Positions 1 through 64,000 of a stretch of DNA of 64,000 nt are shown one piece after another; position 1 is the first letter of the stretch, and each line of letters opens with the position of its first letter. The notes beneath the pieces were generated by a model. The model had not been told where the DNA came from. It saw only the letters and a list, made by a program, of their open reading frames with translations, and did no database searches. The stretch is from Shimia isoporae (lineage in GTDB: Bacteria; Pseudomonadota; Alphaproteobacteria; Rhodobacterales; Rhodobacteraceae): positions 434,001 to 498,000 of the forward strand of contig NZ_SMGR01000002.1 in NCBI RefSeq assembly GCF_004346865.1, in the 5' to 3' direction. Both the position numbers and the translations under genes were made by a program.

Positions 1-1
1 C

Positions 2-463
2 GCAAAAGTCGTGAACGCAACCGAATTCAACCATGGCTACACCTACTCCGGCCATCCGGTATGCTCCGCTGTGGCGCTGGAAAACCTGCGCATCATGGAA
101 GAGGAACGGGTTGTAGAGACCGTACGCGATGTCACCGCGCCCTACCTCAAACAAAAATGGGAAGCGCTCACAGATCACCCGCTTGTGGGCGAAGCAAAGA
201 TTGTCGGCATGATGGGATCGATCGCTTTGACCCCGAACAAGGAAAGCCGCGCACCGTTTGCCGCCGAAAAAGGCACGGTCGGCTACAAATGCCGTGAACA
301 CTGCTTCGACACAGGCCTGGTGATGCGCCATGTGGGCGACAGGATGGTGATTTCACCCCCGCTGGTGATCAAGCCGGAAGAAATTGACATGCTGATTGAC
401 CGGGCAACCATCGCGCTCGACAAGACCTACGATCAGATCAAATCTGAGGGCCTGTACAAGTAA
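2..463 (+). CDS. Class III (omega) aminotransferase, C-terminal part
   Basis: The gene enters from before the window; the frame is open from base 2, so only the last 153 residues are seen. The visible part contains the family signature FNHGYTYSGHPV, which follows the PLP-lysine region in class III aminotransferases, and the C-terminal domain ending in SPPLVIKPEEIDMLIDR. This resembles the putrescine/taurine/beta-alanine:pyruvate aminotransferase subgroup, cytosolic PLP enzymes that move an amine from an omega-amino donor to pyruvate. The substrate cannot be read from this fragment. The PLP lysine itself lies outside the window. A strong terminator follows the stop codon, so this is probably the last gene of its transcript. 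Confidence 0.85.
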   Translation, partial: AKVVNATEFNHGYTYSGHPVCSAVALENLRIMEEERVVETVRDVTAPYLKQKWEALTDHPLVGEAKIVGMMGSIALTPNKESRAPFAAEKGTVGYKCREHCFDTGLVMRHVGDRMVISPPLVIKPEEIDMLIDRATIALDKTYDQIKSEGLYK

Positions 464-506
464 ACTGCCCCAACCGCTTGCGGTTAGTGAGTCACAATCC
501 AGTGAA

Positions 507-544
507 ATCGGGCGTGGAATTTACCTTCGCGCCCGATATTTTTT
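507..544 (+). terminator. Rho-independent terminator after the aminotransferase
   Basis: The 8-bp perfect stem ATCGGGCG (507-514) pairs with CGCCCGAT (530-537). A T-rich run follows to 544. It lies 43 bases after the aminotransferase stop and before the L,D-transpeptidase gene. Confidence 0.8.
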
Positions 545-596
545 GCCCGAACGGTCAAGACGTGGCAGGATTCTCCTGATTAGTAGGAGACGAGTG

Positions 597-1166
597 ATGC
601 AAAGACGTCAATTTCTGACCACAGCCGCGGCGGCCAGCGCGGCTCTGAGCACCCCGATGATCGCGCGCGCTGCCGCCAGCCAATCCTTCGAATTGATGGA
701 ACACCTCAAGCCGCGTGAAGTGACAATCGCACGCAAGTACAAGTTCGAACCCGGTCAGATCGTCGTCACCCTGCAAGCGTTCTACCTTTACCATATGCAG
801 GATGATCGCACCGCGATCCGCTATGGCGTGGCTGTGGGCAAAGAGGGCCTCAACTTCCGCGGCGATGCCACAATCGACCGCAAAGTCGAATGGCCGAACT
901 GGACCCCGACTGCCGAAATGATCGAACGCAACCCGCAATATGCACGCTGGAAAGACGGTATGCCCGGAGGCCCGAACAACCCGCTCGGGAGTCGCGCACT
1001 ATATCTCTACCAGAATGGACAGGACACATTGTTCCGCATCCACGGAACCAATGTGCCCCAATCTGTCGGCACGCCTTCATCGAACGGCTGCATCCGGATG
1101 TACAATCCGCACGTAGAGCACCTCTACAGCATCCTGCCGTTGGGCACGAAGGTCTCTGTTTTCTGA
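597..1166 (+). CDS. L,D-transpeptidase (YkuD family), Tat-exported
   Basis: A 189-residue periplasmic enzyme that would cross-link peptidoglycan stem peptides (3-3 bonds) or attach proteins to them. The N-terminus reads MQRRQFLTTAAAA and then ...ARA: a twin-arginine signal (RRxFL) followed by an Ala-rich core. The YkuD catalytic block is seen as HGTN (His about 149) and SNGCIRM (nucleophile Cys about 165). I start at ATG 597 because AGGAG lies at 584-588 and the upstream in-frame stretch has no signal character. Tat rather than Sec export is typical of many alphaproteobacterial YkuD proteins. Its stop codon abuts that of the convergent lytic transglycosylase gene (TGATCA), so two peptidoglycan enzymes end face to face. 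Confidence 0.9.
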   Translation: MQRRQFLTTAAAASAALSTPMIARAAASQSFELMEHLKPREVTIARKYKFEPGQIVVTLQAFYLYHMQDDRTAIRYGVAVGKEGLNFRGDATIDRKVEWPNWTPTAEMIERNPQYARWKDGMPGGPNNPLGSRALYLYQNGQDTLFRIHGTNVPQSVGTPSSNGCIRMYNPHVEHLYSILPLGTKVSVF

Positions 1167-2429
1167 TCAGCGCAGGCTGCTGAGCAATCTCAAAGAAGCA
1201 TAGCCGTCCGGTGTCATACCACGCGAAAGCTGGTATTCCCGAACCGCGTTGATCGTCAGCGGGCCAATTTTGGCGTCGATTTTCTGCGTATCGAAACCTG
1301 CTGCAGTCAGGCGCGTCTGCAATTCGATACGTTCATCATAGGTCAGAGCCCGATCTCCGCGCGGCCATGCGCCTTGAATCTTCGCCGCACCTTGAATGCG
1401 ATCACTCAGGTGCCCCACTCCGATCACATATGCATCCGCGGTGTTGTACGTTTCGATGGCGTCGAAATTTTTGAAAATCATAAACGCCGCTCCCTCTGCG
1501 CCCGCAGGCAAAAGGATCGACGCTTTACCGTGGTTCGGTACCTTGCGTCCGTTCATGTCCCGAATGCCGATGCGGGCCCACTCCCCGGGCATCTTGAGCG
1601 TTTCCCGGTTGGCCAATGTATAGTCAAATCCGTCCGGAATGCGCACTTCAACACCCCAAGGCTGTCCCTTGACCCAACCCGAATTCTTCAAATAGGCCGC
1701 TGTCGAGGCCAGCGCGTCGCTCGGATCGTCTGTCCAGATATCGCGCTTTCCGTCGCCTGTGAAATCCACAGCGTAAGACAAAAATGAGGTCGGCATGAAT
1801 TGGGTATGCCCCATGGCACCGGCCCAACTGCCGGTCATGTTCGCAACCGATGTGTCTCCGTTTTGCAGAATCGTCAAAGCTGCGGTCAGTTGCTCCTCGA
1901 AGAAGGCACCGCGCCGTCCGTCATAGGCCAGGGTCGCCAAAGCGCTGATGATAGGCGTGCTGCCGCGAAACGTGCCATAGGCGCTTTCCAGCCCCCAAAT
2001 GGCAACGACAACTTCCTTGTCGACGCCGTATTTGCGTTCGATCTGAACAAGCTTGTCGTTGTGCCTGGCCAGCGCCGCCTGCCCGTTCTTGACGCGTAAA
2101 TCGCTGGCCGCGCTGTCGAGATAATCCCAGATCGTTTTTGTGAACTCGGACTGGTTCCGGTCGCGTTTGATCACATCAGCATCATAGCGGGCCCGCGACA
2201 TGGCCTGGTCAAATGTGGTCGCGGAAATGCCAGCGCTCAGCGCTCTGGGCCGGTAGGCGCGAATCCAATCCTGAAGTCCAGCCTCTGTCGGGGCCACAAC
2301 AGCAACGGTTTGCGTGATATTGGTGACCGCCAGATCAGGCCTCAGAACCGGCCGCAGCGACGTTAGCGGCGCTTCAGCGATCACACTTGTTGCGGTCATT
2401 GTCAGTGCCAGAATTGCTGCTGCTCGCAT
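1167..2429 (-). CDS. Lytic murein transglycosylase (MltB/SltB type) with PG-binding domain
   Basis: A 420-residue exported enzyme that cleaves the MurNAc-GlcNAc bond, forming 1,6-anhydro products. The start at 2429 gives a Sec signal (MRAAAILALTMTATSVIAEA) and has AGGAG 8 bases upstream; the longer frame to 2501 has neither. The catalytic domain shows WGLESAYG (Glu about 148), then AMGHTQFMPTSFL and DFTGDGKRDIW, as in the MltB-like SltB family (TIGR02283-type). The last ~60 residues (LQTRLTAAGFD...IGPLTINAVREYQ) are a PG_binding_1 domain. Convergent with the L,D-transpeptidase. Confidence 0.92.
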   Translation of the reverse strand: MRAAAILALTMTATSVIAEAPLTSLRPVLRPDLAVTNITQTVAVVAPTEAGLQDWIRAYRPRALSAGISATTFDQAMSRARYDADVIKRDRNQSEFTKTIWDYLDSAASDLRVKNGQAALARHNDKLVQIERKYGVDKEVVVAIWGLESAYGTFRGSTPIISALATLAYDGRRGAFFEEQLTAALTILQNGDTSVANMTGSWAGAMGHTQFMPTSFLSYAVDFTGDGKRDIWTDDPSDALASTAAYLKNSGWVKGQPWGVEVRIPDGFDYTLANRETLKMPGEWARIGIRDMNGRKVPNHGKASILLPAGAEGAAFMIFKNFDAIETYNTADAYVIGVGHLSDRIQGAAKIQGAWPRGDRALTYDERIELQTRLTAAGFDTQKIDAKIGPLTINAVREYQLSRGMTPDGYASLRLLSSLR

Positions 2430-2518
2430 AGCCTGCGCTCCTGCTCGTTTTGCCTGAATGTTAACGTGCCACCCGATTCTGACAAAGCGCACAAACGACA
2501 TACGCGGGGATTTGCCGA

Positions 2519-3223
2519 TCAGGATTGAATATGGCGAGGCGGTTCTGCCTCCAGCCGCGCTTTGAACTCCCGCAGCATCGGAATACGACGCGGACGGAAA
2601 GACCGGTCTGTCACTGTGAAATCCTCCATCCGGTCGAGACGAAACACCCGGTAATCCTCACGCAGATGACAATAGGCCAACAGGCAATGCGTGCCGTCCA
2701 GAAAGGTAATGGTCAGAGGGTCAAGTTCACGCACGGTACGCTTGCCCTTTGCGTCGGCGTAATCAACAGCGATCGTACGCTCCTCCCAAGCCGCTTGCCG
2801 CAAGGCGCTGGCATCTATGACGATGGTCGGGGGCTTATAGAACCGCTTGGCTGTCAGTACCGCGTGCTTGAGACGGTGGGCCTGAGCCGATGGAAGGCGC
2901 GATTTCAGCTTTGTTAGAGCCGATTTTGCGGCCTTGGCAAGTGCAGGATCACCAATCTGCGTGACTTCTGTCAGCCCCACCACCAGCGCCTCTATTTCTT
3001 CGGGAACAAACCCAAGCGGCGGCAGCGTTGCGTCTTCAATCAAGGTGAATCCGAAACCGGCCTCGCCATCGATCACCGCGCCCAACCCGCGCAACGTGTC
3101 GATGTCGCGATAAATCGTGCGCTCTGAAACGCCGGTTTCCAACGCGAGCGCAAGCGCCGTTGCAGGCGCCGGCAAATCACGCAGGGCTTGCATCAACTGA
3201 AACAGGCGGTCGGTTCTGGGCAT
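2519..3223 (-). CDS. YafY-type transcriptional regulator (HTH_11 + WYL)
   Basis: A 234-residue DNA-binding regulator. Residues ~1-60 form a DeoR/HTH_11-like winged helix (TALALALETGVSERTIYRDIDTLRGLGA). Residues ~130-225 form a WYL domain, here with a diverged core (HCLLAYCHLREDYRVFRLDRM). WYL proteins of this size usually act as ligand-responsive regulators of a neighbouring gene. It is divergent from a glutathione S-transferase gene, the most likely target, and the 84-bp gap contains a phased ACTG repeat. Confidence 0.88.
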   Translation of the reverse strand: MPRTDRLFQLMQALRDLPAPATALALALETGVSERTIYRDIDTLRGLGAVIDGEAGFGFTLIEDATLPPLGFVPEEIEALVVGLTEVTQIGDPALAKAAKSALTKLKSRLPSAQAHRLKHAVLTAKRFYKPPTIVIDASALRQAAWEERTIAVDYADAKGKRTVRELDPLTITFLDGTHCLLAYCHLREDYRVFRLDRMEDFTVTDRSFRPRRIPMLREFKARLEAEPPRHIQS

Positions 3224-3231
3224 AATTCCAG

Positions 3232-3261
3232 ATACTGCGACATACTGACAAAAACTGGCAA
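3232..3261. promoter_or_regulatory. Candidate operator: three ACTG-centred repeats at 10-bp spacing
   Basis: The tetramer ACTG occurs at 3234, 3244 and 3254, exactly one helical turn apart, in similar decamers (ATACTGCGAC, ATACTGACAA, AAACTGGCAA). It lies between the divergent starts of the YafY-type regulator and the glutathione transferase. The repeats are seen; binding by the regulator is inference. Confidence 0.4.
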
Positions 3262-3307
3262 GAGGCGTCGTTAAACCGGATCCATCGTTTCACAAGGAGT
3301 GCTATAG

Positions 3308-4048
3308 ATGCATCTGATTATGTTCCCCGGTAATGCGGCCCTTCCGAGCCATTCGCCTTTCTGCCTGAAAACCATTTGCCTGCTCGAAATGGCAGGCATC
3401 AAATGGCAGCCAGAAATTTCCGTGGATGTCTCGGTCCAACCCTTGGGCAAATTGCCGGTATTGCGGGTGGGCGACCGGTTGATCCCCGACAGTTCCAACA
3501 TCGAAGACTATCTGACCGCGCAGGGTGCCGATTTCTACGCCGGCCTTTCCGACGAACAGAAAGGCATCGCACACGCGCTCAAAAGCATGGTCGAGCACAA
3601 CCTCGTACTCGGCCTTGTGCATGACCGCTGGCTGGACGAACGGGTATGGCCCATCATGCGCGAAGAGTTTTTTGCCGCCGTACCAGCCGAAGCCCGCGAG
3701 ATGGTTGCTGAAGAAGGTCGGGCGCCTGTACGTACCGGCCTGACATCACAGGGTATCGCGCGTTTCTCACCGGAAGATCGCCATCAACGATTGGGCAGAG
3801 ATTTGGCAACGCTAGAGACTGTATTGGGTGATCAAACCTACCTGTTTGGCGACCTGCCATCAGGAGCGGATGCCGCCATTGCACCGGTGCTGGATATGAT
3901 CCTTAGATTGCCCGCCAGAACAGAACTGCGGGCTGCTGTCGAAGACATTCCCACATTCGCGCCTTATGTCTCTCGTGTGCGTTCCGCGATCTATCCCGGA
4001 GGCAAAATGACGGGCTGCGCCATGCCCAAACAAGCTCTTGCCGGCTGA
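3308..4048 (+). CDS. Glutathione S-transferase family protein
   Basis: A 246-residue cytosolic protein with a thioredoxin-like N-terminal domain: LGKLPVLRVGDRLIPDSSNI contains the cis-Pro and the D-S pair that binds glutathione. An all-helical C-terminal domain follows, with FGDLPSGADAAIAPVL. AAGGAG is 8 bases before the ATG. Family members conjugate or reduce electrophiles with glutathione; the substrate is unknown. The gene is divergent from a YafY-type regulator, which suggests inducible expression. It is convergent with rnr. Confidence 0.87.
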   Translation: MHLIMFPGNAALPSHSPFCLKTICLLEMAGIKWQPEISVDVSVQPLGKLPVLRVGDRLIPDSSNIEDYLTAQGADFYAGLSDEQKGIAHALKSMVEHNLVLGLVHDRWLDERVWPIMREEFFAAVPAEAREMVAEEGRAPVRTGLTSQGIARFSPEDRHQRLGRDLATLETVLGDQTYLFGDLPSGADAAIAPVLDMILRLPARTELRAAVEDIPTFAPYVSRVRSAIYPGGKMTGCAMPKQALAG

Positions 4049-4084
4049 AAATAGTCTCTAATAAGGCCGAACTCCGTCCTGCCG

Positions 4085-6352
4085 TCACTTCCGACGGCGG
4101 GACACTTTGCGTTTGATCTTGTCTGCCTTGCGCTTGGCCTTTGTGGCCTTGCGCCGCGCAGGGCCGCCGCTGCGCCCTCGGCCACGGCCGCCGCCGCCCG
4201 CGCGTTTGACGACCTCGCCATCAAGCGAGATCAATTCCATCGCAATGCCACCCGTTACAGGTGCGGCCTCAGTCAGCCGCGCTGTGACCCGCTGTCCAAG
4301 CCCGATGACGATGCCGGAGTCCGACCCGGTAAGCGTGTTGCTGTCTTTGTCGAAGTGAAAGTACTCACGCCCCAATTCCCGCATCGGGATCAAGCCGTCC
4401 GCCCCGGTCTCGTCCAGTTTCACGAACACGCCGAAACGGGCTATCCCGTTGATCCGCCCGGTGAACTCGTTGCCGATGCGCTCCGACATGTAGGCCGCAA
4501 GATATCTGTCTGTCGTATCCCGCTCGGCCAACATCGAACGCCGCTCGGTGTCCGAAATATGCGTTCCCGTATTCTCCATGCGCTCGATCATCTCAGGCGT
4601 AAGCCCGTCCTCGCCCCACCCGTGTGCAGTGATCAACGCACGGTGTACGATAAGGTCGGCATAGCGCCGGATTGGCGATGTAAAATGCGCATAGGCCCGC
4701 AAGGCAAGGCCGAAATGGCCAAAGTTCTGCGGCGTGTAATAGGCCTGCGTCATGGAGCGCAACGTCGAAATATTTATGAGCTCCGCGTCGTCAGATCCCG
4801 CCGCGGCATCCAGAAGCGCATTCAAGTGGCGGGTCTGCAATACCTGCCCCTTGGCCAGCGTATATCCGGCGGACTGCGCCGTTTCGCGCAACGCGTCCAG
4901 CTTTTCCGGGCTTGGCTCTTCATGCACTCGGAACAGCAAAGGCGATTTCTTGGCGATCAGCGTTTCGGCGGCACAGACGTTTGCCAGCACCATGAATTCT
5001 TCGATCAGCTTGTGAGCATCAAACCGGTCCCGGAAGTTAACCGAAAGAACCTCACCTTGGTCCGACAGCTCGATTTTACGTTCAGGGAGGTCGAGAGCCA
5101 GTGGCTGACGTTCGTTGCGCGCCTTTACCAGAGCCTCGTAGGCCGCATATAGCGGCGCGATGACAGTTTCCATCAACTCGGCACACCGTTCGTTGGCGTG
5201 CCCGTCCTGCGCCTGCTGTACCTCACCGTAGTTGAGCGAAGCCACCGACCGGATCATGGCGCGACAGAATCGATGCCCGATCTTCTTGCCCTTGCTGTCG
5301 ATCTGAACCCGCAGCGCGATCACGGCACGCGGCACACCTTCGTGCAGTGAGCAAAGATCCCCCGACAGCCGATCCGGCAGCATCGGCACGACCCGGTCCG
5401 GAAAATAGCTTGAATTGCCCCGCTTGCGCGCTTCCCCGTCAAGCGCCGTGTCCGGTCGCACGTATTGTGCCACGTCGGCAATCGCGACCCACAACACGTG
5501 CCCGTCGGCGTTTTTGGGATCGTCGTCCGCGTGGGCCCAACACGCGTCGTCGTGGTCTCTCGCGTCAGCAGGGTCAATGGTCACAAACGGCATGTCCCGC
5601 AGGTCTTCACGACTGCCAAGCGGCGCAGGTTTGGTGGCATCTGCTTCGGCAATCACCTTGTCCGGAAAGCTGTCCGGAATGCCGTGTTGATGGATCGCAA
5701 TAAGCGACACCGCTTTCGGCGCAGAAGGATCGCCCAACCGCGCAACAACCTTGGCGCGCGGCAGGCCCAGCCGACCCTTGGGTCCGGCCTGTTCAGCCTC
5801 TACAAGTTCGCCGTCTTTGGCGTCGTTGATCTGCTCGGGCAGAACCATCCATTCCTTGCCGTCCCCCTTGTCGATTGGCAGGATACGGCCGCCTTCTGCG
5901 GTTTTTCTGAAGACACCCAGTACTCGGCGCGGGTTGGTGCCAATGCGCCGGATCAGCCGTGCCTCATAGGCGTGATCCTCATCCTGAATTTCCGTCAACC
6001 GTCCAAGGATTCGGTCTCCTGCTCCCAGTGCGGGGTCGGAGGCACGTGTGATCACCATCACGCGCGGCTCATTGCCCTCGCCGTGCCATTCCAGCGGACG
6101 GGCAAACAGGTCGCCGTCTTCGTTAGGATCAAGAATTTGCAGCACCGTCACCGGTGGCAACTTGTCGGGATCACGGTAGGTTTTGGACCGTTTCTGAAGA
6201 TGCCCTTCGGCTTCCAGTTCACGCAACAATCGCTTCAGATCGATCCGCGCAGCACCCTTGATGCCAAAAGCTTTGGCGATGTCGCGTTTCGTGGTGAGGG
6301 TCGGGTTCTCGGAAATCCACTCAAGGACTTCTTCTTTGGAGGGCATACGCAT
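4085..6352 (-). CDS. rnr: Ribonuclease R
   Basis: A 755-residue processive 3'-5' exoribonuclease that degrades structured RNA. The order is: N-terminal winged-helix (PTLTTKRDIAKAFGIKG), cold-shock/OB domains, the RNB catalytic domain beginning at FVTIDPADARDHDDACW (metal-binding aspartates, roughly residues 255-275) and containing FGLALRAYAHFTSPIRRYAD, then an S1 domain (FTGRINGIARFGVFVKL). The tail is very Gly/Arg/Lys-rich (about 50 residues), as is common for RNase R and thought to help unwind structured RNA. No strong ribosome binding site was seen; Met3 (6346) is an alternative start. Confidence 0.95.
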   Translation of the reverse strand: MRMPSKEEVLEWISENPTLTTKRDIAKAFGIKGAARIDLKRLLRELEAEGHLQKRSKTYRDPDKLPPVTVLQILDPNEDGDLFARPLEWHGEGNEPRVMVITRASDPALGAGDRILGRLTEIQDEDHAYEARLIRRIGTNPRRVLGVFRKTAEGGRILPIDKGDGKEWMVLPEQINDAKDGELVEAEQAGPKGRLGLPRAKVVARLGDPSAPKAVSLIAIHQHGIPDSFPDKVIAEADATKPAPLGSREDLRDMPFVTIDPADARDHDDACWAHADDDPKNADGHVLWVAIADVAQYVRPDTALDGEARKRGNSSYFPDRVVPMLPDRLSGDLCSLHEGVPRAVIALRVQIDSKGKKIGHRFCRAMIRSVASLNYGEVQQAQDGHANERCAELMETVIAPLYAAYEALVKARNERQPLALDLPERKIELSDQGEVLSVNFRDRFDAHKLIEEFMVLANVCAAETLIAKKSPLLFRVHEEPSPEKLDALRETAQSAGYTLAKGQVLQTRHLNALLDAAAGSDDAELINISTLRSMTQAYYTPQNFGHFGLALRAYAHFTSPIRRYADLIVHRALITAHGWGEDGLTPEMIERMENTGTHISDTERRSMLAERDTTDRYLAAYMSERIGNEFTGRINGIARFGVFVKLDETGADGLIPMRELGREYFHFDKDSNTLTGSDSGIVIGLGQRVTARLTEAAPVTGGIAMELISLDGEVVKRAGGGGRGRGRSGGPARRKATKAKRKADKIKRKVSRRRK

Positions 6353-6449
6353 GGGTTTGCCCTAACACGCATGCGGGTTCAGGGGAAAGGCCCGCCGCCA
6401 AACGAGCTACCGATGCAAAGCGTCGCCCAATCGCGGCGGCGTTGCCTGC

Positions 6450-6848
6450 TCACGGGTACGGCGTGCTGATTTCGATCAACGCACCGTCGGGGTCTCGTAC
6501 ATAAAGGGACAGGATCGGGCCGGTGGCTCCCGTGCGTTTCACAGGTCCTTCTTCAATCGGCACGCCCTCAACGGCCAGATGCGATTGCCAGTCGGTGATC
6601 GACGTATCGGTGAGAAAGCACAGATCGGCCGAGCCACTCGAAACGGTTTTGGCATGCGGCGCAAATGGCGCGGAGGCATCGTGTAGATTTATCTTCTGAT
6701 CGCCGAATTTCAGAGCCCAGCGCGTGCTGCCGTCTGCGGGGGAGAACCGCTCTGAGGTCATCCCCAAGACCGCCGTGTAAAATGCCAGCGTGCGCTCCAT
6801 ATCCGTGACACTCAAAACAAGGTGATCCAGCGATGTAACCTGAGGCAT
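6450..6848 (-). CDS. VOC (glyoxalase/bleomycin-resistance fold) protein
   Basis: A 132-residue single-module VOC protein starting MPQVTSLDHLVLSVTDM, with the paired beta-alpha-beta-beta-beta units ending LYVRDPDGALIEIS. His in LDHLVL and Glu in ALIEIS are the usual metal ligands. The longer frame to 7070 overlaps the divergent gene and lacks family similarity, so I start at 6848, where AAGAGAGA precedes the ATG. The function (isomerase, dioxygenase or resistance) cannot be assigned. It is 42 bp divergent from a MaoC-type hydratase gene. Confidence 0.85.
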   Translation of the reverse strand: MPQVTSLDHLVLSVTDMERTLAFYTAVLGMTSERFSPADGSTRWALKFGDQKINLHDASAPFAPHAKTVSSGSADLCFLTDTSITDWQSHLAVEGVPIEEGPVKRTGATGPILSLYVRDPDGALIEISTPYP

Positions 6849-6890
6849 GGTCTCTCTTGTCCTTAAGGGCGGCTCTGATAGCCTGTCGCC

Positions 6891-7688
6891 ATGAACCATG
6901 CCAGCCCTTCTGAAGTCCGTCAAAGAGATGTGTTCGATCCCGCCCGAGCACAAGCATTCTGGACAGCGTTGGGACGACAGGGCGCGCCAACGGATCCATT
7001 GCCGCCATTCTTCCACCAACTCTATTTCTGGGATGCTCAGCCACCGGTCCAACTCGGTCGGGACGGTCACCCCAAGGTCGGAGGTATTATCCCGGATATG
7101 GGCCTGCCACGACGCATGTGGGCAGGTGGGCGTTTGGAATTTCTGACCCCTCTACGCCAAGGACAGCCGGCGGAGAAAACCACTACCCTTGAAACCGCCA
7201 CCCTCAAACAAGGGCGCACCGGACCACTGGCCTTTGTGACTTTGCGCCACGAGATCTTTCAGAACGGCGTGATTTGCGTGCGGGAGTTTCAGGATCTGGT
7301 CTATCGTGAAGATCCCGACCCTGAAACTCCCAAACCTAAAAGCAAACCAGCAGGCACGGACGAGATCCTCTCGGAGGAGTATAGCTTCGACAGTACCCTT
7401 TTGTTTCGGTATTCGGCACTGACATTCAACGGGCATCGCATCCACTACGATCTGGATTATGCCCGTGACACCGAAGGCTACGAGGGGCTTGTGGTGCATG
7501 GACCGTTGCTGGCTCAGTTGCTGATGTTGCTTGCGCAGTCCCAGCTTGGACGCCTCTCGTCATTTGCCTTCCGTGCCGCTTCGCCGTTGATGCATTTCGA
7601 AACCGCAACTCTTTGCTGGGGCGGCGACGGCAGGTGCTGGGTGCGCGGGCCGGACGGGCGCCTGATAATGAGCGCCGAAGCGACCTAA
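6891..7688 (+). CDS. MaoC/HTD2-type acyl-CoA hydratase (mesaconyl-C4-CoA hydratase-like)
   Basis: A 265-residue protein with an N-terminal FAS1-like/MaoC_N hot-dog domain (...PPFFHQLYFWDAQ, LPRRMWAGGRLEFLTPL) and a C-terminal hot-dog domain. The second carries the hydratase-like motif FNGHRIHYDLDYA and later VVHGPLLAQL. The closest known types are mesaconyl-C4-CoA or other branched dicarboxyl-CoA hydratases and mitochondrial HTD2; I cannot choose the substrate. The stop codon overlaps the convergent FAD oxidoreductase stop by 4 nt (CTAA). No clear Shine-Dalgarno sequence was seen before the ATG. Confidence 0.75.
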   Translation: MNHASPSEVRQRDVFDPARAQAFWTALGRQGAPTDPLPPFFHQLYFWDAQPPVQLGRDGHPKVGGIIPDMGLPRRMWAGGRLEFLTPLRQGQPAEKTTTLETATLKQGRTGPLAFVTLRHEIFQNGVICVREFQDLVYREDPDPETPKPKSKPAGTDEILSEEYSFDSTLLFRYSALTFNGHRIHYDLDYARDTEGYEGLVVHGPLLAQLLMLLAQSQLGRLSSFAFRAASPLMHFETATLCWGGDGRCWVRGPDGRLIMSAEAT

Positions 7689-8734
7689 AGCGACGCCTCA
7701 GGGCGGAACCTGTCAGGTATTTGGTCAACCCCGTCCAGAACCAGATCCGCCATAGCCTCGGCCACTCCGGGCGCCATACCGAATCCGATTTTGAAACCAC
7801 CATTGGCGATGAAGTCGCCCTCAAACAACGGGTGCGCGCCAATCATAGGCGCGCGGCTTTTTGCCCGCGGACGCAAGTTGGCCCAGCGCTCGACAACCGG
7901 CGCAGCGGCGAGCATCGGGAACACCTCGCAGGCCCGAGCGATCAACTCTTCCAACTGCTCGTCAGTTGCGTCCGGAGAGGAATATTCCCGCTCGGATGTG
8001 GAACCCACCGCCACGGTACCGTCCGCATGTGGCACCACCAGAACATCTCCGGCGGACGTGATGGGCGCGCCTCCTGCGTCCAACCCGAACACGGCAGCCT
8101 GGCCTTTGACACCATTGCCAATGGTCTTGCCTTTGGCGTCGCTAAGTTCTCTGAGTCCAGCGACGCCGGTCGCCCAAATCACCTGTCCCTGTAACTCTTT
8201 CGCCAACCCAACTTCGATCACTCCGCCTTTGGCGCGGATCGCTGCTGCAAGAGCTTCGCAGGTCTGGCGCGGATGCAAACGCGCACTCAATGTGTCCTCA
8301 ATCAACAGCCCGCTGGCGGTCTGAGGTGCCCAGTCACCCGCAGTCTCGGCTCTGATCACACGCCAGTGCGCCTTGCCCTGCCAGAACTCCTTGGCACTTT
8401 CGGTGCGCTCGTTGGCGAGCTCCAACGCCCGCTCTGAATCGATCGGCTGCAAGCGTCCGACACGGTCATAACCTGTCTGGCCACCGCCAACTACTTCAAC
8501 CTCGCGCCAGAATTCTTCGGCATAGATCAGGCTCTGGAACTGGAACTCCTTCGTCTCGTTCCAGCGCTCAGGCGCATGCGGAGACAACATCCCGACGACA
8601 CCGCCGCTGCATCCCGCTGCCACGCCTGTACGGTCAATCACACGTACCTTTGCGCCCCGCTTGGCACAGGCCCATGCGCTCGCCAAACCGAACACACCAG
8701 CCCCCACGACCGTCACATCCACCGCACTGCCCAT
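7685..8734 (-). CDS. FAD-dependent oxidoreductase (DAO family), possible stand-alone MnmC1
   Basis: A 349-residue flavoprotein: dinucleotide-binding motif VVGAGVFGLASAWACAKRG at the N-terminus, AAGCSGGVVGMLSPHA, and the C-terminal FAD-contact segment FIANGGFKIGFGMAPGVAEAMADL. The fold is that of D-amino-acid/glycine oxidases. The gene is divergent from mnmD by 58 bp. In gammaproteobacteria the fused MnmC joins an MnmD-like methyltransferase to exactly this type of oxidase, which removes the carboxymethyl group from cmnm5U34 in tRNA. A matching role here is inference; a general amine or amino acid oxidase is the alternative. The start is ATG 8734; a TTG at 8740 is possible. Confidence 0.8.
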   Translation of the reverse strand: MGSAVDVTVVGAGVFGLASAWACAKRGAKVRVIDRTGVAAGCSGGVVGMLSPHAPERWNETKEFQFQSLIYAEEFWREVEVVGGGQTGYDRVGRLQPIDSERALELANERTESAKEFWQGKAHWRVIRAETAGDWAPQTASGLLIEDTLSARLHPRQTCEALAAAIRAKGGVIEVGLAKELQGQVIWATGVAGLRELSDAKGKTIGNGVKGQAAVFGLDAGGAPITSAGDVLVVPHADGTVAVGSTSEREYSSPDATDEQLEELIARACEVFPMLAAAPVVERWANLRPRAKSRAPMIGAHPLFEGDFIANGGFKIGFGMAPGVAEAMADLVLDGVDQIPDRFRPEASL

Positions 8735-8792
8735 TGCCAAATCACCCGCCTTCGCTCAAAGCTCTTCTGACCTCTCAATAAGGCAAGCCGAG

Positions 8793-9470
8793 ATGAGCGA
8801 CCAGCACGCAGAATTGGAATGGCGGGATCAGGCCATTCCGGTCAGCACACGTTTTGACGATCCGTACTTCAGCCTTGAAAACGGGCTGGCGGAAACCCGT
8901 CACGTTTTTCTGCAAGGCAACAACTTGCCCGCACGTTTTGCACCTGGCTTTCACATCGCGGAACTCGGTTTTGGTACGGGCCTGAATTTGCTTACGGCCT
9001 GGAAGGCGTGGGACCAGGCCGGCATGACCGACCCATTGCGGTTCACCAGCTTCGAGGCCTTCCCGATGGAGGCTGACGAAATGGCCCGCGCGCTTCAAGC
9101 CTTTCCCGAACTCGGCGATTACCGCGATCGGCTGGTTGCGGCATGGGCGCAGGACAAAACTCTTACCTCGCTGCAGGGAATAAATGTGCAGGTCATTCTC
9201 GGCGACGCGCGCGAAACCTTGCAAGCCAACGCATTTACCGCCGACGCATGGTTCCTTGATGGATTTTCTCCTGCCAAAAACCCTGAACTCTGGGATGCGG
9301 GTCTCATGGCGCAGGTTGGCGCGCATACCAAAACCGGAGGCACAGCTGCAACTTACACCGCGGCGGGTTTTGTGCGGCGTAATCTGGCTGACGCGGGCTT
9401 TGCCGTCACGCGCGTCAAAGGTTTTGGCCGCAAGCGTCACATGACCACCTGTCTGAAGGACGGCGCATGA
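8793..9470 (+). CDS. mnmD: tRNA (5-methylaminomethyl-2-thiouridine)(34)-methyltransferase MnmD
   Basis: A 225-residue SAM-dependent enzyme that completes the wobble-uridine side chain (nm5s2U to mnm5s2U). Seen: the SAM loop ELGFGTGLN near residue 60, the family signature DAWFLDGFSPAKNPELW starting at about residue 151, TYTAAGFVRRNL, and the C-terminal GFGRKRHM. It is a stand-alone methyltransferase domain without the fused oxidase of E. coli MnmC; a DAO-type flavoprotein is divergently encoded next door. The upstream in-frame extension to 8661 overlaps that neighbour and is not used. Its stop overlaps the next gene by ATGA. Confidence 0.93.
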   Translation: MSDQHAELEWRDQAIPVSTRFDDPYFSLENGLAETRHVFLQGNNLPARFAPGFHIAELGFGTGLNLLTAWKAWDQAGMTDPLRFTSFEAFPMEADEMARALQAFPELGDYRDRLVAAWAQDKTLTSLQGINVQVILGDARETLQANAFTADAWFLDGFSPAKNPELWDAGLMAQVGAHTKTGGTAATYTAAGFVRRNLADAGFAVTRVKGFGRKRHMTTCLKDGA

Positions 9471-10339
9471 CCGGCGCGCCAGACAACCGGCGCGGCATCC
9501 TGTTGATGTGCCTCACGACCTTTGTCTTCGCAATGCAGGACGGGTTCTCTCGGCATTTGGCTGAAACCTACAACACCTACCTCGTGGTGATGATCCGATA
9601 TTGGTTCTTTGCCGCCTTTGTCATTGCACTTGCCATTCGTCAGGAAGGCGGCCTGAAACGTGTAATGCAAAGCCGCTTCCCCGTATTGCAATCCATCAGA
9701 GGCGCGCTGCTGGCGCTGGAAATCTGTGTCACGGTCGCCGCGTTCACCCTCCTTGGCCTGACAGAAACACACGCGGTCTTCATCTGCTATCCTCTGATGA
9801 TCGCCGCCCTCTCGGGGCCTGTGCTGGGCGAGCAGGTCGGTTGGCGGCGCTGGCTGTCGATCGGCATTGGCGCAATCGGTGTTATGATCATCCTGCAACC
9901 CGGTTCCGGCGTCTTTTCACCCGTCGCAGCAATCCCTCTCCTTGGGGCATTGATGTTCGCGATCTACGGCCTGCTCACGCGCTATGTCTCCCGCGGCGAC
10001 AGTTCCGAAACCAGCTTGTTTTATACCGGCACAGTGGGCTGCATCCTGATGACCGCAATCGGCGTCTTTTTCTGGGAACCGATGACCGGACAGGACTGGA
10101 TCTGGATGTTGATGCTCTGTGTGTCCGGCGTTTTCGGCCATTGGCTGCTCATCAAGACGTACGAGGCCGCCGAGGCCAGCGCGGTGCAACCCTTCGCCTA
10201 CCTGCAACTGCCCTTTGCTGCGGCTTTGGGTATGGTGGCCTTTGGCGAAACCCTTCGCGTGAACGTGGCAGTCGGGGCCGCCGTGGTTGTCGGGGCGGGG
10301 CTATTCACTTGGTGGCGAGAGCAGAGCAAACGGACCTGA
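9467..10339 (+). CDS. DMT-superfamily (EamA) membrane transporter
   Basis: A 290-residue inner-membrane protein with about ten hydrophobic segments arranged as two EamA repeats (first from GILLMCLTTFVFAMQDG, second from VAAIPLLGALMFAIYGLL). Family members export amino acids, nucleosides or other small metabolites; the substrate is unknown. Translation is probably coupled to mnmD through the ATGA overlap at 9467-9470, but a functional link to tRNA modification is not implied. Convergent with a LysR gene. Confidence 0.88.
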   Translation: MTGAPDNRRGILLMCLTTFVFAMQDGFSRHLAETYNTYLVVMIRYWFFAAFVIALAIRQEGGLKRVMQSRFPVLQSIRGALLALEICVTVAAFTLLGLTETHAVFICYPLMIAALSGPVLGEQVGWRRWLSIGIGAIGVMIILQPGSGVFSPVAAIPLLGALMFAIYGLLTRYVSRGDSSETSLFYTGTVGCILMTAIGVFFWEPMTGQDWIWMLMLCVSGVFGHWLLIKTYEAAEASAVQPFAYLQLPFAAALGMVAFGETLRVNVAVGAAVVVGAGLFTWWREQSKRT

Positions 10340-10377
10340 CAAAACACAACAGGCGCAACCGGCTTGTTCATCGCGCG

Positions 10378-11259
10378 CTACAAAAGCGTGCGCACCCATT
10401 CGGCAAACGTCTCTGCAAGGACATGCGACTGGCCCTTGGGCAGGACCGCGACATAGTCCGCAAAAATCGGTTGCGGAGTATCAATCTTGACGACGCGGCC
10501 AGCAGAAAACTCCTCTTGAGCAAGAGTTTCCGTGAACAGGCTCATGCCGATGCCGCCTCGCACAGCTTCAAGCAGCAGGTTTGGACTACCGATGGGCACT
10601 CGCCGAAGCTTGTCCACGTCGAGCCCCCCTGTCCGCATCATCTTCAACTTCAAGTCCATACCATCATGCCACAGCCAGGGCATGTCCGCCGAAGAGGCAC
10701 CATGTTTCTCTACCAACTCCGGCGCTGCGATCCCGACAACCTGAACCTTCTTCAGGTGTATCGTTCGCAAATCGTTGCTGCCCGGCTGATCGCGCAAATC
10801 AGGGTGTCTCGAGCGAATGCCCAGATCAAAACCCTCGGCCGCAAGATCGGCATAGTCGCGCGTCGGCGACAATGATATTTCGGCGCCCGGATTCAGCAGC
10901 CAGAAATCCTTAAGATTGGGCATGATGATCCGCTCTGCCATAAAGGGGGAGCATGTCACGCGCAAACCTCTCGAACGCGCGCCCAAACGCGTTCTCTCGA
11001 TCTGGTCGCCAATTCTTTCAAAGGCGTTTGCCAGGGTGCTCGCAAGCTGCTGGCCAGCGGCTGTCAACACCACTTGCCTGCCTTGCCGAGTGGCAAGGCC
11101 AACACCAAGTTCCTGTTCAAGACCTCGTACCTGTTGCGCGACGGCAGCATGTGTGACGTTGAGCGCGCGAGCAGCCCCCGCAAAGCTACCTTCCCGTGCT
11201 GTCGCATCAAAAGCGCGCAACGCTGTAAGAGACGGGATCTTTCTCCAATCTACTGACAT
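10378..11259 (-). CDS. LysR-family transcriptional regulator (GcvA-like)
   Basis: A 293-residue regulator. N-terminal winged helix: IPSLTALRAFDATAREGSFAGAARALNVTHAAVAQQVRGLE. C-terminal effector domain: RGLRVTCSPFMAERIIMPNL... and GIGMSLFTETLAQEEF. The SLTALRAFDA opening and the AVAQQVRGLE helix place it with GcvA/AmpR-like members. It is divergent from a GNAT acetyltransferase gene; a perfect small inverted repeat sits directly upstream of its start. Confidence 0.9.
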   Translation of the reverse strand: MSVDWRKIPSLTALRAFDATAREGSFAGAARALNVTHAAVAQQVRGLEQELGVGLATRQGRQVVLTAAGQQLASTLANAFERIGDQIERTRLGARSRGLRVTCSPFMAERIIMPNLKDFWLLNPGAEISLSPTRDYADLAAEGFDLGIRSRHPDLRDQPGSNDLRTIHLKKVQVVGIAAPELVEKHGASSADMPWLWHDGMDLKLKMMRTGGLDVDKLRRVPIGSPNLLLEAVRGGIGMSLFTETLAQEEFSAGRVVKIDTPQPIFADYVAVLPKGQSHVLAETFAEWVRTLL

Positions 11260-11260
11260 G

Positions 11261-11273
11261 ATAGAATTTCTAT
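11261..11273. promoter_or_regulatory. Inverted repeat ATAGAA-T-TTCTAT, possible LysR operator
   Basis: A 13-base perfect dyad (ATAGAA, one centre base, TTCTAT) starts 2 bases upstream of the lysR start codon, within the 97-bp divergent lysR/GNAT gap. Its centre fits a T-N9-A core, slightly shorter than the classical T-N11-A LysR box. Autoregulation is inference. Confidence 0.35.
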
Positions 11274-11356
11274 TGTTTGAACATTTTTTCTGACTAACCG
11301 TTTTGTGGAATTCTGGCTAGTATTTCCTTCAAGCCTTCAATGTGGAGAGATCAGAT

Positions 11357-11974
11357 ATGCCTCAGACTTCTGCGCAAAATCTATCATCAGACAACAGCTT
11401 GATCTTCGACGTAGAAGCTATGGCACAGGGTCAAGAAGTTCCTTGTCTAAAAGGCTATGTTGCGAAGCGGTTTCAATCTGAAGACGAGATTCCACACGAG
11501 ACCGCAAATGAATTTTTGATGGAGTACATATACACACAAGCGGTCGTTTTTGAGCGCGCGACCGGAGTAAGTGTTGATGCGGCGGAACATATCAGAGCGT
11601 TCTGGGCGCACATTGATCGCGTGCTGCCACCACAAGGCAACTATTATCTCATTTGGAGCGATCAGGGTCAGTTGGTGGGCACGGCCGCTCTACGACGCGT
11701 GGACGACGCAACAGGTGAGATGAAACACCTTTACGTCCGGCCCGAAGCGCGGGGAACCGGATTGGGCCGGTGGCTCGCCGAAAGGCGTATTCAGGATGCG
11801 CAATCATTGGGATTCAAGTGCCTTATCGCGGATACGGTTCGCGGCAACGTCGAAATGCCAGCGCTCTACGCCAAGCTCGGGTTCAAAGAAACCGAACCCA
11901 ATGAAATCGGAACTTCGGTGAACGTTATGCCAACAGTCGCCGCGGGCCTGAGGTTCTTTCGAAAAGAGATATGA
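11357..11974 (+). CDS. GNAT-family N-acetyltransferase
   Basis: A 205-residue protein whose C-terminal ~120 residues form a GNAT fold: LVGTAALRRVDDATGEMKHLYVRP, the acetyl-CoA pyrophosphate loop EARGTGLGRWLAERRI (Q/RxxGxG/A type), and ALYAKLGFKET. The N-terminal ~80 residues are helical and not recognised. I use ATG 11357 because GGAGAG lies 7 bases upstream; a GTG at 11342 is an alternative. The gene is divergent from the lysR gene. The substrate is unknown. Confidence 0.85.
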   Translation: MPQTSAQNLSSDNSLIFDVEAMAQGQEVPCLKGYVAKRFQSEDEIPHETANEFLMEYIYTQAVVFERATGVSVDAAEHIRAFWAHIDRVLPPQGNYYLIWSDQGQLVGTAALRRVDDATGEMKHLYVRPEARGTGLGRWLAERRIQDAQSLGFKCLIADTVRGNVEMPALYAKLGFKETEPNEIGTSVNVMPTVAAGLRFFRKEI

Positions 11975-11982
11975 ACCGCCCG

Positions 11983-13944
11983 CTACCTGATCACCTTGAT
12001 CGTGCCACCGGTGATTTCTTGCCCGAACGGCATCGGCAGCGCGGATTTGCCCAAACGCGCGCGATAAACCGGTAGGCTTTCGGAAACCCGCATCACATAG
12101 TTCCGCGTCTCGTTGAACGGGATCAACTCGATCCAGTCCACCATCGCCTCGACGCTGCCACCACGCGGATCCCAACGGTCCGCCATCCAGCGCTTCGGTC
12201 GGTGCGGTCCGGCATTGTATCCGGCGGCAATCATGATGATGTTGCCGTCAAACTGTTCTGCAAGACCAGCCAGATAAGCGCTGCCAAGACGCGCGTTGTA
12301 TTCGGGGTCCGCCGTCAGGTTGCCAAGCACGTAAACCTCACCAATGTCGCGCGACACGTCCCGCGCTGTGCCCGGCATCAGCTGCATAAGACCCCGCGCG
12401 CCGGCGTGGCTGACCACGACGGGGTCAAACTCGCTTTCGCGCCGCGCAATCGCCAGTGAAAGCTCGTCCGCCACCGGCAAGTCCTGCGATACCAGAGGGT
12501 GCAACGGATAATAGGGCCCTGGCAGGGTGATACCGCGTTTTACGATCGCCTTGCCAAGCATGACCGCAACATGCGGCTGTCCAAGATCCTGCGCCATCTC
12601 ACCCAATTGTCCCAACGCCTGTCGGTCCATGCTTTCACTCAGGTGAATCCAGAACCGCTCCGCAAGTGACAGCTCGCCTGCATCCAGCAACATTCGGGCT
12701 GCTTCGTGTACGCTGGACGTGGTCCAAGCCGCCTCTCGCCAATTCGGGAATTTTTCGTCGCCACGCAACGCAGGATCAGCCGGCACTTTGCCCTTCTCGG
12801 CTGCCAAAAGACCATAAAAGCTTGTTTGATGAACCGCTCCGGCCTGATACGCCTGCTGCGCTGTTTCGGTGTCTCCCATCGCCTCATAGGCCCGGCCGAG
12901 CCAATACCCCGCACGCCCAAGAGAAATTGGTGTTTCTACAGACTGGGCGAAGCGCACAAAATGCGCCGCAGCGATCTCCGGCTTGTTCAGGAAGCGCAGC
13001 GCCAGATAACCCGCGAGCCACTCGCAATCGGAATAACCATACCCCGCATCAGGCGACATCCCGTGCACCGCCGCAATGTCATACGCTGTCTGATAATTGC
13101 CTGCCCTCATTTCGCTGCGCACCAGCGAACGGCGGCGACTGGCCCATTGATCCGCCTCGCCCAGGGTTCCGGCCTTGGAACGGGCCACAACCAGTTCGAT
13201 TGCACGCTCATTCAACCCTTTGCGATGACGCCAGACAAAACGCTCATAGGCCAATCCCGGATCGTTTTGCAGCTCATCCGGCACCGCTGCAATCAAACCA
13301 TCCACACCTGCTGCGCGATCCCGCAAGGCGATGCGAGCCTGTGCAAGCGCAACCCAGCCTTCCGGCACGCGGGCATACATCCTGCGTGCATTTTCCTTCC
13401 AGCCTTTCCAAAGCATCGCATCAAGTCGGGCTGTGTGGTGGTCACTCAACAATGACCCGTAGCGGTCAAGGTAAACGCCTTGCGTTTCGCTATCCATGGG
13501 CATGGTGCGCCAAGCAAGGACTACGCCCGCCTGAGCAGCGCCTTCTTCGCCAGCAGCCTGCAAGACTTCTGCCTGCGTCAACGCCCCCTGTGCGGTCTGT
13601 GGCATGCCGTGAACGTAAAACGACATGGCCATCTCGTGGCTCACACCAAAAAACGCCTCTTCCGACTGTTTGCGCAAATAGGGAAGTCCGGGCCAGTCGC
13701 CACGCCGTTCCAAAAAGGCAAGAACCTCATCAGGGCGTCCACGGCCTGCCCGCAACCTGTGCCACTCGACGATATCGCGAGCCACCTGCCCATCGCTGCG
13801 AGCTTCCGCGGCCGCGCGGTCCCAATCGTTGGCACGCACGGCGTCCATTGCCGCAGCAAGATCGGCCCGAACCGGACCGGCAGCGTTGAGCGTCGCTGTA
13901 ACAGCAAGACAAAGGGCGAGAAAAGGACGCAACATGGCTTGCAT
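11983..13944 (-). CDS. Soluble lytic murein transglycosylase (Slt70-like)
   Basis: A 653-residue periplasmic enzyme. A Sec signal (MQAMLRPFLALCLAVTATLNAAGPVRA) is followed by a long alpha-helical superhelix (residues ~30-470) as in the U-domain of Slt70. Then comes the family-23 catalytic domain around residue 500: ARRESEFDPVVVSHAGARGL and LMQLMPGTA, where the Glu of RRESEF is the catalytic acid. AGYNAGPHRPKRWM closes the domain. It cleaves peptidoglycan to anhydro-muropeptides. It is the second lytic transglycosylase in the window. Convergent with the GNAT gene, divergent from dapA. Confidence 0.93.
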   Translation of the reverse strand: MQAMLRPFLALCLAVTATLNAAGPVRADLAAAMDAVRANDWDRAAAEARSDGQVARDIVEWHRLRAGRGRPDEVLAFLERRGDWPGLPYLRKQSEEAFFGVSHEMAMSFYVHGMPQTAQGALTQAEVLQAAGEEGAAQAGVVLAWRTMPMDSETQGVYLDRYGSLLSDHHTARLDAMLWKGWKENARRMYARVPEGWVALAQARIALRDRAAGVDGLIAAVPDELQNDPGLAYERFVWRHRKGLNERAIELVVARSKAGTLGEADQWASRRRSLVRSEMRAGNYQTAYDIAAVHGMSPDAGYGYSDCEWLAGYLALRFLNKPEIAAAHFVRFAQSVETPISLGRAGYWLGRAYEAMGDTETAQQAYQAGAVHQTSFYGLLAAEKGKVPADPALRGDEKFPNWREAAWTTSSVHEAARMLLDAGELSLAERFWIHLSESMDRQALGQLGEMAQDLGQPHVAVMLGKAIVKRGITLPGPYYPLHPLVSQDLPVADELSLAIARRESEFDPVVVSHAGARGLMQLMPGTARDVSRDIGEVYVLGNLTADPEYNARLGSAYLAGLAEQFDGNIIMIAAGYNAGPHRPKRWMADRWDPRGGSVEAMVDWIELIPFNETRNYVMRVSESLPVYRARLGKSALPMPFGQEITGGTIKVIR

Positions 13945-14011
13945 TTTCCAATGTCAGACAGGATAGAACCCGCACGATAAATCGCGTCCCCCTTCGCCAC
14001 AACTCACAATC

Positions 14012-14040
14012 TTGGCAAGCAGGCGACTTCCCGCTAGGGT
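14012..14040 (+). promoter_or_regulatory. Candidate sigma-70 promoter for dapA
   Basis: TTGGCA (14012-14017), a 17-base spacer, then TAGGGT (14035-14040). This is 56 bases before the dapA ATG and within the slt/dapA divergent gap. The -35 is good; the -10 is weak but of a type common in alphaproteobacteria. Confidence 0.4.
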
Positions 14041-14095
14041 CCGCGCGGTTTGATACGGGCAATTCCGCCCAGCTACGCAGAAAAAGGAGCGTGTC

Positions 14096-14971
14096 ATGTT
14101 CAAAGGGTCTTTCCCCGCACTCGTCACGCCGTTCACGAACGGCGAGCTGGATTTGGAAACGCTCAAGAAACTGGTCGAATGGCACATCGGTGAAGGCAGC
14201 CACGGTTTTGTACCCGTTGGCACCACCGGTGAAAGCCCGACCCTGAGCCATGCCGAACACGAAGCCGTGGTCGAAGAGGTTGTGCGCGCCGCCGCAGGTC
14301 GTGTGCCAGTCATCGCCGGCGCTGGCAGCAACAATACCCTCGAAGCCATCGGCCTCGCACAGCATGCCGAGAAAGTTGGCGCGGACGCCCTTTTGGTTGT
14401 CACGCCCTATTACAACAAGCCGACCCAGCGCGGCCTGGTGGCGCATTTCACGGCGATCCACGATTGCTGCAACCTGCCGATCATCATCTATAACATCCCG
14501 GGTCGTTCGATCGTCGACATGACGCCGGACACCATGGGTGAACTGGCAAAGCTGGAGCGCATCGTTGGCGTGAAAGACGCCACGGGGGATCTGTCGCGCG
14601 TGCCACAACAGCGCATCACCTGCGGCAACGACTTTGTTCAACTCTCCGGTGAAGACGCAACTGCGCTCGGCTTCAACGCGCATGGGGGCGTCGGCTGCAT
14701 CTCCGTAACCGCAAACGTCGCTCCACGCCTTTGTGCGGAGTTTCAGGAAGCCACTCTGGCCGGTGACTACACCAAGGCGCTGGAACTTCAGGACCGTCTG
14801 ATGCCGCTTCACATGGCGATCTTCACCGAGCCTGGTCTGGTCGGCGCGAAATACGGCATGTCCCGTCTGGGTCTCTGCTCTGACGAAGTGCGCCTGCCGC
14901 TGACGGGTTTGACCGACGAAACCAAGGCGCTGATCGACGATGCCATGCGTCACGCAGGTCTGCTGAACTGA
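14096..14971 (+). CDS. dapA: 4-hydroxy-tetrahydrodipicolinate synthase
   Basis: A 291-residue cytosolic aldolase that condenses pyruvate with aspartate semialdehyde, the first committed step to diaminopimelate and lysine. Seen: [10 protein letters not shown] (substrate loop), the catalytic Tyr in [10 protein letters not shown] (about residue 132), and the Schiff-base Lys in [10 protein letters not shown] (about residue 160). Length matches the family. AAGGAG precedes the ATG. It is a single-gene unit closed by a strong terminator, and it sits next to a peptidoglycan-degrading enzyme gene, divergent from it. Confidence 0.96.
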
Positions 14972-15008
14972 AAATAGAAACAGAAGGCGCTGATGCGCCG
15001 CTGTTGGC

Positions 15009-15042
15009 AAGGCCCATGCTTTCGGCATGGGCCTTTCTTTTT
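15009..15042. terminator. Terminator between convergent dapA and the Fe-S protein gene
   Basis: An 11-bp perfect stem, AAGGCCCATGC (15009-15019) with GCATGGGCCTT (15025-15035), has a 5-base loop and is followed by TTTCTTTTTC. A smaller GGCGC/GCGCC hairpin precedes it at about 14986-14999. It serves dapA on the plus strand; the A-rich left side is too short for a clear reverse terminator. Confidence 0.8.
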
Positions 15043-15043
15043 C

Positions 15044-16030
15044 TCATTCTTCGCGCAGTCTCTCCGCGCGTCTGGACAGCTTCGCGGCCAAGTTCGGCCC
15101 AATCCCCGGACGCGACCACGGGCAGACCGCAATGCAAATCGCACATCCGTGGGTCTGGTTAAAAAACGGCAGACAGCGGTCGAAGTCCACGTACCACTTT
15201 TCGACTCCCCGCACCGTTTTCTTCGTTGAGAACAAAGCCTCCGGCGGACAGGCGTCCTCGCACACCCGACAGTTCTGGCAAAACCCGTCTATGCCAGCCT
15301 CAACCGGTTCGGTGACATCAAACGGGGCGTCGGTCAGAACAGCAGACAATCGGAAAGACGCGCCCATCTCCGGATTGATGATCGATCCGTGTTTGCCCAA
15401 CTCTCCAAAGCCGCAAGCCAGAGCGGGCGGGATCATCAGCAAAGCACCCGTCATCGGGCCAGTCACCGGTGTCGCATCCCAGCCCTGCATGCGCAGCCAG
15501 CCCGCAACGGCCTTTGATGCGGCAGCCGCGCGTTCATATTGCTGCATGACCTCAAGTCCGGCAGTGACGTCTGGCGCCGTAGAAATCTCTCCATAGTCGT
15601 GTTGAACGCCAAGGATAATCACCCGCCTTTGAGAGACCTCAAATCCTTCGACCACCCAATCGGACTGCATCTCCGCGACGCCGGCTTGTTCGCAAATCCC
15701 CTGCGCAACAAACTGTTGAAGCGCCACAGTCCAGTCTTTGGACGTTCTTTCGACAGCTTCCTGCGCTATGTCCGGCAAGGGCGCATCCAGAACCTTTTGC
15801 CGTTTTGCGCGCGCCGCGCCAAAAGCAGGTTCTCGCGCCGACCGCTCAAGGAAATAGCGCTGCATACCGCCATGGGGAATGTCATCCGGATTTGGCGCCC
15901 AATAGACCATACGCGCGCGGCGCGGTTCCGTTTCGTCCAAACCATTGAGCGCGTTACCGGACTGCTCGGGCACCCTTGCCATCTGGTCTGGCTCAGGTGT
16001 GAACGGTCGGTAAGGCGAAAAACGAGGCAT
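15044..16030 (-). CDS. QueG / reductive-dehalogenase-like 4Fe-4S protein
   Basis: A 328-residue protein with two 4Fe-4S motifs near the C-terminus: CQNCRVCEDACPPEA (CxxCxxCxxxC) and a second set from Cys in DFDRCLPFF through GCAICIAVCPWSRP. The middle contains ACGFGELGKHGSIINPEMGA followed by RLSAVLTD, the segment shared by epoxyqueuosine reductase (QueG) and reductive dehalogenases (RdhA), both cobalamin enzymes. The N-terminal ~150 residues do not look like standard QueG to me, and there is no Tat signal as in respiratory RdhA. I therefore call it a cytosolic relative of unknown substrate; a plain queG is the alternative. The start is ATG 16030; a TTG lies at 16036. Confidence 0.72.
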   Translation of the reverse strand: MPRFSPYRPFTPEPDQMARVPEQSGNALNGLDETEPRRARMVYWAPNPDDIPHGGMQRYFLERSAREPAFGAARAKRQKVLDAPLPDIAQEAVERTSKDWTVALQQFVAQGICEQAGVAEMQSDWVVEGFEVSQRRVIILGVQHDYGEISTAPDVTAGLEVMQQYERAAAASKAVAGWLRMQGWDATPVTGPMTGALLMIPPALACGFGELGKHGSIINPEMGASFRLSAVLTDAPFDVTEPVEAGIDGFCQNCRVCEDACPPEALFSTKKTVRGVEKWYVDFDRCLPFFNQTHGCAICIAVCPWSRPGIGPNLAAKLSRRAERLREE

Positions 16031-16083
16031 GCCCAAACCTAAACCGGCGAGCCCGAGTCAGGCAAAGCCTTTCAAGGTTCAGA

Positions 16084-17616
16084 TCAGAACATCACCATTG
16101 CAGCGATTGCGGCAATTGCACCCAGCGTGACGCCCGTACCACCGGTCAACACGATCCAAAGCCAGAAGCTGTCTCTGGGGCGCATCGGCGTCTCGTTCTG
16201 CTTCATCAGAACCGCCTCGACCATTTCAGGCAAGCGTGGACCAAAACGTGTCAACACCCGCGCCGTTCTGGCAAGATCATTCAACACGGCGCGTGGACCG
16301 AGGCTCTTTTCGATGTAGGTCGTCACCACGGGCTTGGCGACATCCCAGATGTTCACGCGCGGATCCAGCGATCGTGAAACGCCTTCGACCACAACCATTG
16401 TGCGCTGCAACAGGATCAATTCGGTCCGTGTGGCCATGCCAAATCGCTCGGTCACTTCGAAAAGATAGCTTAGCAAACGCCCCATCGAGATACGGTCCGC
16501 ATCCATGCCGAAGATCGGTTCGCCTACAGCCCGTAGCGCGCGAGCAAACTCATCGACGTCTTGATCGGCAGGAACATACCCCGCCTCGAAATGCACCTGA
16601 GCAACACGTTTGTAGTCGCGCTGTATAAACCCATAGAGGATCTCTGCATAAACACGGCGCGTGTATTCGTCGATCTGCCCCATGATCCCGAAGTCATAAG
16701 CAATGATGTCACCGTTGGCAGCGACCTTCATGTTGCCTTGGTGCATGTCGGCGTGAAAAAATCCGTCCCGAAGCGCATGGTTCAGGAACAGTGTCAAAAC
16801 GCGGCTGCCCAATGCGTGACGATCGTGTCCTGCGGCATCCAGCGCATCGTTGTCGCCGATCGGCGTACCCTCTGCCCAACCGAGAGTCATCACGCGCTTC
16901 GCGGAGTGCTCCCAGACCACAGCGGGCACCTGATAGCCCGGATCGTTCGCAGTATTCGCGGCAAACTCGCTGGCAGACGCACTTTCGAGTCTCAGATCAA
17001 GTTCCGAGCTCACACCATTGTCAAAGTGTTCGATAACATCGCGCGGCCGCAAACGGCGTGACCCCGGCGACAAGAACTCGATAGTGTTTGCAGCGAAATA
17101 GAAAGCATCGATGTCTTTGCGAAATGCTTTTTCAACACCCGGCCGCAGGATTTTGACCGCGACCTCTGCGCCGGTTTCCGCAAGCCGCGCACGGTGAACC
17201 TGCGCAATCGATGCAGCCGCAACAGGTTCGGAAAATTCAGAGAAAATCTCGTCAACTGGCTGGCCAAGCTCTTTTTCGACTTCGGCCTTGGCTGTGGCGA
17301 TGTCAAATGGCGGCAACTTATCCTGAAGAATGCGCAACTGGGTTGCCAGATCGCTGCCAACAACATCAGGTCGGGTCGACAAAACCTGACCGAACTTGAT
17401 GTAAGCGGGGCCGAGCGCGGTCAGCGCGCGTGGCAATGGTGGTGCTTCGGGATCGCCTTTGATACCCAACCACTGAAACGGCCAAACCAGCCCACGCAAC
17501 ACACCGCGTACAAGGGGTGGCGCGTCAAACGCATCCAGCACGACCTTCATTGCGCCAGAACGCTCCAGAGTGGCACCTGTCCGGATCAAACGAATGATGT
17601 TGTGAGGTCCACGCAT
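16084..17616 (-). CDS. ubiB: UbiB, ABC1/ADCK-family atypical kinase for ubiquinone biosynthesis
   Basis: A 510-residue protein required for ubiquinone synthesis, probably as an ATPase that helps extract lipid intermediates. Seen: the KxGQ motif in AYIKFGQVLSTRPD, the A-rich loop AAASIAQVHRA, the Lys in VAVKILRPG, HADMHQGNMKV and the DFG-like AYDFGIMGQ. The C-terminus has a hydrophobic transmembrane segment (WIVLTGGTGVTLGAIAAIAA). I start at MRGPHNIIRLIRTG; the longer frame to 17694 overlaps ubiE. It follows ubiE by 46 bases in the same transcript. Confidence 0.94.
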   Translation of the reverse strand: MRGPHNIIRLIRTGATLERSGAMKVVLDAFDAPPLVRGVLRGLVWPFQWLGIKGDPEAPPLPRALTALGPAYIKFGQVLSTRPDVVGSDLATQLRILQDKLPPFDIATAKAEVEKELGQPVDEIFSEFSEPVAAASIAQVHRARLAETGAEVAVKILRPGVEKAFRKDIDAFYFAANTIEFLSPGSRRLRPRDVIEHFDNGVSSELDLRLESASASEFAANTANDPGYQVPAVVWEHSAKRVMTLGWAEGTPIGDNDALDAAGHDRHALGSRVLTLFLNHALRDGFFHADMHQGNMKVAANGDIIAYDFGIMGQIDEYTRRVYAEILYGFIQRDYKRVAQVHFEAGYVPADQDVDEFARALRAVGEPIFGMDADRISMGRLLSYLFEVTERFGMATRTELILLQRTMVVVEGVSRSLDPRVNIWDVAKPVVTTYIEKSLGPRAVLNDLARTARVLTRFGPRLPEMVEAVLMKQNETPMRPRDSFWLWIVLTGGTGVTLGAIAAIAAMVMF

Positions 17617-17662
17617 CAGGTCGCCTTTTCCGCAGAAAGAAATCCGGAACGGGTCATCATCA

Positions 17663-18412
17663 TCACAGTTTCCATCCCGAATGCAGCGCAGCAATACCCA
17701 TCGTCAGGTTGCGATACTTCGCGTTCTCGAAACCGGCCTGTTTGACCATACCCAGAAAGGTCTCCTGATCTGGAAACTTGCGGATGCTTTCCACCAGGTA
17801 CTGATAGCTGTCCCGATCATTCGCGATCACTTGCCCCATCTTCGGAATGATATTGAACGAATACAGGTCATAAACCTTTTGCATCATGTCATTGGGAATT
17901 TGGGAGAACTCCAGCACCATAAGGCGCCCACCCGGTTTCAGAACGCGAAAGGCCTCGTTCAGAGCTTCTTGCGGACGGGTCACGTTACGGATGCCAAAGC
18001 TGATGGTGTAAACGTCGAACGTGTTGTCTTCGAATGGCAAGGCCATCGCATCACCGACCACCCAGTCCAGGCTTTCCGCCATTTGCGCAGCCTCGGCCCG
18101 TTTGCGACCCTCCACCAGCATCGGTTCTGTCAGGTCGCACACCGTCGCATGTCCATAACCCGCACGACCGAGAAACTTGAACGACACGTCTCCTGTGCCA
18201 CCCGCAACATCCAGAAGACGCTGACCGGGTCGGGGTGCCAGCCAATCCATCATCGCATCTTTCCAGATGCGATGAATCCCCATCGACATAACATCGTTCA
18301 TCACGTCGTACTTAGAAGCCACAGAGTTGAAAACGCCCTGCACCTTGCCCGCCTTTTCCGACTCCGGCACCGTTTCAAAGCCGAAATGCGTGGTGTTGCT
18401 GTCCTGGGTCAT
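17663..18412 (-). CDS. ubiE: Bifunctional demethylmenaquinone / 2-polyprenyl-benzoquinol methyltransferase
   Basis: A 249-residue SAM-dependent C-methyltransferase in ubiquinone synthesis. Seen: [20 protein letters not shown] at the N-terminus, the SAM motif [27 protein letters not shown], and the UbiE signature [20 protein letters not shown]. The start at 18412 has AGGGA 8 bases upstream and matches the usual N-terminus; upstream in-frame codons to 18568 are unlikely to be translated. It is first gene of a ubiE-ubiB operon. Confidence 0.95.
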
Positions 18413-18867
18413 ATGGGCGTCCCTATCTGGTTCGGGACTCTTCATATCTCTCTGTGGAAACCGGCACAATGCGGCGTTTGGGTGACCCCCTGATTGCACG
18501 CCAAAGTCTTTGTAAAAGTTGACAACGCCAGCACCTTTTTGCCGAGCCACTTGCAAACCCGGAAACAAGTCTCACATGCGAACCACGCGCGATGCTGCAA
18601 GGCATTGCCAGACGCGCGTTAACCAAGTCTTCACCTAATTTGCCTCAAATTCGAAGGATCTCAATTCAAAGGATCGACAGCATCATGCCGGGAACACCAA
18701 CCAAACAACCCGTGGAAGCGAGATCTAACAAAAGTTTGCACAAGCGGCTGTCATTTTTCTCGCAAACCCGCCACCGATTCCGTTACATTGCTGTTACTCG
18801 AAGCGAAGCAAGAGATATCCGACGCCGCAAACCACTCACCTCTGCGCGTCCCCGACCAGGAAAAAAG
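18413..18867. other. 455-bp divergent intergenic region between ubiE and a GT2 gene
   Basis: It must hold the ubiE promoter (minus strand) and the start signals of the glycosyltransferase (plus strand). Open frames run through it, but they lack family similarity or a ribosome binding site. I see no convincing hairpin terminator, repeat or RNA gene. Confidence 0.5.
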
Positions 18868-19734
18868 ATGCCGAACATTTCGACGTCTCAAGAAGTGAAT
18901 GCGGTCCGTGTGACCGTGTTTATGCCGACGTTCAACCAAAAAAACCTAGTTTCCCAAGCACTTGAAAGTGTCCTTTCTCAAAAGGTCGACTTTCGGTACG
19001 AAATCTTCGTGCACGATGACGCATCTTCGGACGGGACCCGCGAAATCCTGGAAGCCTACGCCGAAAAACACCCTGACATCATTCGCCTGATGCTTCAGGA
19101 CGAAAATCAATACAGCCAAGGGCGCCGCATTTTGGCTTTGGCTTTGCCCGAGTTCCGCGGTGAGTACGTAGCTTTCCTAGACGGCGATGATCTCTGGACC
19201 AACGACACCAAACTGGCGAAGCAAGTGGCTTACATGGACGCCAACCCCGGGTGCGCGCTTTGCCAAACGATGTCGTCCTACTGGGACAGCGCAAACGAAA
19301 TCGAACTCAAGGAGTTCCCCCCGCTTGTGAGACGGGAACCTCTTCCGGGGTCCTATCTGGCGACAGGCAACTTTGTGCAGGCATGCGCAACCATCCTAAG
19401 GCTGTCCGCACTCGGAAAGTTGCCTGACGATTTCGACGCGATCCCTTTCGGCGATTATGCGGTGTATGCCTTGGCCGCCCGAAACGGGTGGATCGGTTTC
19501 ATTCCCGAAAAGATGGCCCGCTACCATTTCCACGAGACAAACACCTGGGCCTCGTTGCCCGTCGAAACCCGTATTGAGCGCACAAAAAGCGTCAAGAGGT
19601 ACTTGCTGAGCTATTTGCCGTGGTACCAGCTTCCGTTTTGGCGCGCCTCCTTGGTCGACAAGAAGCCAGTCGCCCTTTGGCGGCTCTTTCGACGACTGGA
19701 CCGCTTCAAGATCCAGCTATCGGCCAGCAATTAA
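18868..19734 (+). CDS. Family 2 glycosyltransferase
   Basis: A 288-residue GT-A fold enzyme, probably at the inner face of the membrane. VRVTVFMPTFNQKNLVSQAL is the N-terminal strand, HDDASSDGT the first nucleotide-binding Asp motif, and AFLDGDDLWT the DxD-type metal site. The C-terminus is basic (RLFRRLDRFKIQ). It transfers a sugar from a nucleotide donor; neither donor nor acceptor can be read. The start at 18868 follows AGGAAAAAAG; the longer frame to 18592 is low-complexity and basic. Its stop (TAA) overlaps the convergent methyltransferase stop in TTAA. It interrupts the ubiE-mutM neighbourhood. Confidence 0.85.
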   Translation: MPNISTSQEVNAVRVTVFMPTFNQKNLVSQALESVLSQKVDFRYEIFVHDDASSDGTREILEAYAEKHPDIIRLMLQDENQYSQGRRILALALPEFRGEYVAFLDGDDLWTNDTKLAKQVAYMDANPGCALCQTMSSYWDSANEIELKEFPPLVRREPLPGSYLATGNFVQACATILRLSALGKLPDDFDAIPFGDYAVYALAARNGWIGFIPEKMARYHFHETNTWASLPVETRIERTKSVKRYLLSYLPWYQLPFWRASLVDKKPVALWRLFRRLDRFKIQLSASN

Positions 19735-20597
19735 GCGCGGCGGGAAATCACCAGCAGATATCCGTTTGGCAGCGTTTCACTGTCCACTCCATCAACGTAG
19801 TGCGTGTTCAAGAACGTGTTGATACGTCCACGGTCCACGTTCTTGGAGAAGACATTGAACATTTCTGACAGGAAGGTCACAGGCGCGGTCCCGTTCGCCT
19901 GAACAGTGACGTCATAGTTCCTTGAGCCTGCCCAAGCCTCAACGTCTTCCGTCTTTGGCATCAAACATTCAAGGTGTTCTTTGGCCCAACCCGCGTTGGC
20001 ATATTCCACAAACAACTCCATGCCTTCTTCTTTGGCAGACGTTCCCATGTCGAAGGGGTTCAGGAGTACCAATGCCTTTTTCGCGTGGCTCATGAGCCCG
20101 TCCAGAAAATCGTCTCTCGCTGCCTTTGGTATGTGCTCGAGAACGTGACAGCACACCACAAAATCAAAGCTCTCGCCTTCGAATGGCAGCGAATTGCTGT
20201 CCAGCCCGTTTGCGATGGGCTCTGCCAGGAAATACCCGGCCTCTGGGAGAAAACTTGCCAATTGTCCATCACCACCACCCACATCAAGAAAACTCCACTC
20301 CGGTAGATCGCCAGCGAGGTCCTGCAAGGTGCGCTGAAGAGTGCGGAAGCGATAATACTTGTTGTGATCCAGCGAGAGATGTTCCACGGCAGGAATAGCC
20401 TGAAACGGGTTCTCAACAGTTGCATCCAGAGTGGCAGCTGAACGCATCACGGCGTGAGCCGCATAGTGCCGGTTCCGCCGCGAATAGGCCTGCGCCAGAG
20501 CACTATGTGCCTCTGGGTTGTCAGGGTCGGCTTTGATGGCGTCCATCAAAGCCAGAAGCTCATTCGGTTTCTTTTTCTTGGAAAACAACTTTCTCAT
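19731..20597 (-). CDS. SAM-dependent methyltransferase with N-terminal TPR-like segment
   Basis: A 288-residue protein. Residues ~10-60 resemble one TPR unit (DNPEAHSALAQAYSRRNRHYAA); residues ~95-200 are a class I methyltransferase with the SAM loop FLDVGGGDGQLASFL and, after it, FDFVVCCHVLEHIPK, as in methyltransferase type 11. The target is unknown; pairing with a GT2 gene suggests methylation of a sugar or glycan end, which is inference. Its start overlaps by ATGA a possible 84-codon upstream frame. Convergent with the GT2 gene, sharing TTAA at the stops. Confidence 0.8.
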   Translation of the reverse strand: MRKLFSKKKKPNELLALMDAIKADPDNPEAHSALAQAYSRRNRHYAAHAVMRSAATLDATVENPFQAIPAVEHLSLDHNKYYRFRTLQRTLQDLAGDLPEWSFLDVGGGDGQLASFLPEAGYFLAEPIANGLDSNSLPFEGESFDFVVCCHVLEHIPKAARDDFLDGLMSHAKKALVLLNPFDMGTSAKEEGMELFVEYANAGWAKEHLECLMPKTEDVEAWAGSRNYDVTVQANGTAPVTFLSEMFNVFSKNVDRGRINTFLNTHYVDGVDSETLPNGYLLVISRRA

Positions 20598-20848
20598 AGA
20601 ACCGTCACCATTTCTTTCTGGGTTGCAGCACCTCGGCGAGCCTTGCTGACGGTGATGGCATCCCTACAATTGTACAGCATATGTCTTACCCGCCTGCGCG
20701 CAACCGACACCTCAATCTGTTGGAGGTCCACGAACATGTATTTCAATCTTTGTCGGACCACCGAAACAAGCCATAAGCCGATGGTCATCCCGAATTTGAT
20801 GTTCCGTAAAAGAGGCAAGACCCGTATCTCTGGTGAACTGCTTCCCAT
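20594..20848 (-). CDS. Possible 84-residue unknown protein upstream of the methyltransferase
   Basis: An open frame from ATG 20848 whose TGA overlaps the methyltransferase ATG by 4 nt (ATGA), the arrangement of a translationally coupled pair. The product would have one hydrophobic stretch ([13 protein letters not shown]) followed by a basic tail. I recognise no family, and third-position GC is lower than in neighbouring genes. It may be a small real gene, a remnant of a larger one, or chance. Otherwise the 290-bp gap before mutM shows nothing definite. Confidence 0.25.
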
Positions 20849-20887
20849 GACTCCGTCTTGGACCTCGAACTAGAAGAGCTGAACAAC

Positions 20888-21739
20888 ATGCCTGAACTGC
20901 CCGAAGTCGAAACTGTGCGTCGCGGCCTGGCACCCGCCATGGAGGGCGCGGTCATCTCCAAGGCCATGGTCAATCGCCCCGATCTACGCTGGCCTTTTCC
21001 GGACCGCATGGCCGATCGCCTGACTGGTGCGCGGGTCAATCAATTGCGACGCCGATCCAAATACATCCTCGCGGACCTCGATACCGGCGAGTCGCTTCTC
21101 GTGCACTTGGGGATGTCGGGACGCATGACCGTTTCCGGCGATCCTCTTGGCCAATTCGTTCACGACCACCCACAGGCCCAGAAACACGACCATGTGGTCT
21201 TTGATATGGACAACGGCGCCCGCATCACATTCAACGACCCGCGCCGTTTTGGAGCGATGGACCTTCTGCCCTCCGATAACACCGACACACATCCTTTACT
21301 CGCCAAACTCGGTCCCGAGCCTCTGGGAAACGATTTTCACGAATCCTATCTCGCCAGCCGACTCACGGGCCGCAACACACCCATCAAATCCGCGCTGCTG
21401 GACCAAAGCATTGTTGCCGGATTGGGCAATATCTACGTTTGCGAGGCGCTTTATCGTGCAGGCATCTCTCCACGTCGCAAAGCAGGAGCAATTTCCGAAA
21501 AACGGGTTCACTCCCTCGTGCCGATCATCCGTGACGTCCTGTCGGAAGCCATCAAAGCCGGCGGTTCATCGCTTCGAGATTTCCGCCAAGCCGATGGAGA
21601 ACTTGGATATTTTCAACATAGTTTCGATGTGTACGGTCGCGAATCGAAACCCTGCAAAACGGCTGATTGCCGCGCCACAATCAGCCGAATCACCCAGTCG
21701 GGACGCTCATCCTTCTTCTGCCCGCAATGCCAAAGATAA
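20888..21739 (+). CDS. mutM: Formamidopyrimidine-DNA glycosylase (Fpg/MutM)
   Basis: A 283-residue base-excision repair enzyme that removes 8-oxoguanine and Fapy lesions. It begins [14 protein letters not shown]: the Pro exposed after Met removal is the catalytic nucleophile and Glu3 is essential. This fixes the start at 20888 rather than the in-frame codon at 20858. [10 protein letters not shown] carries the conserved Lys, and [18 protein letters not shown] the H2TH motif. The C-terminal zinc finger has Cys-x4-Cys-x16-Cys-x2-Cys spacing (CKTADC ... CPQC). It is followed by an enoyl-CoA hydratase gene. Confidence 0.96.
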
Positions 21740-21802
21740 CTTGATCCGTGGTCTGCAAGTGATAAGGAATCACCCCTGACTGGAACAACGAAAGCACCAC
21801 TC

Positions 21803-22579
21803 ATGGCTTTTGAGACGATCATCGTCGACGTCGAGGACCACGTGGCCCTCATCAAACTCAACCGACCCGATGCCTTGAACGCGCTGAATCAACAGCTCAT
21901 CGGCGAGGTCATGACCGCCCTCAAGGAGGCGGATGCCAACGACAAGGTGCGTTGCATCGTGCTTACCGGCTCGGAAAAGGCCTTTGCGGCTGGTGCGGAC
22001 ATCAAGGAAATGTCCGAAATGAGCTTTGCCGACGTGAACCAGTCGGATTTGTTTGGCGCCTTTGGCGATGAAATCCAGCGAGTGCGCAAGCCGGTCATCG
22101 CAGCAGTCTCGGGCTATGCGCTCGGCGGCGGCTGCGAGGTGGCGATGGCGTGTGATTTCATCATTGCGGCCGACAACGCGAAATTCGGCCAGCCGGAAAT
22201 CAACCTGGGTGTGATCGCCGGTATTGGCGGGTCCCAGCGCCTGACGCGCGCTGTCGGCAAAGCCAAGTCGATGGATATGAATCTGACGGGTCGCTTTATG
22301 GATGCCGAAGAGGCCGAGCGCGCTGGTTTGGTCAGCCGCGTTGTGCCTGCCAAGAAGTTGATGGAAGAGACCCTCGCAGTTGCCCATAAGATCGCCGAGA
22401 AATCGTTGATTGCCGCGCGCACTGCCAAGGAGGCCGTAAACCGCTCCTTCGAAACGACGCTATCCGAAGGCCTGCTGTTCGAACGCCGCTCTTTCCATGC
22501 GCTCTTCGCAACTGAAGACCAGAAAGAAGGCATGGCCGCCTTCATCGAGAAACGCGAGCCGCAGTTCCGCGACAAATAA
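21803..22579 (+). CDS. Enoyl-CoA hydratase
   Basis: A 258-residue crotonase-fold enzyme adding water to trans-2-enoyl-CoA in fatty acid beta-oxidation. Seen: the oxyanion-hole segment [22 protein letters not shown] with the first catalytic Glu, and [20 protein letters not shown] with the second. Both glutamates present argue for true hydratase activity, as in short-chain EchA/Ech proteins. A strong terminator follows. It lies between mutM and rpsT. Confidence 0.92.
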
Positions 22580-22597
22580 ACCTGCAGAACTCCAGTC

Positions 22598-22628
22598 AAA
22601 GGCCGCTCCAGAACCGGGGCGGCCTTTT
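22598..22628 (+). terminator. Rho-independent terminator after the enoyl-CoA hydratase gene
   Basis: AAAGGCCGCTCC (22598-22609) pairs with GGGGCGGCCTTT (22616-22627), 12 bp with one G-T wobble, and a T follows. It starts 19 bases after the stop codon. Confidence 0.75.
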
Positions 22629-22718
22629 GCGTGAGGTAGGCCCACGCTTTGCTGACGGGATACCGACGCGATGCAGTCAGTGGATTCCAGCCTGTCCATA
22701 CATGTTGGGGATTCCCGT

Positions 22719-22746
22719 TTGCATTCCCTGCGAAACTCTCTATAAG
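22719..22746 (+). promoter_or_regulatory. Candidate sigma-70 promoter for rpsT
   Basis: TTGCAT (22719-22724), a 16-base spacer and TATAAG (22741-22746). Transcription starting near 22753 would give a leader of about 118 bases. GANTC sites lie at 22683 and 22710 just upstream and at 22789 inside the leader. Confidence 0.5.
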
Positions 22747-22870
22747 CACCCGTCATACATGCGCGTGCAGCCCGCTCTGGCTTGATCTGATTCTCTCTGA
22801 TGAACGAGAGGCCCTGTTCGGGACGTGGCACGCATTCACAAACGACCGAACCAAGTAAAGGTTACAGATC

Positions 22871-23134
22871 ATGGCAAATTCGCCCCAGGCAAAGAAGCGC
22901 GCCCGTCAGAACGAGCGCCGTCTCGAAGTTAACAAAGCCCGCCGTTCGCGCATCCGCACCTCCCTGCGCAAAGTCGAAGAAGCAATCGCTTCCGGCGACA
23001 AAGAAGCAGCAACCGCAGCTCTGCGCGCCGCTCAGCCTGAGCTGATGCGTGGCGTGACCAAAGGCGTCTACCACAAGAACACCGCATCGCGGAAAATGTC
23101 GCGCCTCGCGGCGCGCGTCAAAGCGATCGCGTAA
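22871..23134 (+). CDS. rpsT: 30S ribosomal protein S20
   Basis: An 87-residue, very basic, helical protein of the small subunit: [26 protein letters not shown]..., with [21 protein letters not shown] at the C-terminus. Length and ends match S20. AAAGG lies before the ATG. It is a monocistronic unit with its own candidate promoter, a long leader (S20 is known to be autoregulated in E. coli) and a strong terminator. It flanks the proposed replication origin. Confidence 0.97.
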
Positions 23135-23147
23135 GACTCTAGAGTCT
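23134..23147. repeat. 14-bp perfect palindrome overlapping the rpsT stop, holding two GANTC sites
   Basis: AGACTCTAGAGTCT begins at the last base of the rpsT stop codon. It contains GACTC (23135-23139) and GAGTC (23142-23146), both CcrM methylation sequences. In RNA it could form a short hairpin. Confidence 0.7.
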
Positions 23148-23158
23148 ATGTAAAATCC

Positions 23159-23188
23159 AAAAAGCGTCGCCTTAGGGCGGCGCTTTTT
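23159..23188 (+). terminator. Rho-independent terminator after rpsT
   Basis: AAAAAGCGTCGCC (23159-23171) pairs with GGCGGCGCTTTTT (23176-23188) across a TTAG loop, 13 bp with one wobble, and a T-run is included. It separates rpsT from the origin-like segment. Confidence 0.85.
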
Positions 23189-23308
23189 CTTTGCCCCCAG
23201 GTCAACTGGTTCCAACATTCGGGACAGGCACCCGAATGCCGATTCCAACTTTTTTGTATTGACCAAGCGCCCGAATCCGAGGCGTCGTCCGGAATCCGGA
23301 AACGAATC

Positions 23309-23317
23309 TTTTCCACA
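23309..23317 (+). promoter_or_regulatory. DnaA box TTTTCCACA
   Basis: One mismatch to TTATCCACA. It is followed 11 bases later by GATTCTTTCGC (23329-23339), which contains a GANTC site. Confidence 0.55.
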
Positions 23318-23399
23318 GATCAAAACCCGATTCTTTCGCGGATTTGCACAAGGCAAGGGCAGAGTGATCTTTCTTCGTAAATTAAGTGATTTCAGAGAC

Positions 23400-23408
23400 T
23401 TATCCACA
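23400..23408 (+). promoter_or_regulatory. DnaA box TTATCCACA (perfect consensus)
   Basis: Exact match to the consensus. It is followed 8 bases later by GATTCTTTTTCGC (23417-23429), the same word found after the box at 23309. Confidence 0.75.
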
Positions 23409-23789
23409 GGCCGCCAGATTCTTTTTCGCAAATGAATGAGTCAAGATCGAAGTTTCATTGCCGCGCGCGCAGGCAGCTTGCTAGTTTCGATCCTGCGATT
23501 CACATCGCCTTGGGGGGAACGGACGCTAAACCGCTGACGCACTGCCTTACCGTGCTTGCCTGCCAACTCGCTATTTCGGGTCGGCAAAGCGGTTTTTCTG
23601 GCGTTTAGACCGTTCCTACGGAGCAGCGCACCTGCGCTTTGTGAGCAAAACTGACCTGGGACAGGGACCCCCGGGACAAAGACGTTTTTGATCCGCTCTT
23701 CTGACGTTATGTCGCCCAATTGGTGTGATCTCGTAACGAAAAGAAGACGCCGGGCAACCGGCACATACGCTGAAGGAAAACGGGGACAC

Positions 23790-25157
23790 ATGACACAGGA
23801 ACAATGGGGCGCACTACGGCAAGAGCTGCTCAAGACAGTTGGCCAGAACAACTTTAAGACCTGGATCGAACCGATCGAGTTTTTTGAACTCGCCGACGGT
23901 GTCGCAACCTTCAACGTCCCGACCAATTTTATTGGCAACTATGTGTCCCAGAACTATGGCGACCTGATCCTGCACCAGATGACCCGCTCCGGCCATGCCG
24001 TCCAGCGCATTCACTTTGCTGTCGCAGCCAACACACCAGCACGACCTACAGCACCTGCTGCGGAAACGCCGGCACCGACCACTGCTCCGGCCTCTGCCGA
24101 GAACCGGGAACTGGAAATGACCGGCGCGCCGTTGGATGCGCGGTTCACCTTCGACAGCTTCGTCGTTGGCAAGCCGAACGAACTCGCCAACGCTGCGGCC
24201 CGCCGCGTTGCCGAAGGCGGTCCCGTCACTTTCAATCCGCTGTTCCTTTATGGCGGCGTAGGCCTCGGCAAGACGCACCTGATGCACGCCATTGCGTGGG
24301 AACTTCAGTCCCAGCGCCCAGATCTCAATGTCCTCTACTTGTCCGCCGAACAATTCATGTACCGGTTCGTGCAGGCCCTTCGTGATCGCAAGATGATGGA
24401 CTTCAAAGAACTGTTCCGCTCGGTTGATGTGCTGATGGTGGACGATGTGCAATTCATCGCCGGCAAGGACAGCACACAGGAAGAGTTCTTCCACACGTTC
24501 AACGCGCTCGTGGACCAGAACAAACAGATCATCATTTCCGCCGACCGTGCACCAGGCGAGATCAAAGATCTCGAAGAGCGCATCAAGAGCCGTTTGCAAT
24601 GCGGTCTAGTCGTGGATTTACATCCGACTGACTATGAGCTCCGCCTTGGCATCCTGCAGTCAAAAGTTGACAGCTACCGCGCTCAGTACCCGGATCTGCA
24701 ATTGGCCGACGGCGTGCTGGAATTCCTTGCTCACCGCATCTCTACCAATGTGCGTGTCCTCGAGGGCGCCCTTACCCGCCTCTTTGCGTTCGCCTCGCTC
24801 GTGGGACGTGAAATCACAATGGAACTCACACAGGACTGTCTCTCGGACGTGTTGCGCGCATCCGAGCGCAAGATCTCGGTCGAGGAGATCCAGCGCAAGG
24901 TCGCCGAGCATTACAATATCCGTCTGTCGGACATGATCGGTCCCAAGCGCGTGCGTACTTTTGCCCGCCCACGCCAGATCGCTATGTATCTCTGTAAACA
25001 GCTAACCTCGCGCAGCCTGCCCGAGATCGGACGCCGCTTTGGCGGCCGCGACCACACCACGGTGATGCACGGTGTGAAACGCGTTGAGGAGCTTCGCACA
25101 CAGGACGCGCAGATCAGCGACGATCTGGAACTTCTGCGTCGTGCGCTCGAGGCCTGA
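23790..25157 (+). CDS. dnaA: Chromosomal replication initiator protein DnaA
   Basis: A 455-residue AAA+ ATPase that binds DnaA boxes and opens oriC. Domain I begins WGALRQELLKTVGQNNFKTWIEPIEF. Domain II is a short Ala/Pro/Thr-rich linker (about residues 75-110). Domain III has Walker A GGVGLGKTHL and Walker B DVLMVDDVQF. Domain IV has the DNA-binding signature GRRFGGRDHTTVMHGVKRVEEL. I start at ATG 23790 because MTQEQWGALR matches the normal domain I; the in-frame upstream 34 codons are not family-like. A hairpin follows before dnaN. Confidence 0.97.
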   Translation: MTQEQWGALRQELLKTVGQNNFKTWIEPIEFFELADGVATFNVPTNFIGNYVSQNYGDLILHQMTRSGHAVQRIHFAVAANTPARPTAPAAETPAPTTAPASAENRELEMTGAPLDARFTFDSFVVGKPNELANAAARRVAEGGPVTFNPLFLYGGVGLGKTHLMHAIAWELQSQRPDLNVLYLSAEQFMYRFVQALRDRKMMDFKELFRSVDVLMVDDVQFIAGKDSTQEEFFHTFNALVDQNKQIIISADRAPGEIKDLEERIKSRLQCGLVVDLHPTDYELRLGILQSKVDSYRAQYPDLQLADGVLEFLAHRISTNVRVLEGALTRLFAFASLVGREITMELTQDCLSDVLRASERKISVEEIQRKVAEHYNIRLSDMIGPKRVRTFARPRQIAMYLCKQLTSRSLPEIGRRFGGRDHTTVMHGVKRVEELRTQDAQISDDLELLRRALEA

Positions 25158-25187
25158 GCGACCTGCTTTCACCGATTTCGTGATCAA

Positions 25188-25215
25188 AACGCCGCGTCCT
25201 TCGGGATGCGGCGTT
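25188..25215 (+). terminator. Hairpin with TTCG tetraloop between dnaA and dnaN
   Basis: AACGCCGCGTCC (25188-25199) pairs with GGATGCGGCGTT (25204-25215) across TTCG: 12 bp with one G-T wobble. Only a weak T-rich tail (CTATATTTGG) follows, so it may be a terminator or a partial attenuator that lowers read-through into dnaN. Confidence 0.6.
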
Positions 25216-25332
25216 CTATATTTGGTCCACAACCTTGACGCCTCTCCCGAAGTGGCAGACAAAGGCAAAAAAGCTTGCGCCGAAAGGGGAAACCGCTAGT
25301 GTCTCCCTCCCGGCAATCGAGAGGACGATGGG

Positions 25333-26451
25333 ATGAAAATCAGTATCGAACGCAGCGTACTGCTCAAGGCGGTAAGCCAGGCGCAGTCGGTTGTGGAACG
25401 CCGCAACACCATTCCAATTCTGGCGAACGTCCTGATCGAAGCCGAAGGCGACACAGCCCAATTCCGCGCCACAGACCTTGATATCGAAGTCGTGGACAAG
25501 GCCGCTGCGATGGTCGAACGTCCCGGTGCAACCACTGTTGCAGCCACCACTCTGCATGAAATCGTACGTAAGTTGCCGGACGGCGCTCTGGTGACCCTGA
25601 CTGATGATGGCGCATCCGGGCGCCTCACTGTCGAAGCGGGTCGTTCGAACTTCTCTCTCGCCACTCTGCCCCGCGAAGACTTCCCGGTGATGGCGACCTC
25701 CGAATACTCGTCGAACTTTTCGGCGCCGGCACCGGTACTGCGCCGCCTGTTCGACAAATCCAAATTTGCGATCTCTACCGAAGAGACGCGCTATTACCTC
25801 AACGGCGTGTACATGCACATCGCCGACAGCGAGGGCGGCAAGGCTCTGCGCTGTGTCGCAACCGACGGCCACCGCCTGGCTCGCATCGACGCCGACCTGC
25901 CAGACGGCGCCGCGGAAATGCCCGGCGTGATTGTGCCTCGCAAAACCGTAGGCGAGTTGCGCAAGCTGTTGGACGATGACGATATGGAAATCGCGGTATC
26001 GGTCAGCGAAACCAAGGTCCGCTTTGCCACCCCGAACATCACGCTGACCTCCAAAGTGATCGATGGCACCTTCCCCGACTACACGCGCGTTATTCCGCAG
26101 GGCAACACCCGCAAATTGGAAGTGGACGCCTCTGAGTTCGCGCAGGCGGTGGACCGTGTGGCAACCGTATCCTCGGAGCGCTCCCGCGCGGTAAAACTGC
26201 AGCTGGATGAAGACCGTCTGGTGCTTTCGGTGAATTCGCCCGACAGCGGTGCTGCCGAGGAAGAACTCGCGGTGGCCTATGGCGACGAGCGCCTCGAAAT
26301 CGGCTTCAACGCAAAATACCTTCTCGAGATCGCCTCACAGGTGGACCGTGAGAACGCTGTCTTCATGTTCAATTCCGCAGGCGACCCGACCTTGATGCGC
26401 GAAGGCAATGACACCTCCGCCGTTTACGTTGTCATGCCGATGCGCGTGTGA
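25333..26451 (+). CDS. dnaN: DNA polymerase III beta subunit (sliding clamp)
   Basis: A 372-residue ring-forming clamp that tethers polymerase III to DNA. It has three similar domains: MKISIERSVLLKAVSQAQSVVERRNTIPIL at the N-terminus, PVLRRLFDKSKFAISTEETRYYLNGVYMHI in the middle and the C-terminal end TSAVYVVMPMRV, typical of the family. Length and order after dnaA match. The 175-bp gap to dnaA contains a hairpin; recF follows after 64 bp. Confidence 0.97.
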   Translation: MKISIERSVLLKAVSQAQSVVERRNTIPILANVLIEAEGDTAQFRATDLDIEVVDKAAAMVERPGATTVAATTLHEIVRKLPDGALVTLTDDGASGRLTVEAGRSNFSLATLPREDFPVMATSEYSSNFSAPAPVLRRLFDKSKFAISTEETRYYLNGVYMHIADSEGGKALRCVATDGHRLARIDADLPDGAAEMPGVIVPRKTVGELRKLLDDDDMEIAVSVSETKVRFATPNITLTSKVIDGTFPDYTRVIPQGNTRKLEVDASEFAQAVDRVATVSSERSRAVKLQLDEDRLVLSVNSPDSGAAEEELAVAYGDERLEIGFNAKYLLEIASQVDRENAVFMFNSAGDPTLMREGNDTSAVYVVMPMRV

Positions 26452-26478
26452 TCGACGCCCTAAGTTTTGCATTCAATA

Positions 26479-26498
26479 GCCCGGTCGAAAGACCGGGC
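26479..26498 (+). other. Perfect 8-bp hairpin with GAAA tetraloop between dnaN and recF
   Basis: GCCCGGTC (26479-26486), GAAA, GACCGGGC (26491-26498). No T-run follows, so it is not a classical terminator. It ends 17 bases before the recF ATG, which has no clear Shine-Dalgarno sequence, and so could lower recF translation or stabilise the dnaN 3' end. Confidence 0.55.
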
Positions 26499-26515
26499 CA
26501 CGCGCGAGCCGTACA

Positions 26516-27619
26516 ATGACTCTCGCCTTGAGCCGCCTCACCCTTAGCCATTTTCGCTCTCACAAAAAGGGCACGCTGGAAACGGATGGCCGACCAGTGG
26601 CCATCTTCGGACCCAATGGCGCGGGCAAGACAAATATTCTGGAGGCGGTCTCCCTATTTTCACCCGGACGGGGCCTGCGCAGGGCCAGCGCCGAGGACAT
26701 GACCCGCCGGCCCGAAGCTATTGGGTGGAAACTCGCAGGACATCTGAGTACCAATGGCCAGACCTACGAAGTCGACATCCGCTCTGAAAACGGCAGCGCG
26801 CGGCAAATCCAGATCGATGGTAAGGCCGCACCGCAGACGCAACTCGCGCGTATTGCGCGGGTGCTCTGGCTCATCCCGTCCATGGACCGGCTGTGGATCG
26901 AGGGCGCCGAAGGCCGCCGCCGGTTTCTGGATCGTACGACGCTCAGCTTTTTCCCCGAACATGCTGAAGCATCTTTGTCCTATGAAAAGGCCATGCGGGA
27001 ACGTAACCGGCTTTTGAAAGACCAGGTCACCGACGCGCATTGGTACGCCGCTCTTGAAAAACAAATGGCCGAAAGCGGCGCCCAAATCCACGAGGCGCGC
27101 TCTCAGGCTCTTTCCCGATTGTCAGAAGCCCAGAAGCAGGCTGAAACAGCCTTTCCGGTGGCGGAACTCGATCTGATGCAATCGGAGGGCACGATGCCTG
27201 ACTCCGCAGAAGACCTGCGCGAAGCATTCGCCGAGAGTCGGTTCCGCGACATCGCCGCCGGCCGCACGCTGGTTGGCCCGCACCGTTCTGATCTGAAAGG
27301 TGCCTACGCCGCCAAGGGTGTCCCGGCCAAGGACTGTTCCACCGGCGAACAAAAAGCTCTGCTTGTCAGCCTAATTCTCGCCAATGCACGCGCTCTGGCC
27401 GAAGATATTGGGGCACCGCCCATCCTTCTGCTCGATGAGGTTGCAGCCCACCTCGATCCAAACCGCCGCGCCGCGCTATATGACGAGATTTGCGCGCTTG
27501 GCGCACAGGCTTGGATGTCTGGCACCGAAACCGAACTTTTTGACGCTCTCGGCCCACGCGCTCAGTATTTTGAAGTCACAGACGAACAAGGCATTTCCAA
27601 GGTCACAGCCGCCAGCTGA
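26516..27619 (+). CDS. recF: DNA replication/repair protein RecF
   Basis: A 367-residue SMC-like ATPase that binds gapped DNA with RecOR and loads RecA. It begins LSRLTLSHFRSHKKGTLE, with Walker A GPNGAGKTNILEAVSLFSPG. Signature-like CSTGEQKALLVSLILA and Walker B PPILLLDEVAAHLD follow. Length and place after dnaN match. The ribosome binding site is not obvious. Confidence 0.95.
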   Translation: MTLALSRLTLSHFRSHKKGTLETDGRPVAIFGPNGAGKTNILEAVSLFSPGRGLRRASAEDMTRRPEAIGWKLAGHLSTNGQTYEVDIRSENGSARQIQIDGKAAPQTQLARIARVLWLIPSMDRLWIEGAEGRRRFLDRTTLSFFPEHAEASLSYEKAMRERNRLLKDQVTDAHWYAALEKQMAESGAQIHEARSQALSRLSEAQKQAETAFPVAELDLMQSEGTMPDSAEDLREAFAESRFRDIAAGRTLVGPHRSDLKGAYAAKGVPAKDCSTGEQKALLVSLILANARALAEDIGAPPILLLDEVAAHLDPNRRAALYDEICALGAQAWMSGTETELFDALGPRAQYFEVTDEQGISKVTAAS

Positions 27620-27657
27620 ACCTCGCTGGCGAAGGCCCGGAAATTTATGCCAATTGC

Positions 27658-27686
27658 GTGACATCCCCTGCCGAAACGGATATAAA
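27658..27686 (+). promoter_or_regulatory. Candidate sigma-70 promoter for gyrB
   Basis: GTGACA (27658-27663), a 17-base spacer and TATAAA (27681-27686). Five of six -35 and five of six -10 bases match consensus. It lies 28 bases before the gyrB ATG. Confidence 0.55.
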
Positions 27687-27713
27687 TTCCTGAAATCAAT
27701 AAAGGCGGATTGA

Positions 27714-30131
<2,418 letters not shown>

Positions 30132-30151
30132 TCGCTTTTCTTTCTCGATAC

Positions 30152-30190
30152 AAAGCCGGCACTCCTTTCGGGAAGTGCCGGCTTTTTCTT
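30152..30190 (+). terminator. Rho-independent terminator after gyrB
   Basis: A 12-bp perfect stem, AAAGCCGGCACT (30152-30163) with AGTGCCGGCTTT (30174-30185), has a 10-base loop and is followed by TTCTTTC. Confidence 0.85.
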
Positions 30191-30231
30191 TCGGCGCTAT
30201 GAAGTCACGCACGTCCGCTCGGGCAGATGGT

Positions 30232-30459
30232 TTACGAACATCCTGCCGCTTTGTTGGCCAGAGCTCCACCCGCAACGGCACCACCCGCCGTCAGTATGTC
30301 TGTGCCTTGTCCGTTTCCAAGCTGGTTGCCTATCAGGCCCCCGACCACCGCACCGGTCACTGTGGCACCCGCACACTCGACGCTGCGTTCAGAGGTCGTG
30401 GCACACGCAGGAACCACCGCTATGGCCGCCAACAGGGCCGGAATTGCTGCAAATTTCAT
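30232..30459 (-). CDS. Small glycine-zipper lipoprotein
   Basis: A 75-residue exported protein. The signal MKFAAIPALLAAIAVVPAC ends in a possible lipobox (VPAC), so it may be lipid-anchored. The rest is a glycine zipper, TVTGAVVGGLIGNQLGNGQG and then AGGAVAGGALANKA, as in the 17-kDa surface antigen / OsmB-like group of outer-membrane-associated proteins. The role is unknown. GGAG precedes the ATG by 8 bases. It is convergent with gyrB, whose terminator lies between them. Confidence 0.75.
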   Translation of the reverse strand: MKFAAIPALLAAIAVVPACATTSERSVECAGATVTGAVVGGLIGNQLGNGQGTDILTAGGAVAGGALANKAAGCS

Positions 30460-30689
30460 TTCTCTGCTCCGTCAGAAAATTTATCTGAGTCGAATATAAG
30501 GACGCCAAAAGAAACCGACAGACGCGTACTCGTTTACGGGCACAACCGGCAAGGAACCGCGCACGAACCCGCGTTTTTGAGCTCAAATTTCAGCCAAAAG
30601 GGCCAAAGACAGCCTTCTCTTCCCCGGCTTTCCTACCTACAAGGGCGCCGGATCGACCTCCTCCCAGCCCGATAATTCAAGGAAGCCCC

Positions 30690-31124
30690 ATGAACAAACG
30701 CATCGCCCTGTCCAGTGACCATGCCGCTATACAATTGCGCCAGGCGATCGCCCGACACATCGCCGACAAAGGCTTTGAGCCTGTCGATATCGGCCCGACC
30801 ACGACCGAAAGCACCCACTATCCCTTGCACGGTAAGGCCGCCGCGGACCTCATCATCAAAGGGGATTGCGAACTGGGCATCATCCTGTGCGGCACCGGAC
30901 AGGGTATCATGATGGCCGCCAACAAGGTCGATGGCATCCGGTGTGGCGTCTGTTCAGACACGTTCTCCGCTGCAATGATCCGGCAACACAACAACGCCAA
31001 CATGCTCTCGATCGGCGCACGGGTCGTTGGTGACAGCCTTGCATTGGCTATCGTTGACGCCTTCCTTGAAGCAGAATTCGAGGGGGGCCGTCACGCCACC
31101 CGCGTGGACATGATCGAAGCCTAG
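30690..31124 (+). CDS. rpiB: Ribose 5-phosphate isomerase B
   Basis: A 144-residue isomerase interconverting ribose-5-P and ribulose-5-P. Seen: SSDHAA (Asp10-His11), ILCGTGQGIMMAANK with active-site Cys67, and RQHNNANMLSIGAR. Length matches RpiB. The LacA/RpiB superfamily also isomerises other sugar phosphates, and the adjacent sugar-acid genes make a specialised role possible. GGAAG precedes the ATG. The stop lies 3 bp from the end of the convergent epimerase-like gene. Confidence 0.9.
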   Translation: MNKRIALSSDHAAIQLRQAIARHIADKGFEPVDIGPTTTESTHYPLHGKAAADLIIKGDCELGIILCGTGQGIMMAANKVDGIRCGVCSDTFSAAMIRQHNNANMLSIGARVVGDSLALAIVDAFLEAEFEGGRHATRVDMIEA

Positions 31125-31127
31125 GAC

Positions 31128-31967
31128 TCAGTTTTTCTTCCGATCGTCGACAATGTTCATCTGGGCAAGACCGCTCTCGCCCAGATCGACCGCCGAAAAC
31201 GGCCCGCCGTGACACATCTGCGCCGGATCGGTTGAATCTGCAGGCGGTTCTTTCGCCAAAATCGCGTCCGCAAATTGCTCGGCGTTGTCTTTCGGTCGAT
31301 ACCCGAGAAAAGCAGCCTTGTTGTTGTCCACCGGTGACCGGTCATTATTGGACACACCGTAAACGACACTGAAACCAACCGTGGGAGTATCGACCGCCCG
31401 CGTCACTAGCTGGATCAGGTCATCATAGCTGAGCCAGCTGCCCAAAGCCCGGGCACTTGTCACCTGTGCACAGCTCAAAATGCGCAGATGCACCGACTCC
31501 AGCCCCCGCTTGTCCCAATACATGCGCCCCAGATCTTCAGCGAAACACTTGGCCAACCCATAGAAAGAATCCGGGCGATGCGCGACTTCTGTGTCGATGC
31601 ACTCGTTTTTGGCGTGCATTCCGACCGCATGGATGGAACTGGCATAGACCACTCGTTTGGCGCCATGCTGATATGCCGCTTCCCACACGTTGTAAGCCCC
31701 GACGAAGTTCGGCCCCAACAGCTCCTCAAAAGGCGCTTCGTCGACAATTGCGCCAAAGTGCACAACCATGTCCGCTCCTTCCAATGCCGCGAAGACTTCG
31801 TCGTAGTTCGCAAGATCGGCTTTCACATAGGTTTCGCCGGCATAAAGCGTGCCGATATCGTCGACTAAATCCGTGGACACCAGCTCTTCCGCCATCTTCG
31901 ACAGCGGTTCCCGCAGATAGGATCCCAGCCGCCCGCCTGCTCCGGTCAACACCAGCTTTTCTATCAT
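31128..31967 (-). CDS. NAD-dependent SDR, uronate-dehydrogenase-like
   Basis: A 279-residue extended short-chain dehydrogenase. LTGAGGRLGSYLREPL is the NAD loop, and RPDSFYGLAKCFAEDLGRMY carries the catalytic YxxxK, preceded by the Ser of YASSIHAVG. The C-terminal FLGYRPKDNAEQFAD closely resembles Agrobacterium uronate dehydrogenase, which oxidises glucuronate or galacturonate to the aldaric lactone. A related hexose or epimerase activity is possible. It is last gene of the hyuA-hyuB-DAO set, 23 bp after the FAD oxidoreductase. Confidence 0.78.
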   Translation of the reverse strand: MIEKLVLTGAGGRLGSYLREPLSKMAEELVSTDLVDDIGTLYAGETYVKADLANYDEVFAALEGADMVVHFGAIVDEAPFEELLGPNFVGAYNVWEAAYQHGAKRVVYASSIHAVGMHAKNECIDTEVAHRPDSFYGLAKCFAEDLGRMYWDKRGLESVHLRILSCAQVTSARALGSWLSYDDLIQLVTRAVDTPTVGFSVVYGVSNNDRSPVDNNKAAFLGYRPKDNAEQFADAILAKEPPADSTDPAQMCHGGPFSAVDLGESGLAQMNIVDDRKKN

Positions 31968-31990
31968 CGCGCCTCTCCCTGGCCTGCGGC

Positions 31991-33214
31991 TCAGATAACC
32001 GCTTTTTCTACAAACGGACGCCCCTCGACGATCCGCTCGAACCCGAACGGCGTCAGATCGAGCGACCTAAACTCGCCATAGGCAAGCCACTCGGCCGTAC
32101 CGCGCCCCATCGCCGGTGATTGCTGCAATCCGTGACCGGAAAACCCATTCAGGAACACAAAGTTCCCAACCTCCGGATGAGCACCCAAAATCGCGTTCTG
32201 ATCCAGTGTGTTATAAGCGTAGTGACCGGCCCATTCCGTTACGACTTTGATCGCCTCGAACTGCGGAATGCGCGTGGCAATGATCGGCCAGACATGATCC
32301 TGCCAGCGATTGTGGTCCATATGAAAATCGTCAAACTCGACCGCCGGATCCGGATCGGCCGGGCATCCGGCAAGATAGCTCTGCGGTCCGTCCTGACGGA
32401 AGTGCACCCCGGTTGGGTCGATTGTCAGCGGAAGGTCACGGTCCAGCGGCTGTTCGGCGGCAAAAATCCACGTAAAGCGTTTCCGCGGTTCAACCGGAAC
32501 CTCAATGCCCGCCATCTTGGCAGTGCGCGCGGCGCGCGGACCGGATGCATTCACAATCTGACCGCAGGCAATCACTTCACCGGACTTCAAAGTCACGCTT
32601 TCCACACGCGTACCCGCAGCGTTTTTCGTCATCGCCACCACTTCGTTGGCGACATATTCTACGCCCCTCTCTCGCGAACTGCGGCGGAACCAATCGAACA
32701 CGCCGCCGCCATCGAAATAGCCTTCGTCCTTGGTGTTGATCGAGCCCAGAACAAGGTCTTCAACGTTATAAAACGGGTACTCGCGCGCGATGTCATCAGG
32801 CGACAAAAGGCGCGTTTCGGCTCCGTTATCCAATTGCACCTTCTGATTGGCACGCAACACATTGGCAAAGCCGTCATTGTCCGCGAGGTAAAGATATCCG
32901 TAGTTCTGGATATCCATCTCCGGAACGCGTGCATCGCCTCCCATATAGCTGCGCAGGTTTTTCACAAAATCCGCGGCGAACTGGGAAATTCGAACGTTCA
33001 AAGGGCTGGAAAACTGCTGTCGCATGCAGGAGTTGGTATGCGCCGTCGAGCAGCTTTCGTAGCTTGGATCGCGCTCAACCACCAACACGGACCCGTTAAA
33101 GTCCTTGTTGTCGCTCAGGAACCACGCGGTCGACGCTCCCATGATCGCGCCGCCGACAATGACCACATCATAAGACGATTTGGTTGGTGTGCTCGCAAAA
33201 CCTGCAACCGCCAT
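31991..33214 (-). CDS. FAD-dependent oxidoreductase (DAO/sarcosine-oxidase-like)
   Basis: A 407-residue flavoprotein. VVIVGGAIMGASTAWFLSDN binds ADP, and NSCMRQQFSSPLNVRISQFA and NFVFLNGFSGHGLQQSPAMG are typical of DAO-family amine/amino-acid oxidases and sarcosine oxidase beta-like proteins. It oxidises a secondary amine or amino acid; the substrate is not known. The start is ATG 33214, with GGAGG 7 bases upstream, and it overlaps the hyuB stop by one base (TGATG). Next to hydantoinase-type genes it may process an N-substituted amino acid, which is inference. Confidence 0.83.
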   Translation of the reverse strand: MAVAGFASTPTKSSYDVVIVGGAIMGASTAWFLSDNKDFNGSVLVVERDPSYESCSTAHTNSCMRQQFSSPLNVRISQFAADFVKNLRSYMGGDARVPEMDIQNYGYLYLADNDGFANVLRANQKVQLDNGAETRLLSPDDIAREYPFYNVEDLVLGSINTKDEGYFDGGGVFDWFRRSSRERGVEYVANEVVAMTKNAAGTRVESVTLKSGEVIACGQIVNASGPRAARTAKMAGIEVPVEPRKRFTWIFAAEQPLDRDLPLTIDPTGVHFRQDGPQSYLAGCPADPDPAVEFDDFHMDHNRWQDHVWPIIATRIPQFEAIKVVTEWAGHYAYNTLDQNAILGAHPEVGNFVFLNGFSGHGLQQSPAMGRGTAEWLAYGEFRSLDLTPFGFERIVEGRPFVEKAVI

Positions 33215-34920
33215 CAAAACTCCTCCCCACGTCTGGCCCGCGCCAGCACGTCTTCTATGTCCCGTTGCGCCATACCGTAGTCCGAGGCCGCCGCTTCAGC
33301 CGAGATATAGCCAAGAGCGAGATCGCGCCTCACCGCCTCATCTGCCCTCTCCTCGGTCGAGCCATAGCCCGCCCCGCCGGGGAACGCCATGTCAACCCGC
33401 CCTCCGTGCGGTACAAATTGCTTGCCCTTGCCTTTCATCGCAGCGCCATCTTCGCGTGCGATCACCGTTGGCGCGCCGGCTCCGCCGCCGCGTCGTCCTC
33501 GGGCCGGATGATCCACACGGTCAAACATTGCCTGAATATCAAATTCGTGACCCGCGCGCGCACCGACAGACATGAATTGTCCCAAACCGCCGCGATACTG
33601 ACCCACGCCACCACTATCAGGCCGCAGTTCCTTGCGCCAAATAACAACAGGGCCGACTTGCTCGGTGGCTTCAACCGGCATTGTCATCACACCAGAGGGA
33701 AAGGCTGTTGCGTTCATTCCATCAAGCGATGGCCGCGCACCGGAGCCGCCGGAATTGAAGGTCAGCACCTCGGCGCGTACCGCGTCCGATGGCGCAGGCG
33801 CGTCCATTCTGGGCCGCAGCGACACCTGAAAATTGCACAAACATCCGGCGCCCTCAGCGGGCGCGACGCCCGGCAGCAGCTTGTCCAGCGCGTCGTAAAC
33901 CGTGTCTGGCACCATATGTCCGATCACATGACGGAGTGCCACCGGTGCCGGATGCAACGCATGGACGATACTGTTCTCTGGCGCCGTGATTTCAAATGGC
34001 TCCAGAGAAGCCGCATTGTTCGGAATCTCGGGCGCAATGGCACATTTCAGGGCATAGCACGCATAAGCCTTTGTATAGACCAGCGGTACGTTGATGCCCT
34101 TCTTGTCGAGCCCGCTGGTGCCCGCCCAATCCGTCAATATGCGGTCCTTCTCGATCGTCACTTTGACGCAAAGATCAATCGGCTGGTCATACCCGTCGAT
34201 CCGCATGTGACCTTCTGCAACCCCTTCCGGCAAAGCATTGATGGCATCCAACGTCGCTTGGCGAGAATGAGTCAGAATAAACCCGGAGATCCCTGCCAGA
34301 TCCGGCAGATCGAATTCCCTGACCATCTCGATCAGTCGCCGATGGCCAATCTCGTTGCATGTCGCGAGGGCGTGAATATCACCCACCAGCTGATCTGGCT
34401 CGCGCACATTCCCCCGGATGATCGCCAATAGCGTCTTATCCACCACGCCCTTGTCGGCAAAACGCATGATCGGGATGTAAAGTCCCTCTTCGTGCACATC
34501 GTTCGCATCCGCGCCAAACCCGCGACCGCCAATATCGGTGATGTGCGCCGTGCAAGCAAAAAAGCCGATCAGCTTCTGGCGATGAAACGATGGTGTGACG
34601 ACGGTGATGTCGTGCTTGTGACCTGTGCCCTCCCACGGGTCGTTGGTTATGTAAACATCTCCCTCAGCCATGGTCTCGGGCCTGATCCTTCGGATGAAAT
34701 GCCCGACCGCGTCGGCCATTGCATTCACGTGTCCCGGCGTGCCGGTTACCGCCTGCGCAAGCATCTCTCCGGCCGCGTTGTAAACGCCGGCGGACAGATC
34801 ACCCGCCTCGCGAACCGAAGTTGAAAACGCCGTCCTGACCAACGCCTGAGCCTGTTCTTCAACGACAGAAATCAAACGATTCCACATCACCTGATATAAA
34901 ACTTTGGACGGCTCACCCAT
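33214..34920 (-). CDS. hyuB: Hydantoinase B / oxoprolinase-type beta subunit
   Basis: A 568-residue subunit of an ATP-dependent amide-ring hydrolase (N-methylhydantoinase / 5-oxoprolinase / acetone-carboxylase superfamily). Seen: RTAFSTSVREAGDLSAGVYN, DVYITNDPWEGTGHKHDITV, and the C-terminal GGAGYGSTEERADEAVRRDL. The start at 34920 has GGAGGAG upstream and overlaps hyuA by 8 bases; the frame to 35175 lies inside hyuA. Works as a heteromer with HyuA. Whether the substrate is a hydantoin, 5-oxoproline or another cyclic amide cannot be read. Confidence 0.9.
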   Translation of the reverse strand: MGEPSKVLYQVMWNRLISVVEEQAQALVRTAFSTSVREAGDLSAGVYNAAGEMLAQAVTGTPGHVNAMADAVGHFIRRIRPETMAEGDVYITNDPWEGTGHKHDITVVTPSFHRQKLIGFFACTAHITDIGGRGFGADANDVHEEGLYIPIMRFADKGVVDKTLLAIIRGNVREPDQLVGDIHALATCNEIGHRRLIEMVREFDLPDLAGISGFILTHSRQATLDAINALPEGVAEGHMRIDGYDQPIDLCVKVTIEKDRILTDWAGTSGLDKKGINVPLVYTKAYACYALKCAIAPEIPNNAASLEPFEITAPENSIVHALHPAPVALRHVIGHMVPDTVYDALDKLLPGVAPAEGAGCLCNFQVSLRPRMDAPAPSDAVRAEVLTFNSGGSGARPSLDGMNATAFPSGVMTMPVEATEQVGPVVIWRKELRPDSGGVGQYRGGLGQFMSVGARAGHEFDIQAMFDRVDHPARGRRGGGAGAPTVIAREDGAAMKGKGKQFVPHGGRVDMAFPGGAGYGSTEERADEAVRRDLALGYISAEAAASDYGMAQRDIEDVLARARRGEEF

Positions 34921-37006
34921 TGCTCCGCTCCTCCGCAAAAACCTCGATCGTTCCATCCGCGTGAACTTTGGCGGATCGGCTCTTGGGCACCACAACTGTG
35001 GTTTCTGCCTCGGTAATAACCATTGGTCCCGCCTTTCGCGCGCCGGCACCAAAGTCCCTGCGCAACACAACATCAGCCTCCAGAACCGCGCCCTCGGCCG
35101 GGTCGAACAAAGCCCGCGAGCCTTGGCTGGCCGGCGCCTGAGCAGGAGCGCTACTACAAACACGTTCGGCTGCATCCTGACGGGTAAAGGCGTTTACGGA
35201 CCAAACCGTGATCTCCACCTCCATACCTTCCACAACCCGCCCGAACAGAGCCGCATATTCCGCCTCAAACAGACGCAGATAGGTGGCTGCATCCGGGTTT
35301 GCCGCCTGTTTTGCGGTCAGCGGCACGGGAATTTCCCAACCCTGCCCGGCATACCGCATGTACACACGGTGCTCCGCCGCGATCTTGGCCACTGCATCAC
35401 AGCCACGCACAAATCCCGTGGCTTCCGCCTCCATCTCGGCAAACAGAGCGGTCACTGCCTCACCGTCAAACGCCGACATGCGCATGAACACGGACCGGTT
35501 CGCTTCGAAACTGAAGGGCGCCTTGAGAAATCCGATGGCCGAACCGACCCCGGCGCCCTGTGGTACCAGCAGCCGCGAAACCCCAAGTTTTTCGCACAGA
35601 CGTGATGCGTGCAGAGGCGCCGCACCGCCAAAGGCGATCATCGTATAGTCTGCAAGGTCTTCGCCGTTTTCCACGGCGTGAACCCGCGCCGCATTGGCCA
35701 TGTTTTCATCAACCACTTCGGCCAGGCCCCAGGCCGCCTCGGTTGCCCCCATGTCAAGACGTTGCCCGATCACTGCTGTCAGCGCCGACGCCGAACGGTC
35801 AGGATGCAACTGAATCGACCCGCCGGCAAAGTTGTCAGGGTCCAGCTTGCCCAAAACCAGATCGGCGTCTGTCACCGCAGGCTTGTCACCCCCGCGTCCA
35901 TAACAGGCCGGTCCAGGCTCCGATCCGGCGCTCTCGGGACCGACTCGAATTTGGTTCATGCCATCGACATGCGCCAGAGAACCGCCACCCGCGCCGATCT
36001 CGACCATATCGATCACCGGAATGGAAATCGGCATGCCGGACCCCTTTTTGAACCGGTACGTCCGCGCGACTTCGAATACCCGCGCTGTTTTGGGCGTCTG
36101 GTTCTTGATCAGGCAAATCTTCGCGGTCGTTCCGCCCATGTCAAAGCTCAGGACCTTCTCGACACCGTGCCGTGCCGCGATATCGGCAGCGAAGATCGCG
36201 CCGCCTGCCGGACCACTTTCCACCAAACGTACGGGAAACTCTGCCGCACTTTCGAGCGACATGATTCCGCCGCCGGAATGCATGAGGAATACGGGGCAAT
36301 CCGCCCCTTCATCCGCCAACCGATCTTTCAATCGTCCCAGATAGGACGCCATAAGTGGCTTGATATAAGCATTCGCGATTGTCGTATTGAACCGCTCGTA
36401 TTCGCGCATCTGCGGGGATACTTCGGAACTCAGCGAAACAAGCGCCTCCGGCATCAGTTCCTTTAGCACGTCCGCCACCAGACGTTCGTGAGCATCGTTC
36501 GCATAGGAATGCAAAAACCCCACGGCGACGCTCTCGTATCCGCCTTCTCGCAATTCCATGACGAGCGCTTCCACGTCCTTGCGCTCCAGAGGCAAAAGTA
36601 CCTGCCCCGTGGCATCCATCCGCTCGCGGATCACATACCGACGGTTACGCGGCAACAGCGGTGCTGGCAGCGTAAGGTTTAGGTCATATTGCTCAAAGCG
36701 GCTTTCGGTCCGCATCTCGATCACGTCTCGAAACCCCTCGGTCGTGATCAGCGCCGTTTTTGCTCCGCGCCGCTCAATCAACGCGTTGGTCGCCAAAGTG
36801 GTGCCATGAATGATCTGACCAATCTGCTCAGGCGCGATGCCCGCCTTCGCGCAAACCTGATGCATGCCGTCGATGATCGCATCTTCCGGCGCGCCATACG
36901 TCGTCAGAACCTTCGTGGAATACCACTTGCCCTCGCGTTCAAGCACCACGTCCGTGAACGTCCCTCCTATGTCGACGCCCAATCGTGTTCCGGCTTGCTG
37001 CCCCAT
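34913..37006 (-). CDS. hyuA: Hydantoinase A / oxoprolinase-type alpha subunit
   Basis: A 697-residue subunit with an ASKHA-like ATP-binding fold: RLGVDIGGTFTDVVL at the N-terminus, IIHGTTLATNALIERRG, SFDMGGTTAKICLI and EIGAGGGSLAHVD. Pairs with HyuB for ATP-driven cleavage of a cyclic amide. I prefer ATG 37006, because AGGGA lies 8 bases upstream; ATG 37012 is also possible. It leads a four-gene set (hyuA, hyuB, FAD oxidoreductase, uronate-dehydrogenase-like), with lysR directly upstream on the same strand. Confidence 0.9.
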   Translation of the reverse strand: MGQQAGTRLGVDIGGTFTDVVLEREGKWYSTKVLTTYGAPEDAIIDGMHQVCAKAGIAPEQIGQIIHGTTLATNALIERRGAKTALITTEGFRDVIEMRTESRFEQYDLNLTLPAPLLPRNRRYVIRERMDATGQVLLPLERKDVEALVMELREGGYESVAVGFLHSYANDAHERLVADVLKELMPEALVSLSSEVSPQMREYERFNTTIANAYIKPLMASYLGRLKDRLADEGADCPVFLMHSGGGIMSLESAAEFPVRLVESGPAGGAIFAADIAARHGVEKVLSFDMGGTTAKICLIKNQTPKTARVFEVARTYRFKKGSGMPISIPVIDMVEIGAGGGSLAHVDGMNQIRVGPESAGSEPGPACYGRGGDKPAVTDADLVLGKLDPDNFAGGSIQLHPDRSASALTAVIGQRLDMGATEAAWGLAEVVDENMANAARVHAVENGEDLADYTMIAFGGAAPLHASRLCEKLGVSRLLVPQGAGVGSAIGFLKAPFSFEANRSVFMRMSAFDGEAVTALFAEMEAEATGFVRGCDAVAKIAAEHRVYMRYAGQGWEIPVPLTAKQAANPDAATYLRLFEAEYAALFGRVVEGMEVEITVWSVNAFTRQDAAERVCSSAPAQAPASQGSRALFDPAEGAVLEADVVLRRDFGAGARKAGPMVITEAETTVVVPKSRSAKVHADGTIEVFAEERSNG

Positions 37007-37103
37007 GCGCATGTTCCCTTTGCTTCGGCAATACGTCAGCCTAGCCCAAGCGGAACAATTCGATCCAACTATTCTTTTAGATCAAAATGATAATAAAAAT
37101 TGA
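37007..37103 (-). promoter_or_regulatory. AT-rich hyuA promoter region with GATCAA/TTGATC dyad
   Basis: An unusually AT-rich patch (about 37067-37102) is flanked by GATCAA (37080-37085) and TTGATC (37100-37105), a 6-bp dyad of the size LysR dimers bind. On the minus strand TTGTTC (37053-37058) and CGTATT (37030-37035) are spaced by 17 bases and could be -35/-10. Binding by the adjacent LysR is inference. Confidence 0.35.
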
Positions 37104-38009
37104 TCACTCACGGATCACACCGAGATCTGCCCAACTGATCTCGGATGCAAGGTCGGCTGCCTCGCGGACAAAATGCGGCGCGGTGTCTTCAAACCGGGCA
37201 AAAAAACGCAGCGCATCGGGGCACCAAAGATACCGCAGCGCTTCTAGCTTGCCGGTCGCCAACTCCTGTCGAACCATGCTCTCGGGAAGGCATGCCACAC
37301 CAAGACCCTCGATTGTCATCTGGATACAGGCCGACATATTCGTGGAAGGCACGATCCGCGCTGACACGTCAGGGAAACCCTCGACGTGATCTTGAATTTG
37401 TTCAAATGGCAGTGTGCCGCGGGCGTGCGTGAGGATCGGAAACCGAGCCAGTTCCGGCCAGTTCAATACCCTGCGCCCGATGTCCAGCACAGGTGCCCCC
37501 ACCCAGATATACGGAAAGCTTCCAAGGGGCAGCGCCGTGGCTGAGGTCCGGCCGAACGGCCCGCTCTGGAGGGCCAAGTCCAGCGACCGGTCAAACAACG
37601 CCTCCGACAGGTTGGCCGACAAATCCACCGTCAGATCGACATCGATGTTGGGAAACCGTTCCTTGAGCCCAGACAGGTAGGGCACCAGCCAGCTGTGCGC
37701 GATCATTTCCGTAACCCCCAATCTCAGCACCCCGTCAAACAAAGCGTCGTCCCCGGCGCCGGACACGAAATCGTCCATTGCCGCCAGCACCTGTCGCGCT
37801 TTGTCCAACATGCTTTCACCGAACGGTGTCAGCCGCACCGACCCCGCGTCTCGGTCCATCAGTTTGCGTCCCAATTGCGCCTCGAGCGCAGCAATTCGGG
37901 CGGACACATTTGGCTGGGTTGTGTTGAGCCGTTCCGCGGCCCGCCGGAACCCACCCAGATCAGCGACCTGAACAAATGTTTCCAGCTGCTTCAGATTAAT
38001 CTGAGCCAA
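37104..38009 (-). CDS. LysR-family transcriptional regulator
   Basis: A 301-residue regulator: LKQLETFVQVADLGGFRRAAERLNTTQPNVSARIAALE is the winged helix, and LRLGVTEMIAHSWLVPYL begins the effector domain. The start appears to be TTG at 38009: GGAG lies 7 bases upstream and no ATG or GTG fits the conserved N-terminus. A TTG start suggests low expression. It begins 3 bases after the paaX-like stop and lies upstream of hyuA on the same strand, so hyuA-hyuB and the following genes are the likely targets. Confidence 0.87.
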   Translation of the reverse strand: MAQINLKQLETFVQVADLGGFRRAAERLNTTQPNVSARIAALEAQLGRKLMDRDAGSVRLTPFGESMLDKARQVLAAMDDFVSGAGDDALFDGVLRLGVTEMIAHSWLVPYLSGLKERFPNIDVDLTVDLSANLSEALFDRSLDLALQSGPFGRTSATALPLGSFPYIWVGAPVLDIGRRVLNWPELARFPILTHARGTLPFEQIQDHVEGFPDVSARIVPSTNMSACIQMTIEGLGVACLPESMVRQELATGKLEALRYLWCPDALRFFARFEDTAPHFVREAADLASEISWADLGVIRE

Positions 38010-38012
38010 TCG

Positions 38013-38795
38013 TTACTCCAGTGAACTCAATGCAGGACGCTCAAAACGGCTTAGTGCGTCAAGCACCACATCCCGGCAACGCGCGCCTGCCCATCCATCT
38101 TTCAGAACCAGATCGGGCAACGCACCGTGCCGCAGCCGCAACCGCCTCCAATGGTGCAATATGGCCAGACGCAACGCTGTGCGCGCCACCAGATCTTCCG
38201 GCAACTCGGCTTTCAAAAGCGGCATGACCACCTCGCGCAAGGCATCGTATTCGCTGCTGATATCTTTCGGCGATAAAGCATCCTGCACCCAGTCCGGCGG
38301 TGACGCCTCGTTGTAAGGTGTGCACAGCCAGTTTGAAGGAACACCCTCCGCACCGACAACAAGTCCCGAGCGCGATGTCAGCACGGTGCCATCCTCGGGC
38401 ATCAATTCCGCGAACTCCGGGGCTGCCATCTGGGGCGGTCCGACAATCAGAAAGACGCCACCCGATCGAGTCGGCGCTTCGCCGTAAACATGCGGCCTCA
38501 CGCGTTCCGTTTCCGCCCAACCCTTGGCCGTAAGCTGATGCCGCGACCTGCGGCCTTCGCGGTGCGTCTCGATCCAACCATCGTTGCGCAACCTGTGCAC
38601 CGCCACCCTGAGCGCTTGGTTGTTGATCCCCATCGGGGCCACCAGCGCATCCAGTTGCCGCGCACTCAAAGTGTCTGCGGGTGCCTGCAACAGATCGCCC
38701 AGAACTGTCACGACAACCGACCAGACCTTGATCGGGCCGATCTCTGCCACACGGGCAATATTCTGTTGCAGTTCAGAGGCTTCCAATGTGATCAC
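38013..38795 (-). CDS. PaaX-family transcriptional repressor
   Basis: A 260-residue protein. The N-terminal winged helix (IKVWSVVVTVLGDLLQ... ALRVAVHRLRNDGWIETHREGRRS) and the central and C-terminal parts (SNWLCTPYNEA; ARTALRLAILHHWRRLRLRHG) match PaaX, the phenylacetyl-CoA-responsive repressor. Here no phenylacetate genes are near; the divergent genes encode an acyl-CoA carboxyltransferase and partners, so an acyl-CoA ligand is likely. The start is GTG 38795 by default; no good Shine-Dalgarno sequence is visible and a TTG at 38786 is possible. Confidence 0.85.
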   Translation of the reverse strand: MITLEASELQQNIARVAEIGPIKVWSVVVTVLGDLLQAPADTLSARQLDALVAPMGINNQALRVAVHRLRNDGWIETHREGRRSRHQLTAKGWAETERVRPHVYGEAPTRSGGVFLIVGPPQMAAPEFAELMPEDGTVLTSRSGLVVGAEGVPSNWLCTPYNEASPPDWVQDALSPKDISSEYDALREVVMPLLKAELPEDLVARTALRLAILHHWRRLRLRHGALPDLVLKDGWAGARCRDVVLDALSRFERPALSSLE

Positions 38796-38962
38796 CTGAA
38801 TTCGTTTTGTGCACCTACACTAAGGGAGCCGCTGGGCCGGCTCAAGCCGACCTGCCGGATGCGTCGCACGTGACGTCACAATTTCTGCGACTTGCCGCGA
38901 CGAAAAGCACGGCACAAACTGGTTTCAAATATCGGGACGGCGTCAGGAGGAGGACCCAACCC

Positions 38963-40582
38963 ATGTGGACCGGACCAAAGGTCACCTCGGCGGACCCCGC
39001 GTTTGCCGGAAACCGCGCTGCTATGCTGGCCGCCATAGACGAGTTGCGCTCGTTGGAAAACCGCACCGCACAGAAATCCGAAGAACGCCGCCCCCGCTTT
39101 GAGTCGCGCGGCCAGATCACGCCGCGTGACCGGCTTGCACGTCTGCTCGATCCGGGGCAGCCCTTTTTGCGCCTGCACAGTCTCGCCGGCTACATGGCCG
39201 ACAGTAAGGACCCCGAAAAGTCCCTACCCGGGTCGACCTTCATTATGGGCATCGGCGTTGTCTCCGGTGTCCGATGCATGATCGTGATCGACGACAGTGG
39301 CATCAATGCTGGCGCTCTCAGCCCAAAATCCCTGCAAGCCATGCTGTCCGCTCAGGACATCGCGCTGCGGCAGAAACTGCCCTTCCTGCATCTGGTGGAA
39401 AGCGCTGGCGCAAACCTGATGAACTATCAGGTCGAGGACTGGGCGCTCGGAGGAGGCGTCTTCCGCAACCTCGCGAAACTCTCGGCAGCCGGACTTCCGA
39501 CAATCGCCGTCCTGCATGGCCCGTCCACCGCTGGCGGCGCCTACATGCCCGGCCTGTCTGATTATGTGATCGGTGTGAAGAAGAACGGCATGGCTGCGCT
39601 GGCGGGTGCCGCGCTGGTAAATGCCGCAACCGGCGAAGTTGCGAAAGACGCAGACCTAGGTGGCGCCGAAATGCACGCCACCAAGTCCGGCCTTGTCGAA
39701 TATCTTGCCGACGATGACATCCACGCTATAGCACTGGCCCGCCGTGTCATGGCGCGACTGGACTGGAACCGCGACCTACCACCGTTGGACGCCCGCACCT
39801 TCGCGGAACCGGCTCACCCGATCGACGATATCGCCGGTGTCGTTCCGGCCGACTGGTCCACGCCTTATGACGCCCGTGAACTGGTTGCGCGCCTTGTGGA
39901 CGGATCTGATTTTGACGAGTTCAAACCGGGGTTTGGCGCTGCAACGCTCTGCCTACAAGCGCAGGTGCACGGCCATACCGTTGGCATTCTTGCCAACAAC
40001 GGCCCGATCGATCCAGCAGGCGCCAATAAGGCGACCCACTTCATTCAGGCCTGCGATCAGGCCGGAACGCCGCTCGTTTTCCTCAATAACACCACCGGCT
40101 ACATGGTTGGCACCGCCTATGAGCAGGCGGGCATGATCAAACACGGCTCCAAGATGATTCAAGCCGTCTCCAACACCCGCGTTCCAAAGCTGACTTTCTA
40201 CTGCGGCGCATCTTTCGGCGCTGGCAACTACGGGATGTGCGGGGTCGCATACGAACCGGATTTCCTTTTTGCATGGCCCAATTCCCGTTCCGGCGTCATG
40301 GGCGGCGCACAGGCTGCCAAGACCATGAGCCTCGTGGCTCGCGCAGGCGCAGCGCGGAAAGGCATCGAGCTGGACGATGACCGTATGGCGCAGCAAGAAG
40401 CCGCTATTCAGGGTTTGTTTGACGCGCAATCCTCGCCCTTCGTGACATCTGGCAAGGTTCTGGATCACGGAGTGATCGATCCGCGCGACACCCGCAAGAT
40501 TATCGCCTTTTGTCTCGACACATGCGGCGAGGCCCGCCGTCGAACCCTCAACCCCAACGCCTTTGGCGTCGCAAGAATGTAA
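38963..40582 (+). CDS. Acyl-CoA carboxylase carboxyltransferase subunit (methylcrotonyl/geranyl-CoA type)
   Basis: A 539-residue crotonase-like carboxyltransferase that moves CO2 from biotin to an acyl-CoA. The N-domain contains HGPSTAGGAYMPGLSDY; the C-domain contains FLNNTTGYMVGTAYEQAGMI and YCGASFGAGNYGMCGVAYEP. These follow the MCC-beta / geranyl-CoA carboxylase AtuC pattern more than propionyl-CoA carboxylase. No biotin carboxylase/BCCP partner is encoded beside it. AGGAGG lies about 12 bases before ATG 38963; the frame to 38807 has no family similarity. First gene of a four-gene set divergent from the paaX-like repressor. Confidence 0.88.
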   Translation: MWTGPKVTSADPAFAGNRAAMLAAIDELRSLENRTAQKSEERRPRFESRGQITPRDRLARLLDPGQPFLRLHSLAGYMADSKDPEKSLPGSTFIMGIGVVSGVRCMIVIDDSGINAGALSPKSLQAMLSAQDIALRQKLPFLHLVESAGANLMNYQVEDWALGGGVFRNLAKLSAAGLPTIAVLHGPSTAGGAYMPGLSDYVIGVKKNGMAALAGAALVNAATGEVAKDADLGGAEMHATKSGLVEYLADDDIHAIALARRVMARLDWNRDLPPLDARTFAEPAHPIDDIAGVVPADWSTPYDARELVARLVDGSDFDEFKPGFGAATLCLQAQVHGHTVGILANNGPIDPAGANKATHFIQACDQAGTPLVFLNNTTGYMVGTAYEQAGMIKHGSKMIQAVSNTRVPKLTFYCGASFGAGNYGMCGVAYEPDFLFAWPNSRSGVMGGAQAAKTMSLVARAGAARKGIELDDDRMAQQEAAIQGLFDAQSSPFVTSGKVLDHGVIDPRDTRKIIAFCLDTCGEARRRTLNPNAFGVARM

Positions 40583-40586
40583 GACC

Positions 40587-41399
40587 ATGACCCAGCCCCC
40601 CACCTTGGCCCAGGCCGACGATTTTCTGTCCGAATCTGAAACCCTCTACGCAGCACTCTCGGGCCTTGATGACACGGCGCTGCGCCAAGTCACTCAGTAC
40701 AAGCGTTGGACCATCGAAGACGTCCTTGTGCACCTGCACTTCTGGAACATTGCCGCTGATCTGTCCGCAACGGACGAGACCGCGCTTCAGGAGCGGGTTG
40801 GCGCTGTCATGACGTCACTCAAGGAAACCGGCTCCATGCGATCGGCAGAAAACGCCGCGATTTCTGAGCGTGGCTCGGATTTGCGTGAAGCATGGATCAC
40901 CAATGCCCGCGACATGGCGGCGCGTTGGCGGGAAATGGACCCGAAATCGCGATTGTCTTGGGTGGGCCCTTCCATGTCCGCTCGCTCGTCAATCACCGCC
41001 CGCCAGATGGAAACATGGGCTCACGGATTTGAAGTCTTTGATGTCCTTGGGCGCTCCCGCAGCGAAACTGACCGGATCAAAAACATCGTCGTACTTGGCG
41101 TGAACACATTTGGCTGGTCCCATCAGGTGCATTCGCTTCCGGTCCCCGAAAAAATGCCAAGGCTCAGCCTGACGGCCCCTTCCGGCGAAGTCTGGACCTT
41201 CGGCGAGGACACAGAAAACACCATCACGGGCCCAGCCGTAGATTTCGCTGCCGTAGTCACCCAGACCCGCGCCATTGCCGATACCAACCTGACCGTCGAA
41301 GGCACCGCCGCTCAGATTTGGATGAACAATGCCCAGTGTTTTGCCGGTCCACCGGAAACCCCGCCCGCTGTCGGCAGTCGTCACAAAAAGGGTGTTTAA
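40587..41399 (+). CDS. TIGR03084-type protein (DinB/maleylpyruvate-isomerase-like fold)
   Basis: A 270-residue protein starting 4 bases after the carboxyltransferase stop. The N-terminal half has a DinB/mycothiol-isomerase-like helical pattern with WTIEDVLVHLHFWNIAADL and ARQMETWAHGFEVFDVLG, whose histidines could bind a metal. FGWSHQVHSLPVP and the C-terminal NAQCFAGPPETPP recall the TIGR03084 family of unknown function, known to accompany acyl-CoA carboxylase genes. The next gene begins immediately at its stop (TAA then ATG), so co-expression is likely. Assigning an enzymatic activity would be a guess. Confidence 0.72.
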   Translation: MTQPPTLAQADDFLSESETLYAALSGLDDTALRQVTQYKRWTIEDVLVHLHFWNIAADLSATDETALQERVGAVMTSLKETGSMRSAENAAISERGSDLREAWITNARDMAARWREMDPKSRLSWVGPSMSARSSITARQMETWAHGFEVFDVLGRSRSETDRIKNIVVLGVNTFGWSHQVHSLPVPEKMPRLSLTAPSGEVWTFGEDTENTITGPAVDFAAVVTQTRAIADTNLTVEGTAAQIWMNNAQCFAGPPETPPAVGSRHKKGV

Positions 41400-42257
41400 A
41401 TGACCAAGGCCATTCTGACCTGCGCGCTCAACGGAGTGCTAACGGACCCAACCCAGCATCCCGTACCAGTGACTCCGGAACAATGCGCAGCATCCGCCCG
41501 CGAAGCGATGGACGCAGGTGCCGCAGTCATCCACATCCACTTTCGCCAACAGGAAGCGGGCAAGGGTCACCTGCCGAGTTGGGACCCCGCCGTCGCAACC
41601 GAGATAGTCGACGCCATTCGCGCCAGCTGTCCCGGAATCCTGATCAATGCGACCACCGGCGTCGTGGGGCCGGATTATTCCGGCGCTCTGGACTGCGTCC
41701 GCGCCCTCAAACCCGAGATCGCCGCCTGCAATGCTGGATCATTGAACTACCTCAAATTGCGTTCCAACGGGGATTGGGCATGGCCGCCGATGGTGTTCGA
41801 AAACACCCCTGCCAAAATCCAAGACCACCTCGACGTGATGTCGCAAACCAATACGCTGCCTGAATTCGAGTGTTTTGACACCGGCATCGTCCGATCCGTG
41901 GCCATGTATGTCAAAAACGGAATGACAGATCGTGCGCAATACAACCTCGTCATGGGCGTGGCCTCCGGCATGCCAGTGAGCCCCGATCTACTCGAATTCC
42001 TGATGCCCTACATTCTGGACGGAAGCAGTTGGCAAGCGACCCTGATCGGACGGGAGGAAATCTGGTCGACGCACCAAAAGGCCGCTGATTTGGGCGGCAT
42101 GCTGAGAACGGGTGTCGAAGACACGTTCTATCTACCGGACGGTTCGAAAACACGCTCCAACGGCGAACTGATCGAAGCGCTGGCAACATGCGCCGAGAAT
42201 GCGGGACGGGGGATTGCCAGCCCGGAAGAGGCCCGGCAGATGCTCGGCATCCTCTGA
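41400..42257 (+). CDS. BKACE (DUF849) beta-keto acid cleavage enzyme
   Basis: A 285-residue TIM-barrel protein. BKACE enzymes, such as 3-keto-5-aminohexanoate cleavage enzyme Kce, use Zn2+ to split a beta-keto acid with acetyl-CoA. Seen: AVIHIHFRQQ with the two zinc-ligand histidines (His45, His47), CNAGSLNYL and GGMLRTGVEDTFYL with the third ligand region. The usual R-D/N after the HxH pair is R-Q here, so the substrate pocket may differ. It follows the TIGR03084-type gene with zero gap. Confidence 0.87.
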   Translation: MTKAILTCALNGVLTDPTQHPVPVTPEQCAASAREAMDAGAAVIHIHFRQQEAGKGHLPSWDPAVATEIVDAIRASCPGILINATTGVVGPDYSGALDCVRALKPEIAACNAGSLNYLKLRSNGDWAWPPMVFENTPAKIQDHLDVMSQTNTLPEFECFDTGIVRSVAMYVKNGMTDRAQYNLVMGVASGMPVSPDLLEFLMPYILDGSSWQATLIGREEIWSTHQKAADLGGMLRTGVEDTFYLPDGSKTRSNGELIEALATCAENAGRGIASPEEARQMLGIL

Positions 42258-42324
42258 GAAACGGGACCAAGCCTTTCCACAATCCCCGCCTTGACCCTGT
42301 CGCCACCCAAGCCATAGTCGCGGC

Positions 42325-43080
42325 ATGTTGGACCTTTTACCCCCCGACCTGTCTCATGCCGCTGCTCTTGCGTTGCTTGCCACCAGCTTCGCCGGTTCGT
42401 TCATTACAGCTGCCTTCGGCATCGGCGGTGGCGTAGCCTTTCTAGGTGCCTGCGCAATTCTGTTGCCGCCGGCTGCCATCATCCCTGTGCACGGAGTGGT
42501 TCAGCTTGGCTCAAACGGCATTCGGGCCCTGATGTTCTTTCGTCACATCATGTGGTCCACCTTGCCAGCATTTATTGTGGGCTCGCTGATCGGGGTCGCG
42601 ATTGGTGGCAGCGTGGTGGTCGCCCTGCCGGGGTGGGTGGTGCAATCCGTGGTCGGTTTGTTCATCCTTTGGGTTGTCTTTTCTCACCCGCCTCGCTGGA
42701 TGTCCCACATGCCGCTCGTTACCGGTTTGATTTCCAGCTTTCTCACGATGTTCTTCGGTGCCACAGGTCCCTTTGTGGCTGGCTACGTCAAAGCGCTAAA
42801 TCTTGATCGTCACGCCCACACCGCCGCCCACGCAACACTGATGACAATCCAACACGGGCTAAAGGTCGCTATGTTCGGATTTCTTGGCTTTGCCTTTTCC
42901 GATTGGGCACTTTTTATCGCCGCCCTGATCGCCACCGGAGCGATCGGCACATGGGTCGGAAAGCACGTGTTGGGCCGCATGACCGATCTTGGCTTCCACC
43001 GCATCCTGAACGTGATTCTGGTGCTGATCGCCTTACGCCTGATCTGGGGTGGAACCAGCGCTTACTTAACGATGCCCTGA
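42325..43080 (+). CDS. TauE/SafE-family membrane permease
   Basis: A 251-residue protein with about seven or eight hydrophobic segments and the repeated half motif (ALLATSFAGSFITAAFGIGGG near the start; ITGLISSF-like VTGLISSFLTMFFGATGP after the middle). The family exports sulfite, sulfoacetate or other organic anions. It lies 67 bp after the BKACE gene and may export a product of that set, or be independent. Confidence 0.85.
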   Translation: MLDLLPPDLSHAAALALLATSFAGSFITAAFGIGGGVAFLGACAILLPPAAIIPVHGVVQLGSNGIRALMFFRHIMWSTLPAFIVGSLIGVAIGGSVVVALPGWVVQSVVGLFILWVVFSHPPRWMSHMPLVTGLISSFLTMFFGATGPFVAGYVKALNLDRHAHTAAHATLMTIQHGLKVAMFGFLGFAFSDWALFIAALIATGAIGTWVGKHVLGRMTDLGFHRILNVILVLIALRLIWGGTSAYLTMP

Positions 43081-43260
43081 CGCACGCCAACCCTGATAAA
43101 CCGTACCGACGTTTTGCAGACGTAACACCGACGTTTTACAGAAAGCCGACCGGATCCCGCCCCGATCCCTCACTCGCGACCAAGCGCATTGTCGCCTGTG
43201 CGCCTTGGCCGCAAGCCTGCCAACCTTGAAATGCAGGAAAAATGGGCGTAATGGCCCGCT

Positions 43261-44169
43261 ATGTTTACCGTTTGCGCCCTCTACCATTTCACCCGTTTTG
43301 ACGACCACGCAGCTCTGCGCCCGCCGCTTATGGAACTGTGCCTGAATGAAGGTATCACCGGCACTCTGCTGCTTGCCCACGAAGGCATCAACGGCACCAT
43401 TGCTGGCCCGCGCAAAGGCATTGAAGCGGTGATTGCTCATATCAAATCTTTGCCCGGTTGCGAGAACTTCGAATGGAAGCTCAGCACAGCCTCCGAAAAG
43501 CCTTTTCCACGCATGAAAGTGAAGCTGAAGAAAGAGATCGTTACCCTCGGTCAACCCAACGTCGACCCGACGGCACACGTGGGCAACTATGTGAATCCGG
43601 AAGACTGGAACGAGCTGATCCAGTCGCCGGACGTGGTTACCATCGATACCCGGAACGACTACGAAGTGGCCATCGGTACATTTCAGGGAGCAATTGACCC
43701 GGAAACGGCATCTTTTCGCGATTTTCCCGCTTGGTGGGAAGAGAACAAAGACCGCTTCCACAACAAGCGCATCGCCATGTTCTGCACCGGAGGAATCCGC
43801 TGTGAAAAGTCTACAAATTTCCTGATGAGTCAGGGCGTTGAGGACGTTTATCACTTGAAGGGCGGCATCCTGAAATACCTTGAAGAAGTGCCACAGGAAG
43901 ACAGCACTTGGGACGGCGAATGCTTCGTCTTTGACGGTCGCGTCTCCGTAGGCCACGGACTGAAGGAAGGTCCACATCTTCTGTGTCACGCCTGCCGTCG
44001 ACCCATAATGCCTGAGGACGCGAACCGACCTGAATACGAAGCCGGCGTCAGCTGTCACCACTGCGTCGACGAGTACTCCGAAGCGGACAAAGACCGCTTC
44101 CGTGAGCGCCAAAAGCAGATGGAACTGGCACGCAAACGCGGCGAGCAACACATCATCGGCGTGGACTGA
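43261..44169 (+). CDS. trhO: tRNA uridine(34) hydroxylase (rhodanese family)
   Basis: A 302-residue enzyme that forms 5-hydroxyuridine at tRNA wobble position 34. The N-terminal acylphosphatase-like part is FTVCALYHFTRFDD... GTLLLAHEGINGTIAG. The rhodanese domain has TIDTRNDYEVAIGTF and AMFCTGGIRCEKSTNF (active-site Cys175). The C-terminal CHACRRP and CHHC cysteines may bind a metal. This is the second tRNA wobble-uridine enzyme in the window besides MnmD. No strong Shine-Dalgarno sequence was seen. Confidence 0.92.
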   Translation: MFTVCALYHFTRFDDHAALRPPLMELCLNEGITGTLLLAHEGINGTIAGPRKGIEAVIAHIKSLPGCENFEWKLSTASEKPFPRMKVKLKKEIVTLGQPNVDPTAHVGNYVNPEDWNELIQSPDVVTIDTRNDYEVAIGTFQGAIDPETASFRDFPAWWEENKDRFHNKRIAMFCTGGIRCEKSTNFLMSQGVEDVYHLKGGILKYLEEVPQEDSTWDGECFVFDGRVSVGHGLKEGPHLLCHACRRPIMPEDANRPEYEAGVSCHHCVDEYSEADKDRFRERQKQMELARKRGEQHIIGVD

Positions 44170-44219
44170 ACCACACTAATGCACATTTCGATCGGCTTTA
44201 ACCGGTCTGCGTGAGAGCT

Positions 44220-44696
44220 TTAGGTTCGGTAGAAGTAATAACGGTCAGGCGCGACTGTTTCCGGCCCACGTACTTGCTCGAACCCGACCAACGGCTGACC
44301 AGACACCAGCACGCCATTCGTCGCCATCACAGGTGCAATCATGGCCGACAGGCGGGCTGCTTCAGCCACGTCCTTTTCTTTCACGCCAAAACCGAAATCA
44401 TAATGCGCGAGTGCGACTTTCGCACCTTGGTCCGCCAGTTTGCGCAACATGTCCTCAGCCTCACCCTCAAGGTAATCTTCCTTTGGAGGGATACAGGATT
44501 GGTGACAGTTCAACGCACGATCTATCACCCAGATCCGGCGATCCGGCGCAATCTCTCGCATGTGGTCATAAGTCCGACCATTTCCCAGCCCCATTTCGAG
44601 GAAGTCGCCTTCCATACTGCCGATTTGGGCGAGACCCCACTCAAGCCCTTCGGCTTGTGCCGCAAGGCGACGCATCATGCTATTGAGACGGCTCAT
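44220..44696 (-). CDS. Class I SAM-dependent methyltransferase
   Basis: A 158-residue small methyltransferase. FLEMGLGNGRTYDHMREIAP is the SAM-binding loop, and VALAHYDFGFG the next strand. Catalytic acceptor not known. It is last gene of the eight-gene glycosyltransferase operon; its ATG overlaps the deacetylase stop (ATGA). It may methylate the glycan, or act on an unrelated small molecule. Confidence 0.8.
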   Translation of the reverse strand: MSRLNSMMRRLAAQAEGLEWGLAQIGSMEGDFLEMGLGNGRTYDHMREIAPDRRIWVIDRALNCHQSCIPPKEDYLEGEAEDMLRKLADQGAKVALAHYDFGFGVKEKDVAEAARLSAMIAPVMATNGVLVSGQPLVGFEQVRGPETVAPDRYYFYRT

Positions 44697-45445
44697 GAAA
44701 ACCCCTTTGTGTCATGGCGATAAAGCCGGACCGGCCCGTCGCGCATTTCCTGCATAAACTGCTGTGAAAAATTCCAGATATCGGCGTCATGCACAAGGTG
44801 GTGCGTGAGATACCCCAGCGGTTCTGCATTGTCCTGCATACCGAGCCTGCGTGCCTGCAAAAGAGCTACGGTTTGCGCCACAAGGTCTTCCGCTGACACC
44901 AGACTTCTCGTCCCACGCCAGAAAATCGGATCAACATGAGTATTTATCTGCGTGATCCCCAACATCGGTTCGGCAGCCTTGCGCGGAAGGTACGTCGACA
45001 GCGCATCAAATCCGAGCTCGGCGAGTAGCGGAAGCAACGCTGTATCAAACCTGTTCCAGGGCGGCACAAACATCGGAGCCAACCGATCCCCGAAAAGCGT
45101 GCGCAGCCGTGTGATGGCCTGTTCCAGATCTGCCCTGGCCGCATCTGCATCCCGTCCCGAACCGAACTCCGCCTTCTTGCCTTCAAGCTGATGGTTTGCG
45201 TGTCCCCAACCATGCACCACAGGTACAAAACAGCTGCTGATCCGCGCAGCGAGAGCCTGCGTCGCATCACGGGGTATGACCGCAAGATGAACCGGCACTC
45301 CGGTGCTTTCGCTTATGGACTCAAGCCGATCTAGGGCCGAAGTCGGCTCAATCGCATCGTCATCACGCCACCATAGCGGCAATTCCAACCCGGCCGCACG
45401 CCACTCGCGAAATTCCTCGCGCAATGGGCTCCAATGCACTTTCAT
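44693..45445 (-). CDS. Polysaccharide-deacetylase family protein
   Basis: A 250-residue NodB-type (carbohydrate esterase 4-like) protein. LPLWWRDDDAIEPT supplies the Asp pair, VVHGWGHANHQLEGKKAEFG the His-x3-His-like metal site, and FVPPWNRFD the catalytic loop. No signal peptide is visible, so it would act in the cytoplasm on a sugar precursor or lipid-linked intermediate, which is unusual for wall deacetylases. Overlaps both neighbours by ATGA. Confidence 0.82.
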   Translation of the reverse strand: MKVHWSPLREEFREWRAAGLELPLWWRDDDAIEPTSALDRLESISESTGVPVHLAVIPRDATQALAARISSCFVPVVHGWGHANHQLEGKKAEFGSGRDADAARADLEQAITRLRTLFGDRLAPMFVPPWNRFDTALLPLLAELGFDALSTYLPRKAAEPMLGITQINTHVDPIFWRGTRSLVSAEDLVAQTVALLQARRLGMQDNAEPLGYLTHHLVHDADIWNFSQQFMQEMRDGPVRLYRHDTKGFS

Positions 45446-46584
45446 GAGGGCGACTCCGCCACCATCGACTCTACAATCCGTACGCTTTCCGCAGCACCGT
45501 CCATACGCAACCCGCCAACGCTTCGTTTGCCTGACTTCAAAACGCGCGCCACTTCCCGTGACAGGGTGTGCGCCGATACGTCCTGTGCCATGAGCACTTC
45601 GAAACCACCCTGCGTCGCCAAAGAGCGACCGCGAAGCGTCTGCTCAACTTCACCGCCGTCATCGAAAGGCACGAGCACAGCTGGCACACCACTTTGCAAA
45701 AGGTCCATAGCGGTGTTGTACCCACACATACTCACCGAGGCTGCAGCACCGCTCAACATCTGGCGGAAATCAGGGCGCACTGGCTCAATGGTGATTTGCA
45801 AAGTGCCAGCGCGTTTTCTAAGCGCAGCAATCCGATCGTCGCGATCAGTACCGCCCACCAAAATGCGCCACGACAAGGGATGCCCTCGCGCCGCTTCGAT
45901 AGCGGCTTCAAACAAAGCTTGTCCAACAGAGCCCCCGCCCGCGCTTACAACTACTTCGCCCGCGCCCACACCGTCAGGATGCGCGCCAGCAGGCTCTTGC
46001 GCTACGTAGCCGGTATATTTCAACAGCGCGCCGACGTCCGCTGTGACTGGCCAACTTTCCGTCAACGCTGTCACGGACGGGTCGGAATGTACCAGCACAC
46101 CGTCATAATGTTGCAGCAAAATGTCCCGGGCCCGCATCGCTTTCTCAGGCTTACTCGGAGGCGCGAGAATGTCGCGCACCGAACCAAGCACCACCGGTTT
46201 CTTATCCATACTCTCGCATGCCGCGAGCAAGGCTAAAAATTCCGCTGACAACGATCTCCGGCCAAACGGAAAAAGCTCGGTAATAAAAACATCAGGCCTC
46301 TGATCTTGCAAAGCCGCAACCATATACGAACTGCGACGCTGCAAATAGTCGGCATCGGCCTCGCGCCCGTCATCGCACAACAGCTTGGTAAAATTGGTGC
46401 CGTCCGAGGCCAAAGATGGCGCTTGGATCACCTGAACGCCGGTGGCATCCAAATGCGGGGCTGGCCGGCCACCGGTCAGAACAGCCACATGGTGCCCAGC
46501 CTTGGAAAACGCGCGGCCCAGCGTCAAAGCGCGCCCCAGGTGCCCGGTTCCAAGAAGGTGCGTAACGGAAATCAGGATGTTCAT
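45442..46584 (-). CDS. GT-B glycosyltransferase (family 28 / MGT-like), copy A
   Basis: A 380-residue GT-B enzyme. TGHLGRALTLGRAFSKAGHHV at the N-terminus resembles MurG and macrolide/flavonoid transferases. The C-terminal donor domain has VVVSAGGGSVGQALFEAA and SMCGYNTAMDLLQSGVPAVLVPF, the nucleotide-sugar pocket. A paralogue of similar design lies at the start of the operon (49469-50701). It joins the phosphatase and deacetylase genes by ATGA overlaps. Confidence 0.83.
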   Translation of the reverse strand: MNILISVTHLLGTGHLGRALTLGRAFSKAGHHVAVLTGGRPAPHLDATGVQVIQAPSLASDGTNFTKLLCDDGREADADYLQRRSSYMVAALQDQRPDVFITELFPFGRRSLSAEFLALLAACESMDKKPVVLGSVRDILAPPSKPEKAMRARDILLQHYDGVLVHSDPSVTALTESWPVTADVGALLKYTGYVAQEPAGAHPDGVGAGEVVVSAGGGSVGQALFEAAIEAARGHPLSWRILVGGTDRDDRIAALRKRAGTLQITIEPVRPDFRQMLSGAAASVSMCGYNTAMDLLQSGVPAVLVPFDDGGEVEQTLRGRSLATQGGFEVLMAQDVSAHTLSREVARVLKSGKRSVGGLRMDGAAESVRIVESMVAESPS

Positions 46585-47168
46585 GAGGCCACCTTTTCCA
46601 GCCGCACAATATCGGGATTCGCCACTCTCAAGTGATCGCCGTCAACCTCTACTACAAACAGCCTGTTCCGCTTAACCGCGAACGGAGCAGGACCGTCAAA
46701 TTTCCAGCCATGCGCCTTTGCGAGGATCATGCGCATGATTCCGATGTGGCACACGGCGAGGCTGTCGAGTGATAGGTTTTTTAGCCACGGTTCTATCCTT
46801 GCCCAAACGTCGCGGGGGCTTTCTCCATTCGGCGGACGAAAGTCCCAACCCCATTCCTCAATGTCACGAAATCCGCTGTTAGGGTCCGCCTTGAGATCAA
46901 TTCCCTTGCGTCCCTCCCAATCCCCCCAGTCCATCTCGGTGATCGCCTCAACCAACATGGGCTTCCGGTTGGACACAATTTCAGCGGTTTCTGCGGCGCG
47001 CTGCAAAGGGCTGCTGTATAAATCCACGTCCCGCCAACCGGAAGGCAACTGGAAGCCGCTCAAATCGGCACGCGCTTGATCATCCAGCGGAATGTCCGTG
47101 CTGCCCTGAATCTGTCCTGCGCGGTTCCAGTGCGTGTGCCCATGGCGCAGCATAGCAAAACGGATCAT
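46581..47168 (-). CDS. Histidine phosphatase (phosphoglycerate-mutase-like)
   Basis: A 195-residue member of the histidine phosphatase superfamily. MIRFAMLRHGHTHWNRAGQI has the phospho-accepting His9 in RHG, LYSSPLQRAAETAEIV the conserved SPLxR, and VCHIGIMRM the second catalytic His. Inside a glycosyltransferase operon it probably removes a phosphate from a sugar or glycosyl-glycerate intermediate rather than acting in glycolysis; this is inference. The start at 47168 has GGAGG upstream and overlaps the GT4 stop by ATGA. Confidence 0.85.
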   Translation of the reverse strand: MIRFAMLRHGHTHWNRAGQIQGSTDIPLDDQARADLSGFQLPSGWRDVDLYSSPLQRAAETAEIVSNRKPMLVEAITEMDWGDWEGRKGIDLKADPNSGFRDIEEWGWDFRPPNGESPRDVWARIEPWLKNLSLDSLAVCHIGIMRMILAKAHGWKFDGPAPFAVKRNRLFVVEVDGDHLRVANPDIVRLEKVAS

Positions 47169-48235
47169 TTGGCCTCCGATATCAATGGGCCGATTGCGTC
47201 CCAAAGAGTTTGTCTCGCCGCACCCATCAGATGTCGGCTGGAAATATGTTCGCGCGCTGCAAGGGCCCGCGTGGAATGATATGCGTTGTCATTCAACAGA
47301 TGCGACACCGCGCCTGCAAGGGCTTCCGGATCATCTGCGGCGCAAAGGCCTTCAGGGGTCACCACTTCGTTCACCCCCGGACGATCCTGCGCCACGACGG
47401 GCACACCAACGGCCTGTGCCTCGAGATAGACCATGCCAAAGGCTTCGTTCACGCCAGGCCAGAGAAACACGCGTGACCGGCGATAGGCCTGGTGCATCCC
47501 ATCTGGATCAAGCGCCCCTAGAAACCGAACGCGACCGCCAAAAGGTTCCATTAAAGCTTCCACTTCTTGTCGCGCGGCACCGTCTCCCGCGATTTCTACA
47601 CGCCAATCCCCTTTTAGATGGGCCAGTGCCGAGGCAGCTATTTCATAGGACTTGAGCTTGTCGCCACTGCGCATCATACCCGCAATCAAGATCGTCGGCC
47701 CGACCGGGTTTGCAACCGCCGGCAGATCCTCCCGCGCAAGAAACGGCGGCAAAGATACTAACTTCTGTTCGTCATTCAACTCGCGTCGTAGAGCCACTGC
47801 ATCACGGTCAGTGAAGTGAAACAAAATGTCCGCCGCGTCACAGGCAGCAGCAGCTTTGCGTTCAAACCGGTCCCATGGCCCGCCCAACCGCTTGGATGCA
47901 CGCGTTGCTTCTATGGAAACGTAGGGAATGTCCAAAGCCTTGCTCACATAGGGACCAAGCAGGTCCGGTGCTTTGTAATAACTGTGATAGCTTACCCATG
48001 CGTCCCAGTCACCTTTGGCCACAAGCCCGTTTGCGATAACTTCGGCTTCCGCAATAAACGCGGCCTGCCGGTCGGCATTACCCACCTTGTCGAGCGGCCT
48101 GAACTCGGACACCAGATCAATCTCGCAGCCGGGACGATGCAGCGATTTCATCAAGTTGCGCGCCAATGTGCGTTCGCCAGAAGCCACGGGGTGATTTGGG
48201 GATTTCAACGCGGCGTAAAAGGCGATCTTCGGCAT
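47165..48235 (-). CDS. Family 4 glycosyltransferase, first copy
   Basis: A 356-residue GT-B retaining enzyme. IAFYAALKSPNHPVASGERT binds the acceptor side; VRFLGALDPDGMHQAYRRSRVFLWPGVNEAFGMVYLEAQAVGVPVVAQD is the donor-domain core, with the E-x7-E motif in EAFGMVYLE. Sugar donor unknown. It lies 4 bases after the second GT4 gene. Confidence 0.87.
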   Translation of the reverse strand: MPKIAFYAALKSPNHPVASGERTLARNLMKSLHRPGCEIDLVSEFRPLDKVGNADRQAAFIAEAEVIANGLVAKGDWDAWVSYHSYYKAPDLLGPYVSKALDIPYVSIEATRASKRLGGPWDRFERKAAAACDAADILFHFTDRDAVALRRELNDEQKLVSLPPFLAREDLPAVANPVGPTILIAGMMRSGDKLKSYEIAASALAHLKGDWRVEIAGDGAARQEVEALMEPFGGRVRFLGALDPDGMHQAYRRSRVFLWPGVNEAFGMVYLEAQAVGVPVVAQDRPGVNEVVTPEGLCAADDPEALAGAVSHLLNDNAYHSTRALAAREHISSRHLMGAARQTLWDAIGPLISEAK

Positions 48236-48239
48236 CGGC

Positions 48240-49472
48240 TCACACCAGAGCGCGCAGGCGCTCGTCCAATTTGGCGATCCCCGGCTGCATAAGGAAATGC
48301 GACGTCAAACGCCCATAGGCTGCGTCAGCCAGTGTGGCACGTCTCTCAGGATCTCGTGCGAGCGTTTCCATCGCCTCCGCCAGGGCCTCCGGTGCGTCGC
48401 TGCTCAACACACCATGCACGCCGTCATCAATGAACTCGGGAATGGCGCTTACAGCCGTCGAAAGCAGACACAGTTTTTGACTGGCCGCTTCCATCAGCAC
48501 GTTCGGCAAACCGTCACGATCGCCACTCTCGGCAATCCGGCTTGGAAGGACAAACACGTCGGAAGTGCGCATAGCTTCGATAACTTCCGGCTGATCGCAC
48601 GCGCCGTGCCAGACAATCCGGTCAGCAACACCGGCCGCCTCTGCCTGTTTCCGGAAGCGGCTATCCGATCCCCCCCCACCAATGTGATCCCAACGCCAGT
48701 CAAGATCATCCGGCAGCAATGCCAGGGCCGCAATCAACCTGTCGAATCCCTTTTTCTCAACCAGTCGCCCCACACTGAGGAACTTGACTGGGCCAGCGGT
48801 GTCTCGAGTTTCAGGAGGGGGCGGAAAACGGGTTAGATCCAGGCCGTGGTAGATCAACTCGACCCGATCCGGTCGATCGGCCAGTTCTGCAAGGTGCTTC
48901 GCACCAACGCCGGTACACGTCGCCAAAAACTCCGCACCATGTGTCGCCGCCTGCAACTTCTCCCGTTTCTCCCATTCTGGAGACGTCCAGATGTCCTTGG
49001 CATGAGCAGACACAGACCACGGCATATCCCGCAGGATCGCCGCATAACGTGCCACGGACGCGGGCGTGTGCATGAAATGCGCATAAAGCGCATCAATGTC
49101 GTCCGAAAGCTCAGTCGCCAAAACACAAGCCTGCCCGAACCGGCGTACACGGTTACGCGTGAGGTCACGACGCAAGTCCTTGAGCCAAGTCCCGCAAGCT
49201 GCCCAAAACCCACGGCGCGCCATGGAGCGAAAAACGCCTTTGGCAACCCGCAAGGGTTCCTGATGCAGATACTCGGGGAGGTATGTCACGCGGGCCGTCA
49301 AGCGATCATGCAGCGGATGGGTCTTTTTGTCGGTCGGAAAGCGCAATGACCACAATTCGAGGTCATATCCTGCCTCTTCGAGGGCCACCAACTCTTGGGC
49401 AATAAAAGTCTCGGACAGCCGAGGCCAGCCTTTGACCGCAACGGCAAGTTTCGGTCGTGTCACTTCGTTCAT
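48240..49472 (-). CDS. Family 4 glycosyltransferase, second copy
   Basis: A 410-residue GT-B enzyme. The N-terminus KLAVAVKGWPRLSETFIAQE is typical of colanic-acid-type (WcaL/AmsK-like) transferases. Donor domain: FLSVGRLVEKKGFDRLIAAL and FVLPSRIAESGDRDGLPNVLMEA. WcaL-like proteins add sugars to lipid-linked exopolysaccharide repeats, so a lipid-linked acceptor is plausible. Overlaps the upstream glycosyltransferase by ATGA. Confidence 0.87.
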   Translation of the reverse strand: MNEVTRPKLAVAVKGWPRLSETFIAQELVALEEAGYDLELWSLRFPTDKKTHPLHDRLTARVTYLPEYLHQEPLRVAKGVFRSMARRGFWAACGTWLKDLRRDLTRNRVRRFGQACVLATELSDDIDALYAHFMHTPASVARYAAILRDMPWSVSAHAKDIWTSPEWEKREKLQAATHGAEFLATCTGVGAKHLAELADRPDRVELIYHGLDLTRFPPPPETRDTAGPVKFLSVGRLVEKKGFDRLIAALALLPDDLDWRWDHIGGGGSDSRFRKQAEAAGVADRIVWHGACDQPEVIEAMRTSDVFVLPSRIAESGDRDGLPNVLMEAASQKLCLLSTAVSAIPEFIDDGVHGVLSSDAPEALAEAMETLARDPERRATLADAAYGRLTSHFLMQPGIAKLDERLRALV

Positions 49473-50701
49473 GCCACCCCTTGCGAGCGCGTAAGACCCA
49501 GGATTTCCAGAGCCCGATCAGACACAACCTCCAAGCCGTCCAACAGGCCGGGAACAAACGCCGATGACGGGCTTTGCTGCGTGGCTAGGCCATGAATAGC
49601 CGCCGCCATTGCTGCGGGTGTGTGCTCCCCGCGGCTTTCATCAAGCATCCGAACAAGCCCGAGTTCCTCGGCGCGGCTGGCACGGATAAACTGCTCCAGA
49701 CGAGGCCGGGTTCGAGGAACAATAACCACCGGCTTGTCAAAAGACAGCACTTCGCAAAACGTGTTGTAGCCGCCCATCGACACGATGCCTTTGGCACCGT
49801 TCATCAGGTTCTCCATGCGGCTGTCAAAACCAACTGCGTGAACACGTCCGTCAAGCTTAGCAACGCGCGCCTCGAATTGGGCGCGCACCTCACCAGACAA
49901 AAACGGACCATAGACCAGCAATGCGCGTGGGCTGAGCGTCGGATCGCTTTCATAGGCCGACAGCACAAGATCCACCATACCTGCGCCATCGCCGCCGCCG
50001 CCGGGAGTCACAAGCACATAAGGGTCGCTCGGCACCTCGCCATCAGGTAGTTCTTCACGCCGAAGATATCCCGTGAACCGAGTTTTTGCGCGGAAAGCCG
50101 GCGAGAACTCAAGGCCGGCCGTAGGGTCGTGAATCGAGCGCAATCCATAGACCCAACACTCGTCATAATATTGCTCTGACGCGTCCAGAGCGCCTTTGCG
50201 TTCCCACTCTGCTGCGAGCGTATCTGGATCATCCAGAACGTCGCGCAAACCCAACACTATGTGTGCCTTGCGCTTCGTACGCAGCCATTCCAGTGCAGGC
50301 ACCATCTCGCCTCGGAAACCCGTTGGCTCCTTGTCTACAATCACGATATCCGGATCGAAGTGTTTGACAGTTGCGTCAATTAGCCCGGAACGCAGCGCAG
50401 TCACTTCATCAATGTGCAAACCAAGGCGTTCACTTTCGTAATTTCCGTCCGGGGTCTTCGTAACGCCGGGCAAACGGATATGGTCTACGTTGTCCGGGAA
50501 CGAAAAGCGACCGGCAACGGGCGATCCTGTCAGGATAAGGGCGGATACTTCAGGCGCCGCGCGTGTAATCGCGCCCGCAAGGGCCCGCGATCTGCGCAGG
50601 TGACCCAATCCGAATGTATCGTGGCTGTAAAACAGAACCCGCGGCGACGTTGTCGCTTGCACTTCCGATTTAGTACCCGTTTCCAACAGTTTGCGCCTCA
50701 C
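49469..50701 (-). CDS. GT-B glycosyltransferase (family 28 / MGT-like), copy B
   Basis: A 410-residue GT-B protein. RVLFYSHDTFGLGHLRRSRA is the N-terminal nucleoside-fold loop; YVLVTPGGGGDGAGMVDLVL and VSMGGYNTFCEVLSFDKPVVIVPR form the C-terminal donor pocket. It is similar in layout to copy A (45442-46584) with the same GGYNT/CGYNT motif. The start is GTG 50701 with no visible Shine-Dalgarno sequence; a GTG at 50662 is an alternative. Confidence 0.82.
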   Translation of the reverse strand: MRRKLLETGTKSEVQATTSPRVLFYSHDTFGLGHLRRSRALAGAITRAAPEVSALILTGSPVAGRFSFPDNVDHIRLPGVTKTPDGNYESERLGLHIDEVTALRSGLIDATVKHFDPDIVIVDKEPTGFRGEMVPALEWLRTKRKAHIVLGLRDVLDDPDTLAAEWERKGALDASEQYYDECWVYGLRSIHDPTAGLEFSPAFRAKTRFTGYLRREELPDGEVPSDPYVLVTPGGGGDGAGMVDLVLSAYESDPTLSPRALLVYGPFLSGEVRAQFEARVAKLDGRVHAVGFDSRMENLMNGAKGIVSMGGYNTFCEVLSFDKPVVIVPRTRPRLEQFIRASRAEELGLVRMLDESRGEHTPAAMAAAIHGLATQQSPSSAFVPGLLDGLEVVSDRALEILGLTRSQGVA

Positions 50702-50710
50702 TTACACAGG

Positions 50711-51985
50711 TTACAGGCGAAGATCCGACTCGGACTTCTCCAAAACGCCTTTGATATCGTAAAGCAAAGCGTCCGGCTTTCCGAGACCTCTAATGGCCGC
50801 GGCACCCATCTCGACAAATTCCGTGTGCCCCACGGCAAGAATAATGCCGTCATAGGCGCCCTGCTCCGGGGCAGACACCAGTGAAATTCCATACTCTTCC
50901 GAGACCGCTTCGCCATCCACGCGAGGGTCCCAAATTTCAACTCGCGCGGAATAGCTTTCCAGCTCCGCGACAATGTCCACGACACGAGTATTTCGTGTAT
51001 CGGCACAGTTTTCCTTGAAGGCAAATCCCATCACCAGAACCCGCGATCCGGCAGGGTTCGCTCCTTTGGACAACATACCTTTTATGGTCTGTTGCGCCAC
51101 GTATTTGCCCATGTTGTCGTTGATACGACGCCCTGCCAGTATGACTTCGGGGTGATAGCCCAACTGCTCTGCTCGATACGTCAGATAGTATGGATCAACG
51201 CCGATGCAGTGCCCGCCAACCAGGCCCGGCTTGAACGGAAGAAAATTCCACTTGGTACCCGCGGCTTCCAGAACTTCCAGTGTATCCAGTCCCATCCGGT
51301 CAAATATCAACGCAAACTCATTGACCAACGCGATGTTCAAGTCCCGCTGCGTGTTTTCAATCACCTTCGCGGCCTCTGCAGTCTGGATCGAACTGGCCCG
51401 GTGCAAGCCGGCAGTGATCACAGGCTCATAGATCGCCTCAACGCGATCCAGTGTCTCGTCGTCCTGAGCCGAAATCACCTTAACGATTGTCTCGAGCTTG
51501 TTTATCGGGTCTCCGGGATTTACCCGTTCCGGCGAATAGCCAAGTTGGAAATCGACCTTCCGCGTCAATCCCGTAGCCTTTTCAAGCGCCTCGCCCAGCA
51601 CGTCTTCAGTAACGCCTGGATAGACAGTGCTCTCCAAGATCACCAAAGAGCCTTTATGCAGGTGCGGTGCAACCGTCTGCGCAGCACCGAAAATCGGATC
51701 AAGGTTGGGTTTTTTGGCAAGCGTGATGGGCGTCGGAACTGTCAGAATAAAAACGGTGCATCCAGCAAGGTCCGCGTCTTCCGCGCTGAACTTGGCCGTT
51801 GTCGCGGCAACAGCATCACTTGTTGCCTCACCATTGGGGTCGCTGCCTTCCAACAATCGATCGACAAGGCGCGCATTTGTATCGAACCCGACAACGTCAA
51901 AGCCCGCATTTGCAAGCCCAAGCGTCAACGGCAGCCCGACATAACCTTGTCCAAGAACCGCAATCTTTTCTTGTCTGTCTTGCAT
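50711..51985 (-). CDS. UDP-sugar 6-dehydrogenase (TviB/WbpA-like)
   Basis: A 424-residue NAD-dependent dehydrogenase that oxidises a UDP-hexose to UDP-hexuronate. N-terminal NAD loop AVLGQGYVGLPLTLGLANAG; middle LESTVYPGVTED and LGYSPERVNPGDP; catalytic Cys in KPGLVGGHCIGVDPYYL; C-terminal MGFAFKENCADTRNTRV. The YSPERxNPGD and HCIGVDPYYL sequences place it with UDP-HexNAc 6-dehydrogenases such as TviB/WbpO rather than UDP-glucose dehydrogenase. It likely supplies the uronic sugar for the operon it leads. The start is ATG 51985; a GTG lies at 51988. Confidence 0.88.
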   Translation of the reverse strand: MQDRQEKIAVLGQGYVGLPLTLGLANAGFDVVGFDTNARLVDRLLEGSDPNGEATSDAVAATTAKFSAEDADLAGCTVFILTVPTPITLAKKPNLDPIFGAAQTVAPHLHKGSLVILESTVYPGVTEDVLGEALEKATGLTRKVDFQLGYSPERVNPGDPINKLETIVKVISAQDDETLDRVEAIYEPVITAGLHRASSIQTAEAAKVIENTQRDLNIALVNEFALIFDRMGLDTLEVLEAAGTKWNFLPFKPGLVGGHCIGVDPYYLTYRAEQLGYHPEVILAGRRINDNMGKYVAQQTIKGMLSKGANPAGSRVLVMGFAFKENCADTRNTRVVDIVAELESYSARVEIWDPRVDGEAVSEEYGISLVSAPEQGAYDGIILAVGHTEFVEMGAAAIRGLGKPDALLYDIKGVLEKSESDLRL

Positions 51986-52205
51986 CACGCGACGTGGCGC
52001 CTCTTGCTGGGGGCTCGGCCTGACCGCCGCCCAATAATTCCTAGTCCTGCGCTATCCGTTTTGCTGGACGTTGTCACCCCAAAACAATGCGATACCGAGA
52101 GCGGCGCGACCCTCTCGCCACGGTTGCATTCAGCCTCAAATCAACAGTTTGCCCAAGCCGTCATCTCGGGGTAGACCGATCAAACGTGTTACGAAAGGCC
52201 CGACT

Positions 52206-54545
52206 ATGCTGCGCTTCCTCTCTGTTCTGTTGGTTTCCCTGTTTCTTCCGCTCGCCCTGATTGCTCAGGAGACGACCGAGAACGCAGCCCCCAATCCAAT
52301 GACGACCCTCGTAGAAGAAGCGGCCAAGCAAGGCATGACGGTCATCATCATGGACGGCAATGGAGAACCTGTCTCGACCTCAAACTCCGAACAGGAAACC
52401 GCTGCTGAAGAACTGGCGGAAGGCGAAACCGGAAACGCCATAATGATGGTCCAGTCCGAGGTAGAACAGTTTCAGGATCTGTTGCAGCGCCGCCTGAATG
52501 CATGGCCCGCTTCGGTCAACGAAGTACTGTTCATTTTGCGCGCTTCAAGTCCCGACGGTCAGATCTTTACCTTTGTAGAGGTGCTACTCTGGTGTCTCGC
52601 CTTGTTTGTCGTGGGCATCATGGTGGAACGCCATATTTATGGTCGTCGCATCGCGGGACGCTTCGTGATGCCGATGATCAAGGAAGACCCGCAAGGCTAC
52701 TCGGACAAGCTGCCGTTCCTTGTGGTGCGGTTTATCGCTGGCGTGATTGGCGTGACGGTTTCTATGGCTGTGGCCTATCTGGTTGGCTGGCTGCTTTTTG
52801 GCAGTTCTGATGATACCGCCATCCGTTTCACTGTCGCCTCGATCTATTTTGCATATTTCATGGCCCGTGTTGCGGCGCTTATTTGGCGCATGATCCTATC
52901 GCCGTTTCTTGACCAGTATCGTATCCCCGCCTTTTCGACACGCGATGCAAAGCGCCTTTACCGCTGGCTGTTCCTGCTTGCGGCAATGGATGTCTGCACG
53001 CAGGTGTTTGGTGAATGGTTGAAACAACTGGGCCTGAACTACGACGTTTATGCGCTTCTGACTTTGGGGCTCGTTTCGCTCTTCTCTCTCGGCAACATCC
53101 TTATGGCGCTGGTTAACTACAAGCCCGTAGGAAACGCCATCCGCAATGGCAAGGCCATGGAAGATGTCAGCCTGCCCGTGCGCTTGATTTCCCTTTTGTG
53201 GGCGCCGGTCTTTATCGCCTACGTAATCTACGGGTTCTTCGATCAGGCATTTGATCTGATCCTCGAAGCCGAGGACGCTGTGCCAGCCCTAGCAGCGGCC
53301 TATGGCATCTTTTCTGCAATCATCGTGGTCTACGCGACCATCAACTATTGCATCGAGAAGTTCTTCGATCGAGCGCGCCGCATCCGCGAAATGAACGCCG
53401 AACTGGAACTCGAAGAAGGTCAGGTCGAAGAGACCGACGCGCCCACGCAGGAGCAACTCGACGAGATCGAAGAGCTCAAACAGAAACTCGACGGAGCGCA
53501 CATCCAGACCTACGAGCAATTGGCGAGACGCGTTTCCGGTATCCTCGCAGTGGTTGCTGGCTTCTATGCCGCCGTGCTTGCCTTCGGCGCGGGCGATATG
53601 ATGAGCGACAGTTTCTCGAACCGGTTCCTTGACGTCGCAGTCATCGTCTTCCTTGGATACATCGTGTTTCACGTGTTCCGCATCTGGGTCGATGGCAAAA
53701 TCCGAGACGAGCAAGGTGACGAAGAAGAAGGCGAACTGGGTGACGAAGGCGGCGCAAACAGTGCAAGCCGTCTGGCAACTCTGTTGCCTCTGTTCCGGGC
53801 AGTCATGCTGCTTGTGATCGTGGTCTCTATCTTCCTGATCGTCCTTCTGGAACTCGGCGTAAATGTCAGCCCGCTGTTCGCTGGTGCCGGTGTGGTCGGC
53901 TTGGCCGTTGGTTTTGGCGCCCAGTCACTTGTAAGAGATATCTTCTCGGGAGCATTTTTCCTTTTCGACGATGCCTTCCGCAAAGGTGAGTATATCGACA
54001 TCGGATCAGTCAAAGGCACGGTGGAGAAAATCTCCGTTCGCTCTTTCCAGTTGCGCCATCACCTTGGCCCGTTGCACACCATTCCGTTTGGCGAAATCCA
54101 GTACCTCACCAACTATTCCCGCGACTGGGTCATCATGAAACTCAAGCTGCGTGTGACATATGACACAGATGTGGAACGCGTGCGCAAGCTGATCAAAAAT
54201 CTCGGCATCGCGCTGCTCGACGACCCGACAATTGGTCACAACTTCATCCAACCTCTGAAATCGCAGGGTGTTGTTGAGATGCAGGACAGCGCCATGATTA
54301 TACGCGTGAAGTTCATGACCAAGCCCGGCGACCAATGGCTGGTGCGCAAAAAGGTCTATCACGAAATCCGGGAACTTTTCGAACGCGAAGGCATCAAGTT
54401 CGCGCACCGCGAAGTCACTGTGCGCATCGCTGGCGACAAAGAAGAAAAAGACCTGACACCCAAGGAGCGTGAAGCTGTTGTAGGTGCCGTAGAAGCTGCA
54501 ATTGACGAGGACGCCATGGAAGGCGGGCCTGACAACGACCAGTAA
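52206..54545 (+). CDS. Large mechanosensitive ion channel (MscS family)
   Basis: A 779-residue membrane protein. A signal peptide (MLRFLSVLLVSLFLPLALIAQE) is followed by a short periplasmic part (~residues 25-130) and then about ten membrane segments. A charged coiled-coil insert is visible (INAELELEEG-type, about residues 395-440: ELEEGQVEETDAPTQEQLDE). The MscS core has GLAVGFGAQSLVRDIFSGAF (pore helix TM3) and YIDIGSVKGTVEKISVRSFQ, then a cytoplasmic vestibule. It opens on membrane tension to release solutes at osmotic downshock. The start at 52206 gives a proper signal peptide. Convergent with an ABC permease gene. Confidence 0.9.
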   Translation: MLRFLSVLLVSLFLPLALIAQETTENAAPNPMTTLVEEAAKQGMTVIIMDGNGEPVSTSNSEQETAAEELAEGETGNAIMMVQSEVEQFQDLLQRRLNAWPASVNEVLFILRASSPDGQIFTFVEVLLWCLALFVVGIMVERHIYGRRIAGRFVMPMIKEDPQGYSDKLPFLVVRFIAGVIGVTVSMAVAYLVGWLLFGSSDDTAIRFTVASIYFAYFMARVAALIWRMILSPFLDQYRIPAFSTRDAKRLYRWLFLLAAMDVCTQVFGEWLKQLGLNYDVYALLTLGLVSLFSLGNILMALVNYKPVGNAIRNGKAMEDVSLPVRLISLLWAPVFIAYVIYGFFDQAFDLILEAEDAVPALAAAYGIFSAIIVVYATINYCIEKFFDRARRIREMNAELELEEGQVEETDAPTQEQLDEIEELKQKLDGAHIQTYEQLARRVSGILAVVAGFYAAVLAFGAGDMMSDSFSNRFLDVAVIVFLGYIVFHVFRIWVDGKIRDEQGDEEEGELGDEGGANSASRLATLLPLFRAVMLLVIVVSIFLIVLLELGVNVSPLFAGAGVVGLAVGFGAQSLVRDIFSGAFFLFDDAFRKGEYIDIGSVKGTVEKISVRSFQLRHHLGPLHTIPFGEIQYLTNYSRDWVIMKLKLRVTYDTDVERVRKLIKNLGIALLDDPTIGHNFIQPLKSQGVVEMQDSAMIIRVKFMTKPGDQWLVRKKVYHEIRELFEREGIKFAHREVTVRIAGDKEEKDLTPKEREAVVGAVEAAIDEDAMEGGPDNDQ

Positions 54546-54718
54546 CAAAGACACATCCGGAACTGCGCCTTTTCTTATAACGGGCTCAGCTCCGAAGGTT
54601 TCTACTGCAGTTCACAAAACAGCTTGAACGCAACCGACCCGCGCTGGAGCGGGCAACCGGTCAGGCAAAAGTCGAACTGAGCGTCGCGCGAAAGCTTCGC
54701 TCAATTGAAACCTGAATA

Positions 54719-55870
54719 TCAGCTCCGGTTCGGATCCAAGGCGTCGCGCAGGCCATCACCAAAGAAGTTGAATGCCAGCACCACGATCACGATCGGCAAC
54801 ATCGGAATCGCCGTCCACCAGTAGATCTCTATCGACGCAAGGTTCTGCGCGTCATTCAGCATTACACCCCAGCTTACCGCAGGTGCGCGCAAACCAAGAC
54901 CGAGGAAACTCAGCGCCGTTTCACCCAAAATCATTGCCGGAATCGACAGCGTCGCGCTTGCAATCAAGTGACTCAGGAAGTTGGGCAACAGGTGTTTGCT
55001 GATAACGCGACTGGGTTTGGCCCCCATCATTTCTGCGGCCCGCACAAATTCTTCTTCGCGCAGGCTCAGGAATTTTGATCGCACCGCCCTCGCCAATCCG
55101 GGCCAGTCAAGTATCCCCAGAATTATCGATATGATGAAAAAGACGGCGACCGGCCCCCAGTGCGATGGCACCGCAGCCGATAAGGCCAACCACAATGGCA
55201 ACTCTGGAAGACTGCGCAGGATTTCGATCACACGGTTGATGATCCAGTCCAGAAAGCCACCAAAGTAGCCCGCAATTGAGCCCAGTATGATGCCGATCAC
55301 AAAGCTAACCGTGATCCCGACCAGACCCACCGTCAGCGAAAGCTGCGCTCCATACAGAATCCGCGAGAACACGTCCCTTCCAAGCCTGTCAGCACCCAAA
55401 AGGAACACTGTGGCGCCCTCTGGGGCACAGAACAGGTGGGTATTGGAAGGAATGAACCCGGAAAGCTTGTAGTCTGACCCTTCACAAAAGAACTTCAGCT
55501 TCATTGGCGTGCTTGTGTCAGGCACGTATTTCCAACTGAAGGTCTCCAGATCCATTTCGGCGGTTGTGCCATAGACATATGGCCCAACCAATTTACCGTC
55601 ATGAAACAGGCGCACCAGTTGCGGCGGCGCATAGAGGTAATCCTCGAGCCGTTCATTTGGCGTATATGGCGAAATGAACCCTGCAAACGGCAAGCTCAGA
55701 TACGAAATAAGCAGGAAAAGAGCCGAAATCAGACCCAGCCTGTGCTGTTTGAAGCGCAGCCACAACAACCGAGTGTTGGACATGTCCAGTTCAGCGTGGC
55801 GCGCCTCTGCTCCGGTGTCAGTTTCGTAGGGGGCGTCGTCTACAAAACGACCATCTGGCAAAATTGTCAT
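54719..55870 (-). CDS. ABC importer permease, YejE/OppC-like
   Basis: A 383-residue inner-membrane permease of a class-5 (peptide/oligosaccharide) importer. N-terminal membrane segment LGLISALFLLISYLSLPFAG, then an unusually large periplasmic loop (~100 residues with two Cys). The core contains FLLGADRLGRDVFSRILYGAQ and the EAA loop AEMMGAKPSRVISKHLLPN. The last gene of the four-gene operon; its ATG overlaps the preceding permease by ATGA. Confidence 0.9.
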   Translation of the reverse strand: MTILPDGRFVDDAPYETDTGAEARHAELDMSNTRLLWLRFKQHRLGLISALFLLISYLSLPFAGFISPYTPNERLEDYLYAPPQLVRLFHDGKLVGPYVYGTTAEMDLETFSWKYVPDTSTPMKLKFFCEGSDYKLSGFIPSNTHLFCAPEGATVFLLGADRLGRDVFSRILYGAQLSLTVGLVGITVSFVIGIILGSIAGYFGGFLDWIINRVIEILRSLPELPLWLALSAAVPSHWGPVAVFFIISIILGILDWPGLARAVRSKFLSLREEEFVRAAEMMGAKPSRVISKHLLPNFLSHLIASATLSIPAMILGETALSFLGLGLRAPAVSWGVMLNDAQNLASIEIYWWTAIPMLPIVIVVLAFNFFGDGLRDALDPNRS

Positions 55871-56895
55871 CGCTCGCGCCCTCCGAACCGAATGCGCGGA
55901 TCAAGCAGCGCCAACAACAAATCAGACACAAGCGTTCCAATCAGCGTCAGCAGCGCTACAAACATCAACACAAAGGCAGACAGGAACACGTCTTGTGATT
56001 TTAAGGCTTGCAAAAGCACCGGCCCAATCGTCTGCAATCCAAGTACAACGGAGACCAGAACCGATCCGGAAACCAGCGAAGGTAGCAAGGTACCGATATC
56101 AGCCACAAACGGGTTGAACGCGACCCGCAGCGGGTACTTCGTCAGCATTGCACTTTCGCGCATTCCCTTGGCTCGCGCTGTTTCCACATAGGGTTTACCC
56201 AATTCATCCAGAAGATTGGCCCGCAAGCGCTGCATCATCGCAGCCGCACCAGATGTGCCGATGACAAATGTGGGAATGATCAGGTGGATCAACACCGACT
56301 TCATCTTCTCAAACGACATCGGTTCGCCTTCAAATTTGGGGTCCATCAAACCACCAATCGGCAAATTCAGATATCTGTTGCCGTAGTAGAACAGGATCAA
56401 CGCCAACAAGAAGTTCGGCGTTGCCAATCCAAGGTACCCGATGAAGGCGGAGGTATAGTCAATCCACGTCTTTGATCGTGCCGCGGCCAACACACCCAGT
56501 GGCAAAGCAACTGCGTAAATGAACAGCACGGCCGCGAGGTTCACCAGAACGGTCATCCAGAGCGCGCCGCCGACCAATTCGCTTACGGGCTTGTCAAACT
56601 CGAACGACCAACCGAATTCACCCTGCAACAAGCCCGCAAAACCATGCGGTCCTGGCAAGGCTCCGAGCCAAATAAGATATTGTTTCCAGATCGGTTGATC
56701 CATCGAGAATTCCTTGCGCAGGAATTCCGCTTTGGCGATGCCCGCCGACTGACCGGTCGCGCGCAACTCGTTGATCTGGTTTGACAAAAAGTCACCCGGA
56801 GGCAGATTGATGATCGCGTAGACGAACACCGACACCACCAGGAGCGTCGCCAGCATCGTGATAAACCGGTAAACTGCGAACCGCAGCAGCGCCAT
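55867..56895 (-). CDS. ABC importer permease, YejB/OppB-like
   Basis: A 342-residue permease with six predicted membrane helices. FITMLATLLVVSVFVYAIIN is the first, and the EAA loop is TARAKGMRESAMLTKYPLRVAFNP. VSGSVLVSVVLGLQTIGPVL lies near the C-terminus. It forms the channel with the YejE-like partner. It starts 9 bases after the binding-protein gene. Confidence 0.9.
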   Translation of the reverse strand: MALLRFAVYRFITMLATLLVVSVFVYAIINLPPGDFLSNQINELRATGQSAGIAKAEFLRKEFSMDQPIWKQYLIWLGALPGPHGFAGLLQGEFGWSFEFDKPVSELVGGALWMTVLVNLAAVLFIYAVALPLGVLAAARSKTWIDYTSAFIGYLGLATPNFLLALILFYYGNRYLNLPIGGLMDPKFEGEPMSFEKMKSVLIHLIIPTFVIGTSGAAAMMQRLRANLLDELGKPYVETARAKGMRESAMLTKYPLRVAFNPFVADIGTLLPSLVSGSVLVSVVLGLQTIGPVLLQALKSQDVFLSAFVLMFVALLTLIGTLVSDLLLALLDPRIRFGGRER

Positions 56896-56904
56896 TAGTC
56901 CGTC

Positions 56905-58806
56905 CTATTCTGCAAAGAAAAATTCATCGACGCGATAGACGCCAAAATGGGCTCCGGGCGACCATGCCCAAATCGCTTTCTCCGGCACATTGCGCAGGCG
57001 GTTGGACACCACCACAGGCTGCGGAGCGCCGTTCAAAACACCAATCGCGAAAACATTTTCGGCATGGATATTGATCATCTGCTGCCAGATCACAGCCCGA
57101 TCAATAGTGGAATAGGCCTGAGACCATTCGTTGGCCAGGTCGTTCAACTGAACCGCTGCCTCCATATCAGGAGGCTCGCCAGCATCACCACTGGTCTGAT
57201 GGTACTGCCCCCACTTCGGCCAAGCAAAGAACTCTTGCTGCCAAGGTGCGACGTAGGCCGGTGAAGTATAGGACTGAGGCAAGCCGTTGTCCCAACCAAA
57301 CCAAACTGCCGCCATGCTTTCACCTGAGTAAACACGGTTGCGCAGAATGTCGCGCTCCAGCGGACGCATCAGAAGTTTGATACCAAGGTCTTTCCAGTTG
57401 TCGGTTATGATCTGAAGTGCGTTTTCGACTTCTTGCCGCTCACCGGCTGTCTCGACAACTATCCACATCGGGCGCCCGTCCGGCAAAAGCCGCGTACCTT
57501 CCTTGTCACGCTCCGTCAGGCCCATTTCGTCGAGCAATGCGTTGGCCTGATCCACGTCGTACGTCGCCCAGGCCTTGAAGTTTTCTTCGCGGTAAAACGG
57601 GCTGGCAGACAAAACAGTCATGCCGCCTTCTTTGGCCAGACCGAAATACAGACCCTTGTTGATGATTTTGCGGTTGATGCCGAGTGACAAAGCCCGACGG
57701 AACCGAACATCGCGCATGGTCTCGCGCCAAAGATCATCATTGTAATTGAGGTTCGGATAAATCGCGATTTGAGATGCGGTACCGTTGCCCCAAAGATAGG
57801 TTGTGTATTTACCTGAATTTTCGCCCTTCTTCAGAATCGCTGTGTCTTTGAAATCAAGCCCTCGCGCCTGAAGATCCACCTCGCCGGCATTGGCTTTGGC
57901 CGCAACCAGACCCGGTGCCACGACCTGCATCTCCACCACGTCGATATAAGGCAGCTGCACACCGTTCGGATCTATGCGGTGGTAGTAGGGATTTCGCACA
58001 AACAGGAACCGGCTTTTGCCATCCTTGGTCGCCAACATCCACGGCTGCAAAGTCGGCAAATCGGGATTGTCGAACTTGTACATATTGTCAGACCGGTTGT
58101 GCAGTGCCGCCCAACTGCGCACACGCGCCTCGTACAAGCGTTCGCTCAGATCTTCTTCGTTCGCGTAATCCGCATGCAGCGGTTTCAGGAAATGGGCGGG
58201 ACGATAGATGAACGGAGGGCGCGCCTCGGCCAGTTTCTGAAGGAACTGCGGATTGGGCTTGTGCCATTCATAAATGATGGTGTGCTCGTCCGGAAAAGTA
58301 ACTGTCGGCAACTCTCCCTCAACCCGCATAAAATCAATCGGGCCCGCGGGCGACAGCAGCTCGTTGTTGGCCACGTCTTCCCACCAGTAGCGGAAATCCT
58401 CGGAGGTAAACGGATGGCCATCGGACCACTTGTGTCCCGGGCGAAGGCGCATTGTGAACTTGATATCGTTTTCGTTCTCAAGACTCTCCAGAATGTCGGG
58501 TACAATCTCGTAGCGCTCATTGTAACCAACCAATCGCGCATACCCGTAGACCACCATCTGACGAACGTCCTTGGCCCGCGTGACCATCGTCCGCATCGTG
58601 CCACCTGCCTTGCCCAACTCGCGGCCACGCAGTTCCAGATCAGGCACCAATGGGACGCTAGGAAGGCGTTCTGTGACGGGTGGCAGATTTCCGGACTTCA
58701 CCTCTTCCATCCAGAATTCGCCTTCAATCGGCTCGACAGCATGAACCATAGCCGCCAGCATTCCAAAGGCAGCGCAAGAAACGGCAAACAGGGTCTTCTT
58801 AAACAT
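56905..58806 (-). CDS. Extracellular solute-binding protein, family 5
   Basis: A 633-residue periplasmic binding protein with a Sec signal ([23 protein letters not shown]). Body: VPDILESLENENDIKFTMRL, GHKWSDGHPFTSEDFRYWWE (the family-5 signature) and VRFRRALSLGINRKIINKGL. Family 5 members bind peptides, microcins or oligosaccharides. The N-terminal FWMEEVKSGNLPPVTERLP recalls the AgpA/alpha-galactoside-type branch, but the ligand is unknown. Its ATG overlaps the ATPase stop by 8 bases. Confidence 0.9.
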   Translation of the reverse strand: MFKKTLFAVSCAAFGMLAAMVHAVEPIEGEFWMEEVKSGNLPPVTERLPSVPLVPDLELRGRELGKAGGTMRTMVTRAKDVRQMVVYGYARLVGYNERYEIVPDILESLENENDIKFTMRLRPGHKWSDGHPFTSEDFRYWWEDVANNELLSPAGPIDFMRVEGELPTVTFPDEHTIIYEWHKPNPQFLQKLAEARPPFIYRPAHFLKPLHADYANEEDLSERLYEARVRSWAALHNRSDNMYKFDNPDLPTLQPWMLATKDGKSRFLFVRNPYYHRIDPNGVQLPYIDVVEMQVVAPGLVAAKANAGEVDLQARGLDFKDTAILKKGENSGKYTTYLWGNGTASQIAIYPNLNYNDDLWRETMRDVRFRRALSLGINRKIINKGLYFGLAKEGGMTVLSASPFYREENFKAWATYDVDQANALLDEMGLTERDKEGTRLLPDGRPMWIVVETAGERQEVENALQIITDNWKDLGIKLLMRPLERDILRNRVYSGESMAAVWFGWDNGLPQSYTSPAYVAPWQQEFFAWPKWGQYHQTSGDAGEPPDMEAAVQLNDLANEWSQAYSTIDRAVIWQQMINIHAENVFAIGVLNGAPQPVVVSNRLRNVPEKAIWAWSPGAHFGVYRVDEFFFAE

Positions 58807-60577
58807 AACAACGCACCTTGTGGTTGGGGCCGGTCTGGGTCAGCGGCGGAGCGTCCTGACCATTGAAGCGGAAAGCCTCGGGCCAGCTTGACGGCTCCCC
58901 CGCTCCCTGCGACACGATATTGAGGTCGATAGGCCTGTTGATATCCGGCTCTGGCTGCGCTGCGATCAGCGCCTTGGTATAAGGGTGTTGCGGATCATGG
59001 AACAACACCTCAGGCGGACCTTGTTCGACAACAAGTCCTGACCGCATCACCGCAACATCATCTGCAATGCGCGCCACAACTGCGAGGTCGTGACTGATAA
59101 ACAGATAACTCAGGTTCAAACGGTCACGAATGTCTTCTAGCAGTTGCAAAACCTGCTCTTGAACCGACACATCCAACGCGGACGTCGGCTCGTCACACAC
59201 AAGGAAAGTCGGCCCCAACATCAGGGCCCGCGCAATCGACAACCGCTGACGCTGACCGCCCGAGAAGGCATGGGGATACCGCGTCAGCATGTTTTCACTC
59301 AGCCCGACCCAGCGCAGCATTTCCGCCGCCCGCTCAATCCGGTCCTGGCTAGAACCGACACCGTGAATATCCATTGGTTCCACCAACGCATCCTTGACCC
59401 GCATCCGCGGGTTCAGCGTCGAGTAGGGATCCTGAAAAACCATCTGCGCCTTACGCTGAAAGGCAAGGCGTCCAGCCTTGTCCAGGTCCTGCAAATTGAC
59501 CGCGTCAGCGCCGGGTTCTGCGCGGAACAGAATGGACGAACCGGTGTCAGCCACCTCGGCGCCCAGCGCCATTTGCGCCGTCGTTGTCTTACCGGACCCG
59601 CTTTCGCCCACAACTGCGAGCGTTTTGCCGCGTTCGACACCAAAGTTCACCCCGCGCACGGCAGGAATTACGGTCTTCGGTTTCCATGCAGACCCACCCT
59701 TGAGCACGTAGGTTTTGCTCACCTCGCGCATCTCAAGAATATAGTCTCGGTCTTCTTCCCGCTTCTGTTCTGGAATGGCCTCGGGGATCTCAGGCGCGGC
59801 CGCCATAAGGTCGCGCGTGTACCCATGTTTGGGATCGTTCAAAATCAACGGAGCCGGTCCCGCTTCCATCACGCGCCCGCGGTTCATAACGACAACGCTG
59901 TCGGCCATATTCGCCACAACGCCAAGATCATGCGTCACCAGCACAACAGCCATACCGTATTCGGCTTGAAGATCCTTGATCAGGCCCAGAACCTGCGCCT
60001 GCGTGGTGACATCCAGCGCAGTTGTCGGCTCATCCGCAATCAGGATATCCGGCCGGCCAACCATGGCCATCGCAATCATCGCCCGCTGGCGCATCCCGCC
60101 AGACAGTTCAAACGGGTAGCTGTCATAAACCCGCTCGGCATCTTTGAACCCGACACGCTCGAACATCGCCAGAACACGCGACTTACGTTCGGCCTTGCTA
60201 ATGTTCTTGTGCAACCGCAGCACTTCCGAGACCTGATTTCCGATCCTGTGCAACGGCGACAGAGACCGCATCGGTTCCTGGAAAATCATGGAAATACGTT
60301 CACCACGCACGCCGCACATCTTGCGCTCGCTCAGCGACATCAAATCCACATCGGGTTTGCCATTGCGGCCTGCCAATGTGATCTTGCCCGATCGCATCTG
60401 CGCCGCAGCCGGTAAAATACGCAAAGCTGACCGGCAACTCAGTGTTTTTCCCGAGCCGCTTTCGCCCACAAGCGCCAGAGTTTTACCGGCGTTCACCGAA
60501 AAACTGACATCGTTCACCACCGGTGCGGCATCGCCAAAACCGATCGTCAGATTCTCCACAGTCAAAAGTGCCGTCAC
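58799..60577 (-). CDS. Dual-domain ABC importer ATPase, YejF-like
   Basis: A 592-residue protein with two complete ATP-binding cassettes in tandem. First: Walker [14 protein letters not shown], signature [14 protein letters not shown] and Walker [14 protein letters not shown]. Second: [12 protein letters not shown], signature [14 protein letters not shown] and [12 protein letters not shown]. Each is followed by an OppD/F C-terminal extension ([18 protein letters not shown]). It powers the importer below it. I use GTG 60577 (GAGGGA 8 bases upstream); ATG 60598 also has a ribosome binding site. Confidence 0.92.
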
Positions 60578-61022
60578 GCCAGTCTTCCCTCGCCGCATTT
60601 TCGCGGTCTCTCCCCGTACGTCCTTTTGGACGCTTGTCGGAGTGAACATGATTAATCGTTTTGCCGCAAGCGTCTCGCGCTGCTCTGGATCACGTTTGCA
60701 TGACGCTTTGACGAAACACGCGCAGGAAATTCACATCGAAACACGTTCAAGACGATTAAGAAGGCCGTTTCACCCGCCAGTCAAAGAACCGACCGTCCCA
60801 AAGGCGTCTACAAAAGACACGAATGATCGCCGGATTCGGCCAAACATCGGCTTTTCCCGCAAAAATCGCCCTGAAATCATACTTCAAGCGGCAATTCTCT
60901 AGACCCAAAATGCGTTACCCGTCATATTGTTTCTGCATGAAAGACCAGCACCCGTTTTCGGAAAGCCCTGAATTCAACTGTTTAAGGCCCTGTTTTTGGC
61001 CGCTCCGCGGACGGAGAATTTG
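60578..61022. other. 445-bp divergent region between the ABC importer and the SPT-like operon
   Basis: This region must carry both promoters. No frame in it has family similarity or a good ribosome binding site except the last bases (GGAG before ATG 61023). I saw no terminator-like hairpin, repeat or RNA gene. Confidence 0.5.
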
Positions 61023-62249
61023 ATGACCACAAAAGAGAACAGTTTTCTCAATTACGCAGATCGGCGGTTCCGGCTCAGCGGGAAAGCCTTGATCGAAGAC
61101 GGCCACCCATACTTCGTGCCCACCGACGCTCTCGAGGCCCGCTCAGACGAGTGGAAGGACGGCTATCTTTCTATGTCGCACTACGATTATCTTGGTCTTG
61201 CCCATCATCCGGCTCTCACCTCTGCAGCAAAAAAGGCTATTGACGTTCATGGCACAGGCGCTGGTGCGTCCCGACTTGTCGGCGGTGAACGGTTGGCACA
61301 TCAGGAATTCGAACGCAGCATGGCGGACTTTCTTGGTGTCGGCGCGACGTTGTCGGTAATATCGGGATACCTGACAAATGTTTCGGTGATCCAACTCCTG
61401 CTTGGCCCCAAGGATCTTGTGATTGTCGACGAACTTGCTCACAACTCGATCATGGTCGGTGCCAAAAGCGTCAAATCTGACCTTTTGACTTACGCACACA
61501 ACAATCTGGATGACCTGGAACGCATTCTCAACGAGAAGCGAGAGCAATACAGTCGCGTCCTGATCTGCACCGAAGGTCTTTTCTCGATGGACGGGGATAT
61601 CACAGACCTACCCCGTCTTCTTGAGATCAAGGAACGCACCGATTGTTGGCTTTTGCTCGACGAAGCTCACTCCTACGGAGTGCTCGGCCCGACCGGACGC
61701 GGGTCGTGCGAACATTTCGGAATCGATCCCAGCCGCATCGAGGTGGCCATAGGCACTCTCTCAAAAAGCTTTGCTTCGTCGGGCGGTTTCATCGCTGCCA
61801 ACGCCGAGGTGATCGAATGGATGCGGTTTTGTCTGCCCGGATTCGTATATTCAGTGGGCCTGTCGCCCGCGACCGTGGCGTCAGCCCACGCTGCGCTCGC
61901 CACACTTAGGTCGGAACCTGACAGAGTAACCCGCCTGCGCGGAAATTCTCGCCGCTTCCTGCGCCGTGCCCGCGAGGCCGGACTCAACACCGGCACTGCG
62001 GTCGGCGAGGCCGTTGTACCCATCCTTTTTGAGACGCCCGAAGACTGCGTATTTGTCGCCGAAACGCTCATGCAACAAGGGATCTATGCACCGCCAGTAA
62101 TTCACATCGGTGTTCCCAAAGACCTGCCGCGCATCCGGTTTTTTATCAGCGAAACACACACCGAAGCCGATATAGACCGAGTCATTGCCGCGGTCGCTGA
62201 CGCCTCTGCCTCCGCCGCCGCAATGCGCAACAGGATCAGCGCAGAATAG
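61023..62249 (+). CDS. Serine-palmitoyltransferase-like alpha-oxoamine synthase
   Basis: A 408-residue PLP enzyme. Alpha-oxoamine synthases condense an amino acid with an acyl thioester. Seen: HGTGAGASRLVGGERLAH, ISGYLTNVSVIQLLLGPKDL, PLP-binding LLLDEAHSYGVLGP (Asp213, His216) and the Schiff-base Lys248 in GTLSKSFASSGGF. The N-terminus is longer than in KBL or AONS, as in bacterial serine palmitoyltransferases, and ADRRFRLSGKAL is SPT-like. Biotin (BioF) or threonine (KBL) genes are absent, while MIPS is in the same operon, which favours sphingoid-base synthesis; the exact substrate is inference. Confidence 0.83.
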   Translation: MTTKENSFLNYADRRFRLSGKALIEDGHPYFVPTDALEARSDEWKDGYLSMSHYDYLGLAHHPALTSAAKKAIDVHGTGAGASRLVGGERLAHQEFERSMADFLGVGATLSVISGYLTNVSVIQLLLGPKDLVIVDELAHNSIMVGAKSVKSDLLTYAHNNLDDLERILNEKREQYSRVLICTEGLFSMDGDITDLPRLLEIKERTDCWLLLDEAHSYGVLGPTGRGSCEHFGIDPSRIEVAIGTLSKSFASSGGFIAANAEVIEWMRFCLPGFVYSVGLSPATVASAHAALATLRSEPDRVTRLRGNSRRFLRRAREAGLNTGTAVGEAVVPILFETPEDCVFVAETLMQQGIYAPPVIHIGVPKDLPRIRFFISETHTEADIDRVIAAVADASASAAAMRNRISAE

Positions 62250-62251
62250 CT

Positions 62252-62884
62252 ATGTGGCCCCGCAGGCGACGCATTCTCCAAGCTTTGGCCGCAATTGTCG
62301 TGCTGGCTGTTGCACTGCCGATAATACCCCCGGCCGCGCACGCCAAACCGCGCCTGACTTTGGTTTCAAGCACGCCGAGCGTCACTCTTCCGGTTGCCGA
62401 AAACAAGTTCCGGCATCCCGCTGATCTCCATCAGGTATTCTTTTTGCAGCGCACCACCAACGCCAACACAATCGTTTATGTGGCTCAGTTTGACGAAAAC
62501 GGCACATTGGACAGCAGCCAACCGATTGTCGGCTACTGGCGCCGTTTCGCCGGGGCAGGCCACATTATGGAGTTTCGCTGGTACGAACGGGTTTTCGGCT
62601 TTGGCGCCAGAACGCGTTTGCTCTCCGCACGAGAAGGCTACGAAGTGCGCTTTAACGGAATTCGGGACCAGAAACTGATTTTACGACAGGAAGGTCCATT
62701 CCAGGCAGCTCTCTACAAGCAGCAAAATGGTCAGGACTTCAAAATGATCTATGGTTTCTTGGATATTGACGACTCGGGCCTATTGCCAAAAGTCACGCGA
62801 TTGCGCCTATATACCTCCGACCCGAACACGGGTCGGTACATGACACACACGATTGCCGTATCCGGTGGAGCTTTCCGCGAATGA
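62252..62884 (+). CDS. Exported DUF4833-like protein
   Basis: A 210-residue secreted protein. The N-terminus MWPRRRRILQALAAIVVLAV ends at AHAKPRL, a Sec signal. The mature part contains LHQVFFLQRTTNANTIVYVA, QPIVGYWRRFAGAG and GFGARTRL, the pattern I associate with DUF4833. Catalytic residues are not obvious. It lies 2 bases after the SPT-like gene and overlaps the MIPS gene by ATGA. A role in lipid or phospho-head-group handling in the periplasm is inferred only from context. Confidence 0.7.
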   Translation: MWPRRRRILQALAAIVVLAVALPIIPPAAHAKPRLTLVSSTPSVTLPVAENKFRHPADLHQVFFLQRTTNANTIVYVAQFDENGTLDSSQPIVGYWRRFAGAGHIMEFRWYERVFGFGARTRLLSAREGYEVRFNGIRDQKLILRQEGPFQAALYKQQNGQDFKMIYGFLDIDDSGLLPKVTRLRLYTSDPNTGRYMTHTIAVSGGAFRE

Positions 62885-63996
62885 CTACTGAAATGACCAC
62901 CTCTCCTATCCGCACCGTGATCGTGGGTGTCGGCAATTGTGCGAGTTCACTCATTCAGGGCGTTTCCTATTGCCGAGCCGTCGGCGAAGCCGCCGTGGGA
63001 GTCAGTTTCCCTGACTTGGCAGGGTATGCTCCTGCCGACGTGGAACTGGTTGCCGGGTTTGACGTGGACAGTCGCAAGGTCGGCCTCACTCTGGGCGAGG
63101 CTGCATTCGCGGCCCCGAATTGCACCGAACGCTTTCATACCGACGTCGCAGATCAGACCGCACCGGTCCTTCGTGGCCCCGATCTTGACGGGGTCGCAGC
63201 TCATATGTTGTCAAAACCCGAAGATCGCAGCTTCCGACTGTCTTCCGAACCAGCTCTCGGCAAAGACGAAATCGTCTCGAAGCTGCGTGAACTGCAAGCC
63301 CAGGTCATGATCATCTTTTTGCCTGTCGGATCGCAAAAGGCGGTCGAGTTCTACGTCGAGTGCGCGCTTGAGGCAGGTGTCGCCGTCGTGAACGGTATTC
63401 CGGTCTTTATCGCCTCGCATCCTGTATGGGCCGAAAAGTTCACTGCCGCGGGGGTTCCTATTCTCGGAGACGACTTCAAGGCCCAGTTCGGCGCCACGAT
63501 CGTCCACCGTACGATTACCAATCTGGCAGAAATGCGTGGCGTTGAGATTGATCGGACCTACCAACTCAACGTGGGCGGCAACACCGATTTCCTGAATATG
63601 ACGGAACATGACCGCCTCGCAAACAAACGCGAAAGCAAAACCGAAGCCGTGCAGGCCGTGATGGAAGAACGGCTCGATGACAACGACATTCGTATCGGCC
63701 CCTCGGATTACGTTCCTTGGCTGAACGACCGCAAAGTGGCCTATGTGCGTCTTGAGGGCCGCTTGTTTGGCGGGGCACGCACCAACATCGAAATCCGTCT
63801 CGATGTCGAAGATAGCCCCAACGCAGCGGCCGAAGCGCTGGTCGCAATCCGGCTCGCCCGGATTGCTCTGGACCGGAACATGTCCGGCCCGATCGCAGAC
63901 GCCAGCGCGTTTCTTTTCAAACACCCACCCGAGCAAATTGAAGACACCGACGCCCATGACGTCATTCTGAAGTTTGTGAACGGGGAACAGGGCTAA
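62881..63996 (+). CDS. myo-Inositol-3-phosphate synthase
   Basis: A 371-residue NAD-dependent enzyme converting glucose-6-phosphate to 1L-myo-inositol-3-phosphate (1D-myo-inositol 1-phosphate numbering differs by convention). Seen: NAD loop VIVGVGNCASSLIQGV, IIFLPVGSQKAVEFYVECAL, PILGDDFKAQFGATIVHR and YQLNVGGNTDFLNMTEHDR, diagnostic of bacterial/archaeal MIPS. The gene is complete, and its stop lies 4 bases before the window end. Inositol phosphate is the head-group precursor of phosphoinositol lipids; CDP-alcohol transferase or flippase genes would be expected just beyond the window. Confidence 0.93.
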   Translation: MTTEMTTSPIRTVIVGVGNCASSLIQGVSYCRAVGEAAVGVSFPDLAGYAPADVELVAGFDVDSRKVGLTLGEAAFAAPNCTERFHTDVADQTAPVLRGPDLDGVAAHMLSKPEDRSFRLSSEPALGKDEIVSKLRELQAQVMIIFLPVGSQKAVEFYVECALEAGVAVVNGIPVFIASHPVWAEKFTAAGVPILGDDFKAQFGATIVHRTITNLAEMRGVEIDRTYQLNVGGNTDFLNMTEHDRLANKRESKTEAVQAVMEERLDDNDIRIGPSDYVPWLNDRKVAYVRLEGRLFGGARTNIEIRLDVEDSPNAAAEALVAIRLARIALDRNMSGPIADASAFLFKHPPEQIEDTDAHDVILKFVNGEQG

Positions 63997-64000
63997 AGAT

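Follow-up and report, generated by a model that had tools for sequence, protein, structure and literature searches.

A conserved three-site GANTC element at the predicted dnaA promoter of Rhodobacterales

The gap between rpsT and dnaA in Shimia isoporae holds ten GANTC (CcrM) sites within a few hundred base pairs, and the question raised by this locus is what such a cluster does beside dnaA. An earlier reading, made from the letters alone and here called the sequence-only reading, proposed a methylation-state sensor, either at a replication origin or at the dnaA promoter. We analysed the locus within a 64,000 bp stretch of DNA, referred to as the window, and all positions are those of the window unless a contig is named. 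The cluster and its neighbours are as follows.

22871-23134, plus strand: rpsT (ribosomal protein S20), the gene upstream, from its ORF and Pfam PF01649.
23135-23501, no strand assigned: the reported ten-site GANTC cluster, assessed by site count, shuffles and window counts.
23159-23188, plus strand: terminator-like hairpin after rpsT, with 13-nt arms that are 92% complementary and a 4-nt loop.
23790-25157, plus strand: dnaA, stop codon included, the gene presumed to be controlled, from its ORF and Pfam PF00308, PF08299 and PF11638.

All ten sites are present in the letters of the window, at 23135, 23142, 23241, 23273, 23292, 23304, 23329, 23417, 23438 and 23497, and so are three further sites reported on the rpsT side (22683, 22710 and 22789). 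The cluster spans 367 bp with 49% GC. GANTC is depleted overall in the window, with 100 sites in 64,000 bp (1 per 640 bp), whereas 100 dinucleotide shuffles hold 280 on average. The frequency of about 1 per 280 bp expected in the sequence-only reading was thus too generous, and it is because GANTC is rare in the window that ten within 367 bp stand out. Dinucleotide shuffles of 23135-23501 gave a mean of 2.26 GANTC and a maximum of 9, with ten or more in none of 5000. Of the 15 other xyNy'x' palindromes, each occurs at most four times within the same span.

Counting GANTC in 400-bp windows had been proposed as a check, and we ran it over 431,656 of the 4,229,391 bp of the genome, about a tenth (contig C4, C2:414001-518000, which includes the window, and two further 20-kb pieces). 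Apart from the cluster, none of these 400-bp windows held more than six sites. The claim of an unusual density is confirmed. The trio near rpsT is ordinary: three sites in 289 bp, where the shuffle mean is 1.36 and 720 of 5000 shuffles reach at least three, so that these sites exist as reported and are not significant. Over 132 distinct Rhodobacterales gaps upstream of dnaA the mean is 4.6 GANTC per gap. The window ties with one relative (L200) for the most, ten, and only the window reaches ten within 367 bp.

For comparison we used 134 Rhodobacterales dnaA-upstream regions, 132 of them distinct, drawn from 24 Rhodobacterales loci in a set of 80, 107 rpsT-dnaA gaps, the window, and two dnaA loci unlinked from rpsT. 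These gaps and unlinked loci represent 109 of 194 other genomes of the order; in two of the 109 no dnaA follows rpsT (L107 and L127), and it is these two that supplied the unlinked dnaA loci, L236 and L237. The 132 regions were aligned without any motif requirement. The alignment showed a conserved block corresponding to 23416-23524, with these features, promoter positions being relative to the predicted dnaA transcript start.

23417-23421, no strand assigned: site 1, GATTC, a GANTC in 130 of 132 regions, predicted position -78.
23438-23442, no strand assigned: site 2, GAGTC inside GAGTCAA, a GANTC in 105 of 132 regions, predicted position -57.
23458-23463, plus strand: predicted dnaA -35, TTGCCG, from alignment and spacing.
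23482-23487, plus strand: predicted dnaA -10, TAGTTT, after an 18-bp spacer and preceded by TGC, from alignment and spacing.
23495-23508, plus strand: predicted 5' end of the dnaA mRNA, hairpin GCGAUUCACAUCGC, from a stem test against shuffles.
23497-23501, no strand assigned: site 3, GATTC with a variable central base, a GANTC in 129 of 132 regions, predicted position +3.

All three sites are GANTC in 102 of the 132 distinct regions. Spacing is rigid, 20-22 bp from site 1 to site 2 in 127 regions and 58-60 bp from site 2 to site 3 in 126. A search with fixed patterns recovered the element in 128 of the 134 loci of the order, missing L006, L020, L021, L027, L144 and L147. In L006 site 3 is lost and the hairpin kept, with a GANTC 6 nt further on. 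Outside the order the same patterns did not find the element in any of 84 loci (1.08 Mb, including non-Alphaproteobacteria and some loci without a dnaA-upstream region), and no second copy in 367,656 bp of other sequence from the same genome. The element is order-wide in Rhodobacterales.

We predict that the dnaA transcript starts near 23495, which would place the three sites near -78, -57 and +3. The pattern TTG-N3, 18 bp, TA-N4 fits 126 of 128 regions; it should be noted that the script tried 18 bp first. In the independent alignment the T and A of the -10 stand at 98% and gaps are very rare from the -35 onward, and site 3 sits 8-10 bp after the -10 in 120 of 126 regions. A scan with an E. 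coli-type promoter consensus found none at the predicted dnaA promoter. An RNA stem of at least four pairs is possible at the predicted 5' end in 112 of 132 regions, and in 300 shuffles the mean was 22 and the maximum 37. This excess speaks for the 5' end as predicted. The predicted stem takes in the GA of site 3 and would be a second reason for keeping these two bases. The 295-nt dnaA leader of the window folds better than its shuffles (z -2.46; 3 of 200 as good), and Rfam gave no match reaching the gathering score in 22400-24200. At 23512-23521 in the predicted leader, about six consecutive G and then an A/C-rich triplet show strong conservation.

Parsimony changes were counted on a DnaA tree covering 112 of the 132 regions. 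Across the five bases of site 3 they number 0, 0, 13, 1 and 2. Per base, site 1 shows 0-2 changes, GTCAA 0-1, the TTG of the -35 0-1 and the TA of the -10 2-3, and poorly conserved neighbouring columns show 30-58. A free central base between a frozen GA and TC, as in site 3, matches the prediction of selection for a CcrM site. Site 1 has a fixed T at its centre and site 2 a fixed G, and these two must therefore also serve something else. Site 2 is lost in 27 of the 132 regions.

The 132 gaps together hold 604 GANTC, and 273 are expected from base composition. Subtracting the 364 intact conserved sites leaves 240, so that on average the three positions carry the GANTC excess. Outside the order, 51 regions upstream of dnaA showed no enrichment (135 sites, 132.6 expected).

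In the two same-genus genomes with dnaA unlinked from rpsT (G040 and G070), the element stays beside dnaA. The suggested link to the dnaA promoter was borne out by these comparisons: three sites lie at fixed spacing round the predicted promoter, and they follow dnaA where rpsT is elsewhere. In G040 and G070 dnaA lies about 0.4 Mb from rpsT on the same contig. Its neighbour there is a divergent gene, presumably nth as judged by eye.

Seven sites of the cluster lie upstream of the element. We compared them with two genomes of the same genus that have the same gene order as the window (L103 and L104). Two features need to be placed here.

23304-23317, plus strand: a GANTC (GAATC) abutting a DnaA box, TTTTCCACA, in a block common to the window, L103 and L104.
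23400-23408, plus strand: an exact DnaA box, TTATCCACA, upstream of site 1 and not conserved in the order.

Neither L103 nor L104 has a GANTC matching any of the remaining six sites (23135, 23142, 23241, 23273, 23292 and 23329). These six look lineage-specific, with a putative function at most. With sites 1-3 conserved order-wide and 23304 within the genus, four of the ten sites have comparative support, and the conservation that had been proposed as a check is found for these and not for the other six. A looser pattern of GANTC plus DnaA box occurs in 9 of 168 gaps and abuts site 1 in L236 and L237. Immediately behind the rpsT stop codon, at 23135-23146, two GANTC make up a 12-bp palindrome, GACTCTAGAGTC, without a counterpart in L103 or L104.

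The cluster could in principle be a chance build-up of GANTC in AT-richer intergenic DNA, and the six sites that lack a counterpart in the two closest relatives compared speak for this. However, none of the 5000 shuffles reached ten, and for sites 1-3 chance is already contradicted by conservation across the order. We put the probability of a chance origin close to nil.

The placing of the replication origin at this locus did not hold up, and the ten-site cluster is probably not the origin. Cut into 4-kb pieces, the window has negative GC skew throughout; over C2:414-518 kb the skew is negative in 10 of 11 pieces and +0.004 in the first, and neither stretch shows a clear turn near dnaA. Exact parS occurs in two copies on contig C4, at 75.3 and 77.2 kb, and dnaA is on C2. 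The genes around the C4 parS copies, read by eye, we take to be rho, mnmE, mnmG, rsmG, parA and parB. The densest DnaA-box group on C4, at C4:71733-72056, has four boxes with at most one mismatch and falls in the 300 bp richest in AT within C4:60-100 kb. It contains one GANTC, and its flanks, again read by eye, are presumably maf and rho. We predict that this region is the true oriC, as a better candidate than the dnaA locus. This stays a prediction because the skew of C4 does not become positive before about 100 kb, which is some 25 kb away from the parS and DnaA-box region. In Rhodobacteraceae, oriC has been called by GC disparity, local GC minimum and proximity to parAB, according to the accessible text of PMC6699656. 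The gene hemE, tried as an origin marker, was rejected; it sits on contig C1, not on C4 with parS.

Distances in relatives were measured with rpsT as proxy for dnaA, treating contigs ending in rpsT as circles opened at dnaA. Both rpsT and parS lie on one contig in 14 of the 16 relatives searched for parS; for the other two the place of rpsT was not available. The distance ranges from 44 kb to about 0.66 Mb, being 44-166 kb in 11 relatives and about 0.48-0.66 Mb in three, all of one genus. In a finished relative with dnaA at base 1 (G001), skew turns weakly and noisily within 60-140 kb, and parS is at 126 kb. At the scale of the chromosome, dnaA is still near ori in the relatives in which parS was placed, and dnaA near ori is also described for three orders in the accessible part of PMC8116508.

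A chromosomal origin that includes the cluster, with sequestration of the SeqA kind, would fit the two exact or near-exact DnaA boxes and the AT-rich DNA beside dnaA. However, among the 132 gaps only those of the window, L103 and L104 have strict DnaA boxes in the 150 bp upstream of site 1. Skew has no clear turn at dnaA, the parS copies, the parAB-like genes and the densest C4 DnaA-box group are all on another contig, and dnaA is separated from parS by the distances given above in all 14 relatives. We consider an origin at the cluster very improbable. In E. coli, oriC combines clustered Dam sites with SeqA. The two loci are alike in crowding methylase sites into a short stretch linked with replication control, but the dnaA locus here reads as a promoter, not an origin, by the skew, parS and DnaA-box tests. 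A comparison of E. coli oriC and SeqA with Alphaproteobacteria is found in PMC11514494, cited from excerpts. As a side observation, transcription of dnaA seems to run head-on to replication, toward the origin, in the window (judged by skew sign) and in G001 (judged by parS position). In other relatives, for example G074 and G041, the gene points away from the origin.

Returning to the conserved element, the fixed central bases of sites 1 and 2 can be read on the minus strand.

23416-23444, minus strand: possible divergent promoter (hypothesis), with -35 TTGACT (23444-23439), a 17-bp spacer and -10 GAATCT (23421-23416).

The geometry suggests that sites 1 and 2 may form such a promoter: the distance between TTGAC(T/A) and GAATC is 17 bp in 78, 16 bp in 37 and 18 bp in 11 of the 132 regions, that is, within 16-18 bp in 126. 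Sites 1 and 2 could then be kept as the -10 and -35 of a divergent promoter, and site 3 as part of the 5' RNA hairpin, with methylation incidental. Besides this spacing, site 2, when not a GANTC, is TGTCAA (consensus -35) in 20 of 26 regions, and the hairpin part draws on the excess of possible 5' stems over shuffles given above. However, GAATCT is a poor -10, and the preceding G that completes GANTC is present in 105 of 106 AGTCAA regions, although a -35 does not need it. Similarly, the T and C of site 3 are unneeded by the hairpin, yet they change only once and twice on the tree. We regard incidental methylation as a serious but rather unlikely explanation.

Site 2 could also belong, together with GTCAAG...GAAGTT..GTTG, to an activator site just upstream of the -35, the overlap with GANTC being a by-product. 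In its favour, the alignment shows strong conservation at columns 23440-23444, 23452, 23454 and 23457, and gaps are rare as far as the -35. Against it, the motif with up to three mismatches has 13 matches in the genome and 22 for the reversed control, the dnaA copy alone having one mismatch, and sites 1 and 3 are left unexplained. An activator site with incidental GANTC overlap is in our opinion decidedly improbable. A genome-wide promoter class TTGACTC-N12-16-GANTC was rejected, with two matches (one here) and one for the reversed control, as was a binding motif common to other genes, which showed no excess over the reversed control.

We favour, with moderate confidence, the reading that the cluster is a dnaA promoter region built round the order-wide element and read through its methylation state. 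The genome encodes one CcrM-like methylase (N6_N4_Mtase plus RAMA). The RAMA domain of CcrM was found in all 195 genomes of the order searched, and GcrA in all 101 searched, this genome included; the GcrA family search gave one unexpected match, in Sulfolobus, among 14 controls. GANTC is present at sites 1-3 in the predicted dnaA promoter region, as would be expected of a CcrM-regulated promoter. A methylation-state sensor at the dnaA promoter, as first proposed, is plausible. In the scheme that we infer, comprising promoter function, start site, methylation and an effect of hemi-methylation, CcrM would methylate sites 1-3, and passage of the fork over dnaA would leave them hemi-methylated until CcrM acts again. 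Hemi-methylation, read by RNA polymerase directly or via GcrA, would alter dnaA transcription, and this may tie the supply of DnaA to one round of replication. Within the genus only, the GANTC abutting a DnaA box may in addition make DnaA autoregulation methylation-sensitive.

The papers compared below are cited from their accessible portions. As in dnaA and ctrA P1 of Caulobacter crescentus (PMC3973325, PMC3708114, PMC4287350), GANTC lies here in the (predicted) promoter of a master cell-cycle gene, alongside CcrM and GcrA. The GANTC of ctrA P1 is at about -28/-29 (same sources), whereas here three positions are fixed across the order, one of them at a predicted +3 within a predicted 5' RNA hairpin. 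Methylation effects have been measured in Caulobacter, whereas those at this locus are predicted. CcrM control of dnaA is disputed even there: an effect of CcrM methylation on dnaA is cited in PMC3973325, and mutating the site was without significant effect in PMC3885167. The core promoters of ftsZ and mipZ in Caulobacter carry the motif CGACTC and likewise have a conserved GANTC; in mipZ it lies near the start site, which is also the predicted place of site 3 (PMC3708114). These promoters differ in the genes and the motif, and here three sites stand at rigid spacing. GcrA acts as a sigma cofactor at methylated promoters (PMC7403470), and GcrA and a GANTC in the core promoter region are present here too; any role of GcrA at dnaA is putative.

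For Rhodobacterales, the authors of PMC8116508 suggested, from the small number of GANTC at ctrA promoters, that methylation linked to replication may lack a major role. An increase of GANTC around ori has been described for four orders (PMC9836097) and for D. shibae (PMC6473078). GANTC counts upstream of cell-cycle genes were given by Brilli et al. 2010 (PMC2877005), with no conclusion on control in the accessible portion, and the accessible portions of PMC7987155 and PMC3667746 do not mention the Rhodobacterales dnaA promoter. We found no description of an order-wide three-site dnaA promoter in a search of largely open-access literature. With GANTC nearly invariant at two positions and present at a third in four fifths of the regions, there is a case for re-examining Rhodobacterales, and a possible methylation timing of DnaA production is now testable at exact bases in a tractable strain.

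We further speculate that the element is a methylation-set switch between back-to-back promoters, a rightward dnaA promoter with GANTC at +3 in the hairpin and a leftward promoter with GANTC in its -10 and -35, whose balance would be flipped by fork passage. We think this unlikely as it stands. If true, dnaA output would be set epigenetically once per cycle, in an order with GANTC-poor ctrA promoters.

In L129 a 149-aa ORF with a rhodanese domain (PF00581) lies between the conserved promoter and dnaA, and by eye similar ORFs seem to be present in L020, L200 and L207.
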